Under the pieces are notes generated by a model. The model saw only the letters and a list, made by a program, of their open reading frames with translations. It had not been told where the DNA came from and ran no database searches. Made by a program: the position numbers and the translations under genes. DNA of 64,000 nt from Sandaracinus amylolyticus (GTDB taxonomy: Bacteria; Myxococcota_A; Polyangia; Polyangiales; Sandaracinaceae): contig NZ_CP011125.1 of the NCBI RefSeq assembly GCF_000737325.1, forward strand, positions 186,001-250,000, read 5' to 3'. This document shows positions 1-64,000 of the stretch, in pieces (positions within the stretch are counted from its first letter, which is position 1; every line of letters starts with the position of its first letter).

Positions 1-383
1 TCGACCTCGCCGCCGCGCACCGCGATGCGCTCGAGGCCCTTCGCGATCTGCACCGAGCCCGCGCTCGCGTTCGGCGCGAACTCGATCTCCACGTCCGACG
101 CGGTGACCTTCACGTCACCGTCGAGCGCGCCGGCGACGTGCACGCGCGTGCCGGGCGTCGCCGCTGCCGCGTTCGCCTCCGCGATCGTGCGCGCGTTCAC
201 CTCGCGCTCGATCTCGGGCGGCGCGGGCCACTCGATCTCCAGCTCGCTCGGCGGGGTGCCGAGGTCGTAAGGGGCGTCGTCGGGATCCTCGTAGGTCAGC
301 GCGCTCGCGCTCGCCGTGCTCCCCAGCGCGGCGAGCGAGAGAAGAAGAGATCCCGCCCAGTGGGCTCGTTCACGAGAAAACAT
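1..383 (-). CDS. Secreted protein, N-terminal part (possible beta-helix protein), cut by the window edge
   Basis: I read this partial gene directly from the minus strand: an ATG at 383-381 opens a frame that runs off the window at base 1 (127 codons visible). The N-terminus has charged residues, then SLLLSLAALGSTASASA, a typical Sec signal peptide cleaved near residue 28. After an acidic, Pro-rich spacer comes a segment (about residues 65-127: REVNARTIAEANAAAA, then TPGTRVHVAGALDGDV) that resembles the first turns of secreted right-handed beta-helix proteins. That assignment is an inference from a short piece. No family motif is complete, so I give no enzyme function. The gene is transcribed away from the chitinase-like gene that ends at 469. 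Confidence 0.7.
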   Translation of the reverse strand, partial: MFSRERAHWAGSLLLSLAALGSTASASALTYEDPDDAPYDLGTPPSELEIEWPAPPEIEREVNARTIAEANAAAATPGTRVHVAGALDGDVKVTASDVEIEFAPNASAGSVQIAKGLERIAVRGGEV

Positions 384-468
384 CGGCCGCCGATGTAGAG
401 CATCTCTCGTGATACGCAAGTACGAATTCTGCGGGAAAAGCGCCCCTACATCGCGGCACCCGGCGCGC

Positions 469-1881
469 TCAGCGCAGGCCCATCGTGGTCAGCACGAGCT
501 CGAAGTTCGCGCGCCGATCGGCGGCTCCGTCGAGCGGTCCGGTGCCGCACGGCGGGTTGTGGCAGCCGCGGTTCACGATGCCCGAGACGCCGTCGATGAA
601 CGTGCCGTCGGTCATCCCGCCGTCGACGAACGCGCGCAGCCGATCCTTGTAGACCCATCCGTCCCGCGAGTACGGCTCGACCGAGCTCATCCAATAGAAG
701 AGGCCCGCGATCCACTTCAGCTCGGGGTGCTCGGTGCTCGCGCAGATCGCCTCGGGGTCGCGGCAGAAGTTCACGTCGGGGTAGAGCGCGCCCGCGGGTC
801 GCGGGAAGCGCGCCGGGTCGAGGTGGCCCGCGCCGAGGTAGTGGTTGAGCATCCCGAAGTTGCAGCGACCCGTCGTCTGGATGACGCCGCGGCCCCACCA
901 ACAACAGCCCTCCACCGACCCGCCCGAGCCGTCCCACTCGTACCGTCCGGCGCGCTGGCCTTCGTAGACCTCGCACTGCGGGCGCGTCCACGCGTCACCG
1001 CCCGGCGCGACGAAGCCCGGCTGCGACGCGGGGTACGGATAGCAGTCGAACCCGTAGTTCCAGCGCCCGGTGCGCCCGTCGCTGCGACCGCTCACCGATG
1101 CGAGCGTCGCGTTCGGCGCGCAGAAGAGCGGCCCCGGCGCGCCGTACCACTGCGCGTGCGTGACTGCCGTCATCCGCATCGACGGATCGCGCGGACAGGC
1201 CATCTCGCAGTCGTATCCCGCGCCCGCGTAGTCCTGTCCCAACTGACCACATGCGTTCGAGATCGCATATCCGTTGGTCATGTCCCAGTTGTTCTCGTCG
1301 CACGCGTCGTAGCGAATCGTCTCCTTCATGCTCTGCGCGAGGAACGCCGCGAGGTTCACGAGCGCATAGCGGCTGCGCGCGGGCTCGGGATCGCCGGGCT
1401 CGCCGAGCCAGAGCCGCATGTCGCCGATGCCGCGCGTGTGCATCGTCGTCACCGCCTGCACGAAGTCGCGCCACTTGTAGATGCGCGACGGGCGCCAGCT
1501 GAGGTCCGGGTTCTGCGAGATGAGCACTTCCTCGTCGAAGCGCGTGGGATCGCCGAGCAGCACCGAGTCGATCCCCGGCACGCCGCTCACGCGCTCGACG
1601 CACTCGCCGTCGACGCACACCGTCCCGCTGCCGCACGCGGGCGCGCAGCTCGCGGGCGCGCCGCCGTCCGTCGTGCCCGACGAGCCTCCGTCGCGGTCGG
1701 ACGCGGTGCCTCCGTCGCCGTCGATCGGCCCGCCTCCTCCGTCACGCTCGTCGATCGGCGTCGCCCCGTCGCGCCGCGGCGCGCTGCCGCCGTCGCTCGT
1801 GTCGTCGGGCGACACCGCGGAGCAGGCTTGGAGCGCGAGCAGCAGCGCCGGAACGATCGTCACGAGTCGGGACACGCTCAT
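469..1881 (-). CDS. GH19-like chitinase lipoprotein
   Basis: A 470-residue protein that probably hydrolyses chitin or peptidoglycan-like glycans outside the cell. Residues 1-20 are a lipoprotein signal with lipobox LQAC (Cys20). Residues about 25-77 are a Gly/Asp-rich linker, followed by a small Cys-rich patch (79-94). The rest matches the glycoside hydrolase 19 fold: FLAQSMKET at about 180-188 corresponds to the family's first catalytic Glu region (Glu187), and GRGVIQTTGRCNFG in the second half is the family signature RG-x-IQ-x-TGR-x-NYG. Many Cys residues suggest a disulfide-rich secreted domain. GH19 membership is firm by motif; substrate is not shown. It is divergent from the response regulator at 1974, with about 90 bases between them. 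Confidence 0.85.
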   Translation of the reverse strand: MSVSRLVTIVPALLLALQACSAVSPDDTSDGGSAPRRDGATPIDERDGGGGPIDGDGGTASDRDGGSSGTTDGGAPASCAPACGSGTVCVDGECVERVSGVPGIDSVLLGDPTRFDEEVLISQNPDLSWRPSRIYKWRDFVQAVTTMHTRGIGDMRLWLGEPGDPEPARSRYALVNLAAFLAQSMKETIRYDACDENNWDMTNGYAISNACGQLGQDYAGAGYDCEMACPRDPSMRMTAVTHAQWYGAPGPLFCAPNATLASVSGRSDGRTGRWNYGFDCYPYPASQPGFVAPGGDAWTRPQCEVYEGQRAGRYEWDGSGGSVEGCCWWGRGVIQTTGRCNFGMLNHYLGAGHLDPARFPRPAGALYPDVNFCRDPEAICASTEHPELKWIAGLFYWMSSVEPYSRDGWVYKDRLRAFVDGGMTDGTFIDGVSGIVNRGCHNPPCGTGPLDGAADRRANFELVLTTMGLR

Positions 1882-1973
1882 TCGAGACCTCCGCGGCTTC
1901 GAGTGCGGCGACGCGACGAGATCGGGTCACGCTCGACGTGGGGTGCGCGCGCGCGGGGTCTACATCGGGCGCA

Positions 1974-2342
1974 GTGCGCCTCCTCGTGCTCGACGACGAC
2001 GACGATCTGCGCGAGCTGCTCTGTGTGTTCGCCGAGAGCGTCGGCGCGGAGCGCTGCACCTGCGCCGCGTCGTTCGAGCAGCTGCGCGCGGCCGCGAACG
2101 ACGCGCTCTCCTGCGACGTCGCGATCCTCGACGTGAACCTCGGGCCCGCGGCGCCGAGCGGCGTCGACGCGTACGAGTGGCTCCGCGAGCACCGCTTCGC
2201 GGGCGAGATCGTGTTCCTCACCGGGCATGCGCGGTCGCACCCACTCGTGCGTCGCGCGCTCGCGCTGCCCGGGGTGCGGGTGCTCGAGAAGCCGATCGAC
2301 GTCGAAGTGCTGCGCGCGCTCGTGCAGGGGCGCGCTCCATGA
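1974..2342 (+). CDS. Single-domain response regulator
   Basis: A 122-residue CheY-like receiver with no output domain. The acidic pocket is at residues 7-11 (LDDDDD), the phospho-acceptor Asp is at 53 (AILDVN), the conserved Thr at 83 (FLTG) and the Lys at 106 (EKP). A GTG at 1938 would add 12 residues without a receiver match. I prefer the GTG at 1974 because the next residues are the first beta strand and a TACATC hexamer lies 7 nt upstream. No histidine kinase is adjacent, so its partner is unknown. The acceptor site is intact, so it is likely a working phospho-relay protein. Confidence 0.85.
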   Translation: MRLLVLDDDDDLRELLCVFAESVGAERCTCAASFEQLRAAANDALSCDVAILDVNLGPAAPSGVDAYEWLREHRFAGEIVFLTGHARSHPLVRRALALPGVRVLEKPIDVEVLRALVQGRAP

Positions 2343-2352
2343 TGCGCGCGGA

Positions 2353-2377
2353 GCGCGGAGCGCTCCGGGCTCCGCGC
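2353..2377. terminator. Hairpin after the response regulator
   Basis: Perfect 8-bp inverted repeat gcgcggag (2353-2360) / ctccgcgc (2370-2377) with a 9-nt loop, 10 nt after the stop of the response regulator. No U-run follows, so an intrinsic terminator is uncertain; it could be a 3'-end stabilising structure. A related GGAGCGC palindrome occurs at 5675-5690. Confidence 0.35.
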
Positions 2378-2455
2378 GGCGCTCCGGATGTTCCGCTGGG
2401 CGCGCGAGATCGTTGATCTTTCGGACGCGGTACGCGCCGTGCGACCGCGGGTCTC

Positions 2456-3253
2456 GTGACCTCACGAGCTCTCCTCGCGATCGCGCTCACCGTGTCGACG
2501 GGCTGCGTCGGTGTGCTCGACTCGGGAGGCACGCAGGCGTCGTCCCGACGCGATGGAGGGCGCGAGGTCCCACGCGATCCCCGCGACGGCGGCGCACCGA
2601 TCGAAGAGGTCGACGCGACCACGCCGCCTCCGCTCGACGACGCGGGCACCTCGATGCCGCCGCCCGCGATCGACGCCGCGACGCCGCCCGCGATCGACGC
2701 GGGACCGAGCGATCCCTGCGGAGGCCTCACGCTCGCGGGTCGCTGCGACGGAGACGTCGCGCGCTGGTGCGAGGACGGTGCGATCCGCGAGCAGTCGTGC
2801 AGCGACGGATGTGGCGTCGTCGAGGGACGCAGTCGCTGCCTGCCGCCGCCTCCTCCGCCACCGACCGGATGTGCGAGCGCGATCGAAGCGGCGGAGCTCG
2901 CGCTCACCAACGCGGCACGGCGCGAGGCGGGCCTCTCCGATCTGGTGTGCGACGAAGGGCTCGCGCGCGCGGCACGCCTGCACTCGCAGGACATGTGCAA
3001 TCAGAACTACTTCATGCACGACTCGCTCGACGGCCGCTCGTTCGTGGATCGCATCGACGAACAAGGCGTGTCGTGGCGGACGGTCGGCGAGAACATCGCG
3101 CATGGCTACACCACGCCGGAGGCGGTGCACACGGGATGGATGAACAGCGACGGTCATCGACGGAACATCCTGAACGGCGCGTTCGGGCGCATCGGGATCG
3201 GGTACGTGGAGTGCGGCGGCAGGCCGTACTGGACGCAGGACTTCGCGAACTGA
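2456..3253 (+). CDS. CAP/SCP-domain lipoprotein
   Basis: A 265-residue exported protein of the CAP superfamily (SCP/PR-1/YkwD type). The GTG start gives a lipoprotein signal MTSRALLAIALTVSTGC with Cys17 as the lipid anchor. A Pro/Asp/Ala linker runs to about residue 80, then a short Cys-rich stretch, then the CAP domain (about 140-265). CAP motifs visible are HSQDMCNQNYFMH, GENIAHGY and GHRRNILN, followed by IGIGYV and a C-terminal YWTQDF. The conserved His and Glu residues of the CAP cavity are present. Bacterial members are secreted and mostly of unknown biochemistry. The lactonase-like gene starts 6 nt after the stop, so the two are probably co-transcribed. Confidence 0.88.
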   Translation: MTSRALLAIALTVSTGCVGVLDSGGTQASSRRDGGREVPRDPRDGGAPIEEVDATTPPPLDDAGTSMPPPAIDAATPPAIDAGPSDPCGGLTLAGRCDGDVARWCEDGAIREQSCSDGCGVVEGRSRCLPPPPPPPTGCASAIEAAELALTNAARREAGLSDLVCDEGLARAARLHSQDMCNQNYFMHDSLDGRSFVDRIDEQGVSWRTVGENIAHGYTTPEAVHTGWMNSDGHRRNILNGAFGRIGIGYVECGGRPYWTQDFAN

Positions 3254-3258
3254 CGCGC

Positions 3259-4452
3259 GTGTTGGGGCCGCTGCTCGCCGCGCTCATGTGCGCGGCGTGC
3301 GGCGGAGACGACGACGCGAGCGATCCACGCGACGCGAGCACCCCGGGCATCGACGCGAGCGACGCGCCGGAGATCGACGCGGACGTGCGCGAGGACGCTG
3401 CGTCGCCGAGCGACGCGGGCACACCGGACGGGGGTGGCCCGATGCGTGAGACGTTCGTCTACGTCGGGCTGACGAGCGGCGATCTCGTCGTGTACGCGCT
3501 CGACGCGTCGAGCGGCGCGCTCACCGAGCGCAGCCGCACGCGCACCGGCGACTTCCCGTCGTTCCTCGCGCCGTCGCCCGACGGACGATTCCTCTACGTC
3601 GTGCACGAGGGCGCGGCCGAGCTCGCGGCGCTCGAGGTCACGCCCGGCACCGGCGCGGTGCGCGTCATCGATCGCGCGGCCACCGAGGGCGGCGGTCCGA
3701 CCCACGTCGCGGTGAGCCCCGACGGGCGATTCGTCGCCGCTGCGAACTACGGCGGCGGCTCGGTCCCGATCTTCCCGATCGAAGCGGGCGGGATGATCGG
3801 CGATCGCCTCGACCTCGAGCGTCCCGGCGGGCAGGCCCACCAGGTCGTGTTCGATGCGGGCGGCACGCATCTGTATGCCGTGAGCAAAGAAGATGCGCTG
3901 GTCGCGCAGTACGCGGTGTCCGCGAGCGGTCTCGCGCCGCTCACGCCGCCGAGCCGCGCGATGCGCCCCGGCGCGGGCTCGCGTCACCTCGCGCTCTCGC
4001 CCGACGAGCGCTTCGCGTACGTGATCCACGAGCTCGACTCGACGATCACGGTGCACGCGCGCGCCGCCGACGCGACGCTCGGGCCCGAGCTCCAGCGCAT
4101 CTCGACGCGCGAAGAGGGCGCGAGCGGCGGGAACACGACCGCGGAGATCCTGGTGCACCCGAGCGGGCGCTTCCTCTACGGCTCGAACCGCGGCGACGAC
4201 GACGTGGTGCGCTTCCGCATCGGGAGCGACGGCCTCCTCGCGCTCGAGGGACACGAGAGCACGCGCGGTCGCACGCCGCGCAGCATGACGCTCACGCCCG
4301 ACGCGCGACTGCTGATCGTCGCGAACCAGGACTCGCGCGACGTGCAGGTGTTCGCCGTGGACCCGACGAGCGGCGCGCTCACCCATCGCATGGGCATCAC
4401 GGCCGACGCGAACGCGTGGTACGTGGGCGCGTTCGCGATCCCGACGGAGTGA
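3259..4452 (+). CDS. Lactonase-family seven-bladed beta-propeller lipoprotein (6-phosphogluconolactonase-like)
   Basis: A 397-residue protein similar to the YbhE/Pgl lactonase family (PF10282 type), which cyclises around repeated WD-like blades. The GTG at 3259 lies 5 nt after the CAP gene and gives a short lipoprotein leader (LLAALMCAACGG). A Gly/Asp-rich linker follows to about residue 60. Propeller blades recur with the signature SPDGRFLYV / SPDGRFVAAANYGGG / SPDERFAYVIHE / HPSGRFLYGSNRG / TPDARLLIVANQDS, spaced about 45-50 residues. That pattern is diagnostic for the family. Because it is exported, a role in the cytosolic pentose phosphate pathway is unlikely; a sugar-lactone or other extracytoplasmic role is an inference. 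An upstream open frame exists but it overlaps the CAP gene. Confidence 0.8.
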   Translation: MLGPLLAALMCAACGGDDDASDPRDASTPGIDASDAPEIDADVREDAASPSDAGTPDGGGPMRETFVYVGLTSGDLVVYALDASSGALTERSRTRTGDFPSFLAPSPDGRFLYVVHEGAAELAALEVTPGTGAVRVIDRAATEGGGPTHVAVSPDGRFVAAANYGGGSVPIFPIEAGGMIGDRLDLERPGGQAHQVVFDAGGTHLYAVSKEDALVAQYAVSASGLAPLTPPSRAMRPGAGSRHLALSPDERFAYVIHELDSTITVHARAADATLGPELQRISTREEGASGGNTTAEILVHPSGRFLYGSNRGDDDVVRFRIGSDGLLALEGHESTRGRTPRSMTLTPDARLLIVANQDSRDVQVFAVDPTSGALTHRMGITADANAWYVGAFAIPTE

Positions 4453-4480
4453 TCGACAGACTCGATCGGCTCGCTACCAT
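4453..4480 (+). promoter_or_regulatory. Candidate sigma-70 promoter for the SlyD-like gene
   Basis: TCGACA (4453-4458, 5 of 6 matches to TTGACA), a 16-bp spacer and TACCAT (4475-4480, 4 of 6 matches to TATAAT), followed by a GGAGGAG ribosome site about 10 nt before the GTG at 4508. Seen by eye only. Confidence 0.4.
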
Positions 4481-4507
4481 CCGCGCTCTTCGGAGGAGAA
4501 TCGCACC

Positions 4508-4999
4508 GTGAGCATCGTGGCCGACGGCAAGGTGGTGAGCATCGACTACGTCCTTCGCGACGAGAGCGGCAAGGAGCTCGATCGCTCGAGCGAGAGCGCG
4601 CCGCTCGTGTACCTGCACGGTGCGCGCGGGATCGTGCCCGGCCTCGAGGAGGCGCTCGCGGGCAAGTCGGTGGGCGATCGCGTCGAGGCGCGCGTTCCGC
4701 CCGACAAGGGCTACGGACCGAAGCGCAACGTGAAGCCGCAGGAGGTCCTGCGCTCGCGCTTCCCCGCGGAGGCGAACGTCGTGAAGGGCGCGCAGTTCGT
4801 CGCGGAAGGGCCGAACGGGCGCCCGATGCCGATCTGGGTGACGAAGGTGCAGGGCCGCACGATCTACGTGACCTCGGAGCACCCGCTCGCCGGGGTCACG
4901 CTCGTGTTCGACGTGACGATCCGCGACGTGCGCGACGCGACCGAGGAAGAGAAGGCGCACGGTCACGCGCACGGGCCGGGCGGCCACCACGATCACTGA
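4508..4999 (+). CDS. slyD: FKBP-type peptidyl-prolyl isomerase, SlyD-like
   Basis: A 163-residue cytoplasmic prolyl cis-trans isomerase with chaperone features. The FKBP half-domain is clear: VSIDYVLRDESGKELD, then PLVYLHGARGIVPGLEEALAG, then the insert-in-flap region with PDKGYGPKR. The C-terminus ends in a His-rich tail (HGHAHGPGGHHDH), the metal-binding feature of SlyD proteins that handle nickel and other divalent ions. Length is slightly below E. coli SlyD (196). The start is fixed by the GGAGGAG ribosome site and the GTG at 4508. The gene stands alone, and an 83-nt dispersed repeat starts 6 nt after its stop. Confidence 0.9.
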   Translation: MSIVADGKVVSIDYVLRDESGKELDRSSESAPLVYLHGARGIVPGLEEALAGKSVGDRVEARVPPDKGYGPKRNVKPQEVLRSRFPAEANVVKGAQFVAEGPNGRPMPIWVTKVQGRTIYVTSEHPLAGVTLVFDVTIRDVRDATEEEKAHGHAHGPGGHHDH

Positions 5000-5005
5000 G
5001 TCTCT

Positions 5006-5088
5006 GCCGGAGTGCTCGTCCCGCCGGTCCCGGACGGGAGCGCGCGAACCGCGCGGAGGGTAGGGCCCGGCGGGCGAGCCGATTTTCG
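5006..5088 (-). repeat. 83-nt dispersed repeat, copy A
   Basis: One of three copies of an 83-nt element in this window; the others are tandem at 17323-17488. Read on the minus strand, the copies share long blocks such as cggctcgcccgccg, gcgcgctcccgtccggga and cgagcactccggc. It starts 6 nt after the stop of the SlyD-like gene, exactly as copy C starts 6 nt after the histidine kinase stop. It contains self-complementary blocks (tcccggacggga; cgcgcg-aac-cgcgcg) and an atttt run at the distal end, so it may act as a transcript 3'-end structure. Confidence 0.85.
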
Positions 5089-5100
5089 ACCTGAGAGAAC

Positions 5101-5138
5101 GAAGGACGCGGCGCGGCTCCCTTCGCGGCGCGTCCTTC
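5101..5138. terminator. Bidirectional terminator-like hairpin between convergent genes
   Basis: A perfect 10-bp inverted repeat, gaaggacgcg (5101-5110) and cgcgtccttc (5129-5138), with an 18-nt loop, placed between the convergent SlyD-like gene and the lipoprotein ending at 5165. Only a short pyrimidine tract follows, so strength is unknown. Confidence 0.55.
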
Positions 5139-5142
5139 CTTC

Positions 5143-5177
5143 GATCAGATCAGATCAGATCAGATCAGATGAGATCG
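5143..5177. repeat. Pentanucleotide tandem repeat (gatca)
   Basis: Five perfect gatca units (5143-5167) followed by gatga and gatcg. The repeat overlaps the 3' end of the minus-strand lipoprotein: its stop codon (5167-5165) lies in the fifth unit. Slipped-strand length change here would alter the C-terminus or the stop. Confidence 0.8.
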
Positions 5178-5572
5178 CCGGCGTCGACGTCGTCGACCGG
5201 CGCGCCCGCGTCGGGCGTCGGATCGGGATCGGGCACCTCGCAGCAGCCCTCGGCGTCGCAGCCGGGACGCGGGAAGCAGCCGTCGCGATCGTTGCCCTGG
5301 CCGCTGTTGCCGTCGTAGAGGCAGTCGACCTTTCCGCTGTGCGGATCGTCGATGTTGTCGCCGGGAATCCCGGTCGGGCTGTTGTGGCCGCCGCGTCCGT
5401 GCCCCGAGCCGCGCTCGGGCGGGATCATCGTTCCGGGGTCGGGCACGCACTCCTCGCCCGTCAGCGCACTGCGGTACACCGGCGGCGATGGCTCGGTCGA
5501 GCACGCGATCAGCGTGATGACCGGCGCGAGCACGAGCATCGCTCCGAAGACCGTCTCGATTCGAATCCTCAC
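5165..5572 (-). CDS. Small Cys-rich lipoprotein, unknown function
   Basis: A 135-residue lipoprotein with no family I recognise. I chose the GTG at 5572 because GGGAGGTGG lies just upstream and the first residues form a lipoprotein leader (MRIRIETVFGAMLVLAPVIT, then LIAC, Cys24). The mature part contains GEECVPDPGTMIPPERG, then SGKVDCLYDGNSGQGNDRDG and CFPRPGCDAEGCCEVP, six or more Cys likely paired in disulfides, and ends in an Asp/Pro/Ala tail. The frame remains open upstream to 5692, but that extension has different composition and no signal. It lies 211 bases downstream of, and on the same strand as, the Cys-rich lipoprotein ending at 5784. Confidence 0.75.
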   Translation of the reverse strand: MRIRIETVFGAMLVLAPVITLIACSTEPSPPVYRSALTGEECVPDPGTMIPPERGSGHGRGGHNSPTGIPGDNIDDPHSGKVDCLYDGNSGQGNDRDGCFPRPGCDAEGCCEVPDPDPTPDAGAPVDDVDAGDLI

Positions 5573-5674
5573 GAGTCCACCTCCCACCCGAAAGGGCGTG
5601 GCTCGCAGTGCACGCCGTGCGCCGTGCTCGAATTGCTGCGTTTGCGTCGAAGCGTCGGAGTCGGCGCAGCGCGC

Positions 5675-5690
5675 GCTCCGCGCGCGGAGC
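5675..5690. terminator. Palindromic hairpins downstream of the 5784-6707 gene
   Basis: A perfect 16-bp palindrome gctccgcgcgcggagc (5675-5690). A second hairpin is nearer the stop: gtgcca (5752-5757) / tggcac (5766-5771) with an 8-nt loop, 12 nt after the stop codon. Neither has a U-run, so Rho-independent termination is doubtful. Confidence 0.35.
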
Positions 5691-5783
5691 ACGGAGCGCT
5701 CGCCGGGGAGCTCGGACCTCGGCGAGAACGTGAGAATCGTCGGAGCGGTAGGTGCCAGTCGCGATTGGCACGCTCGGAGGAGG

Positions 5784-6707
5784 TCAGTCGCTACACACGA
5801 CGTCGGTCTCGCCCGAGGTGAACGTGAGGATCGGCGACCCGTCCACGAAGATGCGGTTCACGTCGCCGGGCGGCAGCGAGGGCAGCGCGCACGTGCGCGT
5901 GTTCTCGATGCACACCGGCGGGCAGATGCCGTCACAACCGCCGACGTAGCGACCCGCGGTGACGTGTAGATCGCTGCCCGGCGGGAGATCGGTGGTGAGG
6001 CGCGTCATGACGCGGACCTCGCACGTGCTCTCGCGATCGCACGTGCCGCACTCCTCGGTCAGATCGAGCTCGTCGTGCGACGTGCCGCCGATGCCGCGGC
6101 GCACGCAGGCGCGCGAGGGGCGCATCGCGCGTCCCTCGAAGACCCCGGGGCCGCGCGTGCACGCGTCGTCCTCCGCGAAGTCGATGCATCCGCCGGGCGG
6201 CAACGGCAGCTCTTCGTCGACCACGGGCAGCCGCATCGCGGGCGCGCCGTTCACCTCGACGAGCCACTCGCCCGGCGGCAGCGCGGGGATCTCGCACTGC
6301 GCGATCGGCGTGTTGCACGCGTCGCAGTCGCACGGGTCGGGGCAGAGCGCGGTGACGAGGCGCAGCGTCTGGCTGTCGCGCGTCACGTCGACCACCGCGC
6401 ACTCCGTCTGCGCGCAGCACCCGCACGTGTCGAACGCGAGCGGCAGCGTGAAGTCGCGCCCGGCCGGCACGGCGAACGACTCGAGGCACGCGAAGTCGGC
6501 GCGCGTCGGCGCGCACGTCAGGCCCGCGTCGCGCACCTGCCCGGCGTCCACCGGGATCGACGCGTCGGGCACGATCGGCGTGGTCCGCGCGTCTTGGCCT
6601 CCACCGTCGCGCGGCAACGGCCCGTCGGCTCCGTGGCCGAGATAACAGCCGGAGAGGACCGCGCTCGAGATCGCGAGCAGTGGCACGGATTGCGACAATC
6701 GGAGCAT
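5784..6707 (-). CDS. Cys-rich lipoprotein, unknown function
   Basis: A 307-residue lipoprotein. The ATG at 6707 gives the leader MLRLSQSVPLLAISSAVLSGC (lipobox LSGC, Cys21), then an Asp/Gly/Pro linker. The mature region holds two similar halves. Each has Cys clusters (TCGCCAQTECAVVDVTR; CGTCDRESTCEVRVMTR), an LPPG turn (ALPPGEWLVEVNG; SLPPGDVNRIFVDG) and a valine-rich end, which suggests an internal duplication of a beta-sandwich of about 110 residues. I do not recognise a catalytic motif. It is divergent from the Sel1 protein at 6789 with 81 bases between them, so the two may share a regulatory region. Confidence 0.82.
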   Translation of the reverse strand: MLRLSQSVPLLAISSAVLSGCYLGHGADGPLPRDGGGQDARTTPIVPDASIPVDAGQVRDAGLTCAPTRADFACLESFAVPAGRDFTLPLAFDTCGCCAQTECAVVDVTRDSQTLRLVTALCPDPCDCDACNTPIAQCEIPALPPGEWLVEVNGAPAMRLPVVDEELPLPPGGCIDFAEDDACTRGPGVFEGRAMRPSRACVRRGIGGTSHDELDLTEECGTCDRESTCEVRVMTRLTTDLPPGSDLHVTAGRYVGGCDGICPPVCIENTRTCALPSLPPGDVNRIFVDGSPILTFTSGETDVVCSD

Positions 6708-6788
6708 CGCGCCGCGACGGAGCAGATCGCGTGCCCGTGCGGGGCCCCCGGCGCGGAGGATCCCCGGGTCGCGGTACGCTCTCCGCTC

Positions 6789-8816
6789 ATGACCTCGCTT
6801 CGTGCCGTCTTCTGCTCGCTCCTCTTGATCGTCCCACTCTCCTCGATGCGCTCGGTCGCGAGCGCGCAGGAGTGCTCGCACGCGTGCCCACGCCGCGAGC
6901 GCGACGCGCGCGGATGCTGCCTCTCGCCCGAGGATCGGATGGCCGCGCGTTGTGTGCCCGCGCAGCCGGCGCAGTGCGTCGTCGCCGGGCTCGCGTTCGA
7001 GCGCGGCGAGGGCGTGACCACCGACGTCGCGCGCGCAGGCGCGCTCTATCGACGCGCGTGCGCGACGCGTCACGCCGAGGGCTGTCGTCGTCTCGGCGCG
7101 ATGACGCGCACCGGCGTCGGCGTGACGCGCGACTCCGATCAAGCGCTGATCTTGTTCCGCACCGCGTGCGATCAGGGCGACGCCGAGGCGTGCTTCCAGC
7201 ACGCCGAGATGCACGAGCAGGGCGAGGGCACGCCCGTCGACACGACGCGCGCCCGAGAGCGCTACGACCGCTCGTGTCAGCTCGGCTTCGCGCAGGCGTG
7301 CTGGCGCGTCGCGACGTTGATCAACGACAGCGCCGCGCCCGAGGACGCGACGCTCGCGACGTCGCTGCTCGATCGCAGCTGTCGCGCCGGCATCGCCGAG
7401 GCGTGTCGCACGCTCGCGGAGCGCTACGTGAGCGGGCGCGGCGTCGCCGCGGACACCACGCAGGCGCTGCGGCTCTTCGAGAGCGGATGCGCGGGCGACG
7501 ACGTGCTCTCGTGCGAGCGGCTCAGCGTGATCTTGCGCGACGGAGGCATCGCCGCGGCGGAGCAGCGCCGCACCGAGCGACTGCTCGAGCGAGCGTGTCG
7601 CTCGGGCCGTGGCCCGGCGTGCAACGAGCTCGGGCTGATCTTCGAGGAGCAGGGCGGTCGGGTCGCGGCGCGCGCCGCGGAATTCTATCGGCTCGCGTGC
7701 GAGGACGGAGAGCCGATCGGCTGCGGGAACCTGGGGCGCGCGTACCAGGAGGGCATCGGCGTCGCGGTCGACCTCGAGGCCGGCGTGCGCTTGTTCCGCC
7801 AGGGATGCGACGGCGGCGAGCCCGGCTCGTGCGTGTCGCTCGGGCTCGCGACGGAAGACGGACGCGGCATCACGCGCGACGTCGCGGCGGCGGCGCGGCT
7901 CTATCGTCAGGCGTGCGATCAGGCGGACTCGCTGGGCTGCATCCACCTCGGGCGACTGCTCGACGAAGGGCGCGGCGTGACCCGTGATCTCGCGGAGTCG
8001 CTGCGCCTCTTCCGCCGCGCGTGCGAGCAGCAGGACGATCTCTACGGCTGCGCGAACCTCGGGCTCATGTACGAGCGCGGTCGTGGTGTGCCCGCGGATC
8101 CCGCGCGCGCCGCCGCGCTCTACACGCAGGCGTGCGACGGCGGTGAGCTGCTCGGGTGCGCGAGCCTCGGCGCGATGATCGAGCAGGGCCTGGGCGCGCC
8201 GGCCGATCCCGCGCGCGCGGTCGTGCTCTACACGCAAGCGTGCGACGGCGGCGAGCTCTACGGGTGCACGCGCCTCGGCCTCGCGTTCCGCGCGGGCACC
8301 GGCGTCGCGCAGGACGACGGGCGCGCGCTCGAGCTGGTCACGCGCGCGTGCGACGGCGGCGAGCTGCGCGGGTGCAACGCGCTCGGCTACTTCCTCGAGC
8401 GCGGGCTCGGCATCGCGGCGGACGCGGCGCGCGCCGGAGAGCTCTACTCGCGCGCGTGCGAGGGCGGCATCCCGAACGGGTGCACGAGCCTCGGCACGCT
8501 CGCGATCAGCCGCGATCCCGGGGCGGCGGCGGCGCTCTTCCAGCGCGCGTGCGACGCCGGGCACATGCTCGCGTGCAGCAACCTCGGCTCGCTCCACGAG
8601 CTCGGGAGCGGCGTGCCGCGCGACGTGCGCCGCGCCGTCGAGCTGTGGGGACGCGCCTGCGAGGGACGCGAGCCGCGCGGCTGCTTCAACCTCGGGCGCG
8701 CCTACGAGAGCGGCCTGATCGGCGGCACTGCGTCCGCCTCGCGCGCGCGACCGCACTACCAGCGCGCGTGCACCGCGGGGTACGCCGAGGCGTGCGAGCG
8801 CCTCGGAGCGCGCTGA
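6789..8816 (+). CDS. Secreted Sel1-repeat protein with Cys-paired repeats (Hcp-like)
   Basis: A 675-residue secreted solenoid. Residues 1-27 are a signal peptide ending ASAQ. After a Cys-rich cap, Sel1-type helix-turn-helix repeats of about 36 residues run to the C-terminus; I count 17 repeat junctions of the form C-x7-C (one is x8), for example ACDGGELLGC. The pattern RACDGGELxGCxxLGxxxERGxGV is that of Sel1/Hcp repeats, and the paired Cys match Helicobacter cysteine-rich (Hcp) proteins, where each repeat is locked by a disulfide. Such proteins are exported and mediate protein binding. The three repeats at about residues 440-520 are nearly identical, pointing to recent duplication. The start is the ATG at 6789, with TACGCT 8 nt upstream. 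Confidence 0.88.
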   Translation: MTSLRAVFCSLLLIVPLSSMRSVASAQECSHACPRRERDARGCCLSPEDRMAARCVPAQPAQCVVAGLAFERGEGVTTDVARAGALYRRACATRHAEGCRRLGAMTRTGVGVTRDSDQALILFRTACDQGDAEACFQHAEMHEQGEGTPVDTTRARERYDRSCQLGFAQACWRVATLINDSAAPEDATLATSLLDRSCRAGIAEACRTLAERYVSGRGVAADTTQALRLFESGCAGDDVLSCERLSVILRDGGIAAAEQRRTERLLERACRSGRGPACNELGLIFEEQGGRVAARAAEFYRLACEDGEPIGCGNLGRAYQEGIGVAVDLEAGVRLFRQGCDGGEPGSCVSLGLATEDGRGITRDVAAAARLYRQACDQADSLGCIHLGRLLDEGRGVTRDLAESLRLFRRACEQQDDLYGCANLGLMYERGRGVPADPARAAALYTQACDGGELLGCASLGAMIEQGLGAPADPARAVVLYTQACDGGELYGCTRLGLAFRAGTGVAQDDGRALELVTRACDGGELRGCNALGYFLERGLGIAADAARAGELYSRACEGGIPNGCTSLGTLAISRDPGAAAALFQRACDAGHMLACSNLGSLHELGSGVPRDVRRAVELWGRACEGREPRGCFNLGRAYESGLIGGTASASRARPHYQRACTAGYAEACERLGAR

Positions 8817-8865
8817 CGGGGCACCTCCCGACGTCGGACGCTTGACACGGCTGTATCCTCCGCGC

Positions 8866-9579
8866 GTGCGATCGCTTGCGCGCGAAAGCATTCTGTTCTT
8901 CTCCGCCCTGACTGCTGCGGTCGGCTGCGGTCGCCTCGGGTACGACCCGCAGGCGCTCGATGGCTTCGACGCGGCGGTCGAGGACGCGGCGCGACCGGGC
9001 GACTCGGCGAGCCACGGCGAGCTCGACGCGGCCTTCGTGCTCGACGCGACCGAGCCTCACGTCCTCGACGCGGCGCCCGCCGAAGACGCGACGCCCCCGA
9101 TCGATGCGACGCCGTCGATCGAGCCCGACGCGGGGCGCGACGCCGGCCCTCGTCCCGACGGCGGGCCCGCACCGCCGGGGTGCTTCGCGGCGTGGCACCT
9201 CGGGCGCCGCTATCTCTCGTGCGAGGACGCGCGGTCGCGCAACGACGCCTCGATGCGCTGCGCCGATCTCGGCATGCGCCTCGTGCGCATCGACGACGCG
9301 GCGGAGCAGGACTTCGTCGCGGGCGTGCGCGCGGCGGATCGCGTGTGGATCGGCGCGACCGACGAGGTGCGCGAGGGCGACTGGACCTGGAACGACGGCA
9401 CGCTCTTCTTCCGCGACACGACGGCCGGCGGCCAGCCGATCGGCGATGCCTACGTGCGCTGGGGCGCGGCGGAGCCCAACGGCGCGCGCCGCGAGAACTG
9501 CGCGATGATCGTGGCGAGCTCGGTGTGGATCGACGAGGACTGCACGATGGCGGTCCCCTACGTCTGCGAAGCGCTGTGA
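8866..9579 (+). CDS. C-type lectin-domain lipoprotein
   Basis: A 237-residue lipoprotein with a carbohydrate-recognition-like domain. From the GTG at 8866 the leader reads MRSLARESILFFSALTAAVGC (Cys21). An Asp/Ala/Pro linker follows to about residue 100. The C-terminal domain (about 105-237) is a C-type lectin fold: CADLGMRLVRIDDAAEQDFV, then WIGATDEVREGDWTWNDG, an EPN motif in EPNGARRENCAMI, and WIDEDC before the final YVCEAL. The EPN tripeptide and WIDED correspond to the calcium/mannose-type site of animal C-type lectins, so sugar binding is plausible. The stop overlaps the 3' end of the convergent CLC gene by 22 bases. A TATCCT hexamer lies 6 nt before the GTG. Confidence 0.85.
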   Translation: MRSLARESILFFSALTAAVGCGRLGYDPQALDGFDAAVEDAARPGDSASHGELDAAFVLDATEPHVLDAAPAEDATPPIDATPSIEPDAGRDAGPRPDGGPAPPGCFAAWHLGRRYLSCEDARSRNDASMRCADLGMRLVRIDDAAEQDFVAGVRAADRVWIGATDEVREGDWTWNDGTLFFRDTTAGGQPIGDAYVRWGAAEPNGARRENCAMIVASSVWIDEDCTMAVPYVCEAL

Positions 9580-11428
9580 TCCCGACGCGGCACCGGCGGT
9601 AGGGCCTCGAGCGTCAGGCGATCCGTCGAGCTCGATGCGCCGCCGTGCTCGCCCTCGGCGCGCATCTGGGCGCGCATGACGTCGCTCATCGCCAGCATGC
9701 CGACGAGCCGGTGGGTCCCGCGCTCGAGCACCGGGAGCTGCCGCACTCCGAGCCGCGTCATGCGCGTCACGGCGCGCAGGAGCGTCTCGTCGGCCACGCA
9801 GTAGTCGCGGTGCTTCGCGATGTCGCGCACTGGTCGCGCGTCCTCCTTCTCCGCGAGCGATCGCTGCAGCCGCGCCTCGCTGAGCAGACCGACGAAGCGT
9901 CCGTCGTCGTCGAGCACCGGGTACGTCCCGTGCCCGTGGCGCGCGGTGATCTGCGCTGCGTCGCGCGCGCTCGTGCCCGCGGGGATCGTGACGATGTCGC
10001 GGGTCATCGCGCCCGACACGACGAGCGACGCGAGGGAGCCGCGCGACGTCGCTCCGTGCGGGAGCTTGATCCCGTCCTGCGCGAGCAGCGCTTCGTAGAT
10101 CGGCGTCGGACGGAACCGGCGCGCGATCAGGTACGCGACGCTGTTCGAGATCATCAGCGGCAGCACCAGCCCGTAGCCGTGCGTCATCTCGAAGATGATC
10201 AGCACCGACGTGATCGGCGCGCGGATCAGCCCCGCGAACAGGGCGCCCATGCCGACCAGCGCGAACGACGTGAGCTCCTGCGAGGGGACGTGACCGAGCG
10301 CGAGCACGTCGAGGCTCCCGACGAGCCCACCGAGCATCGCGCCGACGAAGAGCGAGGGCGCGAAGATGCCGCCCGCGCCGCCGCTCGAGTACGACGAGAC
10401 GGTCGCGGCGATCTTGAGCACGACCAGGATCGCGAGCGCGTGCAGCGGGAGCGCGCCCGCGAGCGCGCGCGAGAGCGTCGCGTAGCCGCCGCCCGCGACG
10501 CCGCTCTCCGAGACCGCGAGCATCGCGACCACGACGAGCGCGCCGGTCAGCAGCCCGCCGATCGCAGGCTTCAGCGGCGCGGGGACACGCGCGCGCTTCG
10601 CGCGCTCGCGCTCGAGCAGCAGCAGATCCCCGAACACGATCGCGACGAGCCCCGCGCCGACCCCGAGCAACGCATAGAACGGGAGCGACGACGCGTGGTG
10701 CAGCCCGGCAGCCAGCGGTGCGTGCAGCACCGGGCTCTCTCCGAGCATCGAGTGCTCGACCACCGCGGCGAGCGCCGCAGCGACGACCACGCCCGAGAGC
10801 ACGGTCTGATCGAGCGTCCCGACGACCTCTTCGATGGTGAACGTCACCGCGGCGATCGGCGCGTTGAACGCCGCCGCGATCCCGCGGCCGAGCCCACCGG
10901 GATCAGGTTGCGCAGGTTCGCCGGCGAGAGCGCGAGCCAGCGCCCGAGGCTCGCGGCGATCCCCGCGCAGATCTGGACGGTGGGCCCCTCGCGGCCGAGC
11001 GATGCCCCGGTGCCGATCTGGATCGTGCACACGAAGAGCTTGCCGATCGCGTCGCGCAGTCGGACGCCCTTGCCCGAGTCGATCGAGTACGCGGCCTTCA
11101 CCTGGGGCACGCCGCTGCCGGCCGCGCTCGGCACGACGTAGTGCAGCAGCAGCCCCGCGATCAGCCCGCCGATCGCCGGGGTGATCGCGACCGCGACCCA
11201 CCACCACGCGGTCGTCGCGCGGCTGCGCAGCACACGCTCGATGAGGAGCTCCTGCGCGAGCTGGATCGCCTCGTGGAACGCGACCGCCGCGAGACCGCAC
11301 ATCGCGCCGATCGCGATCGTGAGCGCGAACACGCGCTGCGGCTCGCTCGGCGCGAAGCGCAGGGTCGTCGCGACCACGCGCTCGCGGGCGCGATCCAAGA
11401 ATCGTTGGAGCTCAAACGATTCGTCCAT
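9558..11428 (-). pseudogene. CLC chloride channel/transporter with CBS pair, interrupted by a frameshift
   Basis: The two halves of a CLC-family protein lie in different frames. The N-terminal half starts at the ATG 11428-11426 and carries GSGVPQVKAAY and GREGPTVQICAGI (the gating Glu of the GREGP motif). It reads to NLIPVGSAAG and then goes out of frame. The other frame resumes with GIAAAFNAPIAAVTFTIEE and continues with GGIFAPSLFVGAMLGGLVG and two CBS domains (GAMTRDIVTIPAGTSARDA, then VRDIAKHRDYCVADE). One missing base in the GGG run at 10883-10881 explains the shift. Either the gene is broken or the base is a sequencing error. It is divergent from the antiporter with only 33 bases between the start codons. 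Confidence 0.85.
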
Positions 11429-11461
11429 CGTCGAAGCGCGATACTCGTGTACGGTCGGGAA

Positions 11462-12784
11462 ATGCGAACGTTCGTGCACGCCCTGCTCGCCGTCGCGGTG
11501 TGCGGCCTGATGGAGGCCGCAAGACGCACCGCAGCGCCCGGCGATCCGCGCGCGAGCGGCTCCGCGATCCTGCTCGGAGTGGGGTTCGTCCTGATCGTCT
11601 CGTGGGCGCTGAGCCGCATCGTCGAGCAGCTTCGCCTGCCCAAGCTGACGGGCTACATGGCGGCCGGGATCACGGCGGGGCCCTTCGTGCTCGGGTACCT
11701 CGACCACGAGGTCGTGCGCGGGCTGAGCCAGGTGAACGGCGTCGCGGTGGCGCTGATCGCGCTCACCGCGGGCAGCGAGATCAACGTGCGCGCGATGCGC
11801 TCGCTGATGCGCTCGATCGGCTGGATCAGCTTCGTCGCGGTGATCGGCACCGCGGTGGTGCTCTCGTTGGTCGCGTATGCGATCAGCCCCGAGCTCCCGT
11901 TCTTCGAGGGCGTGCCGGAGCACGAGCGGATGGCGCTCGCGGCGGTCATCGGCATCGTCGTCGCGTCGGGCTCGCCGGCGGTCGTGGTCGCGATCCGCGC
12001 CGAGACGCGCGCCGACGGGCCGACCGCGCGCACGGTCCTGGGCGTCGTGGTGATCGCGGATCTCATCGTGATCCTGCTCTTCGCGATCGCGTCGTCGGTC
12101 GCGCGCGCGATCGCGCTCGGCGACGCGGACCAGGACACGACGCTGCGCGCGCTCGCGTGGGAGCTCTTCGGCTCGATGACGATCGGCCTCGTCACCGGCG
12201 TGCTGCTCGCGGTCGGCATGCGTCTGCTCAAGCGCAGCGGCGGCGCGGGCATGTTCGCGATGACGACGTGCCTCGTCGCGGCCGAGGTCGGCCGCCGGAT
12301 CCACCTCGATCCGCTGCTCCTGATGCTCACCGCGGGGATGTTCGTGGAGAACGTCGCGGGCGAGGGCGAGGAGCTGCGGCACACCTACGAGGACGCGTCG
12401 CTGCCGGTGTTCGTCCTCTTCTTCACCGTCGTCGGCGCGTCGATCCGGCTCGACGTGCTGCCGGTGGTGGTCGTGCCCGCGGCGATCCTCGTCGGCGTGC
12501 GCGCGGCCGGCCTGCTCGGCGGCACGCGCATCGCGGCGCGCCTCGCCGATGCGCCCACCGCGGTCGAGAAGTGGGCCGGGTTCGGGCTCCTCCCGCAGGC
12601 CGGGCTCGCGAACGCGCTCGCGATCCTCGTCGCGCGCACGTTCCCGGGCTACGGCGACGGAATGAGCGCGCTGCTGCTCGGCATCGTCGCGCTCAACGCG
12701 GTGCTCACGCCCGCGCTGTTCCGGCTCGCGCTCGTGCGGAGCGGCGAGGCCTTCCCCGACGAGCCCGAGCCGGCGCTCGCGTGA
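11462..12784 (+). CDS. Cation:proton antiporter, CPA2 type
   Basis: A 440-residue integral membrane protein with about 12 hydrophobic segments, typical of monovalent cation:proton antiporters (KefB/NhaP-like, PF00999). Visible family features are QLRLPKLTGYMAAGITAGP near residues 60-80, ALIALTAGSEIN in the fifth segment, and VASGSPAVVVAIRAE. Charged residues sit within otherwise hydrophobic helices. No TrkA-N or TrkA-C domain follows, so it is the short form. It probably exchanges Na+ or K+ for protons. The start is the ATG at 11462, with TACGGT 6 nt upstream. It is divergent from the CLC gene, so the two may form one ion-homeostasis locus. It ends 16 bases before the convergent DoxX gene. 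Confidence 0.85.
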   Translation: MRTFVHALLAVAVCGLMEAARRTAAPGDPRASGSAILLGVGFVLIVSWALSRIVEQLRLPKLTGYMAAGITAGPFVLGYLDHEVVRGLSQVNGVAVALIALTAGSEINVRAMRSLMRSIGWISFVAVIGTAVVLSLVAYAISPELPFFEGVPEHERMALAAVIGIVVASGSPAVVVAIRAETRADGPTARTVLGVVVIADLIVILLFAIASSVARAIALGDADQDTTLRALAWELFGSMTIGLVTGVLLAVGMRLLKRSGGAGMFAMTTCLVAAEVGRRIHLDPLLLMLTAGMFVENVAGEGEELRHTYEDASLPVFVLFFTVVGASIRLDVLPVVVVPAAILVGVRAAGLLGGTRIAARLADAPTAVEKWAGFGLLPQAGLANALAILVARTFPGYGDGMSALLLGIVALNAVLTPALFRLALVRSGEAFPDEPEPALA

Positions 12785-12800
12785 CGACGCGCGCTTCGGG

Positions 12801-13241
12801 TCAGAAGAGCGCCGCGTCGAGCGAGTACGAGCCCGGCCCGATCAGCGCGAACATCACGCAGATCACCGCGAGGTTGATCGTGTACTCGGCGCCCGGCGGA
12901 TCGTTGGTGATCAGGTAGCCCGCGCCGCGATGCCCGAGCACGCCCGCGACCACCATCGTGAAGAACAGCACGACGCACGCGCCGCGCGTCATCAGGCCCG
13001 CAGCGAGCAGCGCGCCGCCGACCAGCTCCGAGAGCATCGCGATCCGCGCCTGCAGCGGCGCGAACGGCACGCCGAGGCTCGCGAGCCAGCTCGCGAACTG
13101 CTCCATGTTGCCCTTGCCGACGACGCCGAGCTTTCCGAGCGCGTGGACGACGAAGCACACACCGATGAACACGCGCCCCACGAGGAGCGCGGTGTCGACC
13201 ATCCATGGCGAAGTTTCGGTGAACAGGTCGCCGATCTGCAT
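12801..13241 (-). CDS. DoxX-family membrane protein
   Basis: A 146-residue protein with four hydrophobic segments, the size and layout of the DoxX/DoxD family. The signature region is LLVGRVFIGVCFVVHALGKL near residues 20-40, followed by LVGGALLAAGLMTRGACVVLF and a last helix ICVMFALIGPGSYSLDA. The insert NDPPGAEYTINL is common in family members. DoxX proteins act in thiosulfate/quinone or oxidative-stress reactions in some species, but most are uncharacterised. The ATG at 13241 has a clear GGAGG ribosome site; longer frames upstream do not. It is a single gene convergent with the antiporter. Confidence 0.85.
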   Translation of the reverse strand: MQIGDLFTETSPWMVDTALLVGRVFIGVCFVVHALGKLGVVGKGNMEQFASWLASLGVPFAPLQARIAMLSELVGGALLAAGLMTRGACVVLFFTMVVAGVLGHRGAGYLITNDPPGAEYTINLAVICVMFALIGPGSYSLDAALF

Positions 13242-13350
13242 AGTGCCTCCAGCGCGGCACGTGCGTCGTGATCGTGCCGTGCAGCGCGACATCAGCAACG
13301 CTCGTGCCCCGTGTGATCCCGCGCAGATCCTCCGAAAAATACGGGAAACA

Positions 13351-13369
13351 CGGCGCGCCACGCGCGCCG
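13351..13369 (-). terminator. Intrinsic terminator of the esterase-like gene
   Basis: An 8-bp perfect stem cggcgcgc / gcgcgccg with a 3-nt loop. On the minus strand it is followed by TGTTTCCCGTATTTTT, a T-rich run that is rare in this GC-rich DNA. It lies 40 nt after the stop of the pectinacetylesterase-like gene (13410). Confidence 0.65.
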
Positions 13370-13409
13370 TCCGGAGCGACGCGCGTTCTGCTCCGCGCGG
13401 ATCGGCGCG

Positions 13410-14633
13410 CTATTCGCTCGGGAGCTCCCCGCGCTGCGCGACGAGATCGCGCCATCGCTCGGCGTCGCCGTCGACCATCGCGCCGACCCAGTCCGCGAGG
13501 ACGACGTCCTCCACCGACACGTCGTGCATGCTCATGATCTCGATGCGCGAGAGCTGGCTGAGGCCGCCCTCGGGGAGCTCGACCGATCCGAGATCGCGAC
13601 CGACGATGCCGGTCACGTCGCCGAGCAGCGCAGTGTGCGCGCGGCCGTCGTAGAGGAAGCGTCGATAGCGATCGGGGTGCGCCTCGTGGAGCGCGCCGGT
13701 CTCCTCTTCGATCGCCGCGCTGAACGCGGCGGGCGTCGACATCAGGAAGACCTCGCTGATCACGAAGTCGTACCAGGACGAGATCGCCGCGACGTGCAGG
13801 TTCGGATCGCGATCGAGCAGATAGCGGACGAGCCCGATGATGTGGCCGTCGCTCGTGCACTCGGCGCAGTCGGGAGGGAGGAAGTCGCGCGCACCGAACT
13901 CGTCGATCAGCGTGTCGAGGAACGCGGTGTCTCCGGCGCGCGCGACGCCGAGCCCGGCGTCGTCGATCACGAAGATCGGCACGTCGGGATACACGTAGCG
14001 CACGAGGAACGCGGCGAGGATCGTCCCGTACCCGCCGCCCGAGCTGCCCGCGAGCACGACGCGACGCGGCGACGGGAAGCGCTGGTGGCCCATCGTGAGC
14101 GCGGCCGAGAGGTTCGCGAGGCCGTGGTGGAAGCGATCGGGCGCGCCGTCTCCGTCCTCGTCGATCTCGTTGTCGCCGGCGAACAGCGATCCATCGCAGT
14201 ACGGCACGTAGAGCACGTCCCATCCGGCGAGCGGATTGCGCTCTTCGTCGCGCAGCAGATCGGTGCCCGGGATGCCCGCGGGCGCGGTGGTGACCGCGAG
14301 ACAGAACGCGCTCCAGCACGCGCCGCCGCCCTGGAGGAAGATCAGCAGATCCTCGCTCTCGGTCTCGCGCACCGACGCGCGGAACTCGCGCCCGCGCATG
14401 CACATCGGGCCGTCGGCGGGATCGAACGTGAAGGTCGTCGAGTCTCCGTCGCTCGTCGTCTCGACCGGACGCGCGGTGCCGAGGTGGCGCGTGAGGCCGC
14501 GGTCGTACGCGATGCGCTCGGGCGTGCCTTCGTCCGGCACGTACGCGACGTAGAGCGGTGGCTGCTCGGCCTCGCACGCGCCGAGCGCGAGCCCGGCGAG
14601 CGCGACGAGGATCGGAACCGAAGTCGTGCGCAC
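13410..14633 (-). CDS. Pectinacetylesterase/Notum-like alpha/beta hydrolase lipoprotein
   Basis: A 407-residue lipoprotein (leader MRTTSVPILVALAGLALGAC, Cys20; GTG start with an AGGAG site just upstream). The mature part matches the pectinacetylesterase family. It has the oxyanion strand IFLQGGGACWS, the YCDGSLFAGDNE motif, the nucleophile elbow LAGSSGGGYGT (Ser in GSSGGG) with an acidic residue in VIDDAG, and a late DGRAHTALL that could supply the catalytic His. Family members deacetylate pectin or, in Notum, remove palmitoleate. The natural substrate here is not shown. CxxC and single Cys pairs fit an extracytoplasmic location. A terminator with a T-run lies just downstream. Confidence 0.82.
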   Translation of the reverse strand: MRTTSVPILVALAGLALGACEAEQPPLYVAYVPDEGTPERIAYDRGLTRHLGTARPVETTSDGDSTTFTFDPADGPMCMRGREFRASVRETESEDLLIFLQGGGACWSAFCLAVTTAPAGIPGTDLLRDEERNPLAGWDVLYVPYCDGSLFAGDNEIDEDGDGAPDRFHHGLANLSAALTMGHQRFPSPRRVVLAGSSGGGYGTILAAFLVRYVYPDVPIFVIDDAGLGVARAGDTAFLDTLIDEFGARDFLPPDCAECTSDGHIIGLVRYLLDRDPNLHVAAISSWYDFVISEVFLMSTPAAFSAAIEEETGALHEAHPDRYRRFLYDGRAHTALLGDVTGIVGRDLGSVELPEGGLSQLSRIEIMSMHDVSVEDVVLADWVGAMVDGDAERWRDLVAQRGELPSE

Positions 14634-14696
14634 GGTCGATCTCCTGCGTGAAGACCCCGCGACGATACACGCGTTCGCGCGGGGCCCGCAGGAGGC

Positions 14697-15110
14697 TCAC
14701 CAATCGCGAGGGCGACGCCCGACGCCGCTCCACTCGAGCCCGGTGCGGAACGAGCTGAGGCGCGAGGGATACGCGGGCTCGGTCATCACCGGCTCGCGCA
14801 GCGGCTCGTCGTGCGCGCGGGGCGCGACGGGAGGACGACCGGGCACGAGGCCGCGCACCCGCACGCGCGTGAGCACGTCCTCCACGCCGAGCACCGACCA
14901 CGCGAGGTCTTCGGCGTGCCAGCGCTGCTCGCGCGTGTCGACCTCGCCCTCGAGGAGCACCTCGCCTCCGCGCACGTGCACCTCGAGCTCCGAGGCGTCG
15001 ATCCACGGGTCCATCGCGAGCCGCGTGCAGACCTCGTCGTGGATGCGCTCGTCGGAGCGGCGGAACCCGCGCGGTCCCGAGGGATGTCGTCGTCCGAGAC
15101 CGAACCTCAT
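14697..15110 (-). CDS. BON-domain protein
   Basis: A 137-residue protein with no signal peptide. Residues about 20-80 form a BON domain: RSDERIHDEVCTRLAMDP, then IDASELEVHVRGGEVLLEGEVDTREQR, then AWSVLGVEDVLTRVRV. BON domains bind membranes or phospholipids and occur in OsmY-like and secretin-associated proteins. The C-terminal 50 residues are Pro/Arg-rich and look disordered. The start is the ATG at 15110. It is divergent from the small Cys-rich gene at 15201 and lies 63 bases upstream of the start of the esterase-like gene on the same strand. Confidence 0.78.
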   Translation of the reverse strand: MRFGLGRRHPSGPRGFRRSDERIHDEVCTRLAMDPWIDASELEVHVRGGEVLLEGEVDTREQRWHAEDLAWSVLGVEDVLTRVRVRGLVPGRPPVAPRAHDEPLREPVMTEPAYPSRLSSFRTGLEWSGVGRRPRDW

Positions 15111-15200
15111 GGCGAAAGGCCTCCTCTCGCGCTCGGTGCGAGCAATCGCGAGGCCGTCGCGAGGCGTGGTCCATCGCGACAGTCGAGTACGCTCGCGGGG

Positions 15201-15455
15201 ATGCTGTGCTGTGCGTTCTGCGGGAGCGAGATGATCTACGTGCACGGTCACGCGGCGTGCGGGCGCGGCGAGTGCCCGATGCGCGGCGTGAACCAAGCCG
15301 AGTGCTGCAGCGGCGAGCAGGGCTGCGTGCCCACCAGCGCGATCGCGCGCGCCCCGCAGCGCGATCGGCGCGACGCGCCGCACGAGGAACGACGTGGCGC
15401 GCCGGGTGCACCGGAAGCGCGCGCATGCACGAGGGACCCGTCTTCGCGATCGTGA
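15201..15455 (+). CDS. Small Cys-rich protein (zinc-ribbon-like)
   Basis: An 84-residue protein beginning MLCCAFCGSEMIYVHGHAAC, with Cys pairs at 3/4, 7, 20 and further Cys in ECPMRGVNQAECCSGEQGC. The CxxCG start and later CxxxxC spacing look like a degenerate zinc ribbon. The last 35 residues are Arg/Ala-rich and probably disordered. TACGCT lies 7 nt before the ATG and there is no ribosome site. It overlaps the start of the DUF1622 gene by 31 bases in another frame. I do not recognise a named family. Confidence 0.65.
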   Translation: MLCCAFCGSEMIYVHGHAACGRGECPMRGVNQAECCSGEQGCVPTSAIARAPQRDRRDAPHEERRGAPGAPEARACTRDPSSRS

Positions 15456-15823
15456 GCCGCGCGATCGAGGTCGCGGGCGTCGCGATCATCGTGGTGGGGA
15501 TCGTGATCGCGTGCGCGCAGTTCGCGCAGCACGTCGTGGCGCATCGCCCCGACGCGTACGGCGAGCTCCGGCGCGCGCTCGGTCGCTCCCTCCTGCTCGG
15601 CCTCGAGCTGCTGGTCGCCGCCGACATCGTCTCGACGGTCGCGCTCGAGCCGACGTTCGAGAGCCTCGGCGTGCTCGCGATCCTCGTCGTGATCCGGACG
15701 TTCTTGAGCTGGGCGCTGGAGCTCGAGACCGAAGGTCGGTGGCCGTGGCAGCGGCGCGGCCGCGCCGAGCAGCACAGCGCGCCGGGATGGGTCAGCGCCG
15801 GCGACGCCGCAGCGCGATCGTGA
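15425..15823 (+). CDS. DUF1622-family membrane protein
   Basis: A 132-residue membrane protein with three hydrophobic segments. The pattern fits DUF1622: AIEVAGVAIIVVGIVIA, then the polar loop with RRALGRSLLLGLELLVAADIVSTV, then LGVLAILVVIRTFLSWALELE. The function of the family is unknown. Its 3' end overlaps that of the convergent MYXO-CTERM beta-helix gene by 32 bases, and its start lies inside the preceding Cys-rich gene, so the two are likely one transcript. Confidence 0.85.
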   Translation: MHEGPVFAIVSRAIEVAGVAIIVVGIVIACAQFAQHVVAHRPDAYGELRRALGRSLLLGLELLVAADIVSTVALEPTFESLGVLAILVVIRTFLSWALELETEGRWPWQRRGRAEQHSAPGWVSAGDAAARS

Positions 15824-17291
15824 TCGCGAGCGCGACGAGCGCGAGCGCCGCCGGGCCACCGTCGCCGCGCGCGACACGACAGCCGCAGCCGCTGCTCGAG
15901 GGCGTCTCGCTGGTCGATCCATCGCCGCGCGTCGTGCTGGCGTCGACGGCCGTGCCCGCGTCGATCTCCGGCGCGTCGTCGTCGTGCTCGTAGGCGCCGG
16001 CCGAGGGCGGCATCGCGCGCGCGCGGCCGTCGAGATCGAGCGCGAAGCCCATGTCGCGCACGTCGCGTCCGGCGCCGCGCGCCGGCGAGCCCGCCTCGAG
16101 GTGGAAGTCGTCCTCGCCGGTGACGCCCGCTTCCGCGATCGACGCCACGAACACGTTGTCGTCGATCTCGATCCCGACGTCGCCGCCCGCCGCGATCGAC
16201 GTCGCGTCACCGCCGATGACGAAGTTGTTCCACGCCACGGAATTCTCGATCCCGCCGCCGAACACCTGGATCGCGTCCTCGCCGAACCCGCTGATCGTGT
16301 TGTGCACGAAGCGATGGCTCGCGCGCTCCACGAGACCGCGGAGGTTCACGTAGACGCCGTTCGCGCCGAAGCGCGCGATCACGTTGTCCGCGATCGTCGT
16401 GTCGCCGGTGTCGAGCACGATGATCCCCTGCGCGGGCCCGTCGCTCAGCACGTTGCGCCGCACGTCGCACGTCGAGTACGCGCCGAGCTGCAGGCCCTGC
16501 TGCTGGAACATCTCGCCCGCGGATCCGACGCGCCGGATCACGTTGTCGTGCACGCTGCATCCGCTGCGCGCGAAGCCGACCTGCGCGCCGTCCCACTCGG
16601 TGTCCTCGACGAGCACGTGGTCGATCTCGACGCCCTCGAGGAAGTGCGCCGGGATCGTCACCGAGGTTCCGTCGCAGTCGCGCACGTAGCCCGAGGTCTG
16701 CGTGCTTCCGACGTAGAAACCCTCGCCGCCGGTGTCGTGCACCCAGAGGTGGTGCAGATGGACGTCGCGCATGACGAAGTCGTCCCAGAAGGGTCGATCG
16801 GCGCAGGCGGGATCGGTCTTGGCCATGACGCCGGCGAACCCGGTGTCGTGCACCTCCATGTGATCGATCTCGACGTCGCTCGCGCGGCCCTGGATCCACA
16901 CGCCGACGCCCGCGTAGGGCTCGCGATCGGGCGCGCTCACGTCGAAGCCGTGCTCGATCTCGGGATCGCCGGTGCCGGTCACGCGCACGAAGCGCGATGC
17001 GCCCTCGACGACCAGCGCATAGGCGCGATCGGCGTTGCGGATGACGACGCGACCTCCGCAGTTGATCACGGTGATGGGCGCTTCCGCGCTGCCGACGAAG
17101 CGCGAGAGCCGCAGGAACGGACGCTCGCCCGCCGCGACGCACACCCGATCTCCGGGCCCGATCCCGAGCGCCTCGCCGTCGGCGGTGGTCACGTCGAGCG
17201 CGAGCGTGTGATCGCAGTCGCACTCCTGGGCGCGAGCAGATGGAGCGAGGAGCGAGAGCGCGACGACGAGGAAGGCGAGACGGCACGTCAT
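15792..17291 (-). CDS. Secreted parallel beta-helix protein with MYXO-CTERM-like tail
   Basis: A 499-residue exported protein. Signal peptide residues 1-22 end in ARAQ. The body (about 60-430) is built of beta-helix coils with PbH1-type repeats: VRVTGTGDPEIEHGF, EIDHMEVHDTGFAGV, IIVLDTGDTTIADNVIARF and FVHNTISGFGEDAIQVFG. Such folds usually bind or cleave polysaccharides, but the catalytic residues cannot be assigned by eye. An Asp/Thr/Ser linker follows, then the anchor: CGCR, a hydrophobic helix ALALVALAITIAL and RRRRR, a MYXO-CTERM-like sorting signal processed at the cell surface. The start is the ATG at 17291 with TACTCT 6 nt upstream. It shares the repeat architecture suggested for the partial gene at 1-383. 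Confidence 0.82.
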   Translation of the reverse strand: MTCRLAFLVVALSLLAPSARAQECDCDHTLALDVTTADGEALGIGPGDRVCVAAGERPFLRLSRFVGSAEAPITVINCGGRVVIRNADRAYALVVEGASRFVRVTGTGDPEIEHGFDVSAPDREPYAGVGVWIQGRASDVEIDHMEVHDTGFAGVMAKTDPACADRPFWDDFVMRDVHLHHLWVHDTGGEGFYVGSTQTSGYVRDCDGTSVTIPAHFLEGVEIDHVLVEDTEWDGAQVGFARSGCSVHDNVIRRVGSAGEMFQQQGLQLGAYSTCDVRRNVLSDGPAQGIIVLDTGDTTIADNVIARFGANGVYVNLRGLVERASHRFVHNTISGFGEDAIQVFGGGIENSVAWNNFVIGGDATSIAAGGDVGIEIDDNVFVASIAEAGVTGEDDFHLEAGSPARGAGRDVRDMGFALDLDGRARAMPPSAGAYEHDDDAPEIDAGTAVDASTTRGDGSTSETPSSSGCGCRVARGDGGPAALALVALAITIALRRRRR

Positions 17292-17322
17292 CGCCCGAGA
17301 GTACGACGGGTCGGAGACTGCC

Positions 17323-17488
17323 GAAAAACCGGCTCGCCCGCCGTTCCCTACCGTCCGCGCGCGTCGCGCGCTCCCGTCCGGGACCTGCGGGACGAGCACT
17401 CCGGCAAAGAATCGGCTCGCCCGCCGTTCCCTACCGTCCGCGCGCGTCGCGCGCTCCCGTCCGGGACCTGCGCTACGAGCACTCCGGC
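17323..17488 (+). repeat. 83-nt dispersed repeat, tandem copies B and C
   Basis: Two head-to-tail copies, 17323-17405 and 17406-17488, with an exact 83-nt period and only a few differences at the start and near gacctgcg. A third, more diverged copy is at 5006-5088 in the opposite orientation. Relative to the gene upstream of each insertion the orientation is the same: copy C begins 6 nt after the histidine kinase stop (17495), as copy A begins 6 nt after the SlyD-like gene stop. The DNA between the two flanking minus-strand genes is mostly this repeat. Confidence 0.9.
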
Positions 17489-17494
17489 GAGGGC

Positions 17495-19048
17495 TCACTC
17501 CTCCGCCGGCATCCACAGCGCGACGCGCGCCCCGCCCGCCGCTCCGCGCCCCGCTTCGATCCGCCCGCCGCTCGCGTCGAGCACGCGACGCACCACCGCG
17601 AGCCCCATGCCGGTCCCGGTCGCGCGCGTCGTGAGGAACGGCTCGCACAGCCGCCGCATCACCTCGTCGGTGAAGCCCGGCCCTTCGTCCTCGACCACCA
17701 CCGCGCGCTCCCGCTCGCGCGACTCGAACGACACGCGCACCCGCCCGCGCGCGGGCGACGACTGCGCCGCGTTGCGGAGCACGTTGTTCACCGCGAGCTG
17801 CAGGAGGTCTTCGTCGACGAGCGCGATCATCGGGCGCTCGGGGGCGCTGACCTCGAGCGTCACCGCGTCGAGCTCGTTGCGGCGCGCGAGCAGGCCGACC
17901 GCCGCCTCGACGAGCGACTCGAGCGCGACCGCGCGCGGGCGCGGCACCAACGGGCGACCGAGCGTCAGGAGATCTTCGACCATTCGCTCGAGGCGCGCCG
18001 CCTCCTCGCTCACGACGCGCAACATCTCGTGGCGCCCGACCGCGTCGAGATCCGGGCGCTGCAGCAGCGACACCGCGTTGCGCAGCGCGGCGACGGGGTT
18101 CCGCACCTCGTGCGCCATCACCGCGGCGGCCTCGCCCAGCGCGGCGAGCCGCTCGCGCTCCACGCGCTCCACGCGGAGCCGCACGTTCTCGACCGCGCGC
18201 GCGACGAGCTCCGCGAAGAGCTCGATCGACACCGCGAGCAGCGGTGTGAGGAGCTCGCCGGTGACCACCAGCGCGCCGTACGGCCGGCCGTCGACGAAGA
18301 GCGGCGCTTGCACCATGCGCTCCGACGGCAGCCGCGCGGCGAGATCGCTCGCGACGGGCTCGGGGTACGCGTCGCGCACGAGGCGCACGCCGTTCTGGAA
18401 GAACGCGGCACGCCGCTCGGAGAACGCGGGGTTGAACGCCTCGAGGATCGTGCGCGGCGGGCGCGCGCGCTCGAACGCGCGCCGTCCGGGGCCGCTCCCC
18501 GGCGAGCGCGTCGGCCCGTAGCGCAGCAGCGGATCGCCCTCGTCGATCAAGAGCACCGTCGAGGTGAGCCCGCGCTCCGAGAGCGCCTCCGCGGCGCGCT
18601 CGAGCACGTCGTGCTCGGTCGCGCAGGTGCCGAGCGATCCCGCGGCACGCGCGAGCACGTCGGTCGACTCGCGGCCGAAGGCCTCGGGCTCGGCGTCGAA
18701 GAACACGACGAGCCGCGCGGCGGGCACGCACAGCCTCCGCCACACGACGCGCACCGCGTGCTCGCGGCCACCGACGTCGCGCAGCCGGCACCAGAGGTGC
18801 CCGGCCGGCTGCGGGGTGCGCGACTGCTCGTGCGCGCGCTCGACCACGCTGCGATCGGGCCCGGCGACGCGCTCGAGGATCAACGACTCGATCGAGCGAC
18901 CCACCACCTCGTGCGCCTCGACGCCGAGCATCGTGAGGTACGCCTCGTTCACCGCCGCGCATGCGGAGCCGCAGGTGACGAGGGCGGGCATCGGCAGGAC
19001 GTCGACCACGTCCTGCGCGCGAAACGTTCGATCTTGCGGCTCGCTCAA
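17495..19048 (-). CDS. Soluble PAS-GAF sensor histidine kinase
   Basis: A 517-residue kinase without membrane segments. Residues about 8-115 look like a PAS domain (VLPMPALVTCGSACAAVNEA), and about 130-290 like a GAF domain. The dimerisation helix has the H-box VMAHEVRNPVAAL with the phospho-acceptor His313. The ATPase has an N-box (NNVLRNAAQSS), G1 (VEDEGPGF) and G2 (GTGMGLAVV). It therefore autophosphorylates in response to an internal signal. No response regulator is adjacent, so it is an orphan kinase; the single-domain regulator at 1974 is one possible partner, as inference only. The MscS gene ends at 19119, 70 bases upstream of its start on the same strand. Confidence 0.9.
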   Translation of the reverse strand: MSEPQDRTFRAQDVVDVLPMPALVTCGSACAAVNEAYLTMLGVEAHEVVGRSIESLILERVAGPDRSVVERAHEQSRTPQPAGHLWCRLRDVGGREHAVRVVWRRLCVPAARLVVFFDAEPEAFGRESTDVLARAAGSLGTCATEHDVLERAAEALSERGLTSTVLLIDEGDPLLRYGPTRSPGSGPGRRAFERARPPRTILEAFNPAFSERRAAFFQNGVRLVRDAYPEPVASDLAARLPSERMVQAPLFVDGRPYGALVVTGELLTPLLAVSIELFAELVARAVENVRLRVERVERERLAALGEAAAVMAHEVRNPVAALRNAVSLLQRPDLDAVGRHEMLRVVSEEAARLERMVEDLLTLGRPLVPRPRAVALESLVEAAVGLLARRNELDAVTLEVSAPERPMIALVDEDLLQLAVNNVLRNAAQSSPARGRVRVSFESRERERAVVVEDEGPGFTDEVMRRLCEPFLTTRATGTGMGLAVVRRVLDASGGRIEAGRGAAGGARVALWMPAEE

Positions 19049-19118
19049 ACGTTCGATCGCGCGCGCACGAAGGCGGTCCCTTCGTCCGGTCGGCTCCCGA
19101 TCACGAGAGTGCCACGGA

Positions 19119-21644
19119 TCAGGCCTTCTTCGCGACGAAACCCTCGGGCAGGCTCTTCACGTGGAGGTCGCGCTGGGGGAACGGGATCTCGATCCCGGCC
19201 TCGGTGAGCGCGTCGTGCACGCGCAGGCCGACCTCGCTGCGGATGCGCCCCGCCTCGCCGAAGTCGCTCGTCCAGAACTGCAGCGCGAAGTCGAGCGAGC
19301 TCTCGCCGAACGCGACGAACGACGCGCTCGGCGGGACTCCGTCCTTCGTGACCTCGGCGTGCTCCTGCGCGACGCGCCGCAGGATCTCGAGGACGCGATG
19401 GGGATCGGTGCCGTACGCGACGCCGACCCTCACCTCGACGCGGCGCTTCCGATCCGAGAGCGTCCAGTTCACGACCTCGCGGCTGATGAGCTTCTCGTTC
19501 GGCACGATCACCTCGGCGCCGTCGGGCGCGCGCACGGTGCTCGAGCGCAGACCGATGCGCGAGACGGTGCCGACCAGCGGGCTGATCTCGATGAAGTCGC
19601 CGATGCGCACCGGCCGCTCGAGCATGAGGATCAGGCCCGCGAAGAAGTTCGCGACGATGTTCTGCAGACCGAAGCCGATGCCGACGCCGAGCGCGCCGGC
19701 GACGAGCGCGATCTGGCTCGCGTCGATCCCCAGCGCCGCGAGCGCGAGGAGCAGGCCGCCGCCGTAGATCACGTAGCGCGTGATGCCCGAGATCGCGCCG
19801 TCGACGCCGGGCTCGAGCCTCATGCGCGGCAGCACGTCGATCTCGAGCAGGAAGCGGATGCAGCGCGCGGCATAGTGCGTGACCACGACGATCCCGATCG
19901 CCGCGACGATCGCCCCGAGCGAGAGGTGCAGGTTGCCGACGTCCCACTGGTTCTCGAGGGTCTCGGCCGCCCACTTCCAGAGCGACGCGCCCACGCCGTA
20001 GCCGTCGAGCGTCCCGAAGGCCCAGAGCACGAACGCGGCGAACGAGAGCGCGCCGAGCACGCGCCGGTGGATGAGCGTGCCGTGCTCGCGGAACGCGTGC
20101 GAGAGCCGCCCCGCGTCGCTGCGGATCGCGAGATCGAGCAGCGCCTGCGCGACCACCACCGCGGCGACGAGCGTGAGCCCGGTGTAGACGCTGAACCCGG
20201 TGCCGACGCCGATCATCTCGGCGAGGAAGAAATAGCCGAGCGCGTTCGCGACGAGCCCGAGCGCGAGCATGATCGCGGCGGTCACCGCGACGCCGCGCAG
20301 CACCGCGGTGAGGCGATCGTTCTGTTTCGTGCGCTGCGCCCAGAGCGCGAGCGCGGCGATCGCGATCACGCACTCGAGGAGCAGCACGAGGCGCCGCAGC
20401 TCGGTCCCCTCGGGCATCGTCGACTCGATCCGGTTCACGAACAGGAACCCGACGAGGAAGTAGAGGATCGGGCGCACGTGCGGCGGTGCGAGCGGGGGCA
20501 GCACGCGCGCGAGCGGCACGAGCAGCAGGAAGAACACGACGTCGTAGAGCGCGACCGGCGCGTGGCGCACCAGCGCGGGCGTCGCGAGCAGCGTGACGAG
20601 CAGCGCGGTCGAGAACGGCCGCGCGACGATCGCGCGCGCGATCGCGAGCGTCTCGTCGCCCTCGGGCCAGGCGCGGCTGCGCCGCTGGATGATCAGCACG
20701 AGCCCCGCGAGCAGCGCGAACACGAAGAGCTGACGCACCACGCCGGGCGCGAGCGCGGCCGCGAGCTCCTCGGGCGACTCGTTGCTCGACAGGAAGCTCT
20801 CGCGCGCCTGGGCCGCGAGCGAGCGCTCCTCGCCCGACGTCGCCGCGCCGCGCAGGCCCTGCCAGAGCGGCGGCGCGTCGCGCACGAAGAGCCGATCGCG
20901 ATAGGCCGCGCTCGCGGCGCGCAGCTGCTCGGTCACGTCCTCGACGACGATCGCGAGCTCGGAGACGCGATCCTGCAGGCCGAGCACGAGCTCGCGCTGC
21001 TGATCGAGCTCGGTCGCGGCGCCGCGCGACTGCTCGAGCGACGTGACGATCCGCTCGTGGCGTCCTTCGGGGCGCCCCGCGGCCTCCGACGCACGACGCA
21101 GCGTCGCCCACTGGCGGCGCAGCTCCACGAGCTCGCCGCGCGCCTGCTCGAGCTCGCCCGCGCGCTCGACGAGCGTCGACTGCCACTCCTCGAGCATCGT
21201 GCCGTAGCGACGCCACTCCTGGCGCAGGTCGGCGAGCTCGCGCTGCGAGAGCTGCGAGATGCGCGCGAGCCGCGACGGATGTCCGAGCCGCTCGAGATCG
21301 GCCTCGGTGCGCGGCAGGCGACGCTGGATGTCGGTGATCGAGTCGGTCGCGCGCAGCAGCGGGCGCGCGGCCTGGAGCGCGGTGCGAGTGCGCGTCGCGA
21401 GCTCGCCGAGGTGCGCGCCGCGCAGCACCTCGCGCGCTTCTTCCGCGGGATCGGGGCGATCGGCCTCGGGCTCGTCCGCTGCGATCGCGGGATCGTCGGG
21501 AGGCGCTTCGCTCGGGCCGGCGGTGCCCGCATCGGCGACCTCCGGGACGCCGGCGTCCTGCGCGACCACGCGCGCCGCGGACATCGAGAGGACGAGCGCG
21601 AGCAGCGTGATGCCGCGCGACGAGATGACCGTGTGTGCTCCCAT
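19119..21644 (-). CDS. Large MscS-family mechanosensitive channel (MscK/MscM-like)
   Basis: An 841-residue inner-membrane channel. The ATG at 21644 gives a signal peptide ending ARVVAQ; another ATG at 21671 lacks a ribosome site. A large periplasmic, helical region (about 40-300, rich in Arg/Glu coiled-coil heptads) precedes about ten transmembrane helices. The MscS core is clear near the C-terminus: ALGVGIGFGLQNIVANFFAG (pore helix), ERPVRIGDFIEI, the beta-domain GAEVIVPNEKLISREVVNWT and a C-terminal alpha/beta cap. The architecture is that of MscK/YjeP-type channels that relieve hypo-osmotic stress. The final Lys/Ala residues complete the domain, so it is not truncated. Confidence 0.88.
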   Translation of the reverse strand: MGAHTVISSRGITLLALVLSMSAARVVAQDAGVPEVADAGTAGPSEAPPDDPAIAADEPEADRPDPAEEAREVLRGAHLGELATRTRTALQAARPLLRATDSITDIQRRLPRTEADLERLGHPSRLARISQLSQRELADLRQEWRRYGTMLEEWQSTLVERAGELEQARGELVELRRQWATLRRASEAAGRPEGRHERIVTSLEQSRGAATELDQQRELVLGLQDRVSELAIVVEDVTEQLRAASAAYRDRLFVRDAPPLWQGLRGAATSGEERSLAAQARESFLSSNESPEELAAALAPGVVRQLFVFALLAGLVLIIQRRSRAWPEGDETLAIARAIVARPFSTALLVTLLATPALVRHAPVALYDVVFFLLLVPLARVLPPLAPPHVRPILYFLVGFLFVNRIESTMPEGTELRRLVLLLECVIAIAALALWAQRTKQNDRLTAVLRGVAVTAAIMLALGLVANALGYFFLAEMIGVGTGFSVYTGLTLVAAVVVAQALLDLAIRSDAGRLSHAFREHGTLIHRRVLGALSFAAFVLWAFGTLDGYGVGASLWKWAAETLENQWDVGNLHLSLGAIVAAIGIVVVTHYAARCIRFLLEIDVLPRMRLEPGVDGAISGITRYVIYGGGLLLALAALGIDASQIALVAGALGVGIGFGLQNIVANFFAGLILMLERPVRIGDFIEISPLVGTVSRIGLRSSTVRAPDGAEVIVPNEKLISREVVNWTLSDRKRRVEVRVGVAYGTDPHRVLEILRRVAQEHAEVTKDGVPPSASFVAFGESSLDFALQFWTSDFGEAGRIRSEVGLRVHDALTEAGIEIPFPQRDLHVKSLPEGFVAKKA

Positions 21645-21781
21645 GCGGATTCCGAGCTGGCGCGCGAGCATAGCGCGCGTGAGACGTCCACCGCTGGAAC
21701 GTGGGCGCGCGTGCGTCGCTGTCGGTCCATGCCGCGTGCCTCGGCGCGGGCGCGCGTGTCAGCATCCCGGCGCGGCTGCGC

Positions 21782-23389
21782 ATGAGCTTCCGGTTCGGAG
21801 GGCACGAGCTCGACCTCGATCGTCGCGAGCTGCGTCGCGACGGCGCGGTCGTGCACGTCGAGCCGAAGGTGCTGGAGCTGCTGGCGTACCTCGTGGCCCA
21901 TCGTGATCGTGCGGTCGCGAAGCGCGAGCTGCTCGACGCGCTGTGGCCCGACGTCGTCGTCACCGAGGGCTCCCTGCAGCGCACCGTGAGCCTCGCGCGC
22001 GCCGCGGTCGGCGACACGAACGGCGACGTCATCCGCACGCTGCCGCGCTTCGGCTATCGCTTCGTCGCGACGATCGACGCGCGCAGCACGCCTCCGCCCG
22101 AGACCGCGCGCGAGACCGCGAGGAGCACGGTGCGCTGGTCGCGCGCCGGCGACGTGCACGTCGCGTGGCAGGCGCTCGAGCCCGCGCCCGGCGCGGCCCG
22201 CGACGTCGACGTCGTCGTCGTGAACGGCTGGTGCCTGCCGATGAGCGCGTGCCTCGAGCATCCGCGCCTCGCGGCGAGCTTCGCGGCGATGACGCGCTCG
22301 GCGCGCGTGATCCTCTTCGACAAGCGAGGCGTGGGGCTCTCGGATCGCGTGCGCTGCGCGACGCTCGACGAGCGCATGCAGGACCTGCTCTGCGTGCTCG
22401 ACGCCGCGGGCTCTCGTCGCGCGGTCGTGCTCGGCCTGTCGGAGGGCGCGCCGATCGCGATCCTCCTCGCGGCGACGCACCCCGAGCGCGTCGCCGGGCT
22501 CGTGCTCGTCGGTGCGTTCGCGCGCTTCACCGCGTCGAGCGATCACCCCGCGGGATGGAGCGCGCAGCGGCTGCGCGCGCTGCGCGAGTACGTCGCGAGC
22601 GGGTGGGGCGCGGGCGTGACCGCGCGTCAGATCTTCGCGCCCGAGCACGCCACGGGCGACGACGTGCGCGCGTGGAGCGAGAGCGCGGAGCGGCTCGGCG
22701 CGAGCCCGGGCGCGGCGCTCGACCTGCTCGCGATGAACGAGGCGATCGACGCCCGCGGCGTGCTCGGGTGGGTGCACGTGCCGACCACGGTGCTGCACCA
22801 GACCGACGATCGTGTGATCGACGCCGCGAACGGGCGCGCCCTCGCGCGCGCGATCCCCGGCGCGACGCTCATCGAGGTGCCCGGCGAAGATCACGCGTTC
22901 GCGCACCACGCGACCGATCGCCTGCTCGCCGCGATCGACGACGCGGTGAGGCGCGCGCCGGCGCCGGCGGCGCGGCGCTTCCTCGCGACGGTGGTGCACG
23001 CGCGGGTGCCCGCCGATCTGCGCGCGCTCGCACGGGCCTCGCTCGCGGCGCTCGCGCCGCGCGTCGCCGCGCGCGACGACGACGACGAGGTGTGGGCGTG
23101 CTTCGAGGCCGCGGGCACGGCGCTGCGCGCGGCGGCGGCGCTCCACGCCACGTGCGCCGCGCGCGGGGTGACGATCGCGTGCGGGATCGACGCGAGCGAG
23201 ATCGAGCAGGAGGGCACGATCGCGCGCGGACCGGCCCGCGACCGCGCTGCGGTGATCGCGCGCGCTGCTGCCGAGGGCACGACGCGCTGCACCGCGCTCG
23301 TCGGCGCGCTGGTGCACGACGCCGCGGTCACGTTCGTCGCGATCGACGGCGGCGACGAGCGCCTCGTGTGCGCGCGCGGCGAAACCTAA
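21782..23389 (+). CDS. Fusion: OmpR-type winged helix + alpha/beta hydrolase + cyclase-like domain
   Basis: A 535-residue soluble protein joining three modules. Residues 1-97 are a DNA-binding winged helix of the OmpR/CadC type (LDLDRRELRRDGA, LLDALWPDVVVTEGSLQRTV, RTLPRFGYRFVA). Residues about 118-315 are an alpha/beta hydrolase: FDKRGVGLSDRV, the nucleophile elbow VVLGLSEGAPIA (Ser220), TDDRVID with the likely acid, and GEDHAFAHH with the likely His. Residues about 328-535 resemble a class III nucleotide cyclase fold but have lost its metal-binding Asp pair (ATVVHARVPADL sits where LFTDIVGST would be). The last part is therefore probably a dead sensor or a docking domain. It may regulate the downstream methyltransferase and hydrolase genes, which begin 69 bases later. 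Confidence 0.82.
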   Translation: MSFRFGGHELDLDRRELRRDGAVVHVEPKVLELLAYLVAHRDRAVAKRELLDALWPDVVVTEGSLQRTVSLARAAVGDTNGDVIRTLPRFGYRFVATIDARSTPPPETARETARSTVRWSRAGDVHVAWQALEPAPGAARDVDVVVVNGWCLPMSACLEHPRLAASFAAMTRSARVILFDKRGVGLSDRVRCATLDERMQDLLCVLDAAGSRRAVVLGLSEGAPIAILLAATHPERVAGLVLVGAFARFTASSDHPAGWSAQRLRALREYVASGWGAGVTARQIFAPEHATGDDVRAWSESAERLGASPGAALDLLAMNEAIDARGVLGWVHVPTTVLHQTDDRVIDAANGRALARAIPGATLIEVPGEDHAFAHHATDRLLAAIDDAVRRAPAPAARRFLATVVHARVPADLRALARASLAALAPRVAARDDDDEVWACFEAAGTALRAAAALHATCAARGVTIACGIDASEIEQEGTIARGPARDRAAVIARAAAEGTTRCTALVGALVHDAAVTFVAIDGGDERLVCARGET

Positions 23390-23458
23390 GGACGGGCGAA
23401 GAGCTCCATCAGGACCTCGCGGCCTGCCGGGCGAAGGCTGCGCGCTCGGAGGTCCGAC

Positions 23459-24205
23459 ATGGAGATCACGTCCGAGCTCGCACCGGAGCGCGACCGCCGC
23501 TTCGGTGCCGCGCTCTTCGCGCTCGCGTCCTACGGCGCATTCTCGATCTGTTTCACCGCGTCGCTCGTGTTCCTCGCGGGGTGGCGCGCGATGCCGCCCA
23601 CCGCCGCGCTGCCGGCGATCGTCGCCGACGTCGTGCTGCTGCTCGTCTTCGGGCTGCAGCACAGCGTGATGGCGCGGCCCGCGTTCAAGCGCGCGTGGAC
23701 GCGCATCGTCCCGCCGCGCAGCGAGCGCAGCGTGTACGTGCTCGCGTCGTCGATCGCGCTCGGCGCGCTCGTCGTGCTGTGGCAGCCGATCGACGTGATG
23801 GTGTGGGATCTGCGCGGCGCGCCGCGCGTGGTGATGCACGTCGCCTTCGCGCTCGCGTCGCTGCTGGTGCTCGCGTCGTCGTTCGCGCTCGATCACTTCG
23901 AGCTCTTCGGGCTGCGCCAGGCGCTCGCGCCGCTCGGCTGGATGCGCCCCTCGCGCGACGAATTCGTGGAGCGCGGCGCGTATCGGTGGGTGCGCCATCC
24001 GCTGCAGGCGAGCCTGCTCCTCGTCTCGTGGGTCACGCCGTCGATGAGCTTGGACCACTTGGTCTATGCCATCGGGATGACCGCGTACGTCGTGATCGGC
24101 ACCGCGCTCGAGGAGCGCGACCTCGTGCGCGCGCTCGGCGATCGCTATCGCGCGTACCAGGCGCGCGTCGGGCGGTTCTTCCCGCGGATCGGAGGTGGAG
24201 CGTGA
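23459..24205 (+). CDS. mddA: MddA-like methanethiol S-methyltransferase (NnrU/ICMT superfamily)
   Basis: A 248-residue membrane protein with five hydrophobic segments. It resembles MddA, which methylates methanethiol with S-adenosylmethionine to form dimethyl sulfide. Features seen: FGLQHSVMARPAFKRAWTR, IVPPRSERSVYVLASSIAL, DHFELFGLRQALAPLG, the YRWVRHPLQASLLLVSW motif (HPL) and EERDLVRALGDRYRAYQARV. The last two are shared by isoprenylcysteine carboxyl methyltransferase relatives, so the fold is secure and the substrate is inferred. The start is the ATG at 23459 with a CGGAGG site. Its stop overlaps the next gene's GTG (GTGA), so the two are translationally coupled. Confidence 0.68.
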   Translation: MEITSELAPERDRRFGAALFALASYGAFSICFTASLVFLAGWRAMPPTAALPAIVADVVLLLVFGLQHSVMARPAFKRAWTRIVPPRSERSVYVLASSIALGALVVLWQPIDVMVWDLRGAPRVVMHVAFALASLLVLASSFALDHFELFGLRQALAPLGWMRPSRDEFVERGAYRWVRHPLQASLLLVSWVTPSMSLDHLVYAIGMTAYVVIGTALEERDLVRALGDRYRAYQARVGRFFPRIGGGA

Positions 24206-24954
24206 CGCGCGAGCTGGTCGTGATGTGCGGGGACGTCGCGCTGCGCGCCCGCGTGATCGGCGCGCGCGACGTGCGCAGCACCGTCGTGCTCCTGCACGGC
24301 CTCGGTGACGCGAGCCCGACGTGGTGGGAGTGCGGCCTCGCGCAGCGGCTCGCGGCGCATCATCGCGTCGTCGCGCTCGACGCACGCGGCCACGGCGGGA
24401 GCACCCGCCCGCGCGATCCGCGCGCGTACGGCGCGGACCTGCTCGTGCAGGACGTCCTCGCGACGCTCGACGCGCTGGAGATCGAGCGCGCGCACGTCGT
24501 CGGCTACTCGCTCGGCGGGCGCACCGCGCTCGAGCTCGCCGCGCGCGCGCCCGAGCGCGTCGCGTCGCTGGGGATCGGCGGCGCGCACCCGTTCGCCCAG
24601 GACATGCGCGCGATCCGTCACGTCGTGGAGCGCGGCGGCGACGCGTGGCTCGCGGTGATCGCGGCGCGCGCGGGCGCGCTCGATCCGACGTGCGCGGCGC
24701 GCTTGCGCGCGAACGACGGCGCCGTGCTCTCCGCCGCGGCGCGGGATCGCGAGGACGTCTCCACCGCGGTCGCGCGATGGCGCGGGCCCGCGCTGGTGTG
24801 GGTCGGCGAGCACGATCCCATGCGCGCCGACGTCGAGCGCGGCGCGGGCGTGATCGACGCGCGCGTGGTGATCGCGGCGGGCGCCGAGCACTTCGGTGCG
24901 TCACGCGCGCCCGACGCGCTCGACGCGGTGGTCACGTTCCTCGCGGGCGCGTGA
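24202..24954 (+). CDS. Alpha/beta-fold hydrolase
   Basis: A 250-residue cytosolic hydrolase. The oxyanion motif is VVLLHGLGDASPTWW (HG), the early acidic turn is ALDARGHGGSTRP, the nucleophile elbow is VVGYSLGGRTAL (Ser in GYSLGG), an acid candidate is VWVGEHDPM, and the late His is in AGAEHFGAS. This is the complete catalytic triad layout of esterases/lipases of the HG-GxSxG type. The GTG start shares bases with the stop of the MddA-like gene, so both are in one operon. The 3' end abuts the convergent membrane-protein gene with no gap. Substrate not inferable. Confidence 0.85.
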   Translation: MTRELVVMCGDVALRARVIGARDVRSTVVLLHGLGDASPTWWECGLAQRLAAHHRVVALDARGHGGSTRPRDPRAYGADLLVQDVLATLDALEIERAHVVGYSLGGRTALELAARAPERVASLGIGGAHPFAQDMRAIRHVVERGGDAWLAVIAARAGALDPTCAARLRANDGAVLSAAARDREDVSTAVARWRGPALVWVGEHDPMRADVERGAGVIDARVVIAAGAEHFGASRAPDALDAVVTFLAGA

Positions 24955-25347
24955 TCACTTGCGATCGGTCGGGCGCGCGACGCCCTTCCACGTCGCGCGC
25001 GTGATCGTCATCCCCGCCCAGAGCAGCGCGATCGCGACCGGCGCGAGCATGATCGAGACGCAGGGCCCGCCGTAGTACGCGCCCATCGCGAAGATCGCGA
25101 CCGCGCCGGTCACCACGCCCGCCACGACGAGGAAGTGCCCGGCGACGCGCGCCACGAACCGACCGGGCGGCGCCTTCGACGCCGAGACCATCGCGATCCC
25201 GATCCCGATGCCGAGCGGCCCGAGGATCGCGAAGGGCTCGTACGCCGCGGGCACGCCCATGCCGGGCACCCCCGCGTCGAGCCCGAGGATCGTCAGCGGG
25301 ACCGACGCGACGAGGAGGACGAGCCCGACGATCACGCGTGCGATCAC
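24955..25347 (-). CDS. Small membrane protein, unknown function
   Basis: A 130-residue protein from the GTG at 25347 (or 141 residues from a TTG at 25380). It has three or four hydrophobic segments: VIVGLVLLVASVPLTILGL, FAILGPLGIGIGIAMVSA, VAGHFLVVAGVVTGAVAIFAM and SIMLAPVAIALLWAGM. I do not recognise the family. The GTG at 25347 is preferred because TAGACT lies 7 nt upstream, as at several other starts here. It is divergent from the heparinase-like fusion gene (77 bases) and abuts the hydrolase gene at 24954. Confidence 0.7.
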   Translation of the reverse strand: MIARVIVGLVLLVASVPLTILGLDAGVPGMGVPAAYEPFAILGPLGIGIGIAMVSASKAPPGRFVARVAGHFLVVAGVVTGAVAIFAMGAYYGGPCVSIMLAPVAIALLWAGMTITRATWKGVARPTDRK

Positions 25348-25424
25348 GAGCGCGAGTCTACGCCGTCGAGACGCGCGCAACGAGCGTAAGCGACGCTCCC
25401 TCGCGGTGTCGGTACATCGGCCTC

Positions 25425-28400
25425 ATGGGCCTCGTCCGCACCTGCGCCTGCGTCGTCGTGATGTTCGTCGTCGCGGCGAGCGCGCAGGCCCAGGACCGGC
25501 CGCGCGTGCTCCTCTCGCGCGACGAGCTGCCGCGCGTGCGCGACGCGCTCGAGGGTGATCTCGCGCCGGTCGCGACCGCGATCACCCGCGGCATCGACGC
25601 GGCGTACGAAGGCTCGTTCCCGCGCACGCCCGACGCGAGCTGGGAGTACTTCAGCGATCCGCGCGCGATCGGCGACTCCCTCTTCGCGTTCGCGTTCGCC
25701 GCGCTGGTGTGGGGCGACGACGGCGACGAGCGAGCACGCCGCGCGGTGGAGCTCGCGCGCGCGTACCTCGTCGGGATCTGCGGCTACGGCGACTGGGTGT
25801 TCGCGTCCCGCCAGGACGGCCCCGCGCCCGACCTCTACTCCGCGCACTTCCTGATGGACGTCGCGGTCGCGTACGACTGGCTCCACGCGCGCCTGTCCGA
25901 CGCCGAGCGCGCGACGTGCCGCACCGCGATCGCGCGCGAGGGCCGCAAGATGTACGAGGCCGCGATCGGCGGCGCGTGGTGGGTCGAGGACCGCATCCAG
26001 AACCACCACTGGATCAACCACGCGGGGCTCGGCATCGCGGCGATCGCGATGCACGGCGAGATCGACGCCGACACCGCGGCGTGGCGTCGCGCGGCGGACT
26101 CGGCGCTCGCGAACGCGCAGCGCGCGATGGACCTCGTCGAAGGCGGCGCGTGGCACGAAGGATGTGGCTACGCGAGCTACGGGCTCGAGGCGCTCGTGAT
26201 CCACGGCGTCGCATCGCGTCGCGCCGACGGCACCGACTACGCCGACGCCGCGCTGCTACGCGATCTTCCGTCGATGCGCGCGATGACGATGCCGCCCGCG
26301 CTGGCGCATCGCCGCGAGTTCCCGCTGTGGGGCGACTTCTCGGGCTTCACGAACGACTCGACGATCGCGCTCGCGGCGCACCGCATGCGCTTCGGCGGCG
26401 ATCGCCTCGCGGCGTGGTACGCGCGCCGCTTCCTCGAGGGCGGCGGCGGTGGGCGCACCGGGATCACGACCTGGCCGCCCTCGCAGCGCGGTCCGATCAT
26501 GGCGGCGATCCTCTGGGACGCGTCGATCGCGCCCGAGGCGCCGCGCGCGCTCGATCACTTCGCAGCGGACCTCTCGCTCTTCACGACGCGCAGCGGATGG
26601 GACGAGGACGACGCCGTCGTGGTGCTCAAGAACGGGCCCTTCGGCGGGCACGGCAACTTCGCGCGCGTGCGCGACGGCGGCGAGGCCGAGGGCACGATCA
26701 ACTACGGGCACGATCACGCCGACGACCTCGGCGTGCAGATGTTCGGCGACGGCGAGTGGCTCACGGTGCCCGTGCCCGGCTACTGGATCGGACGCGCGAA
26801 CGGTGACCCCGAGGCGAACCGCACGCGCTTCGCGAGCTCGATCCTGATCGACGGGCTCGGCCAGCTCGGCGAGGGCGTGCGCCGCGGGAGCTCGGCCGCC
26901 GACGACGCGCGCGCGTGGTTCTGGGATCGCATCGGCACGATCCCGTCGCACGGCGGCACCGCGCACCACGCGTTCGCGCGCGCCGACGGCACCGCGCTCT
27001 ATCCCGCGTCGCGCGGCATGGAGCTCGTCGAGCGCGTGCTGGTGCACGCCGATCGCGAGGTCGTGCTGGTGCGCGATCGCGTGCGCTCGAGCGTGTCGCA
27101 CCGCTACGAGGTCGTGTGGCACGCGATCGACGCCGCGGCGCGCGACGGATCCTGGCTGCGCCTCGAAGCGAAGAACGGCCGCGCGCTCGGCGTGCGCGTG
27201 CTCGCGCCGGCGTCGTTCGAGACCACGACCGAGGTCCAGACCGCGCGCAACGTGCAGCGCTTCGACGCGGACGGGCAGCTCACCGCGGTGATGGTGCGCC
27301 CCGCGAGCGACGCGAGCGCGCACACGTTCCTGCACGCGCTGGTGCCGGTGCGCACCGCGGCGTGGTCGTCGCGCCCGACGATCGACACGATCGACGGCGA
27401 TCGCGGCGCGCGCTTCGGCGACACGCGCGTGGTGTTCGAGAGCGCCGACCGCATCGAGCACGACGGCGTCGCGGCGGTCGTGGGCCCGGCGCGCGCCGCG
27501 ATCCTCGCGGGCAGCTCGCTCGTCGTCGACGGCATCGCGCGCATCGAGGTGCTCGACGGTGCGCCCGCGAGCGTCGAGGTCGAGACGCGCGCGGGCGCGA
27601 TCGATCTCAGCGGCGATCGCGCGACGGTCCGGGTGTACGCGCCCGACGCGACGCGGGTCACGCGCGAGGGCGTCGAGGTCGCGCACGAGCGCGACGGAGA
27701 TCACGTGGTGGTCGGCGCCGGCGCCGAGCCGGAGGAGGACGGGGGCATGCAGAACGACGGCGGGATCGCGCAGGAGAGCGACGGCGGAGTGGGCGCGGAC
27801 GCGGGCGCTCCGACGACACCGGGCCGCGAGTCGCTCGGCGGCGGCTGCGCGTGCGGCGTCGCGGGCGCGCCGGCATCGCGCGGCGGCGTCGCGATGGCGG
27901 CGCTCGGCGTGCTCGCGATGTGCGTCGCGTCGCGGCGGAAGTGGGCGCTCGCGGCCGTCGCCGCGCTCGCGATCGGCTGCGCCGGCGGCGACGGAGACGA
28001 GCCGCGCGAGCGCCTCGACGGAGGTGCGACGACGCGCGACGCGAGCGCGATCGACGCACGCGGCGACGACGACGACGATGCGTCGGTCGCGGTCGACACC
28101 GACGCAGGCAGCGACGACGAGCGCGACGCCGGCGACGTCGATCCCGGCGACGCCGCGACGAGCGACGACGTCGACTGCTTCGGCACGCGCAACATCTATC
28201 CGACGATCGCCGGCGGTCGCGAGTGGTGCCTTCCGTCGGATCCGACGCGCCCGAGCGGCGCGTGGGATCCCCACGACGACGCGGTCGGCGCGGGCAGCGA
28301 GCCCGGCACGCTGCTGAGCGACGGATCGCCGCGCCACAGCGTGACGTCGCTCGAGGGCGACGCGTGGTGGCGCAACGTCGAGATGACCGTCTACCTGCGC

Positions 28401-28982
28401 TGGCTCGAGGGCGACGCGGGCGAGGAGTTCACGTTCTACGCGCGCGGCGAGCGCCACAGCGACGGCATGGTCTCGATGTCGGAGATCAACGAGGGCGTCG
28501 AGGCACCGCCCGGCACCGTGACGTGGCCGGGCTATCCGTTCTCGCGCGCGGTGCCGCAGCCGTGCCTCGGCAGCGCGTACAAGGGCAGCCTCGCGGTCGA
28601 CGGCAGCGCGTTCTTCAAGAAGGAGATCAGCCACACCGGCGGCTACACGAACGCCGCGGGCGAGGAGACGGTGTTCGCCGACGGCCTGCCGCGAGGCGAG
28701 TGGGTCGGCTTCAAATTCGTGCTGCAGAACGACGGCGACGGCGTGCACATGGAGATCTGGGTCGACCGCGAGGCCGACGGGCACTGGGAGCGCGCGACCT
28801 TCCACGACGATCGCGGCGGCTGGAACGGCGATCCCCAAGAGGACGGCTGCGACGCGGCGCCGCTCTCGTACGAGCGCGATCAGATCGTCGACTGGGCGGG
28901 CCCGATCGCGGTGTTGCGCGCGGACCTGCAGCGCTTCGAGCTGCGCGCGTTCACGGTGCGCGAGATCGCCCCGCTGCGGTGA
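25425..28982 (+). CDS. Heparinase/alginate-lyase-like MYXO-CTERM protein fused in frame to a ConA-like lipoprotein
   Basis: A 1,185-residue open frame that looks like two exported proteins joined. The ATG at 25425 opens a signal peptide ending ASAQAQ. Residues about 30-370 form an all-helical toroid domain (SRDELPRVRDALEG; YAHFLMDVAVAYDW-type helices) and about 370-640 a beta sheet region with YGHDHADDLGVQMFGDGEW, as in the heparinase II/III and alginate lyase superfamily. A linker and GGGCACGV ... ALGVLAMCVASRRK then form a MYXO-CTERM-like anchor near residues 805-839. The frame continues with WALAAVAALAIGC, a second lipoprotein leader with an ATG at 27918, and a ConA-like domain. A TGG at 27942 sits where a TGA stop would be expected. 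Confidence 0.75.
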   Translation: MGLVRTCACVVVMFVVAASAQAQDRPRVLLSRDELPRVRDALEGDLAPVATAITRGIDAAYEGSFPRTPDASWEYFSDPRAIGDSLFAFAFAALVWGDDGDERARRAVELARAYLVGICGYGDWVFASRQDGPAPDLYSAHFLMDVAVAYDWLHARLSDAERATCRTAIAREGRKMYEAAIGGAWWVEDRIQNHHWINHAGLGIAAIAMHGEIDADTAAWRRAADSALANAQRAMDLVEGGAWHEGCGYASYGLEALVIHGVASRRADGTDYADAALLRDLPSMRAMTMPPALAHRREFPLWGDFSGFTNDSTIALAAHRMRFGGDRLAAWYARRFLEGGGGGRTGITTWPPSQRGPIMAAILWDASIAPEAPRALDHFAADLSLFTTRSGWDEDDAVVVLKNGPFGGHGNFARVRDGGEAEGTINYGHDHADDLGVQMFGDGEWLTVPVPGYWIGRANGDPEANRTRFASSILIDGLGQLGEGVRRGSSAADDARAWFWDRIGTIPSHGGTAHHAFARADGTALYPASRGMELVERVLVHADREVVLVRDRVRSSVSHRYEVVWHAIDAAARDGSWLRLEAKNGRALGVRVLAPASFETTTEVQTARNVQRFDADGQLTAVMVRPASDASAHTFLHALVPVRTAAWSSRPTIDTIDGDRGARFGDTRVVFESADRIEHDGVAAVVGPARAAILAGSSLVVDGIARIEVLDGAPASVEVETRAGAIDLSGDRATVRVYAPDATRVTREGVEVAHERDGDHVVVGAGAEPEEDGGMQNDGGIAQESDGGVGADAGAPTTPGRESLGGGCACGVAGAPASRGGVAMAALGVLAMCVASRRKWALAAVAALAIGCAGGDGDEPRERLDGGATTRDASAIDARGDDDDDASVAVDTDAGSDDERDAGDVDPGDAATSDDVDCFGTRNIYPTIAGGREWCLPSDPTRPSGAWDPHDDAVGAGSEPGTLLSDGSPRHSVTSLEGDAWWRNVEMTVYLRWLEGDAGEEFTFYARGERHSDGMVSMSEINEGVEAPPGTVTWPGYPFSRAVPQPCLGSAYKGSLAVDGSAFFKKEISHTGGYTNAAGEETVFADGLPRGEWVGFKFVLQNDGDGVHMEIWVDREADGHWERATFHDDRGGWNGDPQEDGCDAAPLSYERDQIVDWAGPIAVLRADLQRFELRAFTVREIAPLR

Positions 28983-28994
28983 GCTCGCGGACAC

Positions 28995-29055
28995 GATCGA
29001 GCACGCGCAGGTGGCACGTGGACGAGCACGCGGGACGCGCACGTGCACGAGCACG
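28995..29055 (-). repeat. 61-nt dispersed repeat, copy 1
   Basis: A 61-nt block that matches 30323-30383 at 57 of 61 bases in the opposite orientation. The shared core includes cgtgctcgtgcacgtgcgcgt and ctgcgcgtgctcgatc. It starts 12 nt after the stop of the 25425-28982 gene, with many gagcacg/cgtgctc heptamers able to pair. In this 90-bp gap between convergent genes it is the main content. Confidence 0.85.
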
Positions 29056-29066
29056 GTCGGTGCTCG
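29048..29066. terminator. Terminator-like hairpin between convergent genes
   Basis: A perfect 7-bp stem cgagcac / gtgctcg with a 5-nt loop (ggtcg), placed between the convergent ends of the fusion gene and the membrane protein at 29073. It uses the end of the 61-nt repeat. No U-run. Confidence 0.4.
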
Positions 29067-29072
29067 CGTGGC

Positions 29073-29882
29073 TCACCACGCGCAGCCGTGCGTGAGCATC
29101 ACGTCGGCGCCGTTCCAGGCGGCGATCGACCAGCACCACGAGTGATCGGACGAGCGTGCCGTGGGGTCGACGTAGACCTCGGCGCGCTCGTCGATGTGGA
29201 ACCACGACGGAGCGAACGCGTCGTACGTCGGGGCGTCGGGCGGTGCGCCGCGGACGAGCTCTCGCTCGCGCACCAGCGCGTCGAAGCTCGCGCGGTCGAT
29301 CGGCGCCGATGCGTACTCGATGTCGACGCCGACGAAGTCGACGTAGTGGTGCTGGCGCACCGGATACGCGGTGACGGGCAGCGTCCACGCCAGCTCGTTC
29401 GCGAACAGGCGCGTCGCGGCAGTGCCACCGACGCCCGCGAGCACGACGACGAGCACCGCGACCGCCATGCCCCGCCGTGGCGAGATGCGATCGCGCAGCG
29501 CGCGTGCGCCGAGCACGACGGCGGTGACGACCGTGAGCACGAAGATCCCGAGCGCGACCGCTTCGTGCGGCCCGCCGCTCGGATATCGACCGAAGAGCAC
29601 GAGCGCGACCGCGCACCACACGACCGCCGAGCCGCCGCCGATCGCGAGCACGCGCCACAACGCGCGCCCGCGCGTGAGCGCATCGAGCACCAGCGCGGCG
29701 ATGGGAACGACCCACACGAGCCAACCCGCGAGCGCGGCTTGCGTCGGCGTCGGTGGGACCGGCGACGCGAACGACACGAGGAACGCGGCCGGCACCGAGG
29801 CGAGCACCCCGATCACGATCGCGACGACGGCGATCACGTGGAGCCCGCCGACGGACGACGGCTCGCTGGGGGTGTCGCTCAT
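29073..29882 (-). CDS. Membrane protein with extracytoplasmic C-terminal domain, unknown function
   Basis: A 269-residue protein. The ATG at 29882 leads to four or five hydrophobic segments (GGLHVIAVVAIVIGVLASV; AALAGWLVWVVPIAALVLDA; LAIGGGSAVVWCAVALVLF; ALGIFVLTVVTAVVLGA; AVAVLVVVLAGVGGTA). The last 90 residues form a soluble domain with a YDAFAPSWFHIDERAEVYVD core and Cys residues near the end (WCWSIAAW, THGCAW). An upstream in-frame extension to 30071 lacks signal-like features. I do not recognise the family. It is flanked by inverted 61-nt repeats and a 537-bp repeat-rich gap upstream. Confidence 0.7.
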   Translation of the reverse strand: MSDTPSEPSSVGGLHVIAVVAIVIGVLASVPAAFLVSFASPVPPTPTQAALAGWLVWVVPIAALVLDALTRGRALWRVLAIGGGSAVVWCAVALVLFGRYPSGGPHEAVALGIFVLTVVTAVVLGARALRDRISPRRGMAVAVLVVVLAGVGGTAATRLFANELAWTLPVTAYPVRQHHYVDFVGVDIEYASAPIDRASFDALVRERELVRGAPPDAPTYDAFAPSWFHIDERAEVYVDPTARSSDHSWCWSIAAWNGADVMLTHGCAW

Positions 29883-29936
29883 GCGCGGCGGGACGCGCGA
29901 CCCGCGTCGATGATTCCGCGTCGTGAGGGGCGAGCG

Positions 29937-29985
29937 AAATTCACCGCAGAGGACCACCGAGGGCCGCGGAGATCGCAGCAGAGAC
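29937..29985 (+). repeat. CAGAG-type intergenic repeat (diverged)
   Basis: The stretch from gaaattcaccgcagagga onward, followed by ccaccgag and cagcagagac, resembles the dispersed (G)CAGAG intergenic repeats I know from several GC-rich bacterial genomes. Only one diverged copy is in this window, so this is recognition by resemblance. Confidence 0.4.
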
Positions 29986-30105
29986 GTCGTCTCGACGGTG
30001 GGATCGCGTCGTCCACGTGCTCGGCGGCGCACGAATCGCGACGATCCGCGCGCGTCGCTGGCCGATTCCACAGTGATTTCAGGTGGTTCACGCGCGTCCG
30101 CGATC

Positions 30106-30126
30106 GGATACGGAGATCTCGTATCC
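30106..30126. repeat. Hairpin in the repeat region
   Basis: Perfect 7-bp stem ggatacg / cgtatcc around a 7-nt loop (gagatct), directly before the 22-bp tandem array. Its role (structure, operator or slippage-prone hairpin) is unknown. Confidence 0.6.
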
Positions 30127-30129
30127 CCG

Positions 30130-30195
30130 AGTCGACGATCTCGCCTTCGAGAGTCGACGATCTCGCCTTCGAGAGTCGACGATCTCGCCTTCGGC
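30130..30195 (+). repeat. Three-unit 22-bp tandem repeat
   Basis: Units at 30130-30151, 30152-30173 and 30174-30195, beginning agtcgacgatctcgcc. The first two are identical and the third differs at its last two bases. A partial fourth unit (agtcgac) follows. Each unit junction can form a short hairpin (cgaga / tctcg). Confidence 0.85.
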
Positions 30196-30322
30196 AGTCG
30201 ACCTCGGTGTGCTCGTGATTCGACCTCGTCGCCCTCGAGGCACGACGAGCGCGCATCACCGGGGCGCGACCGGCGCCCGTCGTGCGCGCCTCCGACCCTC
30301 GATCAGGGCGGCGGACGAGACC

Positions 30323-30383
30323 CGTGCTCGTGCACGTGCGCGTGACGCGTGCTCGTCCTCGTGCCGCCTGCGCGTGCTCGATC
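30323..30383 (+). repeat. 61-nt dispersed repeat, copy 2
   Basis: Inverted copy of 28995-29055 (57 of 61 bases). It lies 36 nt beyond the stop of the minus-strand regulator gene (30420), so relative to that gene its orientation is the same as copy 1 to the 25425 gene. Confidence 0.85.
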
Positions 30384-30419
30384 CGACGCGAGCACGAGCA
30401 CGTGGCGGTGAGGAGGACG

Positions 30420-31769
30420 TCACGCGTCGGTAGGCTCGGTGTACGTCGTGTCCTCCACGACGTACTCCACCGTTCTGCCCTGGGGCTCCTCGCGGCACGC
30501 TCCGTCCTCGACGAGCTCGCGGATCGCCTGCTGCACGCTGCGCAGCGGGACCTCGAGCTCGCTCGCCACGTCGCGCGCCGTCGAGCGCCCGCGGCGCGCC
30601 AGCGCGTGCAGCACGCGGTCCTCGATCGACAACGCGCATCGCGGGTCGGGCACCACGATCGCCTCGCCCACGACCAGCGCGACGCGCCCCGCGCTCGCGT
30701 GGACGCGCCCCACGCTCCCGAGGCGCGCGCCGATCCGGTGCGCGAGCACGCGCAGCGTCGCGTCGTGGGTCTCGGGCTCGTAGGGCGTGCGGTACACGCG
30801 GCGGTGCAAGCGCTCGAGCTCGACGCCCTCGTCGCCCGCGAGCGCGAGCATCGCGAGCGCGACGTCCTCGCGGCCGGTGCGCCGCTGGGTCGCTGCGATC
30901 GCCGATGCGCCCGCGAGCGCGAGCCCGGCGCGCGCGACCCGACGACCGGCGCGGGCCGGCGTGCGCAGGATCCACGCGGTCGCGTCGTCGTGGGCCCCGC
31001 TCGCGCCGAGCCCACCGAGCCCGAGCGGGAGGCGCGCGCCTTCACCGCGCACGAACTCGGCGATCTCCTCGTCGAGCGTGTCGGCGTCGAGCGCGGGATC
31101 GAGCAGCCCGATCGCGGCGCGCGCACGCCGCGCGATCGGGCCGAGCGCCGACGTCGTCGCGCGCAGGTGCGCCGCGCTCGCGTCGAACGCCGCGCGATCA
31201 CCGCGCAGCGCGGCGTCGAGCGTGGCTGCGAGCGCGCTCGCGGCGCGGGTCGCGGGACAGTCGTCGTCGGTCGCGATCCGCGCGGTCTCGATCCCCGACG
31301 CGAGCAGTCGCTCGCACGCGAGCCAGCCCGACCACGCAGGCGGCAGCCAACCACCGAGCGACTCGAGGATGCGCGTCGCGTGCACCGACTGCCCCGCGAC
31401 CGCGCGCACCCGCGCGAGGATCAGCCCCGCGAGCGCGCGCGGCCCGCGCAGCCCCTCGGTGCTCGCCATGCGCGAGGCGCGACGCGCGACACCGATCGCC
31501 TCCTCGATCCGATCGTGCTCGAGCAGCGCGAGGGCGCGCGTGCTCGCGCCGTCGATCACGAGATCCGCGGCGCGCGCGCGGCCCGCGTCGGCCTCGATCG
31601 CGGCGGCGTCCTCCTCGCGGCACGGCTCACCGCGCAGCCACGCGACCCAGAGCGCCGCGAGCCGCGTCTCGATGCCGCCCCGCGTGCCCTCGGCGAGACG
31701 CGCAGCACGCGCGAGCGCCGCGTCGTCCCACCGCGCGAGCGCGAGGCGCATCACCTCGATCGCGCTCAC
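30420..31769 (-). CDS. Large protein with C-terminal winged-helix domain (putative regulator)
   Basis: A 449-residue soluble protein. The GTG at 31769 has GGGAG upstream. Residues 1-270 are Ala/Arg-rich helices with repeat-like spacing (LAEGTRGGIETRLAALWVAW; IDGASTRALALLEHD), similar to TPR-like adapters. The C-terminal 70 residues form a winged helix: CALSIEDRVLHALARRG, then STARDVASELEVPLRSVQQAIRELVEDG, a classic helix-turn-helix with MarR/ArsR-like spacing. It may sense a protein or small ligand through the helical part. I know no named family. It lies downstream of the lipoprotein ending at 31872, on the same strand. Confidence 0.65.
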   Translation of the reverse strand: MSAIEVMRLALARWDDAALARAARLAEGTRGGIETRLAALWVAWLRGEPCREEDAAAIEADAGRARAADLVIDGASTRALALLEHDRIEEAIGVARRASRMASTEGLRGPRALAGLILARVRAVAGQSVHATRILESLGGWLPPAWSGWLACERLLASGIETARIATDDDCPATRAASALAATLDAALRGDRAAFDASAAHLRATTSALGPIARRARAAIGLLDPALDADTLDEEIAEFVRGEGARLPLGLGGLGASGAHDDATAWILRTPARAGRRVARAGLALAGASAIAATQRRTGREDVALAMLALAGDEGVELERLHRRVYRTPYEPETHDATLRVLAHRIGARLGSVGRVHASAGRVALVVGEAIVVPDPRCALSIEDRVLHALARRGRSTARDVASELEVPLRSVQQAIRELVEDGACREEPQGRTVEYVVEDTTYTEPTDA

Positions 31770-31871
31770 GGAGCTCCCTCGCGCGCCGTCGTGCTCACCG
31801 CGCCCGCATCTTGCCACGAGCGCGCGCGCGACCCTGCAACGTTCGTCGCGCAGATCGCGCGCGCGCCGACA

Positions 31872-32594
31872 TCAGGCGCGGATCTGCAGCGAGAGCGGAC
31901 ACCGTCCCTGACGAAGCGCCTCGGCGCTGTCGCGCACCTCGCTGCGCAGCTCGGCGACGTCGCCGGTGATGTTCGTCTCCAGCTCGAGCCGCGCGCCGCG
32001 CTCGATGTCCACGACGCGCACCGACGTCGCCTCGAGCAGCTCCGAGTCCTCGTCGCGGAACACGACCATGCCCGGGCGATCGTCGTCGTCACGGACGTCG
32101 GCGTCGCGCGCCAGCTGCTGCAGGTGCGCGAACCGCGAGACGCGCGCGCGCAGCTCGTCGACGTCGCCCTCGTCGGCGGTGAGCACCATCGCGCCGCCGC
32201 GCGGCAGCGCCTCGAAGCTCGCGACGAGGCCCTGCACGTCGGCCGGGCAGATCTCGCGCGTCGACACGCGCATCGAGCGCTCGGGCTCGTCGAGCGGATC
32301 GGCGGTCGCGGGGAGCGGCGTGCGCCACGACGCGTCGTCCTCGTCGTGCACGATGCCGGTGCCGGTGCGCGAGAGCGCGCCGAGCGTCTCGTCGTCCTCG
32401 GCCTCGCGGTACTCGATCTCCTCGCCGCTCTCCTCGATCATCGCGACGGGCTCGCCGGTCTCCTCGTCGATCACGACCGCGCGCTCGCTGCCGGTCGTCG
32501 CGGCCCGTGACGTCGCGCCCTCGTCTCCGCCTCCGCCTCCGCACGCCGTGGCGAGCAGACACAGGACGCCCAGCACGCTGCTCCTCTTCGACAT
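31872..32594 (-). CDS. Acidic lipoprotein, unknown function
   Basis: A 240-residue lipoprotein. The leader MSKRSSVLGVLCLLATAC (Cys18) is preceded by an AGGAGGAG site. The mature part is acidic (EESGEEIEYREAEDDE) with a structured C-terminal half containing EICPADVQGLVASFEALP and VSRFAHLQQLARDADVR, ending GRCPLSLQIRA. Two Cys near its ends could form one disulfide. I see no catalytic motif. It is 46 nt downstream of the kinase stop and probably co-transcribed with it. Confidence 0.75.
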   Translation of the reverse strand: MSKRSSVLGVLCLLATACGGGGGDEGATSRAATTGSERAVVIDEETGEPVAMIEESGEEIEYREAEDDETLGALSRTGTGIVHDEDDASWRTPLPATADPLDEPERSMRVSTREICPADVQGLVASFEALPRGGAMVLTADEGDVDELRARVSRFAHLQQLARDADVRDDDDRPGMVVFRDEDSELLEATSVRVVDIERGARLELETNITGDVAELRSEVRDSAEALRQGRCPLSLQIRA

Positions 32595-32640
32595 GGCTTC
32601 TCCTCCTCGCGCGCGGAGGACAGCAGTCGACGTGCCACGA

Positions 32641-34266
32641 TCACTCGAAGCGCACGGATCGATCGGTGCGCTCTCCCGGCCGGATCTCGACGCGGACGCG
32701 CTCGCGACGCGCGCCGCCGACCTCGCGCAGCTCGAGCGTGTGCGCGCCCGCGGGGAGCTCGCGCTCGACGAGCGGGGTGCGCCCGAGCGAGCGACCGCGC
32801 AGGAACACCTCGGCCTGCGGGATCGCGAGCAGGTTGATGCGCCCGGTCGCGCGAGGCGCGGTGTCCCGCGCGCGCTCGCGCGTGGCGCGTCGCGGCGGTG
32901 TCTCCTCGGTCGGCGCGGCGACGATCGGCGTGCTCGGCGGCGCGGGCGGCGGCGTGCTCGGCATCGGCGGCGGGACGCTGGCGGGACGCGCCTCCGCGGG
33001 GATGGTGCGCGGCGGCGCGGGGCTCTCGCGCGGCGGCAGGACCAGCGCGATCGACACGCCCATCACCGCGCCGATCGCGATCAGCGCGAGCGCGACGCGC
33101 CATCGTGATCGGCGCCACCACGTCGTCACGAAGCCGGTGAGGCGGACCTCGCTCGCTTCCTGCGCGACGGTCGGCTCGATCGGCGGCGCTGCGTCGTGCG
33201 GGGTCGTCTTCGCGTCGTCGTCGGAGGCGCGATCGAGCGACTCGGCGGAGAGCCGATCGAGCGGCATCGCGGAGCGCCGTCCCTGCAGCGCGCCGGCGCG
33301 CTTGCGGATGCGGTCCTCGAAGTGCGCCTCCATCCACGACGCGATCTCGGGCGCGCCGAGCGGGCGGCCGCGCGCGTAGAGGTACTCCTCGAGCTCGTCG
33401 GCGAGCTGCGCCGCGGTCGGCGTGCGGCGCGAGACGTCGCGCTCGAGCGCGCGCAGCACGATCGCGTCGAGCGCCTCGGGCACGTCGGGCGCGACGCTGC
33501 TCGGTCGCGCGATCTCCTGCGCGATCACGTTGAGCGCGGTCGCGCCCTCGCTGTCGGCGCGGAAGAGCCGTCGCCCGCAGAGCGCTTCCCACGCGACCAC
33601 GCCGAGCGCCCAGACGTCGGTGCGCCGGTCGATCGGCGCGCTCTGCAGCTGCTCCGGCGACATGAACGAGATCTTGCCCTTGAGCTCACCGGTCGTGGTG
33701 TCGGTGAGGCGGCCGCGCGCGCGCGCGATGCCGAAGTCGGTGAGCTTGGTGTGCCCGTCGTAGAGCACGATCAGGTTCTGCGGCGAGACGTCGCGGTGCA
33801 CGATCTCGAGCGGATGGCCCTCGGCGTCGCGCAGCTCGTGCGCCGCGTGCAGGCCGCGCGCGGCGTCGGCGAGGATGCGCGCGACGATCGCGGGCGGGAG
33901 CGCGCCGCCGTCGCGCGCGCCGCGACGGATCACCGAGGCGAAGGTCTCGCCGTGCAGGTACTCCATCGCGAGGTAGAGCTGCGCGGCGTCCTCGCCGAAG
34001 TCGACGACCGCGCAGACGTTCGGATGGTGCAGGCGCCCGGTGAGGCGCGCCTCGTCGAGGAACATCGTCGCGAAGCGAGGCTCGCGCGCGAGGTGCGCGT
34101 GCACGACTTTGATCGCGACCGGACGCTCGAAGCCGCCGGGGCCCTCCTGGCGCGCGAGATAGACCGTCGCCATGCCGCCCTGCGCGAGGCGCTGCACGAG
34201 GCGATAACGACCGAGCATCCGACCCTCGAGCGGGTCGACCGCGGACTGCGGCTGCGGGGCTACCAC
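32641..34266 (-). CDS. Ser/Thr protein kinase with transmembrane segment and PEGA-like tail
   Basis: A 541-residue kinase typical of Myxococcota. The kinase core spans about residues 20-280: the Gly-rich loop (LAQGGMATVYLA), the invariant Lys53 (VAIKVVHAH), a catalytic loop IVHRDVSPQN (Asp159) and LTDFGIA (Asp177), then SFMSPEQLQ. A basic/Ser-rich segment leads to one membrane helix (WRVALALIAIGAVMGVSIAL, about 385-405). A Pro-rich linker and a C-terminal PEGA-like domain follow (INLLAIPQAEVFLRGRSLGRTPLVE). The GTG at 34266 overlaps the stop of the upstream TPR gene (GTGGTAG), so translation is coupled. The substrate is not known. Confidence 0.88.
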   Translation of the reverse strand: MVAPQPQSAVDPLEGRMLGRYRLVQRLAQGGMATVYLARQEGPGGFERPVAIKVVHAHLAREPRFATMFLDEARLTGRLHHPNVCAVVDFGEDAAQLYLAMEYLHGETFASVIRRGARDGGALPPAIVARILADAARGLHAAHELRDAEGHPLEIVHRDVSPQNLIVLYDGHTKLTDFGIARARGRLTDTTTGELKGKISFMSPEQLQSAPIDRRTDVWALGVVAWEALCGRRLFRADSEGATALNVIAQEIARPSSVAPDVPEALDAIVLRALERDVSRRTPTAAQLADELEEYLYARGRPLGAPEIASWMEAHFEDRIRKRAGALQGRRSAMPLDRLSAESLDRASDDDAKTTPHDAAPPIEPTVAQEASEVRLTGFVTTWWRRSRWRVALALIAIGAVMGVSIALVLPPRESPAPPRTIPAEARPASVPPPMPSTPPPAPPSTPIVAAPTEETPPRRATRERARDTAPRATGRINLLAIPQAEVFLRGRSLGRTPLVERELPAGAHTLELREVGGARRERVRVEIRPGERTDRSVRFE

Positions 34267-35096
34267 CCGGGCACCGAGACCGTGCCGCCGAAGCGCGCGT
34301 CCTGCGAGCCCGCATCGACCGCGAGCACGATCGCGACGATCACCGCGGCGACGACGATCGCGGCGCCGCCGCCGACGAGGCCCGCGATCAGCGCGTCGTC
34401 GTTCCCTTCGTCCTCGGGCGCGCGCGCAGGGGGCGCGAGCGCGATGCCGGGCACGAGCAGCTCGGTGGTGATCCACGCGTCGCCGCCCGCCGCGGGCGCG
34501 AGCTCCGCGCGGCACGTCACGTCGTCGCGCAGCGCGGGCAGCGCGAGGTCGACGCGCGGGGGCCGCGCGCGGGTGCGCCAGGTCCCTTCGCGGGTCGCGG
34601 CCGAGCACGCGAGCGAGAGCGTCGCCGACAGCGCGGAGGGCCACGGCGCGAGCGTCGCGTCGATGCTGCGCGTTCCGTCGTCGTGCTCCGCGTGCTCGAG
34701 CCGCAGCGCGTCGCGGCCACCGAGCTGGGCGCGCGCGGCGTCGAACAGCGTGGAGATCTCGATCGGGCTTCCTTCGACCGGCAGCGCGTCGGGCGCGAGG
34801 GCGATCGCGGCGCGCGCGTGACCCTCGGCGGCCGCGGCATCGCCGAGCACGAAGCGCAGCGTGGCGAGGTGACGGTGCGCCTCGAGCGCGTCGGCGCGTG
34901 GGACGCTCTCGCGCGCGAGGACCTGCTCGAACGCGCGCGCCGCGCCCGGGAAGTCGGCGGCGAGATAGGCGTCGCGTCCCGCGCTCGCGCCCTGCGCCGC
35001 CGCGCTCGATGCGACGACGAGCACCACGAGCGCCACGAGCGACGCGCCGAGCACGGGGGATCGACACGTTCCCCGATCTGCGCGGCGCTGCGACAC
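34260..35096 (-). CDS. Secreted TPR-like protein with C-terminal membrane helix
   Basis: A 278-residue protein. The GTG at 35096 has TATCCT 8 nt upstream and gives a signal peptide ending ASSAAAQ (an alternative GTG at 35054 starts inside it). Residues about 35-100 contain TPR-like helix pairs (GRDAYLAADFPGAARAFEQV; ALEAHRHLATLRFVLGDAAA). A beta region follows, then AGLVGGGAAIVVAAVIVAIVLAV, a membrane helix near the end. It is upstream of and coupled to the Ser/Thr kinase, so it may be a periplasmic ligand or input module for it; that is inference. Confidence 0.75.
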   Translation of the reverse strand: MSQRRADRGTCRSPVLGASLVALVVLVVASSAAAQGASAGRDAYLAADFPGAARAFEQVLARESVPRADALEAHRHLATLRFVLGDAAAAEGHARAAIALAPDALPVEGSPIEISTLFDAARAQLGGRDALRLEHAEHDDGTRSIDATLAPWPSALSATLSLACSAATREGTWRTRARPPRVDLALPALRDDVTCRAELAPAAGGDAWITTELLVPGIALAPPARAPEDEGNDDALIAGLVGGGAAIVVAAVIVAIVLAVDAGSQDARFGGTVSVPGW

Positions 35097-35160
35097 GACG
35101 CGCCAGGATACCAGGGCCCGCACGAGCAACGCACGCGGCGCGCGCAGGTCCGCCACCAGC

Positions 35161-36357
35161 TCAGGGGCAGCCCAGGCGCGTGCGGGCGAGCGCGACGTCG
35201 TCGACGCGCACCGTGATCGCGTCCTGGGAGCTGCCCGAGCGCGCGTTGCCGACCTGCATCTCGTCGATGCCGCCGCTGGGGCGCGTGTCGTATCCGGTGT
35301 GCGCACCGATGCGCGTGCCGTCTGCCCAGATCTCGACGCCACCCGCGTCGTCGTCGACGACGATGCGCGCCTCGATGCACACCCAGTCGTCGAGCGGGAT
35401 CGTCGGCCCCGGTATCGCGAGGTACTCGTCGTCCTCCGGTGTCTGGAACGCGATGACCGCGCGCCCTCCCGACTGCACCTGCAGCGCGGTGCCCTCGCCG
35501 GCGACACCGTCGAGATAGAGCAGCGCGATCGCCGAGAGGTCGCCGCCCTCGACGATGTAGTGGCCGCGGAACCAGAGCTCGCCCGAGTCGACCGGCGCGA
35601 ACTGGAAGACGTACGCCGCTTGCCCGCCGGGCTCGGTGGTGACGCCGCGCGCGGAGCGCGCTCCGAGGTTCGCGTCGTCGCTCACGATCGTCATCGCGCT
35701 GCCGGCGCCGTCGAGGCGCGTGCCCGTCCACGACATGCGATCCGACGTCTCGAAGCCATGACAGAAGATGACGTCCTCGAGCTCGTCGCAGACGGTGTCG
35801 GGCGGGCCTGCGTCGCTCGGGCCACCGTCGATCGGGCCCGCGTCGTCGGTGCCCGCGTCGTCGGTGCCCGCGTCGATCGCGCCTCCGTCGTGACCCGCGT
35901 CGAGCACGCCGGCGTCGGGCGCGCCCGCGTCGACCTCGCCGAGGCACGCGCCGTCGTCGCACGCGGTGCACGCCATCGCCGACACGTCCTCGAGGCGCAC
36001 CACGATCGTGCCGCGCCCGCCCGCCTCGAGCTCAGCCTCGGTGCACCCGGCCGCGAGCGGCACGCACTGGGGATCACGCGCGACCGCGTACACGCCGTAG
36101 CGCCCTCCGCGCGTCGGCGAGAACGACGAGCGGTCGCCGTCGCGGCGCAGCACGCGCGTCTGGGCCGCACCCTCGGCGGGCGCGCCGCGCAGCACGTCGT
36201 CGCAGCCACCCTCGAGCAGCGCGAGCTCGATCGCCTCGGTCGCGTCGCGCGTCGTGTCGCTCACGACGTCGAGCTCGATCGTGTACTCGCCGCTCGCGCA
36301 CGCTCCCACGAGCACACACGACAGCGAGAGCGTGACGACGCGGCGCACGGCGAGCAC
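35161..36357 (-). CDS. LamG/ConA-like lipoprotein
   Basis: A 398-residue lipoprotein. From the GTG at 36357 the leader contains VTLSLSCVLVGAC (Cys about 21). Part 1 is a small Cys-containing domain (SGEYTIELDVVSDTTRDATEAIELALLEGGC). An Asp/Ala/Gly linker (DAGAPDAGVLDAGHDGG) follows. The C-terminal part (about 195-398) looks like a concanavalin-type jelly roll: DVIFCHGFETSDRMSWTG, QAAYVFQFAPVDSGELWFRG, PLDDWVCIEARI and VRVDDVALARTRLGC. Such modules bind glycans; I see no catalytic residues. A good promoter sits just upstream. Confidence 0.78.
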   Translation of the reverse strand: MLAVRRVVTLSLSCVLVGACASGEYTIELDVVSDTTRDATEAIELALLEGGCDDVLRGAPAEGAAQTRVLRRDGDRSSFSPTRGGRYGVYAVARDPQCVPLAAGCTEAELEAGGRGTIVVRLEDVSAMACTACDDGACLGEVDAGAPDAGVLDAGHDGGAIDAGTDDAGTDDAGPIDGGPSDAGPPDTVCDELEDVIFCHGFETSDRMSWTGTRLDGAGSAMTIVSDDANLGARSARGVTTEPGGQAAYVFQFAPVDSGELWFRGHYIVEGGDLSAIALLYLDGVAGEGTALQVQSGGRAVIAFQTPEDDEYLAIPGPTIPLDDWVCIEARIVVDDDAGGVEIWADGTRIGAHTGYDTRPSGGIDEMQVGNARSGSSQDAITVRVDDVALARTRLGCP

Positions 36358-36365
36358 GATGGGCC

Positions 36366-36395
36366 ATGACAACGACACGCCCGTCGCCTTGTCAA
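36366..36395 (-). promoter_or_regulatory. Candidate sigma-70 promoter of the ConA-like lipoprotein
   Basis: On the minus strand: TTGACA (36395-36390), an 18-bp spacer and TGTCAT (36371-36366). The GTG at 36357 begins about where transcription would start, so the transcript may be leaderless. TGTCA-T-TGACA at 36400-36390 is a short palindrome over the -35 box and could be an operator. Confidence 0.55.
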
Positions 36396-36516
36396 TGACA
36401 CTCGTCGCGCGGGTCGGCGGTGTGACCGTGCGCCTCGCGTCGGGCGCGGGCGCGACACTCGTCTGCGCGGGGCGCGCGCGATCGGAGCGGCACCGACGCT
36501 GCATCGCCCGTCGCCC

Positions 36517-37179
36517 ATGAGCGCGCTCCGCGGTGTGTTGCTCGACGTCGACGGCACCTTGCTCGACAGCAACGACGCGCACGCACGATCGTGGGTCGAC
36601 GTGCTGCGCAGCGAGGGGTTCGACGTCGCGTTCGAGCGCGTGCGCCGGCTGATCGGCAAGGGCGGCGACAAGCTGGTGCCCGAGCTCACCGGCATCGACC
36701 CCGAGAGCGAGCGCTATCACGCGATCTCCGAGCGCCGCGCCGAGCGCTTCCTCGAGCACTACCTGCCTTCGCTGCGTCCGTTCCCCGGTGTGCGCGCGCT
36801 CGTCGAGCGCCTGCGTCGCCAGGGGCTCGCCCTCGTGGTCGCGACGTCGTCGCGCGCGAAGGAGGCCGATGCGCTGCTCGAGGCGGCCGGGGTCGCCGAT
36901 CTGCTCGCGCGGCGGACCTCGTCGGACGACGCCGACGAGTCGAAGCCCGACCCCGACATCGTGCAGGCGGCGCTGCGCCGCGCGAAGCTCGCGCCCAGCG
37001 AGGCGATCCTGATCGGCGACACGCCCTACGACCTCGAGGCCGCCGCGCGCGCCGGGGTCGCGATGATCGCGCTGCGCTGCGGCGGCTGGGACGATGCCTC
37101 GCTCGCCGGCGCGATCGCGATCTACGACGACCCCGCGGACCTGCTCGCGGGCTACGAGCGCTCGCCGCTCGCGCGCTGA
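36517..37179 (+). CDS. HAD-family phosphatase
   Basis: A 220-residue cytosolic hydrolase of the phosphoglycolate phosphatase / beta-phosphoglucomutase-like group. Motif I is LLDVDGTLLDS (Asp10, Asp12), motif II is VVATSSR (Ser/Thr), motif III is ESKPDPD (Lys) and motif IV is LIGDTPYDLEAA (Asp pair). A helical cap lies between residues 15 and 90. All four catalytic motifs are intact. The phosphorylated substrate is not specified by the sequence. It is divergent from the lipoprotein at 36357 (about 160 bases) and its stop abuts the convergent gene at 37180. Confidence 0.9.
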   Translation: MSALRGVLLDVDGTLLDSNDAHARSWVDVLRSEGFDVAFERVRRLIGKGGDKLVPELTGIDPESERYHAISERRAERFLEHYLPSLRPFPGVRALVERLRRQGLALVVATSSRAKEADALLEAAGVADLLARRTSSDDADESKPDPDIVQAALRRAKLAPSEAILIGDTPYDLEAAARAGVAMIALRCGGWDDASLAGAIAIYDDPADLLAGYERSPLAR

Positions 37180-39312
37180 TCACTCCACCGGCAGCGTCCC
37201 GACGAGCTGCGCGTCGAGCACCAGCACGCCGCCGCGCGGGCGCAGGCGTCCGTTCATCTCGAGCTCCAGCGTGAGCGCCGCGAGGTCCGGCGCGAGCCCA
37301 CCGAGGTCGCCCACCGCGGGCAGCGGCAGCTCGAGCGCGAGCCCGGACGTCAGCGACGCGCGCAGGTCGGGCCAGAGATCGAGCAGCAGGTTGCGCACGA
37401 TGTCCGGCGTGAGCAGGCGCGGGTTCGACGGCGGCACCAGCGTCCACACCGTGATCTCCGGCGTCTCCGCGACGTCGATCGCGATGCGGTTGTCGATCAC
37501 GTCGACGCGCACGCCCGCGTCGATGCGCACCGCGAAGCGCGCCGGCTCGCCCTGGAACACGAGCGCGAGCTCGAGCTGACCGACGCCGAGCACGAGATCG
37601 TCGCCCTCGTCGGACGCCGGCGGGCGCAGCACCGGAGGCAGGCGTCCCTCGAGGTGCGCCTCGCTCACCAGGGTCGTCACCGCCTCGGGCAGCAGCGGCG
37701 TCACGTCGAGATCGAGCAGCCCCGAGCTCCAGAGGCCGTGGAGCAAGCCGTTGAGCAGCTCGAGGCGCACGCCGAGCGCGATCGATCCGTCGCGGAAGAA
37801 CGCGGGCGTCATCGCGCTCGCGTCGAGCTGCGCGACGCCGCGGGTCTCGGGGTGGACGCTCGCGACGTTCGTGCCGATCGACGTGCGCAGCGTCGCGAGC
37901 ATCTCGCGCTCGAAGGTCGTGTCGAGCGCGCGCATGCCGCCGTCGATCGAGATCGTGATCGGCGGGAAGGGCGCGCTGTCGAGCGAGAAGCTCTGCCCCG
38001 CGAGCGCGCCGTCGATCGCGGAGAGCGCGTCGCGCAGCACCGCGGGGACGCTCGACGCGACGGTCTCGTGCACCGCGTCGCCCAGCGTGTCCTCGAGCGT
38101 GCGCCGGAGGACGCCCTCGGCGAGCAGGAACACCGCGTCGGTCTCGTCGCTCGTGAAGTCGCCGGTCGCGCTCTCGATCGCGACCTCGAGCTCGCCCATC
38201 TCGACGACGATCTCCGCGTCCTCGCTCTCCTTGCGCACCGTGAGCCGCGCGTGCGCGACGGCGCTCGCGCGCAGCACGCCGTCGAGCGGGAGCGACTCGC
38301 CCTCGAACGTGAGCGCGCCGCTGGTGCTCGCCTCGATCGCGCCGATGCGCAGGAAGAGATCGACGCCCTCGTCGGTGATCGCGAGCTCGGCGCGCGGATC
38401 GCCGAGCGTGACGTCGGTGACGCGCAGCGTGAAGGTGGGCGGCGAGTCGATCACCGGATCGGGCACGAGCGAGGACACGTCGAGCCGCGTGACGACGAGC
38501 TCGAGCAGGTCCGCGAGATCGCGGGTGAGGATCGGCGAGGTGGTCGCGTCGAGCGCGAGCCCGTCGTCGAAGAACGCGCTCCCGAGACGCAGCGCGAGGC
38601 CGTCGGTGAGCGTGAGCGCGGGGAGCCCGTCCTCGCTCGTCGCGGGCAGGAACGCGGGCGCCCAGAGCACGTCCATCTCGACGTGCGAGACCTCGGTCAG
38701 CCCATCCGATGCGTCGACCGCGAGGTGCGTCACGCCGAACGTCGCGGGCACCGTCGTCTCGAACGCGCCCACGTCGTCGGGGGTCACGCCCACGCCGTTC
38801 ACGTACACGCGCACGACGCCGCGGTCGGCGACCGAACCGCGCACCACGATGCCGCTCGGATCGTCGAGCTCCGCGCCCGGCGCCGGCGTCTCGAGCTCGA
38901 GGGAGGGCATGCCGTCGTCGACGCGCAGCACGATCGACGAACAGAGCGTCGGCTCGTCGCCCTCGCGCGCGGGCGCGACGCAGCCGGTGACCGTGGTCGC
39001 GCCGGGCGTGGTCAGCGTGAAGCGCGCGCGGCGCGGGTCCGCATCGGGCGCGCCCGCGGTGACCGAGCTCGCAGGCTCGGCGGTCCACACCAGCGTCGGC
39101 GCTTCGAGCTCCTCGCCCGTCGCGTCGGTCACCGTCGCGGCGACGACGACCTCCTGGTCGCTGTGGAACCAGAGGCGCGCGGGCTCGGCGCGCACCGTGA
39201 TGGTCGCGGGCACGCGCGCCGGAGGCCCGTCGCCGCACCCGCCGAGCGCGAGCGCGAGGAGCGCGATCGCGATCGATTTCGATCTCGTATCAATCGACGT
39301 CATCGATATCAC
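37180..39312 (-). CDS. Large lipoprotein with Ig-like and repetitive beta domains, paralog of the upstream gene
   Basis: A 710-residue lipoprotein. Its GTG at 39312 overlaps the stop of the upstream gene (GTGA); an ATG at 39303 is possible. The leader is SIAIALLALALGGC. Residues about 30-130 are Ig-like (PATITVRAEPARLWFHSDQ; GATTVTGCV), followed by EPTLCSSIVLRVDDG and a second beta-sandwich with SVADRGVVRVYVNGV. The rest (about 225-710) shares an organisation with the upstream protein: a LRLGSAFFDDG motif, a long alternating hydrophobic beta pattern, HETVASSVPAVLRDAL and repeated LPPVLRPP-type turns. The family is unknown to me; the amphipathic strands recall lipid-tunnel proteins, but that is speculative. 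Confidence 0.72.
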   Translation of the reverse strand: MISMTSIDTRSKSIAIALLALALGGCGDGPPARVPATITVRAEPARLWFHSDQEVVVAATVTDATGEELEAPTLVWTAEPASSVTAGAPDADPRRARFTLTTPGATTVTGCVAPAREGDEPTLCSSIVLRVDDGMPSLELETPAPGAELDDPSGIVVRGSVADRGVVRVYVNGVGVTPDDVGAFETTVPATFGVTHLAVDASDGLTEVSHVEMDVLWAPAFLPATSEDGLPALTLTDGLALRLGSAFFDDGLALDATTSPILTRDLADLLELVVTRLDVSSLVPDPVIDSPPTFTLRVTDVTLGDPRAELAITDEGVDLFLRIGAIEASTSGALTFEGESLPLDGVLRASAVAHARLTVRKESEDAEIVVEMGELEVAIESATGDFTSDETDAVFLLAEGVLRRTLEDTLGDAVHETVASSVPAVLRDALSAIDGALAGQSFSLDSAPFPPITISIDGGMRALDTTFEREMLATLRTSIGTNVASVHPETRGVAQLDASAMTPAFFRDGSIALGVRLELLNGLLHGLWSSGLLDLDVTPLLPEAVTTLVSEAHLEGRLPPVLRPPASDEGDDLVLGVGQLELALVFQGEPARFAVRIDAGVRVDVIDNRIAIDVAETPEITVWTLVPPSNPRLLTPDIVRNLLLDLWPDLRASLTSGLALELPLPAVGDLGGLAPDLAALTLELEMNGRLRPRGGVLVLDAQLVGTLPVE

Positions 39313-41969
39313 CGGACCGCGAAGCCGCCGCGGAGCACGAAGTGCGGGGGCTGGGTTGCGAGGGTGGGCGAGGTGATGCCGAGCTGCGCGCCCGCGGGGA
39401 GACCGTAGACGCCGAGCGACGCCGGCAGCGTGAAGGTCGGGATCGGGATCGCGGGCAGCGCGTCGGTGAGCGCGGAGCTCACGACGCGCTGGAGCAGGCG
39501 ACCGAGGAAGCGCTCGATCGTGTCGCGCGTGCCTGCGTCGAGGCTCGTCAGCTCGGTGCTGAAGAAGAGCTCGTCGATGCGGAAGTCGGAGAACGCGAGG
39601 TCCTCGCCCGCGAGCGCGACGGCCATCGACGCGCGCGCGCCGAGCGTGATCGTCACCGGCTCCGAGAAGAGCTCGGGATAGGTCAGCTCCATCGTGATCG
39701 CGCCGAGCTGCAGCTCCGCGCGACCGTCACTGCGCAGCACCAGCACCGGCGGCAGCGCGGTCGACATCGTCGCGCTCACGCCCTCGGGCAGACCGCCGAG
39801 CGTCCCCGCGCCGAGCGTCGCGTCGAAGAACCCGCCGCGCCACAGCGCGTGCAGCGCCTGCGTGAGCACGGCCTCGTGCACCGCGACCGACGCCGCGCTC
39901 GAGCCCGACGCGTCGAGGATGCGCGCGCCCTGCTGCACCGGCGCGCCGAGCGTCGGGCGCGCGTGCGCGGCAGGCGCGCTGAAGCGCGTTCCGATCCCGA
40001 AGAGCATGCGCGCGGGCGCGCTGCCGAGGCTCGAGAAGCCGACGCCGAACGAGAGCGGGATCGCGCCGGAGCCGTCGAGGCGCGGCACCGAGAACGACGT
40101 GCCGAGCGACGAGATGTCGAGGCCGCCGAGCACTCCATCGAGGATCCCGTCGAAGTTGTTGGTGACCCAGTCGCGCAGCACGCCCGAGATCAGGTTGCGC
40201 ACCGTGCCGTTGAACAGGCCCGCGACGATGTCGATGATCGCGCCCGAGAGCCCGCTGAAGTCGGTCGAGATCGAGCCCATCGTGACATTCACCGAGCCCG
40301 GTCGGACCGTGACGCGCGGGCGCCCGCTCGCGAGCGTCGTGTCGAAGATCAGCGACACGTCGGCGGAGCGGAAGGTGACCCACCCCGTCGAGTCGAGCGT
40401 GCCCTGGATGCGCACCCGCGCGCGAAGGTTCTCGATGTGCACGTTCGCGCGCAGCCCTCCGTCGACGAGCGTGAGCGACGCGGTGTTCGGCCCGTTGATC
40501 TCGCTGTCGAGGTACGTGACCTCGGTGGTCAGCACGCACACGCGGAGGATGCGCTGATCGCACGAGCGCGGCTTGAGCGGGTTCGCGGCGAGCAGCGAGC
40601 TGTGCAGCGTGTCGCGCAGGCCCTGGCTGTTGAGCACCGTGTGCAGGATGTCGGCGAGCGAGTCGAGCCCGTCGCTGCGCGAGCCGTCGTCGAACGCCTC
40701 CTGCGCCAGGCGCAGCGCGATCGTGTCCGACAGCGTGTCGGTGTCGGGCGCCCACGCGTTCGCGACGAGGAACGCGCAGGTGCGGCTCGCCTCGCGCGCG
40801 TTGCCGTCGACCGCGGCGACGTCGACGAAGTTGATGCCGTAGCGCGTCGTGATCTCGGTCGTGAACGTGCCGTCGGCCTCGACCGGCACGACGGTGCCGC
40901 CGACGCGCAGCTCGGTCACGCCGGTGAGATCGCTGACCGATCCGCGGAACGTGATCGGCGAGCCCGGCGCGATGTCGAGGATCGCGCCGTCGAGCGGCGC
41001 GTCGCAGCCGATCGCGGGGCCGTTGCCGTCGACGACGATCTCCGTCGTCGCGGTGAGCGGCGCGTCGTCCTGGGTCGGCGGCTCGACGGTCGCGGTCACG
41101 GTGTAGCGGCCGTCGGCGAGGTAGCGGAAGCGCGCGTCGCCGAGCGTCTGTCCCTCGGGCGCGCTGACCGTCGGCACGCGCGCGTCGGTGATCGTGTTGC
41201 CGAAGCGATCGGCGACGAGCCGCTCGATCGCGATCACCTGGCCGATCGCGTACACGGGCTGCTCGGGCACCCGCGAGATCAGCAGCGACGCGGGCAGCGC
41301 GGGCACGACCTCGAGCTCCGCGCCGCGGCTCGTCGCGCCGTCGAGATCGCAGTGCACGTCGAAGCGGCCGGCGCGCTGGAAGGTGCCGGTCGTGCCCTCG
41401 AACGTGTTCGCCTCGCTCGCGGGATCGGCGCGCAGCGTGGGCGTCGCGTCGACCACGAGGTTCCCGTACGCATCGAAGACGTCGCAGCGCGTCTCGAAGG
41501 ACTCGCCCGCGGTGATCGAGTCGGGCGTGACGCGCGCGACGGTGCTCGCGGGCGCGCCCGGCACGACCTCGACGATCGCGGGCACGTCGTCGATCACGCC
41601 GAGCGAGGGCACGCTGCACGCGACCTCGAGCGCGCCGGCGCGCGTCGCGATCCACGAGCCGTCGTCCTGCCGCGCGACGGAGCCCTCGGGCACGAACCGC
41701 AGGCCGGCCGTGGTGCCTTCGGGCAGCGAGAACGTCTCGCCCGCCGCGTCGACCAGCACGCACGTGATCGCGAGCATCTGCCCCGCGATCACGCGCTCCG
41801 GCGCGACCGTCTCGACGCCCGTCGCGACCAGCGGGACCGACGCGTCGTCGCTCCCGCCGCGCGGGCCCTCACCACCACATCCTGGCCCGGTGATCGCGAG
41901 GACGACGAAGAGCGTCCACGCGCACATCCACGACCACCCCGATGGAACGAACGGCCTCCGTGCTCGCAT
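39309..41969 (-). CDS. Very large Ig-like/beta-rich lipoprotein, unknown function
   Basis: An 886-residue lipoprotein. The ATG at 41969 has a GAGGAG site and opens the leader with WTLFVVLAITGPGC (Cys about 31). Several Ig-like domains follow: VIAGQMLAITCVLVDAAGE, SITAGESFETRCDVFDAYGN and PVYAIGQVIAIERLVADRFG, each about 90 residues. After VDGNGPAIGCDAPLDGAILD comes a half of about 480 residues, with SDTIALRLAQEAFDDGS, a Cys-containing stretch (RSCDQRILRVCVL) and long amphipathic strands (GALTLVDGGL-like), ending in LPPVLVLRSDGRAELQLG. The second half resembles the downstream paralog. It may be a surface adhesin or lipid-binding tunnel; no motif proves either. Confidence 0.72.
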   Translation of the reverse strand: MRARRPFVPSGWSWMCAWTLFVVLAITGPGCGGEGPRGGSDDASVPLVATGVETVAPERVIAGQMLAITCVLVDAAGETFSLPEGTTAGLRFVPEGSVARQDDGSWIATRAGALEVACSVPSLGVIDDVPAIVEVVPGAPASTVARVTPDSITAGESFETRCDVFDAYGNLVVDATPTLRADPASEANTFEGTTGTFQRAGRFDVHCDLDGATSRGAELEVVPALPASLLISRVPEQPVYAIGQVIAIERLVADRFGNTITDARVPTVSAPEGQTLGDARFRYLADGRYTVTATVEPPTQDDAPLTATTEIVVDGNGPAIGCDAPLDGAILDIAPGSPITFRGSVSDLTGVTELRVGGTVVPVEADGTFTTEITTRYGINFVDVAAVDGNAREASRTCAFLVANAWAPDTDTLSDTIALRLAQEAFDDGSRSDGLDSLADILHTVLNSQGLRDTLHSSLLAANPLKPRSCDQRILRVCVLTTEVTYLDSEINGPNTASLTLVDGGLRANVHIENLRARVRIQGTLDSTGWVTFRSADVSLIFDTTLASGRPRVTVRPGSVNVTMGSISTDFSGLSGAIIDIVAGLFNGTVRNLISGVLRDWVTNNFDGILDGVLGGLDISSLGTSFSVPRLDGSGAIPLSFGVGFSSLGSAPARMLFGIGTRFSAPAAHARPTLGAPVQQGARILDASGSSAASVAVHEAVLTQALHALWRGGFFDATLGAGTLGGLPEGVSATMSTALPPVLVLRSDGRAELQLGAITMELTYPELFSEPVTITLGARASMAVALAGEDLAFSDFRIDELFFSTELTSLDAGTRDTIERFLGRLLQRVVSSALTDALPAIPIPTFTLPASLGVYGLPAGAQLGITSPTLATQPPHFVLRGGFAVR

Positions 41970-42083
41970 CGACTCCTCTGCGCTCGGCGAGGCGAGTCTA
42001 CCGAAGAAGGACGTGGAATTGTCCGCCCGGGCGAGCCGGGGGTGGACGGAACGCACGGCTCCGCCGAACATCGGCGCAGACCC

Positions 42084-42644
42084 GTGCCCTCGAACGAACG
42101 CAGCTCCTCGCCGGATCTCGCGCAGCCCGTCGTGCTGGTCGATCGGTCCGAGGGATCTCTGGTCCAGCTCGGCAGTGCGCTGGTCTCGATCCGCCGCTCG
42201 CCGCTGCGCCGCGCGCGCCTCGTCGAAGCGGGCCGTGCGATCGAGCGCGCCGCGAGCGCGCATCCTCGCGGCTGCGTGTTGCTGAGCGTGCTCCGGCTCT
42301 CGCGCGGACATCCGATCGAGCCCGGGTTCGACGCGAACGCGCGCGAGCTCGCGGAGACGCTGCGCGCGGTCGATCGCGTGCTCGTCGCGAACGCCGTCGT
42401 CGTCGAGTTCGACGGAATGCTCGCGGTCGCCACGCGCGCGCTCGTCCGGACGGTGTGGGCGCTCGCGCGGCCGCGCGCGTCGATGGCGCAGTTCGCGCGC
42501 ATGAGCGACGCGATCACGTGGATGCTGCCGCATGCGCGCGCGATCGGCGCGCCCGACGACGCCGCGTCGTACGTGCGGCTCTACCGCGAGGCCGAGCGGA
42601 GGCTCGAGGACCACGACGCCGCGCAGTGGGCGCGCTCGGGGTGA
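42084..42644 (+). CDS. Soluble protein of unknown function, STAS/SEC14-like
   Basis: A 186-residue protein from the GTG at 42084, without signal or membrane helix. It has an alternating alpha/beta pattern: DLAQPVVLVDRSEGSLVQLG, then RRARLVEAGRAIERAASAHP, GCVLLSVLRLSRGH, then ALVRTVWALARPRASMAQFARM and ITWMLPHARAIG. The layout recalls STAS/SEC14-like regulators seen in Myxococcota, but no signature is conserved enough to name it. It is divergent from the giant lipoprotein (114 bases) and on the same strand as the methyltransferase 221 bases downstream. Confidence 0.6.
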   Translation: MPSNERSSSPDLAQPVVLVDRSEGSLVQLGSALVSIRRSPLRRARLVEAGRAIERAASAHPRGCVLLSVLRLSRGHPIEPGFDANARELAETLRAVDRVLVANAVVVEFDGMLAVATRALVRTVWALARPRASMAQFARMSDAITWMLPHARAIGAPDDAASYVRLYREAERRLEDHDAAQWARSG

Positions 42645-42865
42645 CGCGCGCGAGTTGACGGACCCGCGAGACGCTCACAGGCTCGCGACGTCATGCAGAG
42701 CGACCGCTCGGCGATCGAGACCGACACGTGCGCGACGCGCGCGTGGTGGCGCTCGAGCTGAGCGGGCGCCCGATCACGCAGACACCCCACGTGACAAGGA
42801 GGCGCCCTCGGCGGGCGGCCTCGCGTGATCGACACGTGTCGCAGCCCGGCTCGAGGGCCGACGAC

Positions 42866-43663
42866 ATGAGCCAGAACGCAACGAGAGACCGCTACACCTT
42901 CGGCGACACCGACGTCGCCGCGCACCGACTGCGCCTGCTCGCCGCGGTGTACGAGCCGAGCTCGCGCGCGTGGATCACGGCGCGCGCCGGCGATCTGCGC
43001 GACGCGCGCGTGATCGATCTCGGGTGCGGCCCCGGGCACACCACGCGGATGCTCGGCGACGTGCTGGCGCCCGCGTCGCTGCTGGGGCTCGACGCGTCGC
43101 CGCGCTACGTGCGCGCCGCGCGCGAGGCGATGCCCGAGCCCGCGCGCTTCGAGGTGCACGACGTGACGACGGCGCTGCCGGAGCGCGATGCCGACCTCCT
43201 CTACTGCCGCTTCCTCCTCACGCACCTCGGCGATCCGCGCGCCGCGCTCGACGTCTGGTACGACGCCGCGCGCGACGGCGGCGCGCTGCTCGTCGAAGAG
43301 GTCGAGGAGCTGCGCGCGACCGATCCGATGCTGCGCCGCTACTACGAGATCGTCGCGGCGATGCAGGCGCACCATCGCCAGTCGCTGCAGGTCGGGCGAC
43401 TGCTCGACGCGGCCGCGGGCGCGACGCGGTGGACGACGGTGCGCTCCGAGACCGCGACGATCGCGCTGCCCGCGTCGCGCATGGCGATGCTGCACGCGCT
43501 CAACCTCGCGACGTGGGGCGAGGCGGAGATCGCGCGTGGCGCGTGCGAGGCGCGCGAGGTCGCGGACATCGCGGCGCGCCTCCGCGCGATCGCCGAGGAC
43601 GACGAGGGCCTGATCGTCGAGTGCGAGATGCGGCGGATGGAGCTCCGTCGCGCCCCGCGATAA
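42866..43663 (+). CDS. Class I SAM-dependent methyltransferase
   Basis: A 265-residue Rossmann-fold enzyme. Motif I is VIDLGCGPGHTTRML (residues about 48-62), motif II is LGLDASPRYVRAARE, motif III is VHDVTTALPERDADLLYCRF, and post-III is DGGALLVEEVEELR. The order is that of Methyltransf_11-type enzymes. The ATG at 42866 is chosen because upstream codons to 42728 have no family match. Substrate unknown; no biosynthetic neighbours. It is followed 12 nt later by a two-component pair. Confidence 0.85.
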   Translation: MSQNATRDRYTFGDTDVAAHRLRLLAAVYEPSSRAWITARAGDLRDARVIDLGCGPGHTTRMLGDVLAPASLLGLDASPRYVRAAREAMPEPARFEVHDVTTALPERDADLLYCRFLLTHLGDPRAALDVWYDAARDGGALLVEEVEELRATDPMLRRYYEIVAAMQAHHRQSLQVGRLLDAAAGATRWTTVRSETATIALPASRMAMLHALNLATWGEAEIARGACEAREVADIAARLRAIAEDDEGLIVECEMRRMELRRAPR

Positions 43664-43675
43664 CGTCTCGCGCCG

Positions 43676-44362
43676 ATGGCGCGCATCCTCCTCGTCGACG
43701 ACGATCGCGAGCTGCTCGACGTGCTCGCGATGGCGCTCTCCGACGCGGGCCACGCGATCGACACCGCGCGCGACGGGCGCGAGGCCGATCGCCGGCTCGC
43801 CGAGGGGAACGCCGAGCTCGTGGTGTGCGACGTGAACCTGCCGGGGATCGACGGGTTCACGCTGGTGAAGCGGTGGCGCGATCGCGGGGTCACCACGCCG
43901 ATCCTGCTGCTCACGTCGCGCGACTCCGAGATCGACGAGGCGCTCGGGCTCGAGCTCGGCGCCGACGACTACATGACGAAGCCGATGCGCGTGCGCGTCC
44001 TGCTCGCGCGCATCGCCGCGCTCCTGCGGCGCGAGCAGCGTCGCGCGGAGAGCGAGCCGGGCGCGGTGCTCGTGGCGGGGCACGTCTCGCTCGATCGCGA
44101 GCGCCTCGAGCTGCGCTATCGCGGGACGCTCGTCACCACGACGCTCAGCGAGCTGCGCCTGATCGAGGCGATGGTCGAGCGGCCCGGGATCGTGCTGTCG
44201 CGCGCGCGGCTGCTCGAGCACGTGCGCGGCGACGACTCCGTGGTCGACGATCGGCTGATCGACACCTACGTGCGGCGGATGCGCCGCAAGCTGGAGGCCA
44301 TCGAGCCCGCGTTCGATCGCATCGAGACCGTGACCGGCGCCGGCTACCGATGGCGCGCGTGA
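43676..44362 (+). CDS. OmpR-family response regulator
   Basis: A 228-residue transcription regulator. The receiver holds ILLVDDDRE (Asp8-10), the acceptor Asp52 (VVCDVNLPG) and Lys102 (YMTKP). The C-terminal winged helix includes LVTTTLSELRLIEAMVERPG, LSRARLLEHVRGDDSVVDDR and RRMRRKLEAIEPAFDRIET. The following kinase gene overlaps it by 13 bases (or by 4 from its GTG), so the two make a standard two-component operon. The start lies 12 nt after the methyltransferase stop, with TAACGT 9 nt upstream. Target genes are not evident. Confidence 0.92.
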   Translation: MARILLVDDDRELLDVLAMALSDAGHAIDTARDGREADRRLAEGNAELVVCDVNLPGIDGFTLVKRWRDRGVTTPILLLTSRDSEIDEALGLELGADDYMTKPMRVRVLLARIAALLRREQRRAESEPGAVLVAGHVSLDRERLELRYRGTLVTTTLSELRLIEAMVERPGIVLSRARLLEHVRGDDSVVDDRLIDTYVRRMRRKLEAIEPAFDRIETVTGAGYRWRA

Positions 44363-45795
44363 CCGGCGCGCGCGGGCGCCGCTCGCTGAGCGAGCGCGTG
44401 CTCACCGCGGGCGTGCTGCTTTTCCTCGCGCCGCTGGGGTTCGTGGTCGCGAGCGCGTCGATCGAGGGCGCGCTCGCGCGGAGCACCGAGCAGCGCGTCG
44501 AGGCGTGCGCGCGCGTGGTCGCGCATGCCTGGCGCGACGGAGCGTCGCTCGCCGAGGCCGCGGAGTCGTCGTGCCGTCGCCATCACCTGCGGGTGCGCGT
44601 GGTCGAGGGCGACGCGGTGCACGACGTCGCGGACCATCTCGTGTCGACGAGCTTCGACGATCTGGTGGGAGACGTCTTCTACGGGCCGGAGCGCAGCGAC
44701 GCGCTGCGCACGCTCGAGCGCACGTGGGCTCCGCTGCCCGAGCGTGCCGAGACGCGCAGCGCGCGCGAGGCGGGCGACGGAATGGTGTGCACGCTGCGCG
44801 CCGACGCGAACCTGCGCATCTGCAGCGGCGCGCTGCGCGCGACGCGCACGTCGGACGGCGCGCGCGCGGTGGTGCACGTGATCGGCAGCTCGCGCAGCGC
44901 GCGGGTGTCGCGCTACGCGCAGCGCCGCGAGCTCGCGGGCATGCTCGCGTTCGGCGCAGTGCTCGCGTTCGCGCTGGTCGCGTGGCTGTTGCGGCGGGTG
45001 ACCGGCACGGTGCGCGACCTCGCACGCGACGTGGAGTCGCTCGCGGCGTCGCGCGACGGGCGCCTCGACGAGGAGCGCCCGCGCGAGCTCGCGGAGGTCG
45101 CGGCCGCGTTCAATCGGCTGCGCGACACGCTCGCCCGCGCCGACGCGCAGAACGAGGCGTTCCTCGCCGATCTCGCCCACGAGATGAAGAACCCGGTCGC
45201 CGCGATCGCCGCGGCGGCGGAGTCGCTCGAGGCCGCGTCGAGCGCCGATCCCGAGCGGCGCGCGCGTCTGTCGCGCTCGATCACCGCGAGCGCGGCGCGC
45301 CTCGATCGGCTGATCGGACAGTTCCTCGAGCTCGCGCGCGCCGAGGCCGGCCTGCCGCGCGACGCGCGCGAGCGTGTCGATCTCGTCGCGCTCGCGCACG
45401 GCGTCGCGAGCACCACGACGGTGCCCGACGATCGACGCCTCGTGATCGACGCCGAGGGCGTCCACGAGGTCGACGGAGTCCCGGCGCGCCTCGAGTCCGC
45501 GCTGCGCAACGTCATCGACAACGCGATCGCGTTCGCGCGCGCCGAGGTGCGGGTGCGAGTCGTGCGCGAGGACGCGACGCTCGTCCTCGAGGTCCACGAC
45601 GACGGCCCGGGCATCGCCGCCGACGACCTGCCGCGCGTGTTCGATCGGTTCTACACCGCGCGCCAGGACGGACGCGGCACCGGGCTCGGGCTCGCGATCG
45701 TGCGCGCGACGGTCGAGGCCCACGGCGGCACCGTCGACGTGCGCTCGCGATCGGGCGAAGGCACCACCTTCGCGCTGCGCCTGCCCGCGCGCTGA
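44350..45795 (+). CDS. Membrane sensor histidine kinase, partner of the OmpR regulator
   Basis: A 481-residue kinase with two membrane helices (about 18-38 and 195-214) enclosing an extracytoplasmic sensor of about 155 residues with several Cys. After the second helix comes a HAMP-like segment and the H-box FLADLAHEMKNPVAAI (His277). The ATPase has NVIDNAIAFA, VHDDGPGI and GTGLGLAIV. The ATG at 44350 overlaps the regulator gene; a GTG at 44359 (GTGA, 4-base overlap) is an equally plausible start. It phosphorylates the upstream OmpR-type regulator. Signal unknown; Cys in the sensor could respond to redox conditions, as speculation. Confidence 0.9.
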   Translation: MARVTGARGRRSLSERVLTAGVLLFLAPLGFVVASASIEGALARSTEQRVEACARVVAHAWRDGASLAEAAESSCRRHHLRVRVVEGDAVHDVADHLVSTSFDDLVGDVFYGPERSDALRTLERTWAPLPERAETRSAREAGDGMVCTLRADANLRICSGALRATRTSDGARAVVHVIGSSRSARVSRYAQRRELAGMLAFGAVLAFALVAWLLRRVTGTVRDLARDVESLAASRDGRLDEERPRELAEVAAAFNRLRDTLARADAQNEAFLADLAHEMKNPVAAIAAAAESLEAASSADPERRARLSRSITASAARLDRLIGQFLELARAEAGLPRDARERVDLVALAHGVASTTTVPDDRRLVIDAEGVHEVDGVPARLESALRNVIDNAIAFARAEVRVRVVREDATLVLEVHDDGPGIAADDLPRVFDRFYTARQDGRGTGLGLAIVRATVEAHGGTVDVRSRSGEGTTFALRLPAR

Positions 45796-45858
45796 TTCAC
45801 ACCCGTTTCACATCGCGCTCCGTCGCGTGTCCGCATCGCTCCGCCAGCTTGTGCGGCG

Positions 45859-46626
45859 ATGACGACGTCCACCGAGCTCGCTCCACCGGCGCCCGACGTG
45901 CTGCGCGCGATGACGCTCAACATCGTGCACGGCACCCGCATCTCACTGCCCTCCGCGCTCTTCCCGCGAACGTTCGTGCTGCGGCGCCTCGCGCGGATCG
46001 CGCACGCGGCGCGCGCCGCCCACGTCGACGTGCTCGCGCTGCAGGAGGCCGACGGCGATCGGCGCTTCGAGCGCACCCGCGAGATCGCGCGGCGCGCCGG
46101 GCTCCCCGTCGTGATCACGCCGTCGTCGCACGGCGCGACGCTCGCCGGGCGGGCTCCGCTCGCCGTGCTGCGCGAAGAGCGCTTCACCGCGCGGCGCGCC
46201 GACGCGAAGGGCTTCGTGCTCGCGCGCGCCCGCACCTCGCGCGGCCACGAGATCGACGTCGCGTCGATCCACCTCCACGCGCTCTCGCGACACGTGCGCT
46301 CCCGACAGATCGCTGCGTTCGTGGACGCGATCCGTGAGGAGCGTGCCCGCCGCGGCGCGCGCCCGCTCGTCGTGCTCGGCGACCTCAACGACGACTTCGA
46401 CGGCAGCGCGCGCGAGCTCGCCGATCACCTCGGGCTGCACACGCGCGATCACGAGACGCCGACCTACACCGATCTCGGGCTGCGACTGCGCCTCGACTGG
46501 GTGCTCGCGTCGCCCGAGCTCGAGATCGCGCTGCACCACGTGATGCCGCCCGGTCTCTCCGATCATCGCGCGATCGTCGCCGACGTCCGCGTGCGCACCA
46601 CCGAAGGAAGGAGCCTCGATCGATGA
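45859..46626 (+). CDS. EEP-family (endonuclease/exonuclease/phosphatase) enzyme
   Basis: A 255-residue hydrolase of the exonuclease III / sphingomyelinase fold, without a signal peptide. Active-site motifs are present: LNIVHG (first Asn), LALQEADG (Glu, metal binding), SIHLHALS (His), VVLGDLNDDF (Asp-x-Asn), DWVLAS and LSDHRAIVADV (Asp-His). The set is complete, so the enzyme is probably active on a phosphodiester or phosphomonoester; DNA, lipid or sugar substrates are equally possible. Its stop overlaps the next start (ATGA), starting a three-gene transcript. Confidence 0.88.
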   Translation: MTTSTELAPPAPDVLRAMTLNIVHGTRISLPSALFPRTFVLRRLARIAHAARAAHVDVLALQEADGDRRFERTREIARRAGLPVVITPSSHGATLAGRAPLAVLREERFTARRADAKGFVLARARTSRGHEIDVASIHLHALSRHVRSRQIAAFVDAIREERARRGARPLVVLGDLNDDFDGSARELADHLGLHTRDHETPTYTDLGLRLRLDWVLASPELEIALHHVMPPGLSDHRAIVADVRVRTTEGRSLDR

Positions 46627-47255
46627 AGCCGCTGATCCACCTCTTCCATCTCTCGACCGGCGGCGTGCTCGCGGAGGAGGACCAGACCCCCGCGCGTCGC
46701 GCGCAGCTCGGCATCCTCGCGATCGCGACGTCGCTCGCGATGGCGGCGATCTGGGGCGTCGCCGCGGGCAGCAGCGTGCCCGCGCTCGCCGCGCACAACG
46801 CGTACAAGCTGCCGCTGATGCTGGTGCTCGCCGCGATCGGCGCGGTGCCGGTCGGGATGCTCGCGTGGAAGATCGTCGGCGTGCGCCAGAAGGCGCGCGA
46901 GCTGCTCCACGGCTACGCGCTCAGCGTGTTCCTCGGGTGCGCGGTGCTGCTCGTGCTCGCGCCGCTCGTCGCGCTCTACTACCTGTCGAGCACCGCCGCG
47001 GGACCGCTCTTCGCGATGGGCACGGTGCTGCTCGGGCTGCTCGTCGGGTGCGCGACGTTCGTGCGCGTCGTGCGCGCGCGGCTGCGCGAGGGCGAGCGCG
47101 AAGAGGGCTCGGACTGGCGCCCCGTCGTGCCCGGTGTCGTGCTGATGCTCGCGTTCGTCGCGACGCTCTGGCAGGTCGTCGCGCTCTTCGCGCCGATCCT
47201 CCCCGAGAGCACGCCCTTCCGCGGAGGCATCGACGATGCGCTCGTCCAGCCGTGA
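46623..47255 (+). CDS. Membrane protein, unknown function
   Basis: A 210-residue protein with five hydrophobic segments (LGILAIATSLAMAAIWGVA; LPLMLVLAAIGAVPVGMLAW; LSVFLGCAVLLVLAPLVALYY; LFAMGTVLLGLLVGCATFV; VPGVVLMLAFVATLWQVVALF). The ATG overlaps the EEP stop (4 bases) and its 3' end overlaps the next gene by 20 bases, so it is translationally coupled on both sides. I do not recognise the family. Confidence 0.75.
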   Translation: MKPLIHLFHLSTGGVLAEEDQTPARRAQLGILAIATSLAMAAIWGVAAGSSVPALAAHNAYKLPLMLVLAAIGAVPVGMLAWKIVGVRQKARELLHGYALSVFLGCAVLLVLAPLVALYYLSSTAAGPLFAMGTVLLGLLVGCATFVRVVRARLREGEREEGSDWRPVVPGVVLMLAFVATLWQVVALFAPILPESTPFRGGIDDALVQP

Positions 47256-47997
47256 GGCGCCGCTCGGAATTCTGGCACTGAGTGCCATCTTCTGCGCGAG
47301 CCCCGCCAGCGCGCAGATCTGCCACCGCGGCGACGTGGACGGCGACGCGATCACCTGGCGCACCACGATGGTGGGCAGTGCGTCGCTGGTGGGCCCGCTG
47401 CCGCCCGACGTGAGCGTGGTGTCGATCGAGGGCGGCGCGCTCTCGCCCGAGCGCGATCGCATCGAGGCCACGCCCGGCGCGCGCGAGGTCGTGCTGATCA
47501 CGCGGCAATCGATCGACGCTCGCGACGACGTGCTGGTGCTGCGCCCGCCGCTCGTCACCTCGGCGCAGCGCATCGTGATCGCGGCGCGCGACGGAGATCG
47601 TGTCTCGTTCGCGCCGGCGCTCGACGGACCGATCGAGCGCCACGTCGGGCACCACAGCTCGACCGGCATCGACGACCCGACGCGGGCGCACCTCGACGCG
47701 TGGTGCGGCTCGCGCGGGCGCGGCGTGCCGACGTACGTCCGCGCGCTCTCGTGGGACGACGTGCGCGGTGAGCTGGTGCGCGCCGAGGAGCGGCGCGGAT
47801 CGCTGCTGTGGATCGGCTGGCTCGTCCTCGGAGCGGGCGTGATCGCAGGCGCGATCGGCTATCGCAGGCTCGCGGCGCGCGCGCAGATCGAGCGCGCGGA
47901 TGCGGTGATCGAGAGCCGGTTCCGGACGCTCGCACGGGAGGAGGGCCGCGATCGCGGCTCACCGCGCGGCGCTTCGCGTGATGCTCCGGGTGTCTAG
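47236..47997 (+). CDS. Secreted, membrane-anchored protein, unknown function
   Basis: A 253-residue protein. Signal peptide residues 1-27 end in SPASAQ. A beta-rich domain follows (ATPGAREVVLITRQSIDARDD; FAPALDGPIERHVGHHSSTG) with Cys pairs at ICHRG and AWCGS. One membrane helix (LLWIGWLVLGAGVIAGAIGY) near residue 205 and a basic cytoplasmic tail end the protein. Topology is thus mostly outside. It overlaps the previous gene and completes an operon of three. No known family. Confidence 0.7.
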   Translation: MRSSSREAPLGILALSAIFCASPASAQICHRGDVDGDAITWRTTMVGSASLVGPLPPDVSVVSIEGGALSPERDRIEATPGAREVVLITRQSIDARDDVLVLRPPLVTSAQRIVIAARDGDRVSFAPALDGPIERHVGHHSSTGIDDPTRAHLDAWCGSRGRGVPTYVRALSWDDVRGELVRAEERRGSLLWIGWLVLGAGVIAGAIGYRRLAARAQIERADAVIESRFRTLAREEGRDRGSPRGASRDAPGV

Positions 47998-48043
47998 GAG
48001 TCCGCCCGGTCGTCTCGGTGAGCGAGACGAGGGGGGGACTTCG

Positions 48044-48631
48044 ATGGAGATGACGAGGACGGTCACGCTCGCGCTGGCGCTGCTCGGCGCGCTCCTGGTG
48101 GGCTGCGGTGACGACGACGGCGACGATGGTGATCGCGATTCGGGAATGCGCGCCGACTCCGGCGGCGGGACGATGGACGCGGGCGGTGGCGCCGATGCCG
48201 GCGGCGGGATGGACGGCGGCGGTGGCGACGCGGGAGACGACGACGACGCGGGCGACGACGACGACGCGGGCGACGACGACGACGCGGGCGAGGCTGCGTC
48301 GTTCACCGCGATCTACGAGGCCGTGATCGACGATCGCTGCGCGACCACCGCGGCGTGCCACCAGGGCGCCGCGACGACGTCGCTCGACATGAGCACCCGC
48401 GATCTCGCCTACGCGAACCTCGTCGACGTCGAGGCGATGGGACCGGCATGCGGCGACAGCGGGCTCACCCGCGTGGTGCCCGGTAACTCCGAGGAGAGCC
48501 TGCTCTACATCAAGATCTCGGAGTCCCCGCCGGACTGCGGCTCGCGCATGCCGCTCGTCGGCCCGCCGCTCTCGGAGGAGGAGCAAGCGCTCGTCGCTGC
48601 GTGGATCGACGAGGGCGCGGACGACAACTGA
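48044..48631 (+). CDS. Lipoprotein with haem-domain-like motif and GDDDDA repeats
   Basis: A 195-residue lipoprotein (leader MEMTRTVTLALALLGALLVGC, Cys21; GGGGGGG site upstream). The linker contains GDDDDA repeated three times (DNA 48238-48293), and many DAG triplets. The C-terminal 100 residues resemble cytochrome c-like domains common in Myxococcota lipoproteins: IYEAVIDDRCATTAACHQGA, DLAYANLVDVEAMG, SLLYIKISE and GSRMPLVGPPLSEEE. The CxxCH haem motif is replaced by C-x5-CH, so haem attachment is doubtful. A disulfide between the two Cys is more likely. The linker repeat may vary in length. Confidence 0.75.
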   Translation: MEMTRTVTLALALLGALLVGCGDDDGDDGDRDSGMRADSGGGTMDAGGGADAGGGMDGGGGDAGDDDDAGDDDDAGDDDDAGEAASFTAIYEAVIDDRCATTAACHQGAATTSLDMSTRDLAYANLVDVEAMGPACGDSGLTRVVPGNSEESLLYIKISESPPDCGSRMPLVGPPLSEEEQALVAAWIDEGADDN

Positions 48632-48665
48632 CTCGGTGTTTCGCGGCGGTCCGCCGCTCGTCGGC

Positions 48666-50372
48666 TCATCGCACGACGACGGCGTCCCACGCCTCGACGT
48701 GGCCGGGGCCCGCGTTGCCCTGATCGCAGCTCGGCACGATCAGTCGCGTCCCGAGCGCGAGCGGCACCGCGTAGCGCTGTCCCGGTCCGTCGAGCGCGAC
48801 GCGCTCGGCGTGCGCGCCGTCGCGCGCTCGGACGAGGTGCAGCACGCCGGGCTCGCTGCCGAGCCTTCCCTGCTCGACGATCGCGACGTGATCTTCGCCT
48901 TCGATCGTCACGAGGCGCAGCCCCGAGGGATGTCGTCGGAAGCGCTCGCGTGCCTCCTGGCCGTCGAAGCTCGGCCACGTCCACGCGGGCTCGAGGTGCG
49001 CGCCGCCTTCGTCCTCGATCACGCGCAGCGCGACGAGCCCCGCGGGATGCACCGCGTCGGGCATGAACGTCGCGATGATCGCGAGCGGCGTCCCGTCGAC
49101 GTCGGCGATCAGCGGCTGCGTGACCATCGTGCCCGCCCAATTCGCCTCGCAGGGCACGCCTCCCGCGCCGCACGCTGCGACGACCTGCACGCGATCGTGG
49201 AGCGTTCCGAGGTGCTCGTCGTCGAGCAGGTACACGCCGCCGTCCTTCGCGGGCAGCACGTACACGACGCGCCCCGACGCGAGCTCCACGCGCGCCGGTG
49301 TGTTCGCGCCGAGGTCCCAGTCGAGCGCGGCGTAGCACTCGAAGAACGTCAGCTCCTCGCACCCCGGCGCGTCGAACGGCGGATCCTCGGGCGAGAGGCG
49401 CGGGACGAAGAGGTCCTCGCACGACGCGATGCACGCGGGCGCGGGATCGAGCACGTCGAACTCCGCGCACGCGCTCGCGTCGCAGCGCGGATCGAACGAG
49501 AGCCCGGGGCCGCGCACCCGCATGAGGGTGTGCGCGTACGAGCGCGTCGCGAGATCGAGCGCGCCGTTGCCGGTCGGCACGATCAGCGCGAAGCCGTGCT
49601 CGTCGTCGGGCACCAGCAGCGGGCCTGCGGGCGACCACACGCCGGCGCCGCAGATCATGTCGTCGGATCCGCTCTCGCCGTCGATGCCGCACTCGTTGCT
49701 CGGGCTCGTCAGCAGCACGGACGCGATCGCGCTCTCCGCGCCGCGCGCGCGCCACGCGTCGAGATCGAGCTCGAAGATCCACCCGTGCCAGGGCTGGATG
49801 TCGCGCGCGTTGCCGAACGAGACGTAGACGAGGCCGAGCTCGTGATCGGCCGTCGTCGCGTGCACGAGGCGCGAGCGCGAGAGCGCGTTGCTCGCGCGGA
49901 AGACGACCTCGCCCGAGCCGTCGGCGGACGGCCGCGACGCCGCGAGCGTCACGATCGGGAACGCGGGATCGAGCTCGCCGCGGACGAGGTCGACGACGGC
50001 GACGTGGTGCGCGCTGCGCGGACCGGCCGCGGGATCGCGCGCCGTGGCGTCGACGACCTGCCAGGTGAGCACGAGCCGATCGCCGACGATCACCGGCGTC
50101 GCGATCACGTGCGCGAGCGTCCCCTCGGGCTCGGGCAGGACGAGCTCCCACACGATCGTTCCGTCGTCGGGATCGAGCGCGACGACGCGCCCATCGCCGG
50201 TGCTCACGATCACGTGCCCGTCGTGCTCGAGCGGCGAGGCGAGCACGCATCCGGCGAACGTCTCGCTCTGCCACGCGCGCGTGAGCGTGACGTCGCCGGG
50301 CATCGGCGGTGCTGGCTCGGGCTCGCAGCCGAGCGAGAGGAGGATCGGGAGCGAGAGGAGCAGACGGCGCAT
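48666..50372 (-). CDS. Lipoprotein with PQQ-like beta-propeller
   Basis: A 568-residue lipoprotein (leader MRRLLLSLPILLSLGC, Cys16). The mature region is a propeller of repeated strands with aromatic/Gly turns: GDGRVVALDPDDGTIVWELV, GNGALDLATRSYA, VVYVLPAKDGGVYLLDDEH, LHLVRARDGAHAERVAL and TRLIVPSCDQGNAGPGHVEAW. VVALDPDDGTIVWEL is the PQQ-like repeat signature. Several Cys clusters (ECGIDGESGSDDMICGAG; FDPRCDASACAEFD) suggest disulfide-stabilised loops. No PQQ-binding residues are provable, so enzyme function is open. It is convergent with the previous lipoprotein. Confidence 0.78.
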   Translation of the reverse strand: MRRLLLSLPILLSLGCEPEPAPPMPGDVTLTRAWQSETFAGCVLASPLEHDGHVIVSTGDGRVVALDPDDGTIVWELVLPEPEGTLAHVIATPVIVGDRLVLTWQVVDATARDPAAGPRSAHHVAVVDLVRGELDPAFPIVTLAASRPSADGSGEVVFRASNALSRSRLVHATTADHELGLVYVSFGNARDIQPWHGWIFELDLDAWRARGAESAIASVLLTSPSNECGIDGESGSDDMICGAGVWSPAGPLLVPDDEHGFALIVPTGNGALDLATRSYAHTLMRVRGPGLSFDPRCDASACAEFDVLDPAPACIASCEDLFVPRLSPEDPPFDAPGCEELTFFECYAALDWDLGANTPARVELASGRVVYVLPAKDGGVYLLDDEHLGTLHDRVQVVAACGAGGVPCEANWAGTMVTQPLIADVDGTPLAIIATFMPDAVHPAGLVALRVIEDEGGAHLEPAWTWPSFDGQEARERFRRHPSGLRLVTIEGEDHVAIVEQGRLGSEPGVLHLVRARDGAHAERVALDGPGQRYAVPLALGTRLIVPSCDQGNAGPGHVEAWDAVVVR

Positions 50373-50388
50373 GCGCGCGGATTGTGCG

Positions 50389-51156
50389 CTATCGCCGCGG
50401 GCGCGCGACGAGATATCCGTTCCACGACGCGCGCGCGGGCTCGCGCGCGCTCGTGCGCAGCGCGCCCTTCGCGTCCTCGATCACCAGCGCGACGCGCTCG
50501 AAGCCCGCCGCCGCGAGGAGCGCGCGGAGCGTCGCGAGGGGCCACAAACGAAACGAATAGGAGAAGGCATCTTCCATCACCGTTCCGTCGTCGAGCTCGA
50601 AGTGGATGCGCGCGTCCAGCACCTCGCGCGCGGCGTCGTACCCGCGGTGCTCCCAGACGTACGTGAAGCCCTCGTGGCGATGACGATGCGTGAGCGGCCG
50701 GCGCAGATCGGCGCCGCCGAAGAGCTCGAGCGCGAGCATCCCGTCGTCCTCGAGCGCGCCGCGCGCGGCGTCGAAGTAGCGCGCGAGGTCGTCGGCGGCG
50801 TGGAAGATCGCCCACGAGAAGTTCGGCGCGATCACCAGATCGAACGTGCGATCGCTGGGCGCGCGCACGTCCCCGCGCACCAGCGCGAGGCGCTCGCGCT
50901 CGTCCTCGTCGAGCACCTCGCGCGCGATGCGCCGCGCCCGCGCCAGCGCGCCGCGATCGAGATCGATCGCGACCGCCTCGCGCTCGTCGTCCGATCCGAC
51001 CCACGCGATCGCGAGCCGCGCCGTGCCCGCGAAGTCCTCGCGCAGCGTGAGCGCGTCGCGCCCCGCTCGCGCGCGGAAGAGCGCCGAGAGCACGTCGACG
51101 TCGCGCTCCGGGCTCTGCACCGCGCGCTCGTAGAGCGCGTGCCGGTCGACGCTCAT
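50389..51156 (-). CDS. Class I SAM-dependent methyltransferase
   Basis: A 255-residue cytosolic enzyme. The ATG at 51156 follows the coding end of the upstream lipoprotein (4-base overlap). The motif I region is RDALTLREDFAGTARLAIAWV (the Gly-rich loop is atypical: DFAGTA), the acidic loop is AIDLDRGALARARR, FDLVIAPNFSWAIFH is motif IV and GMLALELFGGAD follows. The C-terminal extension (ELDDGTVMEDAFSYSFRLWP) is like that of enzymes acting on nucleic acid bases or small acids. The substrate is unknown. Confidence 0.75.
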   Translation of the reverse strand: MSVDRHALYERAVQSPERDVDVLSALFRARAGRDALTLREDFAGTARLAIAWVGSDDEREAVAIDLDRGALARARRIAREVLDEDERERLALVRGDVRAPSDRTFDLVIAPNFSWAIFHAADDLARYFDAARGALEDDGMLALELFGGADLRRPLTHRHRHEGFTYVWEHRGYDAAREVLDARIHFELDDGTVMEDAFSYSFRLWPLATLRALLAAAGFERVALVIEDAKGALRTSAREPARASWNGYLVARPRR

Positions 51157-52055
51157 CCGTCGATGCGCTCGCGCGTCTCCAGCTGCTCGCCGTCGAGCCG
51201 CACCGTCGCCGTGCCCGCCTCGGTGGGCACGGAGAGCTCGATGCGCATGCGGAGCTCGGTGCGCTGGCGCTGCGAGGGGCGCTCGAGGTCGAGCGGGAGC
51301 GCCGTCTCCACCGCAGCGCGCATGTCGGCACGCTCGACGCGCGCGCCCGGCGGCAGGCCCGGCATCTCGAGCTGCCGCGCCGAGAGCTCGGCGCGCAGCA
51401 CCAGGCAATCGACGCCGCGCACCTGCGCGCGCTCGACGAGGCGCGTCTGCCCGCCGAGGTGATCGTGGCGCACGACGACGCCGATCGCGGCGAGGCCGCT
51501 CGCGGCGAGCGCGGTGTCGATGCCCCACGTCGCGCCGACGTGCTGCGGCTCGCTCGTGCCGAACACCGGATCGTCGCCGGTGCCGTGCGGCTCGGAGATC
51601 GTGAGCACCTCGCCCAGCCACTCGATCGTCTGCGGATCGAGCGCGCCTGCGGCCGACGTGATCGCGCCGTCGCCGCTGCGCGTGACGATCAGCTCGCCGG
51701 GGATCGCCGGCGTGACGGGGCCCTGGCCGGCGTCGACCACGAAGCGCTGCACCGTGACGGCGAGACGGGTCGGACGACCGCGCGCGTCGACCTCGTGCGC
51801 GGTGAAGCGCGCGTCGAGATCGATCGCGAGCGAAGTGCGATCGTCCGCGACGTTCTGCGCGCCGATGCGCGTCGACTCGCGCTGCGAGCTGCGCAGCTCG
51901 ACGTGCTCGACCCACGACGCGCCGGCCGCGAGCGGACGGTCGAAGCGGATGGGATAAGTCGGCCCCGTCCCTGCGGGCTCGGCGCGCGTGGATGTCGCGG
52001 CGCCTCCGCAGGCAGCGAGGAGACAAGCGAAGGTGATCGTGTGCAGACGTCGCAT
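51153..52055 (-). CDS. Lipoprotein, unknown function
   Basis: A 300-residue lipoprotein (ATG at 52055; leader MRRLHTITFACLLAAC, lipobox LAAC). The mature chain is beta-rich with a Gly/Asp linker: RFDRPLAAGASWVEHVELRS, LVVDAGQGPVTPAIPGEL-type strands and TRSGDGAITSAAGALDPQT. The C-terminal half contains RGVDCLVLRAELSARQ and VETALPLDLERPSQRQ. I do not recognise a family. Its stop overlaps the start of the methyltransferase gene by 4 bases, so the two are coupled, which is odd for a lipoprotein and a cytosolic enzyme. It is divergent from iolB (86 bases). Confidence 0.7.
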   Translation of the reverse strand: MRRLHTITFACLLAACGGAATSTRAEPAGTGPTYPIRFDRPLAAGASWVEHVELRSSQRESTRIGAQNVADDRTSLAIDLDARFTAHEVDARGRPTRLAVTVQRFVVDAGQGPVTPAIPGELIVTRSGDGAITSAAGALDPQTIEWLGEVLTISEPHGTGDDPVFGTSEPQHVGATWGIDTALAASGLAAIGVVVRHDHLGGQTRLVERAQVRGVDCLVLRAELSARQLEMPGLPPGARVERADMRAAVETALPLDLERPSQRQRTELRMRIELSVPTEAGTATVRLDGEQLETRERIDG

Positions 52056-52141
52056 GAGGCGCGCGACGCTCGCACGCGGATCTTCGCCGTGCAACGCAGC
52101 GCGCACTTGAGGCGAGGCGTGTCGGGGCGAGATGTCGGTGC

Positions 52142-52948
52142 GTGGCTCTGCACCTCACCGAGCACCGCGCCGGGCTCTCTCTCGGAACGACCGAGATCGT
52201 GAAGGTCGACGACGCGGACGGCACCGGCATCGGGCTCGCCGTCGTCAAGCTCGCGCCGGGCGAGCGGCTCTCCACGGTGACCACGCACGAGACCGCGTGG
52301 CTGCTGATGGACGGCGAGGTCGACGTGCACGTCGGTCCACGTCGCGCGCGGTGGTCGCGCCGATCGCTCTGGGACGAAGCGCCGAGCTGCGTGCACGTCG
52401 CGGCGGGCGCGGAGGTGACCTTCGAGGCGCAGCGCGCGGTCGAGCTCACGCGCTACGAGACCGCGAGCACGCGCCGCTTCGCGGCGTCGCTCTACGCGCC
52501 CGACGACGTGCGCGAGGAGCATCGCGGCTGGGGCCAGGTGCGCGGCGCGTGTCATCGCGTGGTGCGCACGGTCTTCGATCGCGACAACGCCGACGAGGCC
52601 GCGGAGCTCGTGCTCGGCGAGGTGATCACGCTGCCGGGGCGGTGGTCGAGCTATCCGCCGCACCACCACGCGCAGCCCGAGATCTACCACTATCGGTTCA
52701 CGCACCCGCAGGGCTACGGGCACGCCGAGCTCGGCGACGCGGTGGTGAAGGTGCGCGGCTACGACACCGTGAAGATCCCCGCGGGCCACGTGCACGCGCA
52801 GGTCGCGGCGCCGGGCTACGGCATGTACTACGCGTGGGTGATCCGGCACTTGCCGGGCGCGCCGTACATCCGTCCGACGTTCGACGCCGAGCACGCGTGG
52901 GTGATGGAGCCCGGTGCGCGCACCTGGTGGCCGGAGGGCGTCGAATGA
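52142..52948 (+). CDS. iolB: 5-deoxy-glucuronate isomerase (IolB)
   Basis: A 268-residue isomerase of the inositol pathway that turns 5-deoxy-glucuronate into 5-keto-2-deoxygluconate. The two cupin-like halves are visible: LAVVKLAPGERLSTVTTHE, then RWSSYPPHHHAQPEIYHYRF (metal-binding His cluster) and TVKIPAGHVHAQVAAPGYG. Length and motifs match IolB of Bacillus and others. The GTG at 52142 is the chosen start. The gene is first in an operon with the transaldolase, iolD and iolE (52142-56919). Its stop overlaps the next ATG (4 bases). Confidence 0.92.
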   Translation: MALHLTEHRAGLSLGTTEIVKVDDADGTGIGLAVVKLAPGERLSTVTTHETAWLLMDGEVDVHVGPRRARWSRRSLWDEAPSCVHVAAGAEVTFEAQRAVELTRYETASTRRFAASLYAPDDVREEHRGWGQVRGACHRVVRTVFDRDNADEAAELVLGEVITLPGRWSSYPPHHHAQPEIYHYRFTHPQGYGHAELGDAVVKVRGYDTVKIPAGHVHAQVAAPGYGMYYAWVIRHLPGAPYIRPTFDAEHAWVMEPGARTWWPEGVE

Positions 52949-54042
52949 ACGCGATCTCGATGCGCTCGTCGCTCTTGCGCCAGATGACGCGCGAGACCCC
53001 GACCGAGCTCTGGGTGGACTCGTGCGAGCCACGCGCGCTCGAGCGCGCCATCGCGCGCGGCGCGACCGGCGCGACCACGAACCCGGTGATCGTGATGCAG
53101 GCGATCGAGGCCGATCGGCCGCGCTGGGACGAGATCACGCGCGCGCTGGTGCGCGATCATCCGAGCGACGACGAGGAGTCGATCGCGTGGCGGCTCGTCG
53201 CGCTCGCGGCGAGCGAGGGCGCGATGCTCTTGTGGCCCACGTTCGAGCGCCACGGCGGGACGCGCGGCCGGCTCTGCGTGCAGGCGAGCCCGCGGGTGTA
53301 CCGCGATGCGTCGCGCATGATCGGGCAGGCGATGCAGCTCGCGCAGATCGCGCCGAACGTCGCGGTGAAGCTGCCGACGACCGCGGCGGGGCTCGTCGCG
53401 ATGGAGGAGCTGACCGCGCGCGGCGTGGTGATCAACGCGACGGTCTCGTTCTCGGTGGCGCAAGCGCTCGCCGCCGCATCCGCGGTGGATCGCGGCCTCG
53501 CGCGGCTCGATCCGCGGGTCGATCACGAGCTGATCACGCCGTGGATCACGATCATGGCGGGGCGCATCGACGATCACCTGCGCGATCTCGTCACGAAGCG
53601 CGGCGCGGGGAAGACGCCCGAGATCGAGCTCGACGTGGACCTCGTGCGGCACGCGTCGACGGCGATCGTGCGCCGCGCGTACCGTCTGTTCCGCGAGCGG
53701 GGCCACCGCGCGACGCTGCTCGTGGCCGCGATGCGCAGCCATCACCACTGGTCGGAGTTCATCGGCGGCGAGCTGGTGATCACGATCCCGCCCGAGTGGC
53801 AGGACGCGTTCGACGACTCGGGCGTCGAGGTGCGATCGCGGATCGACGACCAAGTCGATCCCGCGATCGTCGAGGAGCTCGCGCGGCAGCTGCCCGACTT
53901 CGTGCGCGCGTACGAGCCCGACGGGATGCACCCCGGCGAATTCGAGTCGTTCGGCGCGAGCATCAAGACGCTGCGCCAGTTCCTCGGCGCGCTCGATCGG
54001 CTGGTCGCGTACGTGCGCGACGTGATGCTGCCCACGACCTGA
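52945..54042 (+). CDS. Transaldolase-family protein within the inositol operon
   Basis: A 365-residue TIM-barrel enzyme. Transaldolase features are the N-terminal ELWVDSCEPRALERAIARG, TGATTNPVIV (the TTNP signature) and the Schiff-base Lys142 in NVAVKLPTTAAGLVAMEEL, followed by VINATVSFSVAQALA. It lies between iolB and iolD, positions where most bacteria carry iolC (kinase) and iolJ (aldolase). Substrate is inferred only from context: it could cleave 2-deoxy-5-keto-gluconate or its phosphate. The ATG at 52945 overlaps the iolB stop, and iolD follows with a GAAGGAGG site. Confidence 0.85.
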   Translation: MNAISMRSSLLRQMTRETPTELWVDSCEPRALERAIARGATGATTNPVIVMQAIEADRPRWDEITRALVRDHPSDDEESIAWRLVALAASEGAMLLWPTFERHGGTRGRLCVQASPRVYRDASRMIGQAMQLAQIAPNVAVKLPTTAAGLVAMEELTARGVVINATVSFSVAQALAAASAVDRGLARLDPRVDHELITPWITIMAGRIDDHLRDLVTKRGAGKTPEIELDVDLVRHASTAIVRRAYRLFRERGHRATLLVAAMRSHHHWSEFIGGELVITIPPEWQDAFDDSGVEVRSRIDDQVDPAIVEELARQLPDFVRAYEPDGMHPGEFESFGASIKTLRQFLGALDRLVAYVRDVMLPTT

Positions 54043-54056
54043 CGAAGGAGGCGCGC

Positions 54057-55874
54057 ATGCAGACGGTGCGGCTGACGATGGCGCAGGCGCTGGTGCGCTG
54101 GCTCGCGGCGCAGCGCGTCGTGATCGCGGGCACGGAGATGCCGATGTTCGCGGGCGTCTTCGCGATCTTCGGGCACGGCAACGTCGCGGGCATCGGCGAG
54201 GCGCTCGCGGCGAGCGAGGACGCGCTGCCGACGTTCCGCTCGCACAACGAGCAGTCGATGGCGCACACCGCGATCGCGTTCGCGAAGGCGTCGCGCCGGC
54301 GGCGGATGATGGCGTGCACGACGTCGATCGGCCCGGGCGCGACGAACCTCGTGACCGCGGCGGCGACCGCGCACGTCGATCGGCTGCCGCTGCTGCTCCT
54401 GCCGGGCGACGTGTTCGCGAGCCGCGCGCCGGATCCGGTGCTGCAGCAGCTCGAGGACGAGCGCGACCCGAGCATCACCGTGAACGACTGCTTGCGCCCG
54501 GTGTCGCGCTACTTCGATCGGATCACGCGGCCCGAGCAGCTCCTCGTCGCGCTGCCCGCCGCGCTCGAGGTGCTCACCGATCCCGCGCGCTGTGGCCCCG
54601 CGACGCTCTGCCTGCCGCAAGACGTGCAGACGATGGCGCACGACTATCCGGTCGCGTTCTTCGAGCGGCGGGTGCACGCGCCGCGACGCGCGTCGCCCGA
54701 TCCGAGCGAGCTCGCGCGCGCGATCGAGATCCTCGCGTCGAGCGAGCGCCCGTTGATCGTCGCGGGCGGCGGCGTGCACTACGGCGAGGCGACCGCGGAG
54801 CTCGCGGCGTTCGCGTCGCACCACGGCGTGCCGGTCGCGGAGACCCAGGCGGGCAAGGGCGCGCTCGCGTGGAACGATCCCTCGAGCGCCGGCGCGATCG
54901 GCGTGACCGGCAGCGCGGCGGCGAACACGCTCGCCGCCGAGGCCGACGTGGTGCTCGCGATCGGCACGCGCCTCTCCGACTTCACGACCGCGTCGCGCAC
55001 GCTGTTCCCGCGCGCGCGCCTCGTGCACCTGAACGCGAGCGCGTTCGACGCGCGCAAGCACGGCGGGGTGCCGCTGGTCGGCGACGCGAAGCTCGGCCTG
55101 GCGCAGCTCGATGGCGCGCTGGGATCGTGGCGCGCTGCGAGCGCGTGGACCGAGCGCGCGCGCTCGCTGATCGACCGCTGGCACGCCGAGGTCGAGCGCG
55201 CGCAATCGCCTCGCAGCGGTGGGCTGCCGATCGACGCGCAGGTGATCGCGGTGGTGAACGAGCAGGCGCGCGCCGGCGACGTCGTGGTGTGCGCCGCGGG
55301 CGGTCTTCCCGGTGAGCTGCACCGCCTCTGGCGCTCGCGCGCGCCCGGCGACTACCACGTCGAGTACGGGTTCTCGTGCATGGGCTACGAGATCGCGGGC
55401 GGGCTCGGCGTGAAGCTGGCGCGCCCCGACGCGCAGGTCGTCGTGATGGTCGGCGACGGCAGCTATCTGATGCTCAACACCGCGATCGCGGAGTCGGTCG
55501 CGCTCGATCGCAAGCTCGTGATCGTCGTGCTCGACAACGGTGGCTTCGGGTGCATCCACCGGCTGCAGCGCGCCTGCGGCGGCGCGCCGTTCTCGAACCT
55601 GCTCGGCGAGCACGCGCGCGTCGTCGACTTCGTCGCGCACGCATCCTCGCTCGGCGCGCGCGCCGAGAAGGTCGCGGACCTCGACGCGCTGCGCGGCGCG
55701 CTCGCGCGTGCGCGCGTCGCATCGCGGACCTACGTGGTCGTCATCGAGACCGATCCCGACGCGAGCTCGGGCATCGGCGGTGCGTGGTGGGACGTCGCGA
55801 TCCCCGAGGTGTCGGAGCGCGACACCGTGCGCGCCGCGCGGCACGCCTACGAGGACGCACTGCGTCGTCGTTGA
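54057..55874 (+). CDS. iolD: 3D-(3,5/4)-trihydroxycyclohexane-1,2-dione hydrolase (IolD)
   Basis: A 605-residue thiamine-diphosphate enzyme that opens the inositol-derived ring. It begins MQTVRLTMAQALVRWLAAQR and has the cofactor-activating Glu65 in FRSHNEQSMAH. The C-terminal diphosphate/Mg motif is VVMVGDGSYLMLNTAIAESV with a matching NGG (LDNGGFGCIH). The domain order PYR-TPP-binding (acetolactate synthase-like) fits IolD. The ribosome site GAAGGAGG precedes the ATG at 54057. It lies downstream of the transaldolase in the operon and 37 nt upstream of iolE. Confidence 0.92.
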   Translation: MQTVRLTMAQALVRWLAAQRVVIAGTEMPMFAGVFAIFGHGNVAGIGEALAASEDALPTFRSHNEQSMAHTAIAFAKASRRRRMMACTTSIGPGATNLVTAAATAHVDRLPLLLLPGDVFASRAPDPVLQQLEDERDPSITVNDCLRPVSRYFDRITRPEQLLVALPAALEVLTDPARCGPATLCLPQDVQTMAHDYPVAFFERRVHAPRRASPDPSELARAIEILASSERPLIVAGGGVHYGEATAELAAFASHHGVPVAETQAGKGALAWNDPSSAGAIGVTGSAAANTLAAEADVVLAIGTRLSDFTTASRTLFPRARLVHLNASAFDARKHGGVPLVGDAKLGLAQLDGALGSWRAASAWTERARSLIDRWHAEVERAQSPRSGGLPIDAQVIAVVNEQARAGDVVVCAAGGLPGELHRLWRSRAPGDYHVEYGFSCMGYEIAGGLGVKLARPDAQVVVMVGDGSYLMLNTAIAESVALDRKLVIVVLDNGGFGCIHRLQRACGGAPFSNLLGEHARVVDFVAHASSLGARAEKVADLDALRGALARARVASRTYVVVIETDPDASSGIGGAWWDVAIPEVSERDTVRAARHAYEDALRRR

Positions 55875-55911
55875 GCTCGCGGAGGATCCCATTCGAAGGT
55901 GAGGTCCAGCT

Positions 55912-56919
55912 GTGCGGATCGGCGTCAATCCCCTCATCTGGATCAACGACGACAAACCCGAGCTCGGCGCCGACGTGCCGCTCGAGCGCTGTCTCTCCGA
56001 AGCGCGCGCCGTGGGCTACGCGGGCATCGAGCTCGGACATCGGTTCCCACGCACGGTGCGCGAGCTGCGCCCGCTCCTCGCGCGACACCGGCTCTCGCTG
56101 ATCTCGGGGTGGTACTCGGCGCAGCTCGTCGAGCGCGGCGCGGAGCGCGAGCTCGCGCTGCTCGGGCCGCACCTCGAGCTGCTGCGCGCGATGCGCTGCG
56201 ACACGCTGGTGCTCGCGGAGACGACCGGCGCCGTGCATCGCGAAGCGCGACCGCTCTCGCAGCGGCCGGTGCTCGACGGCGCCACCTGGCAGATGTTCGT
56301 GCGCGAGCTCGAGCGCCTCGCCGAGCGGGTGCGCGCGCAGGGGATCCGCGTCGCGTACCACCCGCACGTCGGCACCGTGGTGCAGACGCCCGAGGAGGTC
56401 GATCGGCTGATGCGCGAGACCTCGGAGCACGTCGGTCTGCTGCTCGACACCGGGCACTTCGCGTACGCCGCCGCGAGCGTGCGCGATGGGGACGCGGCGA
56501 TCCGCACGTGCATCGCGCGCCACGGCGAGCGCGTCGCGCACGTGCATCTGAAGGACGTCCGCGAGGAGGTGCTCGCGCGCGCGATCGAGCGCGACGAGCC
56601 CTTCCTCGACGCGGTGTGCGCCGGCGTGTTCACGGTGCCGGGCGACGGCGCGCTCGCGCTCGAGCCGGCGATCGCGGGCCTCGCGCGCCGCCGTTATCGC
56701 GGATGGTGGGTGGTCGAGGCGGAGCAGGACCCCGCGATCGCGCACCCGCTCACGTACGCGAAGCTCGGGTTCGCGAACGCGGCGCGCTGGGTCGCGTCGT
56801 GGGCGCGGGGCGCGCGGCGGATGCGCGCGCCGATCGTGCGCGCCACCACGCGTCGAGCGCGCGTCGGGGCGCGATCGGGCCGCGCCGGGCACGCTCGCGC
56901 GCGTCGCTCGCGCGTGTAG
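55912..56919 (+). CDS. iolE: myo-Inosose-2 dehydratase (IolE), with Arg-rich C-terminal tail
   Basis: A 335-residue TIM-barrel dehydratase of the xylose-isomerase-like superfamily, acting before IolD. Motifs: NPLIWINDDKPELG at the start (close to the family's NPIGWTND), YAGIELGHRFP, ISGWYSAQLVERG, VAYHPHVGTVVQTPEEVD, LLLDTGHFAYA and VHLKDVREEV. Metal-binding residues are in place. Typical IolE has about 300 residues; here the last 40 residues are an Arg/Ala/Gly-rich tail, unlike known family members. A GTG start (55912) with GGTGAGG upstream. Other pathway genes (iolG, iolC, iolJ, iolA) are not in the window. Confidence 0.9.
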   Translation: MRIGVNPLIWINDDKPELGADVPLERCLSEARAVGYAGIELGHRFPRTVRELRPLLARHRLSLISGWYSAQLVERGAERELALLGPHLELLRAMRCDTLVLAETTGAVHREARPLSQRPVLDGATWQMFVRELERLAERVRAQGIRVAYHPHVGTVVQTPEEVDRLMRETSEHVGLLLDTGHFAYAAASVRDGDAAIRTCIARHGERVAHVHLKDVREEVLARAIERDEPFLDAVCAGVFTVPGDGALALEPAIAGLARRRYRGWWVVEAEQDPAIAHPLTYAKLGFANAARWVASWARGARRMRAPIVRATTRRARVGARSGRAGHARARRSRV

Positions 56920-56935
56920 CGCTCTGGTCCGCGAG

Positions 56936-57715
56936 CTAGCGCATCGCTGCGACCGTGCGGCGGTGCTCGTCGGGATCGTCGATCGAGAAGTACGCCTCGC
57001 CGATCGCAAGCACCGGGCTCGCGGGCAGCCGCATGTCGCCGATGCGCGGGCTCTCGTCGAGGCGCGTCGGACGACCGAGGCTGCGTCCCTCGAGCAGCGC
57101 GGTGGACTCGACGATCGGGAACATCCGCTTCGGCATCAGGAACGCGCGCTGGCCGTTGGGCACGCGGCCCGAGAGCGTCACGTCGCCGATCCCGAACGCA
57201 GCGTCTCCCACGCGCGCGAGCACGCGCTGCACCGCGCCCGAGCGCCACGCGCGCTCGGGGACCCGCGACGCGATCGCGCCGAGCACGCGCGCGCGCAGCG
57301 GTGCGCCGACGTCGATCGTCCAGTCGAGGCGCGGCGCGCGCATCGCCACGTGGAGCTCCATCGGGCTGGTCCACTGCAGCACGATGTCCGCGGGCGCGAC
57401 GTGCTCGGCCGCCGCGCCGTAGTACCGCGGGCACGCGATGTCTGCGCGCGGCGCGTCGTAGTAGATGCGCCAGCCGCCTTCGGGCGTCCGGTGCCACACC
57501 GTCACGTACGGCGCGAAGTCGTTGTCCGGGAACACGCGCAGCGCGAGCACGTGCCCGGAGTCGAACGGCAGCGCGTAGACACCGAACCCGCTCACGTGCT
57601 CGTAGCCTGCGAGCGGGCTCGGTCCGACGTGCGCGCGCAAGGCCCCGAGCTCCTCCGCGATCCCGTGCTCGGGCGCGCGCGGTGCGCGCGACTCTCGGGT
57701 CATGCTCGGCTGCAT
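56936..57715 (-). CDS. Protein of unknown function (acetoacetate-decarboxylase-like or lipocalin-like fold)
   Basis: A 259-residue soluble protein from the ATG at 57715 with GGAGGAG. It is beta-rich: SGFGVYALPFDSGHVLALRVFP, VTVWHRTPEGGWRIYYDAPR and PMELHVAMRAPRLDWTIDVG, then FGIGDVTLSGRVPNGQRAFLMP. The C-terminus carries SPRIGDMRLPASPVLAIGEAY. No catalytic residue is obvious. It lies on the same strand as, and 141 bases downstream of, the O-methyltransferase and may belong to the same cluster. Confidence 0.6.
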   Translation of the reverse strand: MQPSMTRESRAPRAPEHGIAEELGALRAHVGPSPLAGYEHVSGFGVYALPFDSGHVLALRVFPDNDFAPYVTVWHRTPEGGWRIYYDAPRADIACPRYYGAAAEHVAPADIVLQWTSPMELHVAMRAPRLDWTIDVGAPLRARVLGAIASRVPERAWRSGAVQRVLARVGDAAFGIGDVTLSGRVPNGQRAFLMPKRMFPIVESTALLEGRSLGRPTRLDESPRIGDMRLPASPVLAIGEAYFSIDDPDEHRRTVAAMR

Positions 57716-57856
57716 CTCGGGTCTCCTCCGCGACGTAGCCTGCAAGACGCGTTCGTCGACACGCGGCACCCCGCGATGCGCGCTCGCGAGCACGACGCGG
57801 CGGCGCTCTGCCTCGCTCCGCGATCGGCGCGTGGCGCGGGGTCGCGCGTCGACCGC

Positions 57857-58897
57857 TCAGGCTCGCGCGCGAACGGCTTCGTACGTCTTCCAGAACCCTG
57901 CGTCGCCGACGCGTGCGACGCGCAGCTCCGCGCGCTCGAGCAGCGCGACGTACTCGCGGTGCGTGCGCTCTCGGCCACCGGTGTTCACCAGCATGTTCAG
58001 GTCGCTGAACGCGGTGATCCACGCGAGCGGCGAGGTCGTGCTCGGCGCGTCGGGCGAGGGCGGCTCGATCAGCACGAGGCGGGTCTGCGCGTCCATCGCC
58101 TCGCGGCAGCGCGCGAGGATGCGCAGCGCTCGCTCGTCGTCCCAGTCGTGGATGACGCTCTTGATCACCAGCACGTCGGCGCGCGGCGGTGCTTCGCTGA
58201 AGAAGTCACCGGCGACGAACGACGCGCGATCCGCGAGCCCCCGCTCGGCGAACAGCGCGAGCGCGCCTTCGCGTGCGTGCGCGAGGTCGAGCACGCTGCC
58301 GCGCAGCGCAGGGTGCGCCTCGAGCAGCGCGGCGAGCAGCGCGCCCGAGCCCCCGCCGACGTCGACGATCGTGCGTGCGCCCGCGAGGTCGATCGCGCGC
58401 ACGATGTCGGGCGCCGACGTGCGCGTCATCTCGACCATCGCGCGATGGAAGACCGCGGCCGACGCGGGATCCATCCCCATCTCGTCGAAGTGCTCGGAGG
58501 CCGAGACGCCCTCGTCGTCGATGCGCGCCGCCATGCGCCCGGTGCGCACGCAGTCGACGAGGCGCCCCCAGCGCTCCCACACCTCGCGCCCGCCCATCAG
58601 GCGCGACCACGCGCGACGCGACGAGGGCGAGTCGGTCTCGAGGCAGCGCCCGATCTCGGTGAGCGCAAACCGATCGCCCTGCAGCTCGAGCACGCCGAGC
58701 ACGGCGAGCGCGCGGAGCAGGCGCTCGGTCGCGTCGCGATCGGCGCCGATGCGCGCCGCGAGCTCCCGGGCGCGCTGCGGTCCCGCGGAGAGCGTGTCCG
58801 CGATGCCGAGCTCGGCCGCGGCGTGGATCGCCTGGGGCACCCAGAGCGCGAGGATCATCTGCGAGAGGCGCAAGTGCGCCGGCATGGTGTCGTTCAT
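57857..58897 (-). CDS. O-methyltransferase, hydroxyindole/caffeic-type (Methyltransf_2)
   Basis: A 346-residue enzyme. The N-terminal dimerisation domain has a winged helix (QMILALWVPQAIHAAAELGI; ARELAARIGADRDATERLLRAL). The SAM site is IVDVGGGSGALLAALL (about residues 174-189), and IKSVIHDWDDERALRIL contains the catalytic His/Asp of this family. It methylates a hydroxyl on a small aromatic or polyketide-like molecule; the substrate is unknown. Its ATG overlaps the stop of the upstream desaturase gene (4 bases), so the two are coupled. Confidence 0.88.
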   Translation of the reverse strand: MNDTMPAHLRLSQMILALWVPQAIHAAAELGIADTLSAGPQRARELAARIGADRDATERLLRALAVLGVLELQGDRFALTEIGRCLETDSPSSRRAWSRLMGGREVWERWGRLVDCVRTGRMAARIDDEGVSASEHFDEMGMDPASAAVFHRAMVEMTRTSAPDIVRAIDLAGARTIVDVGGGSGALLAALLEAHPALRGSVLDLAHAREGALALFAERGLADRASFVAGDFFSEAPPRADVLVIKSVIHDWDDERALRILARCREAMDAQTRLVLIEPPSPDAPSTTSPLAWITAFSDLNMLVNTGGRERTHREYVALLERAELRVARVGDAGFWKTYEAVRARA

Positions 58898-59793
58898 CTC
58901 GTCTCGCTCCTGTTCGGAAGGTCGACGTGTTCATGCCGAGCGGCGCGGGACGGGTCTTGGAAAGAATCGACACGGAAGGGCCAGCGCAGCTGTCCGACGA
59001 AGTCGCGCGGCACGTGCTCTTCGAGCCCCACGTCGAGCGGCGCATCGCCCTGCTTCGGGAGCGCGGTGCCGAAGAGGTGATCCCAGAGCGCGAAGACGGC
59101 GGCGTAGTTGCCCTGAACGTCCTCGTAGCGGCGCTGGTGGTGCCAGCGATGCACCTCCGCGACGGCGAAGACGTGTCGCAGCGGTCCGAGCCGGTACTCC
59201 ACGTTCGCGTGCTGGAAGAAGAGGTGCAGCGTGACGACCGCGATCGCGGCCGCGATGATCGACACCGGCGCGCCGAGCGCGAAGAGCAGGAGCAGCCCGG
59301 GCGCGCCCTCGAGCAGCTCGTGCACCACGTGCCGGCGCTGGCCGTTGACCCAGTAGATCCGCTCGGCGCTGTGGTGGATCGCGTGCAGCCGCCACAGCGC
59401 CGGCACGACGTGGCTCGCGCGATGGATCGCGTAGAGCCCGAGATCGACGACGAGCGTGGCGATCACCACCTGCAGCGCGAGCGGCCACGCGCCGGGCCAC
59501 GCGCTCGGGAGCATCGCGCGCACGGGGGCCAGCGCGGCGAGGAGCGCGAGCGAGCCCTGGCTGACGGCGACGTTCGCGACGAAGTGCGCGACGTCGGTGC
59601 GGCGATCGCCGCGATCGCGGAGCCACTCGCGCGCGTGCGGCTGCAGACGCTCGAGCGCCGCGACCGCGAGCGCGACGCCGATCAGGAGCGGCGGGCCGAT
59701 CCACGGGTACGGGACACCGGCGCTCATCGCGACGACCAGCGTCACGACGCTTCCACCCCAGAGCAGCGGATAGATCGAGTAGGCGAGCAGCAT
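58894..59793 (-). CDS. Fatty acid hydroxylase/sterol desaturase family protein
   Basis: A 299-residue membrane di-iron oxygenase. The His-boxes are present: HRASH, HAIHHS and HRWHHQRR, spaced as in the family (HxxxH, HxxHH, HxxHH). Four or more hydrophobic segments surround them (GGSVVTLVVAMSAGV; GPPLLIGVALAVAALERL; LQVVIATLVVDLGLYAI; LLLLFALGAPVSIIAAAIAVV). The start is the ATG at 59793. It probably hydroxylates or desaturates a lipid chain. The coupled methyltransferase suggests a modified lipid product, and the AraC gene 70 bases upstream, divergent, may control it. Confidence 0.87.
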   Translation of the reverse strand: MLLAYSIYPLLWGGSVVTLVVAMSAGVPYPWIGPPLLIGVALAVAALERLQPHAREWLRDRGDRRTDVAHFVANVAVSQGSLALLAALAPVRAMLPSAWPGAWPLALQVVIATLVVDLGLYAIHRASHVVPALWRLHAIHHSAERIYWVNGQRRHVVHELLEGAPGLLLLFALGAPVSIIAAAIAVVTLHLFFQHANVEYRLGPLRHVFAVAEVHRWHHQRRYEDVQGNYAAVFALWDHLFGTALPKQGDAPLDVGLEEHVPRDFVGQLRWPFRVDSFQDPSRAARHEHVDLPNRSETR

Positions 59794-59863
59794 CACCCGA
59801 CGATGTCGATCGCGAGCGCGCGCGGCTTGAACGAATCGGCGTTCGAGTACGATCGCGACGACG

Positions 59864-60625
59864 ATGCGACCTCGGCTGATCCTCGACCTCGGCTCGGTGC
59901 TCATCCTCGGGCCCGGCTTCGAGGCGGACACGCACGCGCACCACGCGGTGCAGCTCGTCCTGTCGTTCGATGGTGAGGTCGTCGTCGAGATCGCGGGGCG
60001 CGAGCACGTCGCGCGCGCGGCCCTCGTGCCGTCCGAGGTGCCGCATCGCTTCTCGGCGAGCGGCCGTCGCATCGCGCTCCTCCTCGTCGATCGCGAGGCG
60101 CAGCACGGCGCGCAGCTCGATCGTGTGGCGCGGCAGTGGCTCGGGCGTGACGTCGCGTCGGAGCTCGTGATCGACGAGCCGCGCAGCGACGCGACGCCGA
60201 GCGAGCTCGTCGACTGGACGCGCGCGCTGATCGCGCCGCTGCTCGATCGCGCGCCCGTCGCGGACGCGCTCTCCGACGTGGTGCGCGCGTCGCTCGACTA
60301 CGTGGCGCGCGAGCTCGTCGGTCGCCCTCGGCTCGAGGGCGCGGCGCGCGCCGCCGGCGTGTCGCCGTCGCACCTCACGCACACGTTCAGCGCGGAGATG
60401 GGCATCCCGTTCCGTCGCTTCGTGCTCTGGGCGCGCGCCAAGCGCGCGGTCGACGAGGTGCGCCGCGGCGCGAGCCTCACCGAAGCGGCGATCGCGGCGG
60501 GTTTCAGCGACTCGGCGCACCTCTCGCGCACGTTCCGCCGGATGTTCGGCCTGCCGCCTTCGTTCTTGCTGCAGGCCGCGGAGATCTCGGACGTCGCCGC
60601 ATCGTTCAAGCGAGCGCCGCGCTGA
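59864..60625 (+). CDS. AraC-family transcriptional regulator
   Basis: A 253-residue regulator. The N-terminal half is cupin-like (LILGPGFEADTHAHHAVQLV; VEIAGREHVARAALVPSEVP) and likely binds a small ligand. The C-terminal two-helix-turn-helix domain contains LEGAARAAGVSPSHLTHTFS and RRGASLTEAAIAAGFSDSAH, then LSRTFRRMFGLPPSF, the AraC signature. It is divergent from the desaturase/methyltransferase operon and is the probable regulator of that cluster. The ATG at 59864 has TACGAT 10 nt upstream. Confidence 0.9.
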   Translation: MRPRLILDLGSVLILGPGFEADTHAHHAVQLVLSFDGEVVVEIAGREHVARAALVPSEVPHRFSASGRRIALLLVDREAQHGAQLDRVARQWLGRDVASELVIDEPRSDATPSELVDWTRALIAPLLDRAPVADALSDVVRASLDYVARELVGRPRLEGAARAAGVSPSHLTHTFSAEMGIPFRRFVLWARAKRAVDEVRRGASLTEAAIAAGFSDSAHLSRTFRRMFGLPPSFLLQAAEISDVAASFKRAPR

Positions 60626-60634
60626 CCGCGCACG

Positions 60635-61039
60635 ATGCTCGCGATGCCGAGCACCCGCGCGCTCTCTCCTCACGTCGACGCGCTCCTCGCGCGCAGCCGC
60701 GCGCACGCTGCCGAGCGCGACTGGCCCCGCGCGTGGTCCGCGCTCGAGCTCGCCCACGTCCTCTCCCAGCCCTCCGCGCGACTGCACACGAAGGTGCACG
60801 TCCGCATGCTGGTGCTCGGCGCGCGCGTCCGCGATCTGCGCGAAATCGCTGGACAAATCGTGCGCGTCGCGGGCGCGGGCCTCGGCTCGGCGCTCGGTCG
60901 GTTCCCCGCGGGCAACAGCGGCCGAGCACGGGTGTCGATCACCGCGCCGATGCCGGTGCCCGCCGAGGCGCAGCGCATCTTCGCGTCGCTCGGGATCGAC
61001 ATCGAGGGCGTGACGATCGCCGGTCGCGCGCGGCGCTGA
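60635..61039 (+). CDS. DUF3703-family protein
   Basis: A 134-residue soluble protein. The pattern DWPRAWSALELAHVLSQP, then LHTKVHVRMLVLGARVRDLREIAGQIVR and GSALGRFPAGNSGRARVS matches DUF3703 proteins, whose function is unknown; His residues in ELAHV and KVHVRM are conserved in the family and may bind metal. It starts 9 nt after the AraC stop, so it could be in the same transcript, and its stop lies one base from the convergent hrpB stop. Confidence 0.82.
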   Translation: MLAMPSTRALSPHVDALLARSRAHAAERDWPRAWSALELAHVLSQPSARLHTKVHVRMLVLGARVRDLREIAGQIVRVAGAGLGSALGRFPAGNSGRARVSITAPMPVPAEAQRIFASLGIDIEGVTIAGRARR

Positions 61040-61040
61040 G

Positions 61041-63407
61041 TCAGCGCCCCTTCTCGCGCAGCACCGCGACGCCCCGCGGCCCCGCGACGCACACGCGGAG
61101 CCCTTCGAAGCGCGGCAGGTACGCGAGCGGCGGCGGCTCGCGGCGGCTGCCCTTCACCATCTGCAGCAGCACCTGCCCGCGCTCGAGATCGTACTCGGCG
61201 CGGTACACCGCGTCGCCGACGCTCACCGTCGCGGGCAGCTCGCGATCGAGCATCACGCGCGCCTCGTAGTCGAGCTCGGGCGCGAGGAAGTCCTCCGCGG
61301 AGAGCAGCGCGAGATCCTCGCCGCTCTCGACGCCGAGCGCGTCGATGCGCGCGCGCAGCCACGCGTCGATCGAGCCCACCGGCGTCGCGCTGGGCACGCC
61401 CGCGGGATGGCCACGCGCCGCGAGCTGCGCCGCGAGCGCGAGCCGCGCGAGCCGCTCCCGCGACGTCGCCACCGCCTCGCGGAACAGGCTCCCGCGCAGG
61501 AGCAACGTCGCGATCGCGTCGCGCGCGAGCGCGCCCTGCGGCACGTCCTCGCGCGTCGCGATGACCTTGCCCGCGTAGATCCGCTCGATCACCGCGATCA
61601 CGCGGGCGCCTTCGATGCGCACCTCGCCGGTGCGCTCGGTGCCGAGCCCGGCGCGCGCGATCGCGGCGAGCGGGATCGCCATGCCGCACGTGACCAGCAC
61701 GCGCGCGTCGCGGCCCGCGCCGAGGGCGCGCGTCCCGAGCACCACGAGCGCCTCGACGCTCTTCAGGTGCCGCACCGCGCTCTCGCGTGAGAGCTCGAGC
61801 TCGGTGCCGCCGTTGCCGAAGAAGAGATCGCGGCCGCGCGCGCGCGCCACGTGGGCCGATCGTGCGTCGGCGGCGAGGGCCGCGCGCACCAGCGCGTCGC
61901 GATCGATCGCGCGATCGGAGCTCGGTGCCGCGTCGGAGAGCGCGAGCGCACGGCGGATCCGGGCGCGTGCCTGCCGCGCTTCGTGCACGACGAAGGGCGA
62001 TGCACCGACGTCGTCGGCGCGCTCGGCGCGCAGCGCGCGGACGAACGCGATCGCGTCACATCCATCGGCGCGCGGATCGTCGACGTCGGCGCGCTCGCCT
62101 GCCGCGCTCGTGAAGAGCGGACGCCCGACCGAGAGCACCGCGACGAGATCGATCGCGTCGTCGAGACAGCCGTGATCGCGCGCCGCGACCAGCAACCGTG
62201 CGTGCGGCGGATCGAGCGGCAGCGCGTGCAGCCCGCGCCCCGCCTCGCTCAGCGACGACTCGCCGTCGAGCGCGCCCCACGCCTCGAGATCGCGGCGCGC
62301 GGCATCGAGCGCGTGCGGCTTGGGCGCGTCGAGCAGCGGCAGATCTTCGGGCCGCGTGCCCCACGCGGCGGCGCCCATCACCAGCGGCACCAGCGACTCG
62401 CGGTGGATCTCGGGCAGCGTCGTCGGCGCGAGCCGCGCCGCCGGGCTCCACAGTCGATGGCAGACGCCCGCCGCGGTGCGACCGGCGCGCCCTGCGCGCT
62501 GCGCGGCGCTGTCCTCCGCGATCGGCACGAGCGCGAGATAGCCGCGCCCTTCGTGATAGCGCGTCTGCCGCACGAGCCCGCTGTCGATCACCACGCCGAC
62601 GCCCGGGATCGTCAGCGACGTCTCGGCGACGTTGGTCGCGAGGATCACCTTGCGCTTCGGCGTGCGCTCGAACGCGAGCCGCTGCTCGTCGAGCGAGAGC
62701 CCGCCGTGCAGCGGGACGATCGAGAGCTCTCGATTCGCCGCGAGCGCGCGCGCGCACGCGTCGATCTCCGCCTTGCCGGGCAGGAACACCAGCACGTCTC
62801 CGGGATCGCGCGCCGCGACGTCGATCGCGTGGCGAACCCGCGCCGGGAGCTCGGTCGCGTCGGGCAGCACCGAGGGCCCGGGCAGATATCGGACGTCGAC
62901 CGGGAACGCGCGCCCCTCCGCCGCGACGTGCGCGCCGCCCACGCGCGCGGCCACGCGCTCCGCGTCGAGCGTCGCCGACATCACGACGAGCGATCGATCG
63001 GCGCGCGCCCCGCGGAGCACGAGCGCGAGGAGCAGATCCACCTCGAGGCTGCGCTCGTGCATCTCGTCGATCACGAGGGTGCGCGCGCGCTCGACCATCG
63101 CGCGATCACGGAGCGCGATGCCCGGCGTCGCGAACACGATGCGCGTCGCGTCGTGCGCCGCGCGGTCGTCGCGCACGACGTAGCCGACGGAGTCACCGAG
63201 CCGCGTGCCCTCGAGCTGCGCCACGCGCGCGGCGAGGCTGCGGCACGCGACGCGCCGCGGCTCGATCACGAGCACCGGGCCCTCGCACCAGCGCGGCACC
63301 TCGGTCGACTTGCCGGATCCGGTGGGCGCCGAGAGCACGACGGGACCGCGCGCGATCGCCCTCTCGAACGCGGCGCGCGCTGCGTGGATCGGCAGCGCGT
63401 CGCTCAT
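61041..63407 (-). CDS. hrpB: ATP-dependent helicase HrpB
   Basis: A 788-residue DExH-box helicase. Motif I is APTGSGKSTEVPRW (Lys33), motif Ia is VIEPRRVACRSLA, motif II is VIDEMHERS (DExH), motif III is MSATLDAE, motif V is ATNVAETSLTIPGV and motif VI is AQRAGRAGRT. After the RecA core come the HA2 region and the HrpB-specific C-terminal domain. Length fits HrpB (about 800). RNA helicase activity is inferred from the family. The ATG at 63407 overlaps the stop of the small upstream membrane gene (4 bases). Confidence 0.93.
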   Translation of the reverse strand: MSDALPIHAARAAFERAIARGPVVLSAPTGSGKSTEVPRWCEGPVLVIEPRRVACRSLAARVAQLEGTRLGDSVGYVVRDDRAAHDATRIVFATPGIALRDRAMVERARTLVIDEMHERSLEVDLLLALVLRGARADRSLVVMSATLDAERVAARVGGAHVAAEGRAFPVDVRYLPGPSVLPDATELPARVRHAIDVAARDPGDVLVFLPGKAEIDACARALAANRELSIVPLHGGLSLDEQRLAFERTPKRKVILATNVAETSLTIPGVGVVIDSGLVRQTRYHEGRGYLALVPIAEDSAAQRAGRAGRTAAGVCHRLWSPAARLAPTTLPEIHRESLVPLVMGAAAWGTRPEDLPLLDAPKPHALDAARRDLEAWGALDGESSLSEAGRGLHALPLDPPHARLLVAARDHGCLDDAIDLVAVLSVGRPLFTSAAGERADVDDPRADGCDAIAFVRALRAERADDVGASPFVVHEARQARARIRRALALSDAAPSSDRAIDRDALVRAALAADARSAHVARARGRDLFFGNGGTELELSRESAVRHLKSVEALVVLGTRALGAGRDARVLVTCGMAIPLAAIARAGLGTERTGEVRIEGARVIAVIERIYAGKVIATREDVPQGALARDAIATLLLRGSLFREAVATSRERLARLALAAQLAARGHPAGVPSATPVGSIDAWLRARIDALGVESGEDLALLSAEDFLAPELDYEARVMLDRELPATVSVGDAVYRAEYDLERGQVLLQMVKGSRREPPPLAYLPRFEGLRVCVAGPRGVAVLREKGR

Positions 63408-63865
63408 CGGAGCGCCCGCGCGAGCGCGTCCGGCGAGCGCGACGAGAGGCGCACGACGATCTTCTCGATCCCGCGCCAGCCATGCGCTCGGATCGCGACG
63501 CGTCCCTTCTCGACGCCGACGCTCGTCACTGCGAGCACGATGCCGGGCACATCCTTCCCGCGCGGGTCCGCGTCACGCACCAGGCGATACACCGGCCGCG
63601 GCACGATCCCGAAGAGCGGCCGCGCGAAGAGGAACGCGTCGCGCTTGCCGATCACCACGTCGACCGTCTGCCATCCGAGCGCGAGCGACCACCACGCGAG
63701 CGACGTGTAGCGCAGCCGCACGCGATCCTCGCGATACACGATCGTCTGCTGCCCGACGCGCACCCGCGCGCGCACCGCGTCGCGCACGTTGCGCACCAGC
63801 GCGACGATCTGCGGGCCGAGCAGGAACGCGATCACCGCGATCGTGAAGAGGACCTTGAGCGTCAA
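63404..63865 (-). CDS. Small membrane-anchored protein, unknown function
   Basis: A 153-residue protein from a TTG at 63865 (no ATG/GTG nearby). One hydrophobic segment (LFTIAVIAFLLGPQIVALV) at the N-terminus could be a signal anchor. The rest is a beta-rich soluble domain (VGQQTIVYREDRVRLRYTSLA; GWQTVDVVIGKRD; VGVEKGRVAIRAHGWRGI). I do not recognise a family. Its 3' end overlaps hrpB (4 bases), so the two are translated as one unit. Confidence 0.65.
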   Translation of the reverse strand: MTLKVLFTIAVIAFLLGPQIVALVRNVRDAVRARVRVGQQTIVYREDRVRLRYTSLAWWSLALGWQTVDVVIGKRDAFLFARPLFGIVPRPVYRLVRDADPRGKDVPGIVLAVTSVGVEKGRVAIRAHGWRGIEKIVVRLSSRSPDALARALR

Positions 63866-63895
63866 CGGAGCTGTCTCTCTCGGGCCGGGACCCTG

Positions 63896-64000
63896 TCACG
63901 TCGAGACGAGCGCCGCGAGGTCGACGATCTCTCCGCGCGCTTCGGTCGGCGTGAGCCCGGTGAACTGCTTCACGTCGCGCACCAGGTGGGACTGGTCGTA
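63896..64000 (-). CDS. AraC-family regulator, C-terminal end (cut by the window edge)
   Basis: I read this directly from the minus strand: an open frame enters at base 64000 and stops at 63898-63896 after 34 codons. The residues YDQSHLVRDVKQFTGLTPTEAR are the second helix-turn-helix end of an AraC regulator (compare FYDQSHLxRxFKxFTGxTPxxY). The tail ends LAALVST. The start and ligand domain are outside the window. It lies 30 nt upstream of the small membrane gene on the same strand. Confidence 0.8.
   Translation of the reverse strand, partial: YDQSHLVRDVKQFTGLTPTEARGEIVDLAALVST

Follow-up and report, generated by a model that had tools for sequence, protein, structure and literature searches.

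LipJ (Rv1900c; NF058673; structures 1YBT and 1YBU) of Mycobacterium tuberculosis is composed of an N-terminal alpha/beta hydrolase and, after it, an active class III cyclase homology domain, and contains no winged helix-turn-helix (wHTH) domain. Regulators of the CadC/ToxR type have an N-terminal OmpR-type wHTH joined directly to a sensor part, an arrangement in which Trans_reg_C occurs without a receiver; in CadC, a membrane helix leads to a periplasmic sensor. RsbQ and the plant proteins KAI2 and D14/DAD2, the latter receptors of strigolactone, are alpha/beta hydrolases functioning as signal receptors, and they signal via separate partner proteins. The mycobacterial mclx proteins contain a cyclase homology domain and a C-terminal LuxR HTH with AAA/NB-ARC between them (PMC4452763).

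The protein described here is encoded in a 64,000-nucleotide stretch of Sandaracinus amylolyticus DNA (the window) and combines features of these systems. It shares with LipJ the order of hydrolase and cyclase fold, LipJ being both the best NCBIfam match and the best structure for the C-terminus, but has an added wHTH and a cyclase predicted to be dead. The direct joining of an N-terminal wHTH to a sensor part is shared with CadC, whereas the sensor part of the window protein would comprise the hydrolase and the pseudocyclase and is apparently cytosolic. RsbQ and D14/DAD2/KAI2 are close in sequence to residues 169–385, although in the window protein the output domain is covalently attached. 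Cyclase homology and a DNA-binding domain are present in one protein as in mclx, for which no hydrolase is described (PMC4452763). No published family of wHTH-hydrolase-cyclase proteins or of pseudocyclases was found in the open-access literature.

The gene is an ATG-started open reading frame of 535 codons at 21782–23389 on the plus strand. Long overlapping reading frames are present on both strands of this GC-rich region; the frame is not a chance one, since full-length orthologs with approximately 41% identity exist. Six genomes from a second family within the same taxonomic order (L054–L057, L084, L085) contain such orthologs, and a seventh ortholog was found in a more distant genome of the same phylum (L058). 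The window protein and the seven orthologs form one clade with support of 100/99 in a careful tree built from hydrolase columns. Pfam matched Trans_reg_C at residues 23–94 and Abhydrolase_1 at 164–372 (E 4e-17), with no match after residue 372. The linker at 99–122 is polar by inspection, and the regulator is apparently soluble. The sequence-only reading had proposed the order wHTH, hydrolase and cyclase-like domain, and this order is borne out by the Pfam, profile and fold evidence.

Table. Features of the wHTH-hydrolase-pseudocyclase gene and its downstream neighbours (positions in the window).
Feature	Position	Strand	Evidence
wHTH - alpha/beta hydrolase - pseudocyclase gene, 535 aa	21782..23389	+	translation; full-length orthologs ~41% identity
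OmpR/CadC-type winged helix (Trans_reg_C), residues 1-98	21782..22075	+	PF00486, E 3.5e-10
LipJ-type alpha/beta hydrolase, residues about 118-390, triad Ser220/Asp343/His371	22133..22951	+	Pfam, NCBIfam, triad columns
Degenerate class III cyclase homology domain, residues 399-535	22976..23386	+	profile, fold and column comparisons
MddA-like (NnrU-fold) methyltransferase	23459..24205	+	NF045656 209.6 bits, cut-off 270
Stand-alone alpha/beta hydrolase	24205..24954	+	Pfam, locus comparison

The Trans_reg_C match scored 40.3 bits against a gathering cut-off of 26.2, identifying the N-terminal domain as an OmpR/CadC-type wHTH, and this is the best-conserved part of the protein (53–60% to the orthologs). 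The nucleophile elbow GLSEGA was located at residues 218–223 with Ser220 as nucleophile, as the earlier reading had stated, and with Asp343 and His371 as partners the triad is complete, as expected of an alpha/beta hydrolase. The top NCBIfam model for this domain was LipJ with a score of 138.4 bits, below the curated cut-off of 800. The Ser-Asp-His triad was retained in 26/26 wHTH-fused proteins, and the Ser nucleophile was lost in 8/14 kinase-fused relatives. The closest solved sequences to residues 169–385 include D14/DAD2, KAI2 and RsbQ alongside ordinary esterases; the latter rank first when structures are compared, and likeness to D14 is common to general esterases as well. A sensor role for the hydrolase is suggested by the receptor-like closest sequences together with the fusion of this domain to several output domains, and an ester or lactone is a plausible guess for the ligand of the pocket.

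Other arrangements of the hydrolase were also observed. The protein encoded at L073:1417-2847 represents the opposite case, in which the cyclase is intact and the hydrolase triad is lost, GIGCGC replacing GxSxG. The S. amylolyticus genome itself encodes a 739-residue fusion of Ser/Thr kinase, globin and alpha/beta hydrolase domains without a cyclase (L002:196-2412, C1:949415 region), with Cys at the position of the Ser nucleophile (GTCDAG); the same order is found in L088, there with a degenerate cyclase. It also encodes an alpha/beta hydrolase joined to a carbon-nitrogen hydrolase (nitrilase-like) domain (L003:604-2574, minus strand, C1:2656400 region).

The cyclase-like part had been placed at residues 328–535; the fold was upheld and the start was not, since residues 328–392 form the end of the hydrolase and contain Asp343 and His371, the cyclase beginning near residue 399. 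Scanned on its own, the C-terminus gave no Pfam cyclase match in the window protein or in four dead orthologs. Relatives without the winged helix have at the same place an intact cyclase with the motifs LFTDIVxST and GDGFxATFDGP, in agreement with the suggested descent from hydrolase-cyclase fusions with an active motif. Alignment with hhalign of six dead domains from the fused set with 13 active cyclases gave 99.7% (E 4e-27) over the full length, and the best match of the six-domain profile in the PDB was 1YBT, the cyclase domain of Rv1900c/LipJ (E 8.4e-12). As a single sequence the window C-terminus gave a weak hhalign result (57%, 1e-4), and an HMM of active cyclases scored it at 18.4 bits. 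The full-length AF2 model was poor at the C-terminus (pLDDT of about 40 at residues 472–535) and the domain was therefore modelled separately, with a pLDDT of 79.8; two active cyclases were part of the input alignment and may bias the model towards a cyclase fold, but the sequence evidence for cyclase homology is independent of it. Searched with Foldseek, this model had 1YBT as the top match (E 7.9e-8), and superposition on 1YBU with VIA-align gave a Z of 17.9 and an rmsd of 2.5 over 134 residues. The profile, hhalign, Foldseek and VIA-align matches establish a class III cyclase fold and, following the hydrolase, the architecture of LipJ.

The first metal column (the Asp of LFTD) is occupied by Arg408 in the window protein. 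The second is occupied by Asp435, the last residue of a DDDD run, and is Gly or a gap in the closest orthologs; the metal Asp pair is thus absent, as the earlier reading had it, despite the Asp at the second column. The columns for the transition-state His/Asn and Arg contain Asp and Val, unlike those of an active class III cyclase. With both pairs lost, the cyclase of the window protein is predicted to be catalytically dead. The window C-terminus is also the most degraded member, with FDGP reading FEAA and HTGE reading DASE, so the role of the domain may be weaker there than in the relatives.

The distribution of these losses was examined across 1752 genome slots covering Myxococcota-like kin, the phylum of L012 (Pseudomonadota) and the phylum of L018 (Acidobacteria), with two further relatives from IMG/VR contigs. 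Sixty-nine cyclase-bearing relatives were counted, the stand-alone protein L155 with a truncated frame being set aside. The metal Asp pair was kept in all 34 stand-alone hydrolase-cyclases and absent from all 35 relatives fused to another output domain, namely a wHTH (20), wHTH and kinase (1), LuxR HTH (8), kinase (3), BTAD (1) or a TolB-like N-terminus (2; assigned by eye, Pfam on L145 reporting the hydrolase alone). Fisher's test of fusion against loss of the pair gave 6e-19 with one truncated stand-alone protein counted against the association and kinship ignored. In a tree from hydrolase columns only, in which some long branches join, each trait changes 7 times (bootstrap 7–7); well-supported branches force at least 6 independent switches, and all six independent pairs were concordant (sign test, p 0.031). 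A later plasmid sample (n = 7) agreed with the pattern, comprising three fused proteins with dead cyclases (L177 and L178 with LuxR, L179 with BTAD) and four intact stand-alone proteins (L185–L188). A further 22 fused proteins contain no cyclase at all, so that some lineages have lost catalysis and others the whole domain; the wHTH-hydrolase L012 is of this kind, and the cyclase domain is therefore dispensable in some lineages.

Proteins with the order hydrolase, pseudocyclase and LuxR HTH are L106, L107, L109–L112, L118, L119, L177 and L178. Those on plasmids are annotated merely as alpha/beta fold hydrolase, and on two plasmids the gene adjoins a gene of the carboxymuconolactone decarboxylase family and an NTF2-like gene.

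The four catalytic columns were retained in only 1/35, 6/35, 0/35 and 3/35 of the fused proteins, while the structural columns F (35/35), P, G and L (34/35 each) were kept, as were most structural columns tested (29–35/35). Among the six same-order orthologs dN/dS was 0.14–0.28 for the dead domain, 0.08–0.18 for the hydrolase and 0.04–0.14 for the wHTH, values to be read with dS near saturation; by this measure purifying selection clearly acts on the dead cyclase, though in relaxed form. Catalysis by class III cyclases requires their domains to pair, forming dimers with shared active sites. Since structural motifs are kept and selection is purifying, the dead cyclase probably serves as a dimerisation or coupling scaffold, and the need of class III domains to pair makes this the most economical reading.

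An unlikely alternative is that the C-terminal part is a functionless, decaying remnant and that the working protein is a wHTH-hydrolase heading towards forms such as L012. The full absence of the cyclase from 22 fused proteins in several lineages, the lack of even FDGP and HTGE in the window copy and a constraint weaker than that on the other domains all favour decay. However, the dN/dS of the domain across the six orthologs, with zero stops, and the structural motifs kept in fused proteins of three phyla, with most of the domain length present, speak against a remnant. Still less probable is a regulatory domain binding ATP, GTP or a cyclic nucleotide and gating the hydrolase or DNA binding. 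Inactive enzyme folds frequently retain ligand binding and the predicted cyclase fold is intact, but the nucleotide-contacting metal and transition-state columns were lost in varied ways and no other conserved pocket was identified. The dimeric nature of class III cyclases, with their shared sites, would also allow the window protein to be half of a heterodimeric cyclase completed by another subunit; because both halves of the site are lost, the transition-state residues as well as the metal pair, we reject this reading, which is highly improbable.

We consider it likely that the window protein controls transcription as a soluble one-component regulator and descends from a hydrolase-cyclase of the LipJ/Rv1900c type. 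Binding or hydrolysis of a small molecule by the hydrolase with its intact triad would be the signal, the cyclase domain would make no cyclic nucleotide and be kept for dimerisation or coupling, and the state of the signal would be read out through DNA binding by the winged helix, a former second-messenger output having become a direct transcriptional one. We infer the sensing, ligand and activity, the dimer role, and the DNA binding and its targets from these comparisons, and a sensor-regulator, the role suggested by the sequence-only reading, is still the most likely function.

Control of the adjacent operon of MddA-like and hydrolase genes, which that reading had also suggested, was not supported. 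When 20 homologous loci were compared, the MddA-like, MscS channel and 141-residue ORF neighbours had no match in any of them. For the downstream hydrolase there was one match besides the family gene itself, approximately 3 kb off in a single locus (L172). Scans yielded no convincing promoter, terminator or repeat, nor a convincing operator at 23390–23458; sigma-70 consensus models are ill-suited to this GC-rich genome. In all six same-order orthologs the gene is flanked by genes for a META/NlpE_C lipoprotein and a 271-residue CxVCG protein, usually with a LytTR regulator upstream. The CxVCG protein (L079:60-872, minus strand, and orthologs) is conserved directly downstream of the regulator in the six genomes and has no Pfam match. 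Since the window neighbours are not conserved at homologous loci, the target genes likely differ between lineages.

Judged from its sequence, the window protein is a LipJ-type hydrolase-cyclase with a replaced output, and the pattern in its relatives exceeds the original finding. We suggest tentatively, as a possibility somewhat short of even, that the LipJ-type hydrolase is a portable sensor and that with each new output (wHTH, LuxR HTH, BTAD or Ser/Thr kinase) catalysis is lost and the cyclase frequently retained as a pseudocyclase that serves for coupling; these proteins would constitute a type of transcription factor not yet described, with a hydrolase as receptor, in principle resembling a plant-type hydrolase receptor joined to its output. 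Among bacterial proteins whose annotation reads just alpha/beta fold hydrolase, many are accordingly predicted to be transcription regulators with a pseudocyclase invisible to Pfam. The family would offer a natural experiment in the conversion of a second-messenger enzyme into a structural signalling part, and sensing by LipJ-type hydrolases would become testable by a simple readout, either DNA binding or reporter expression.
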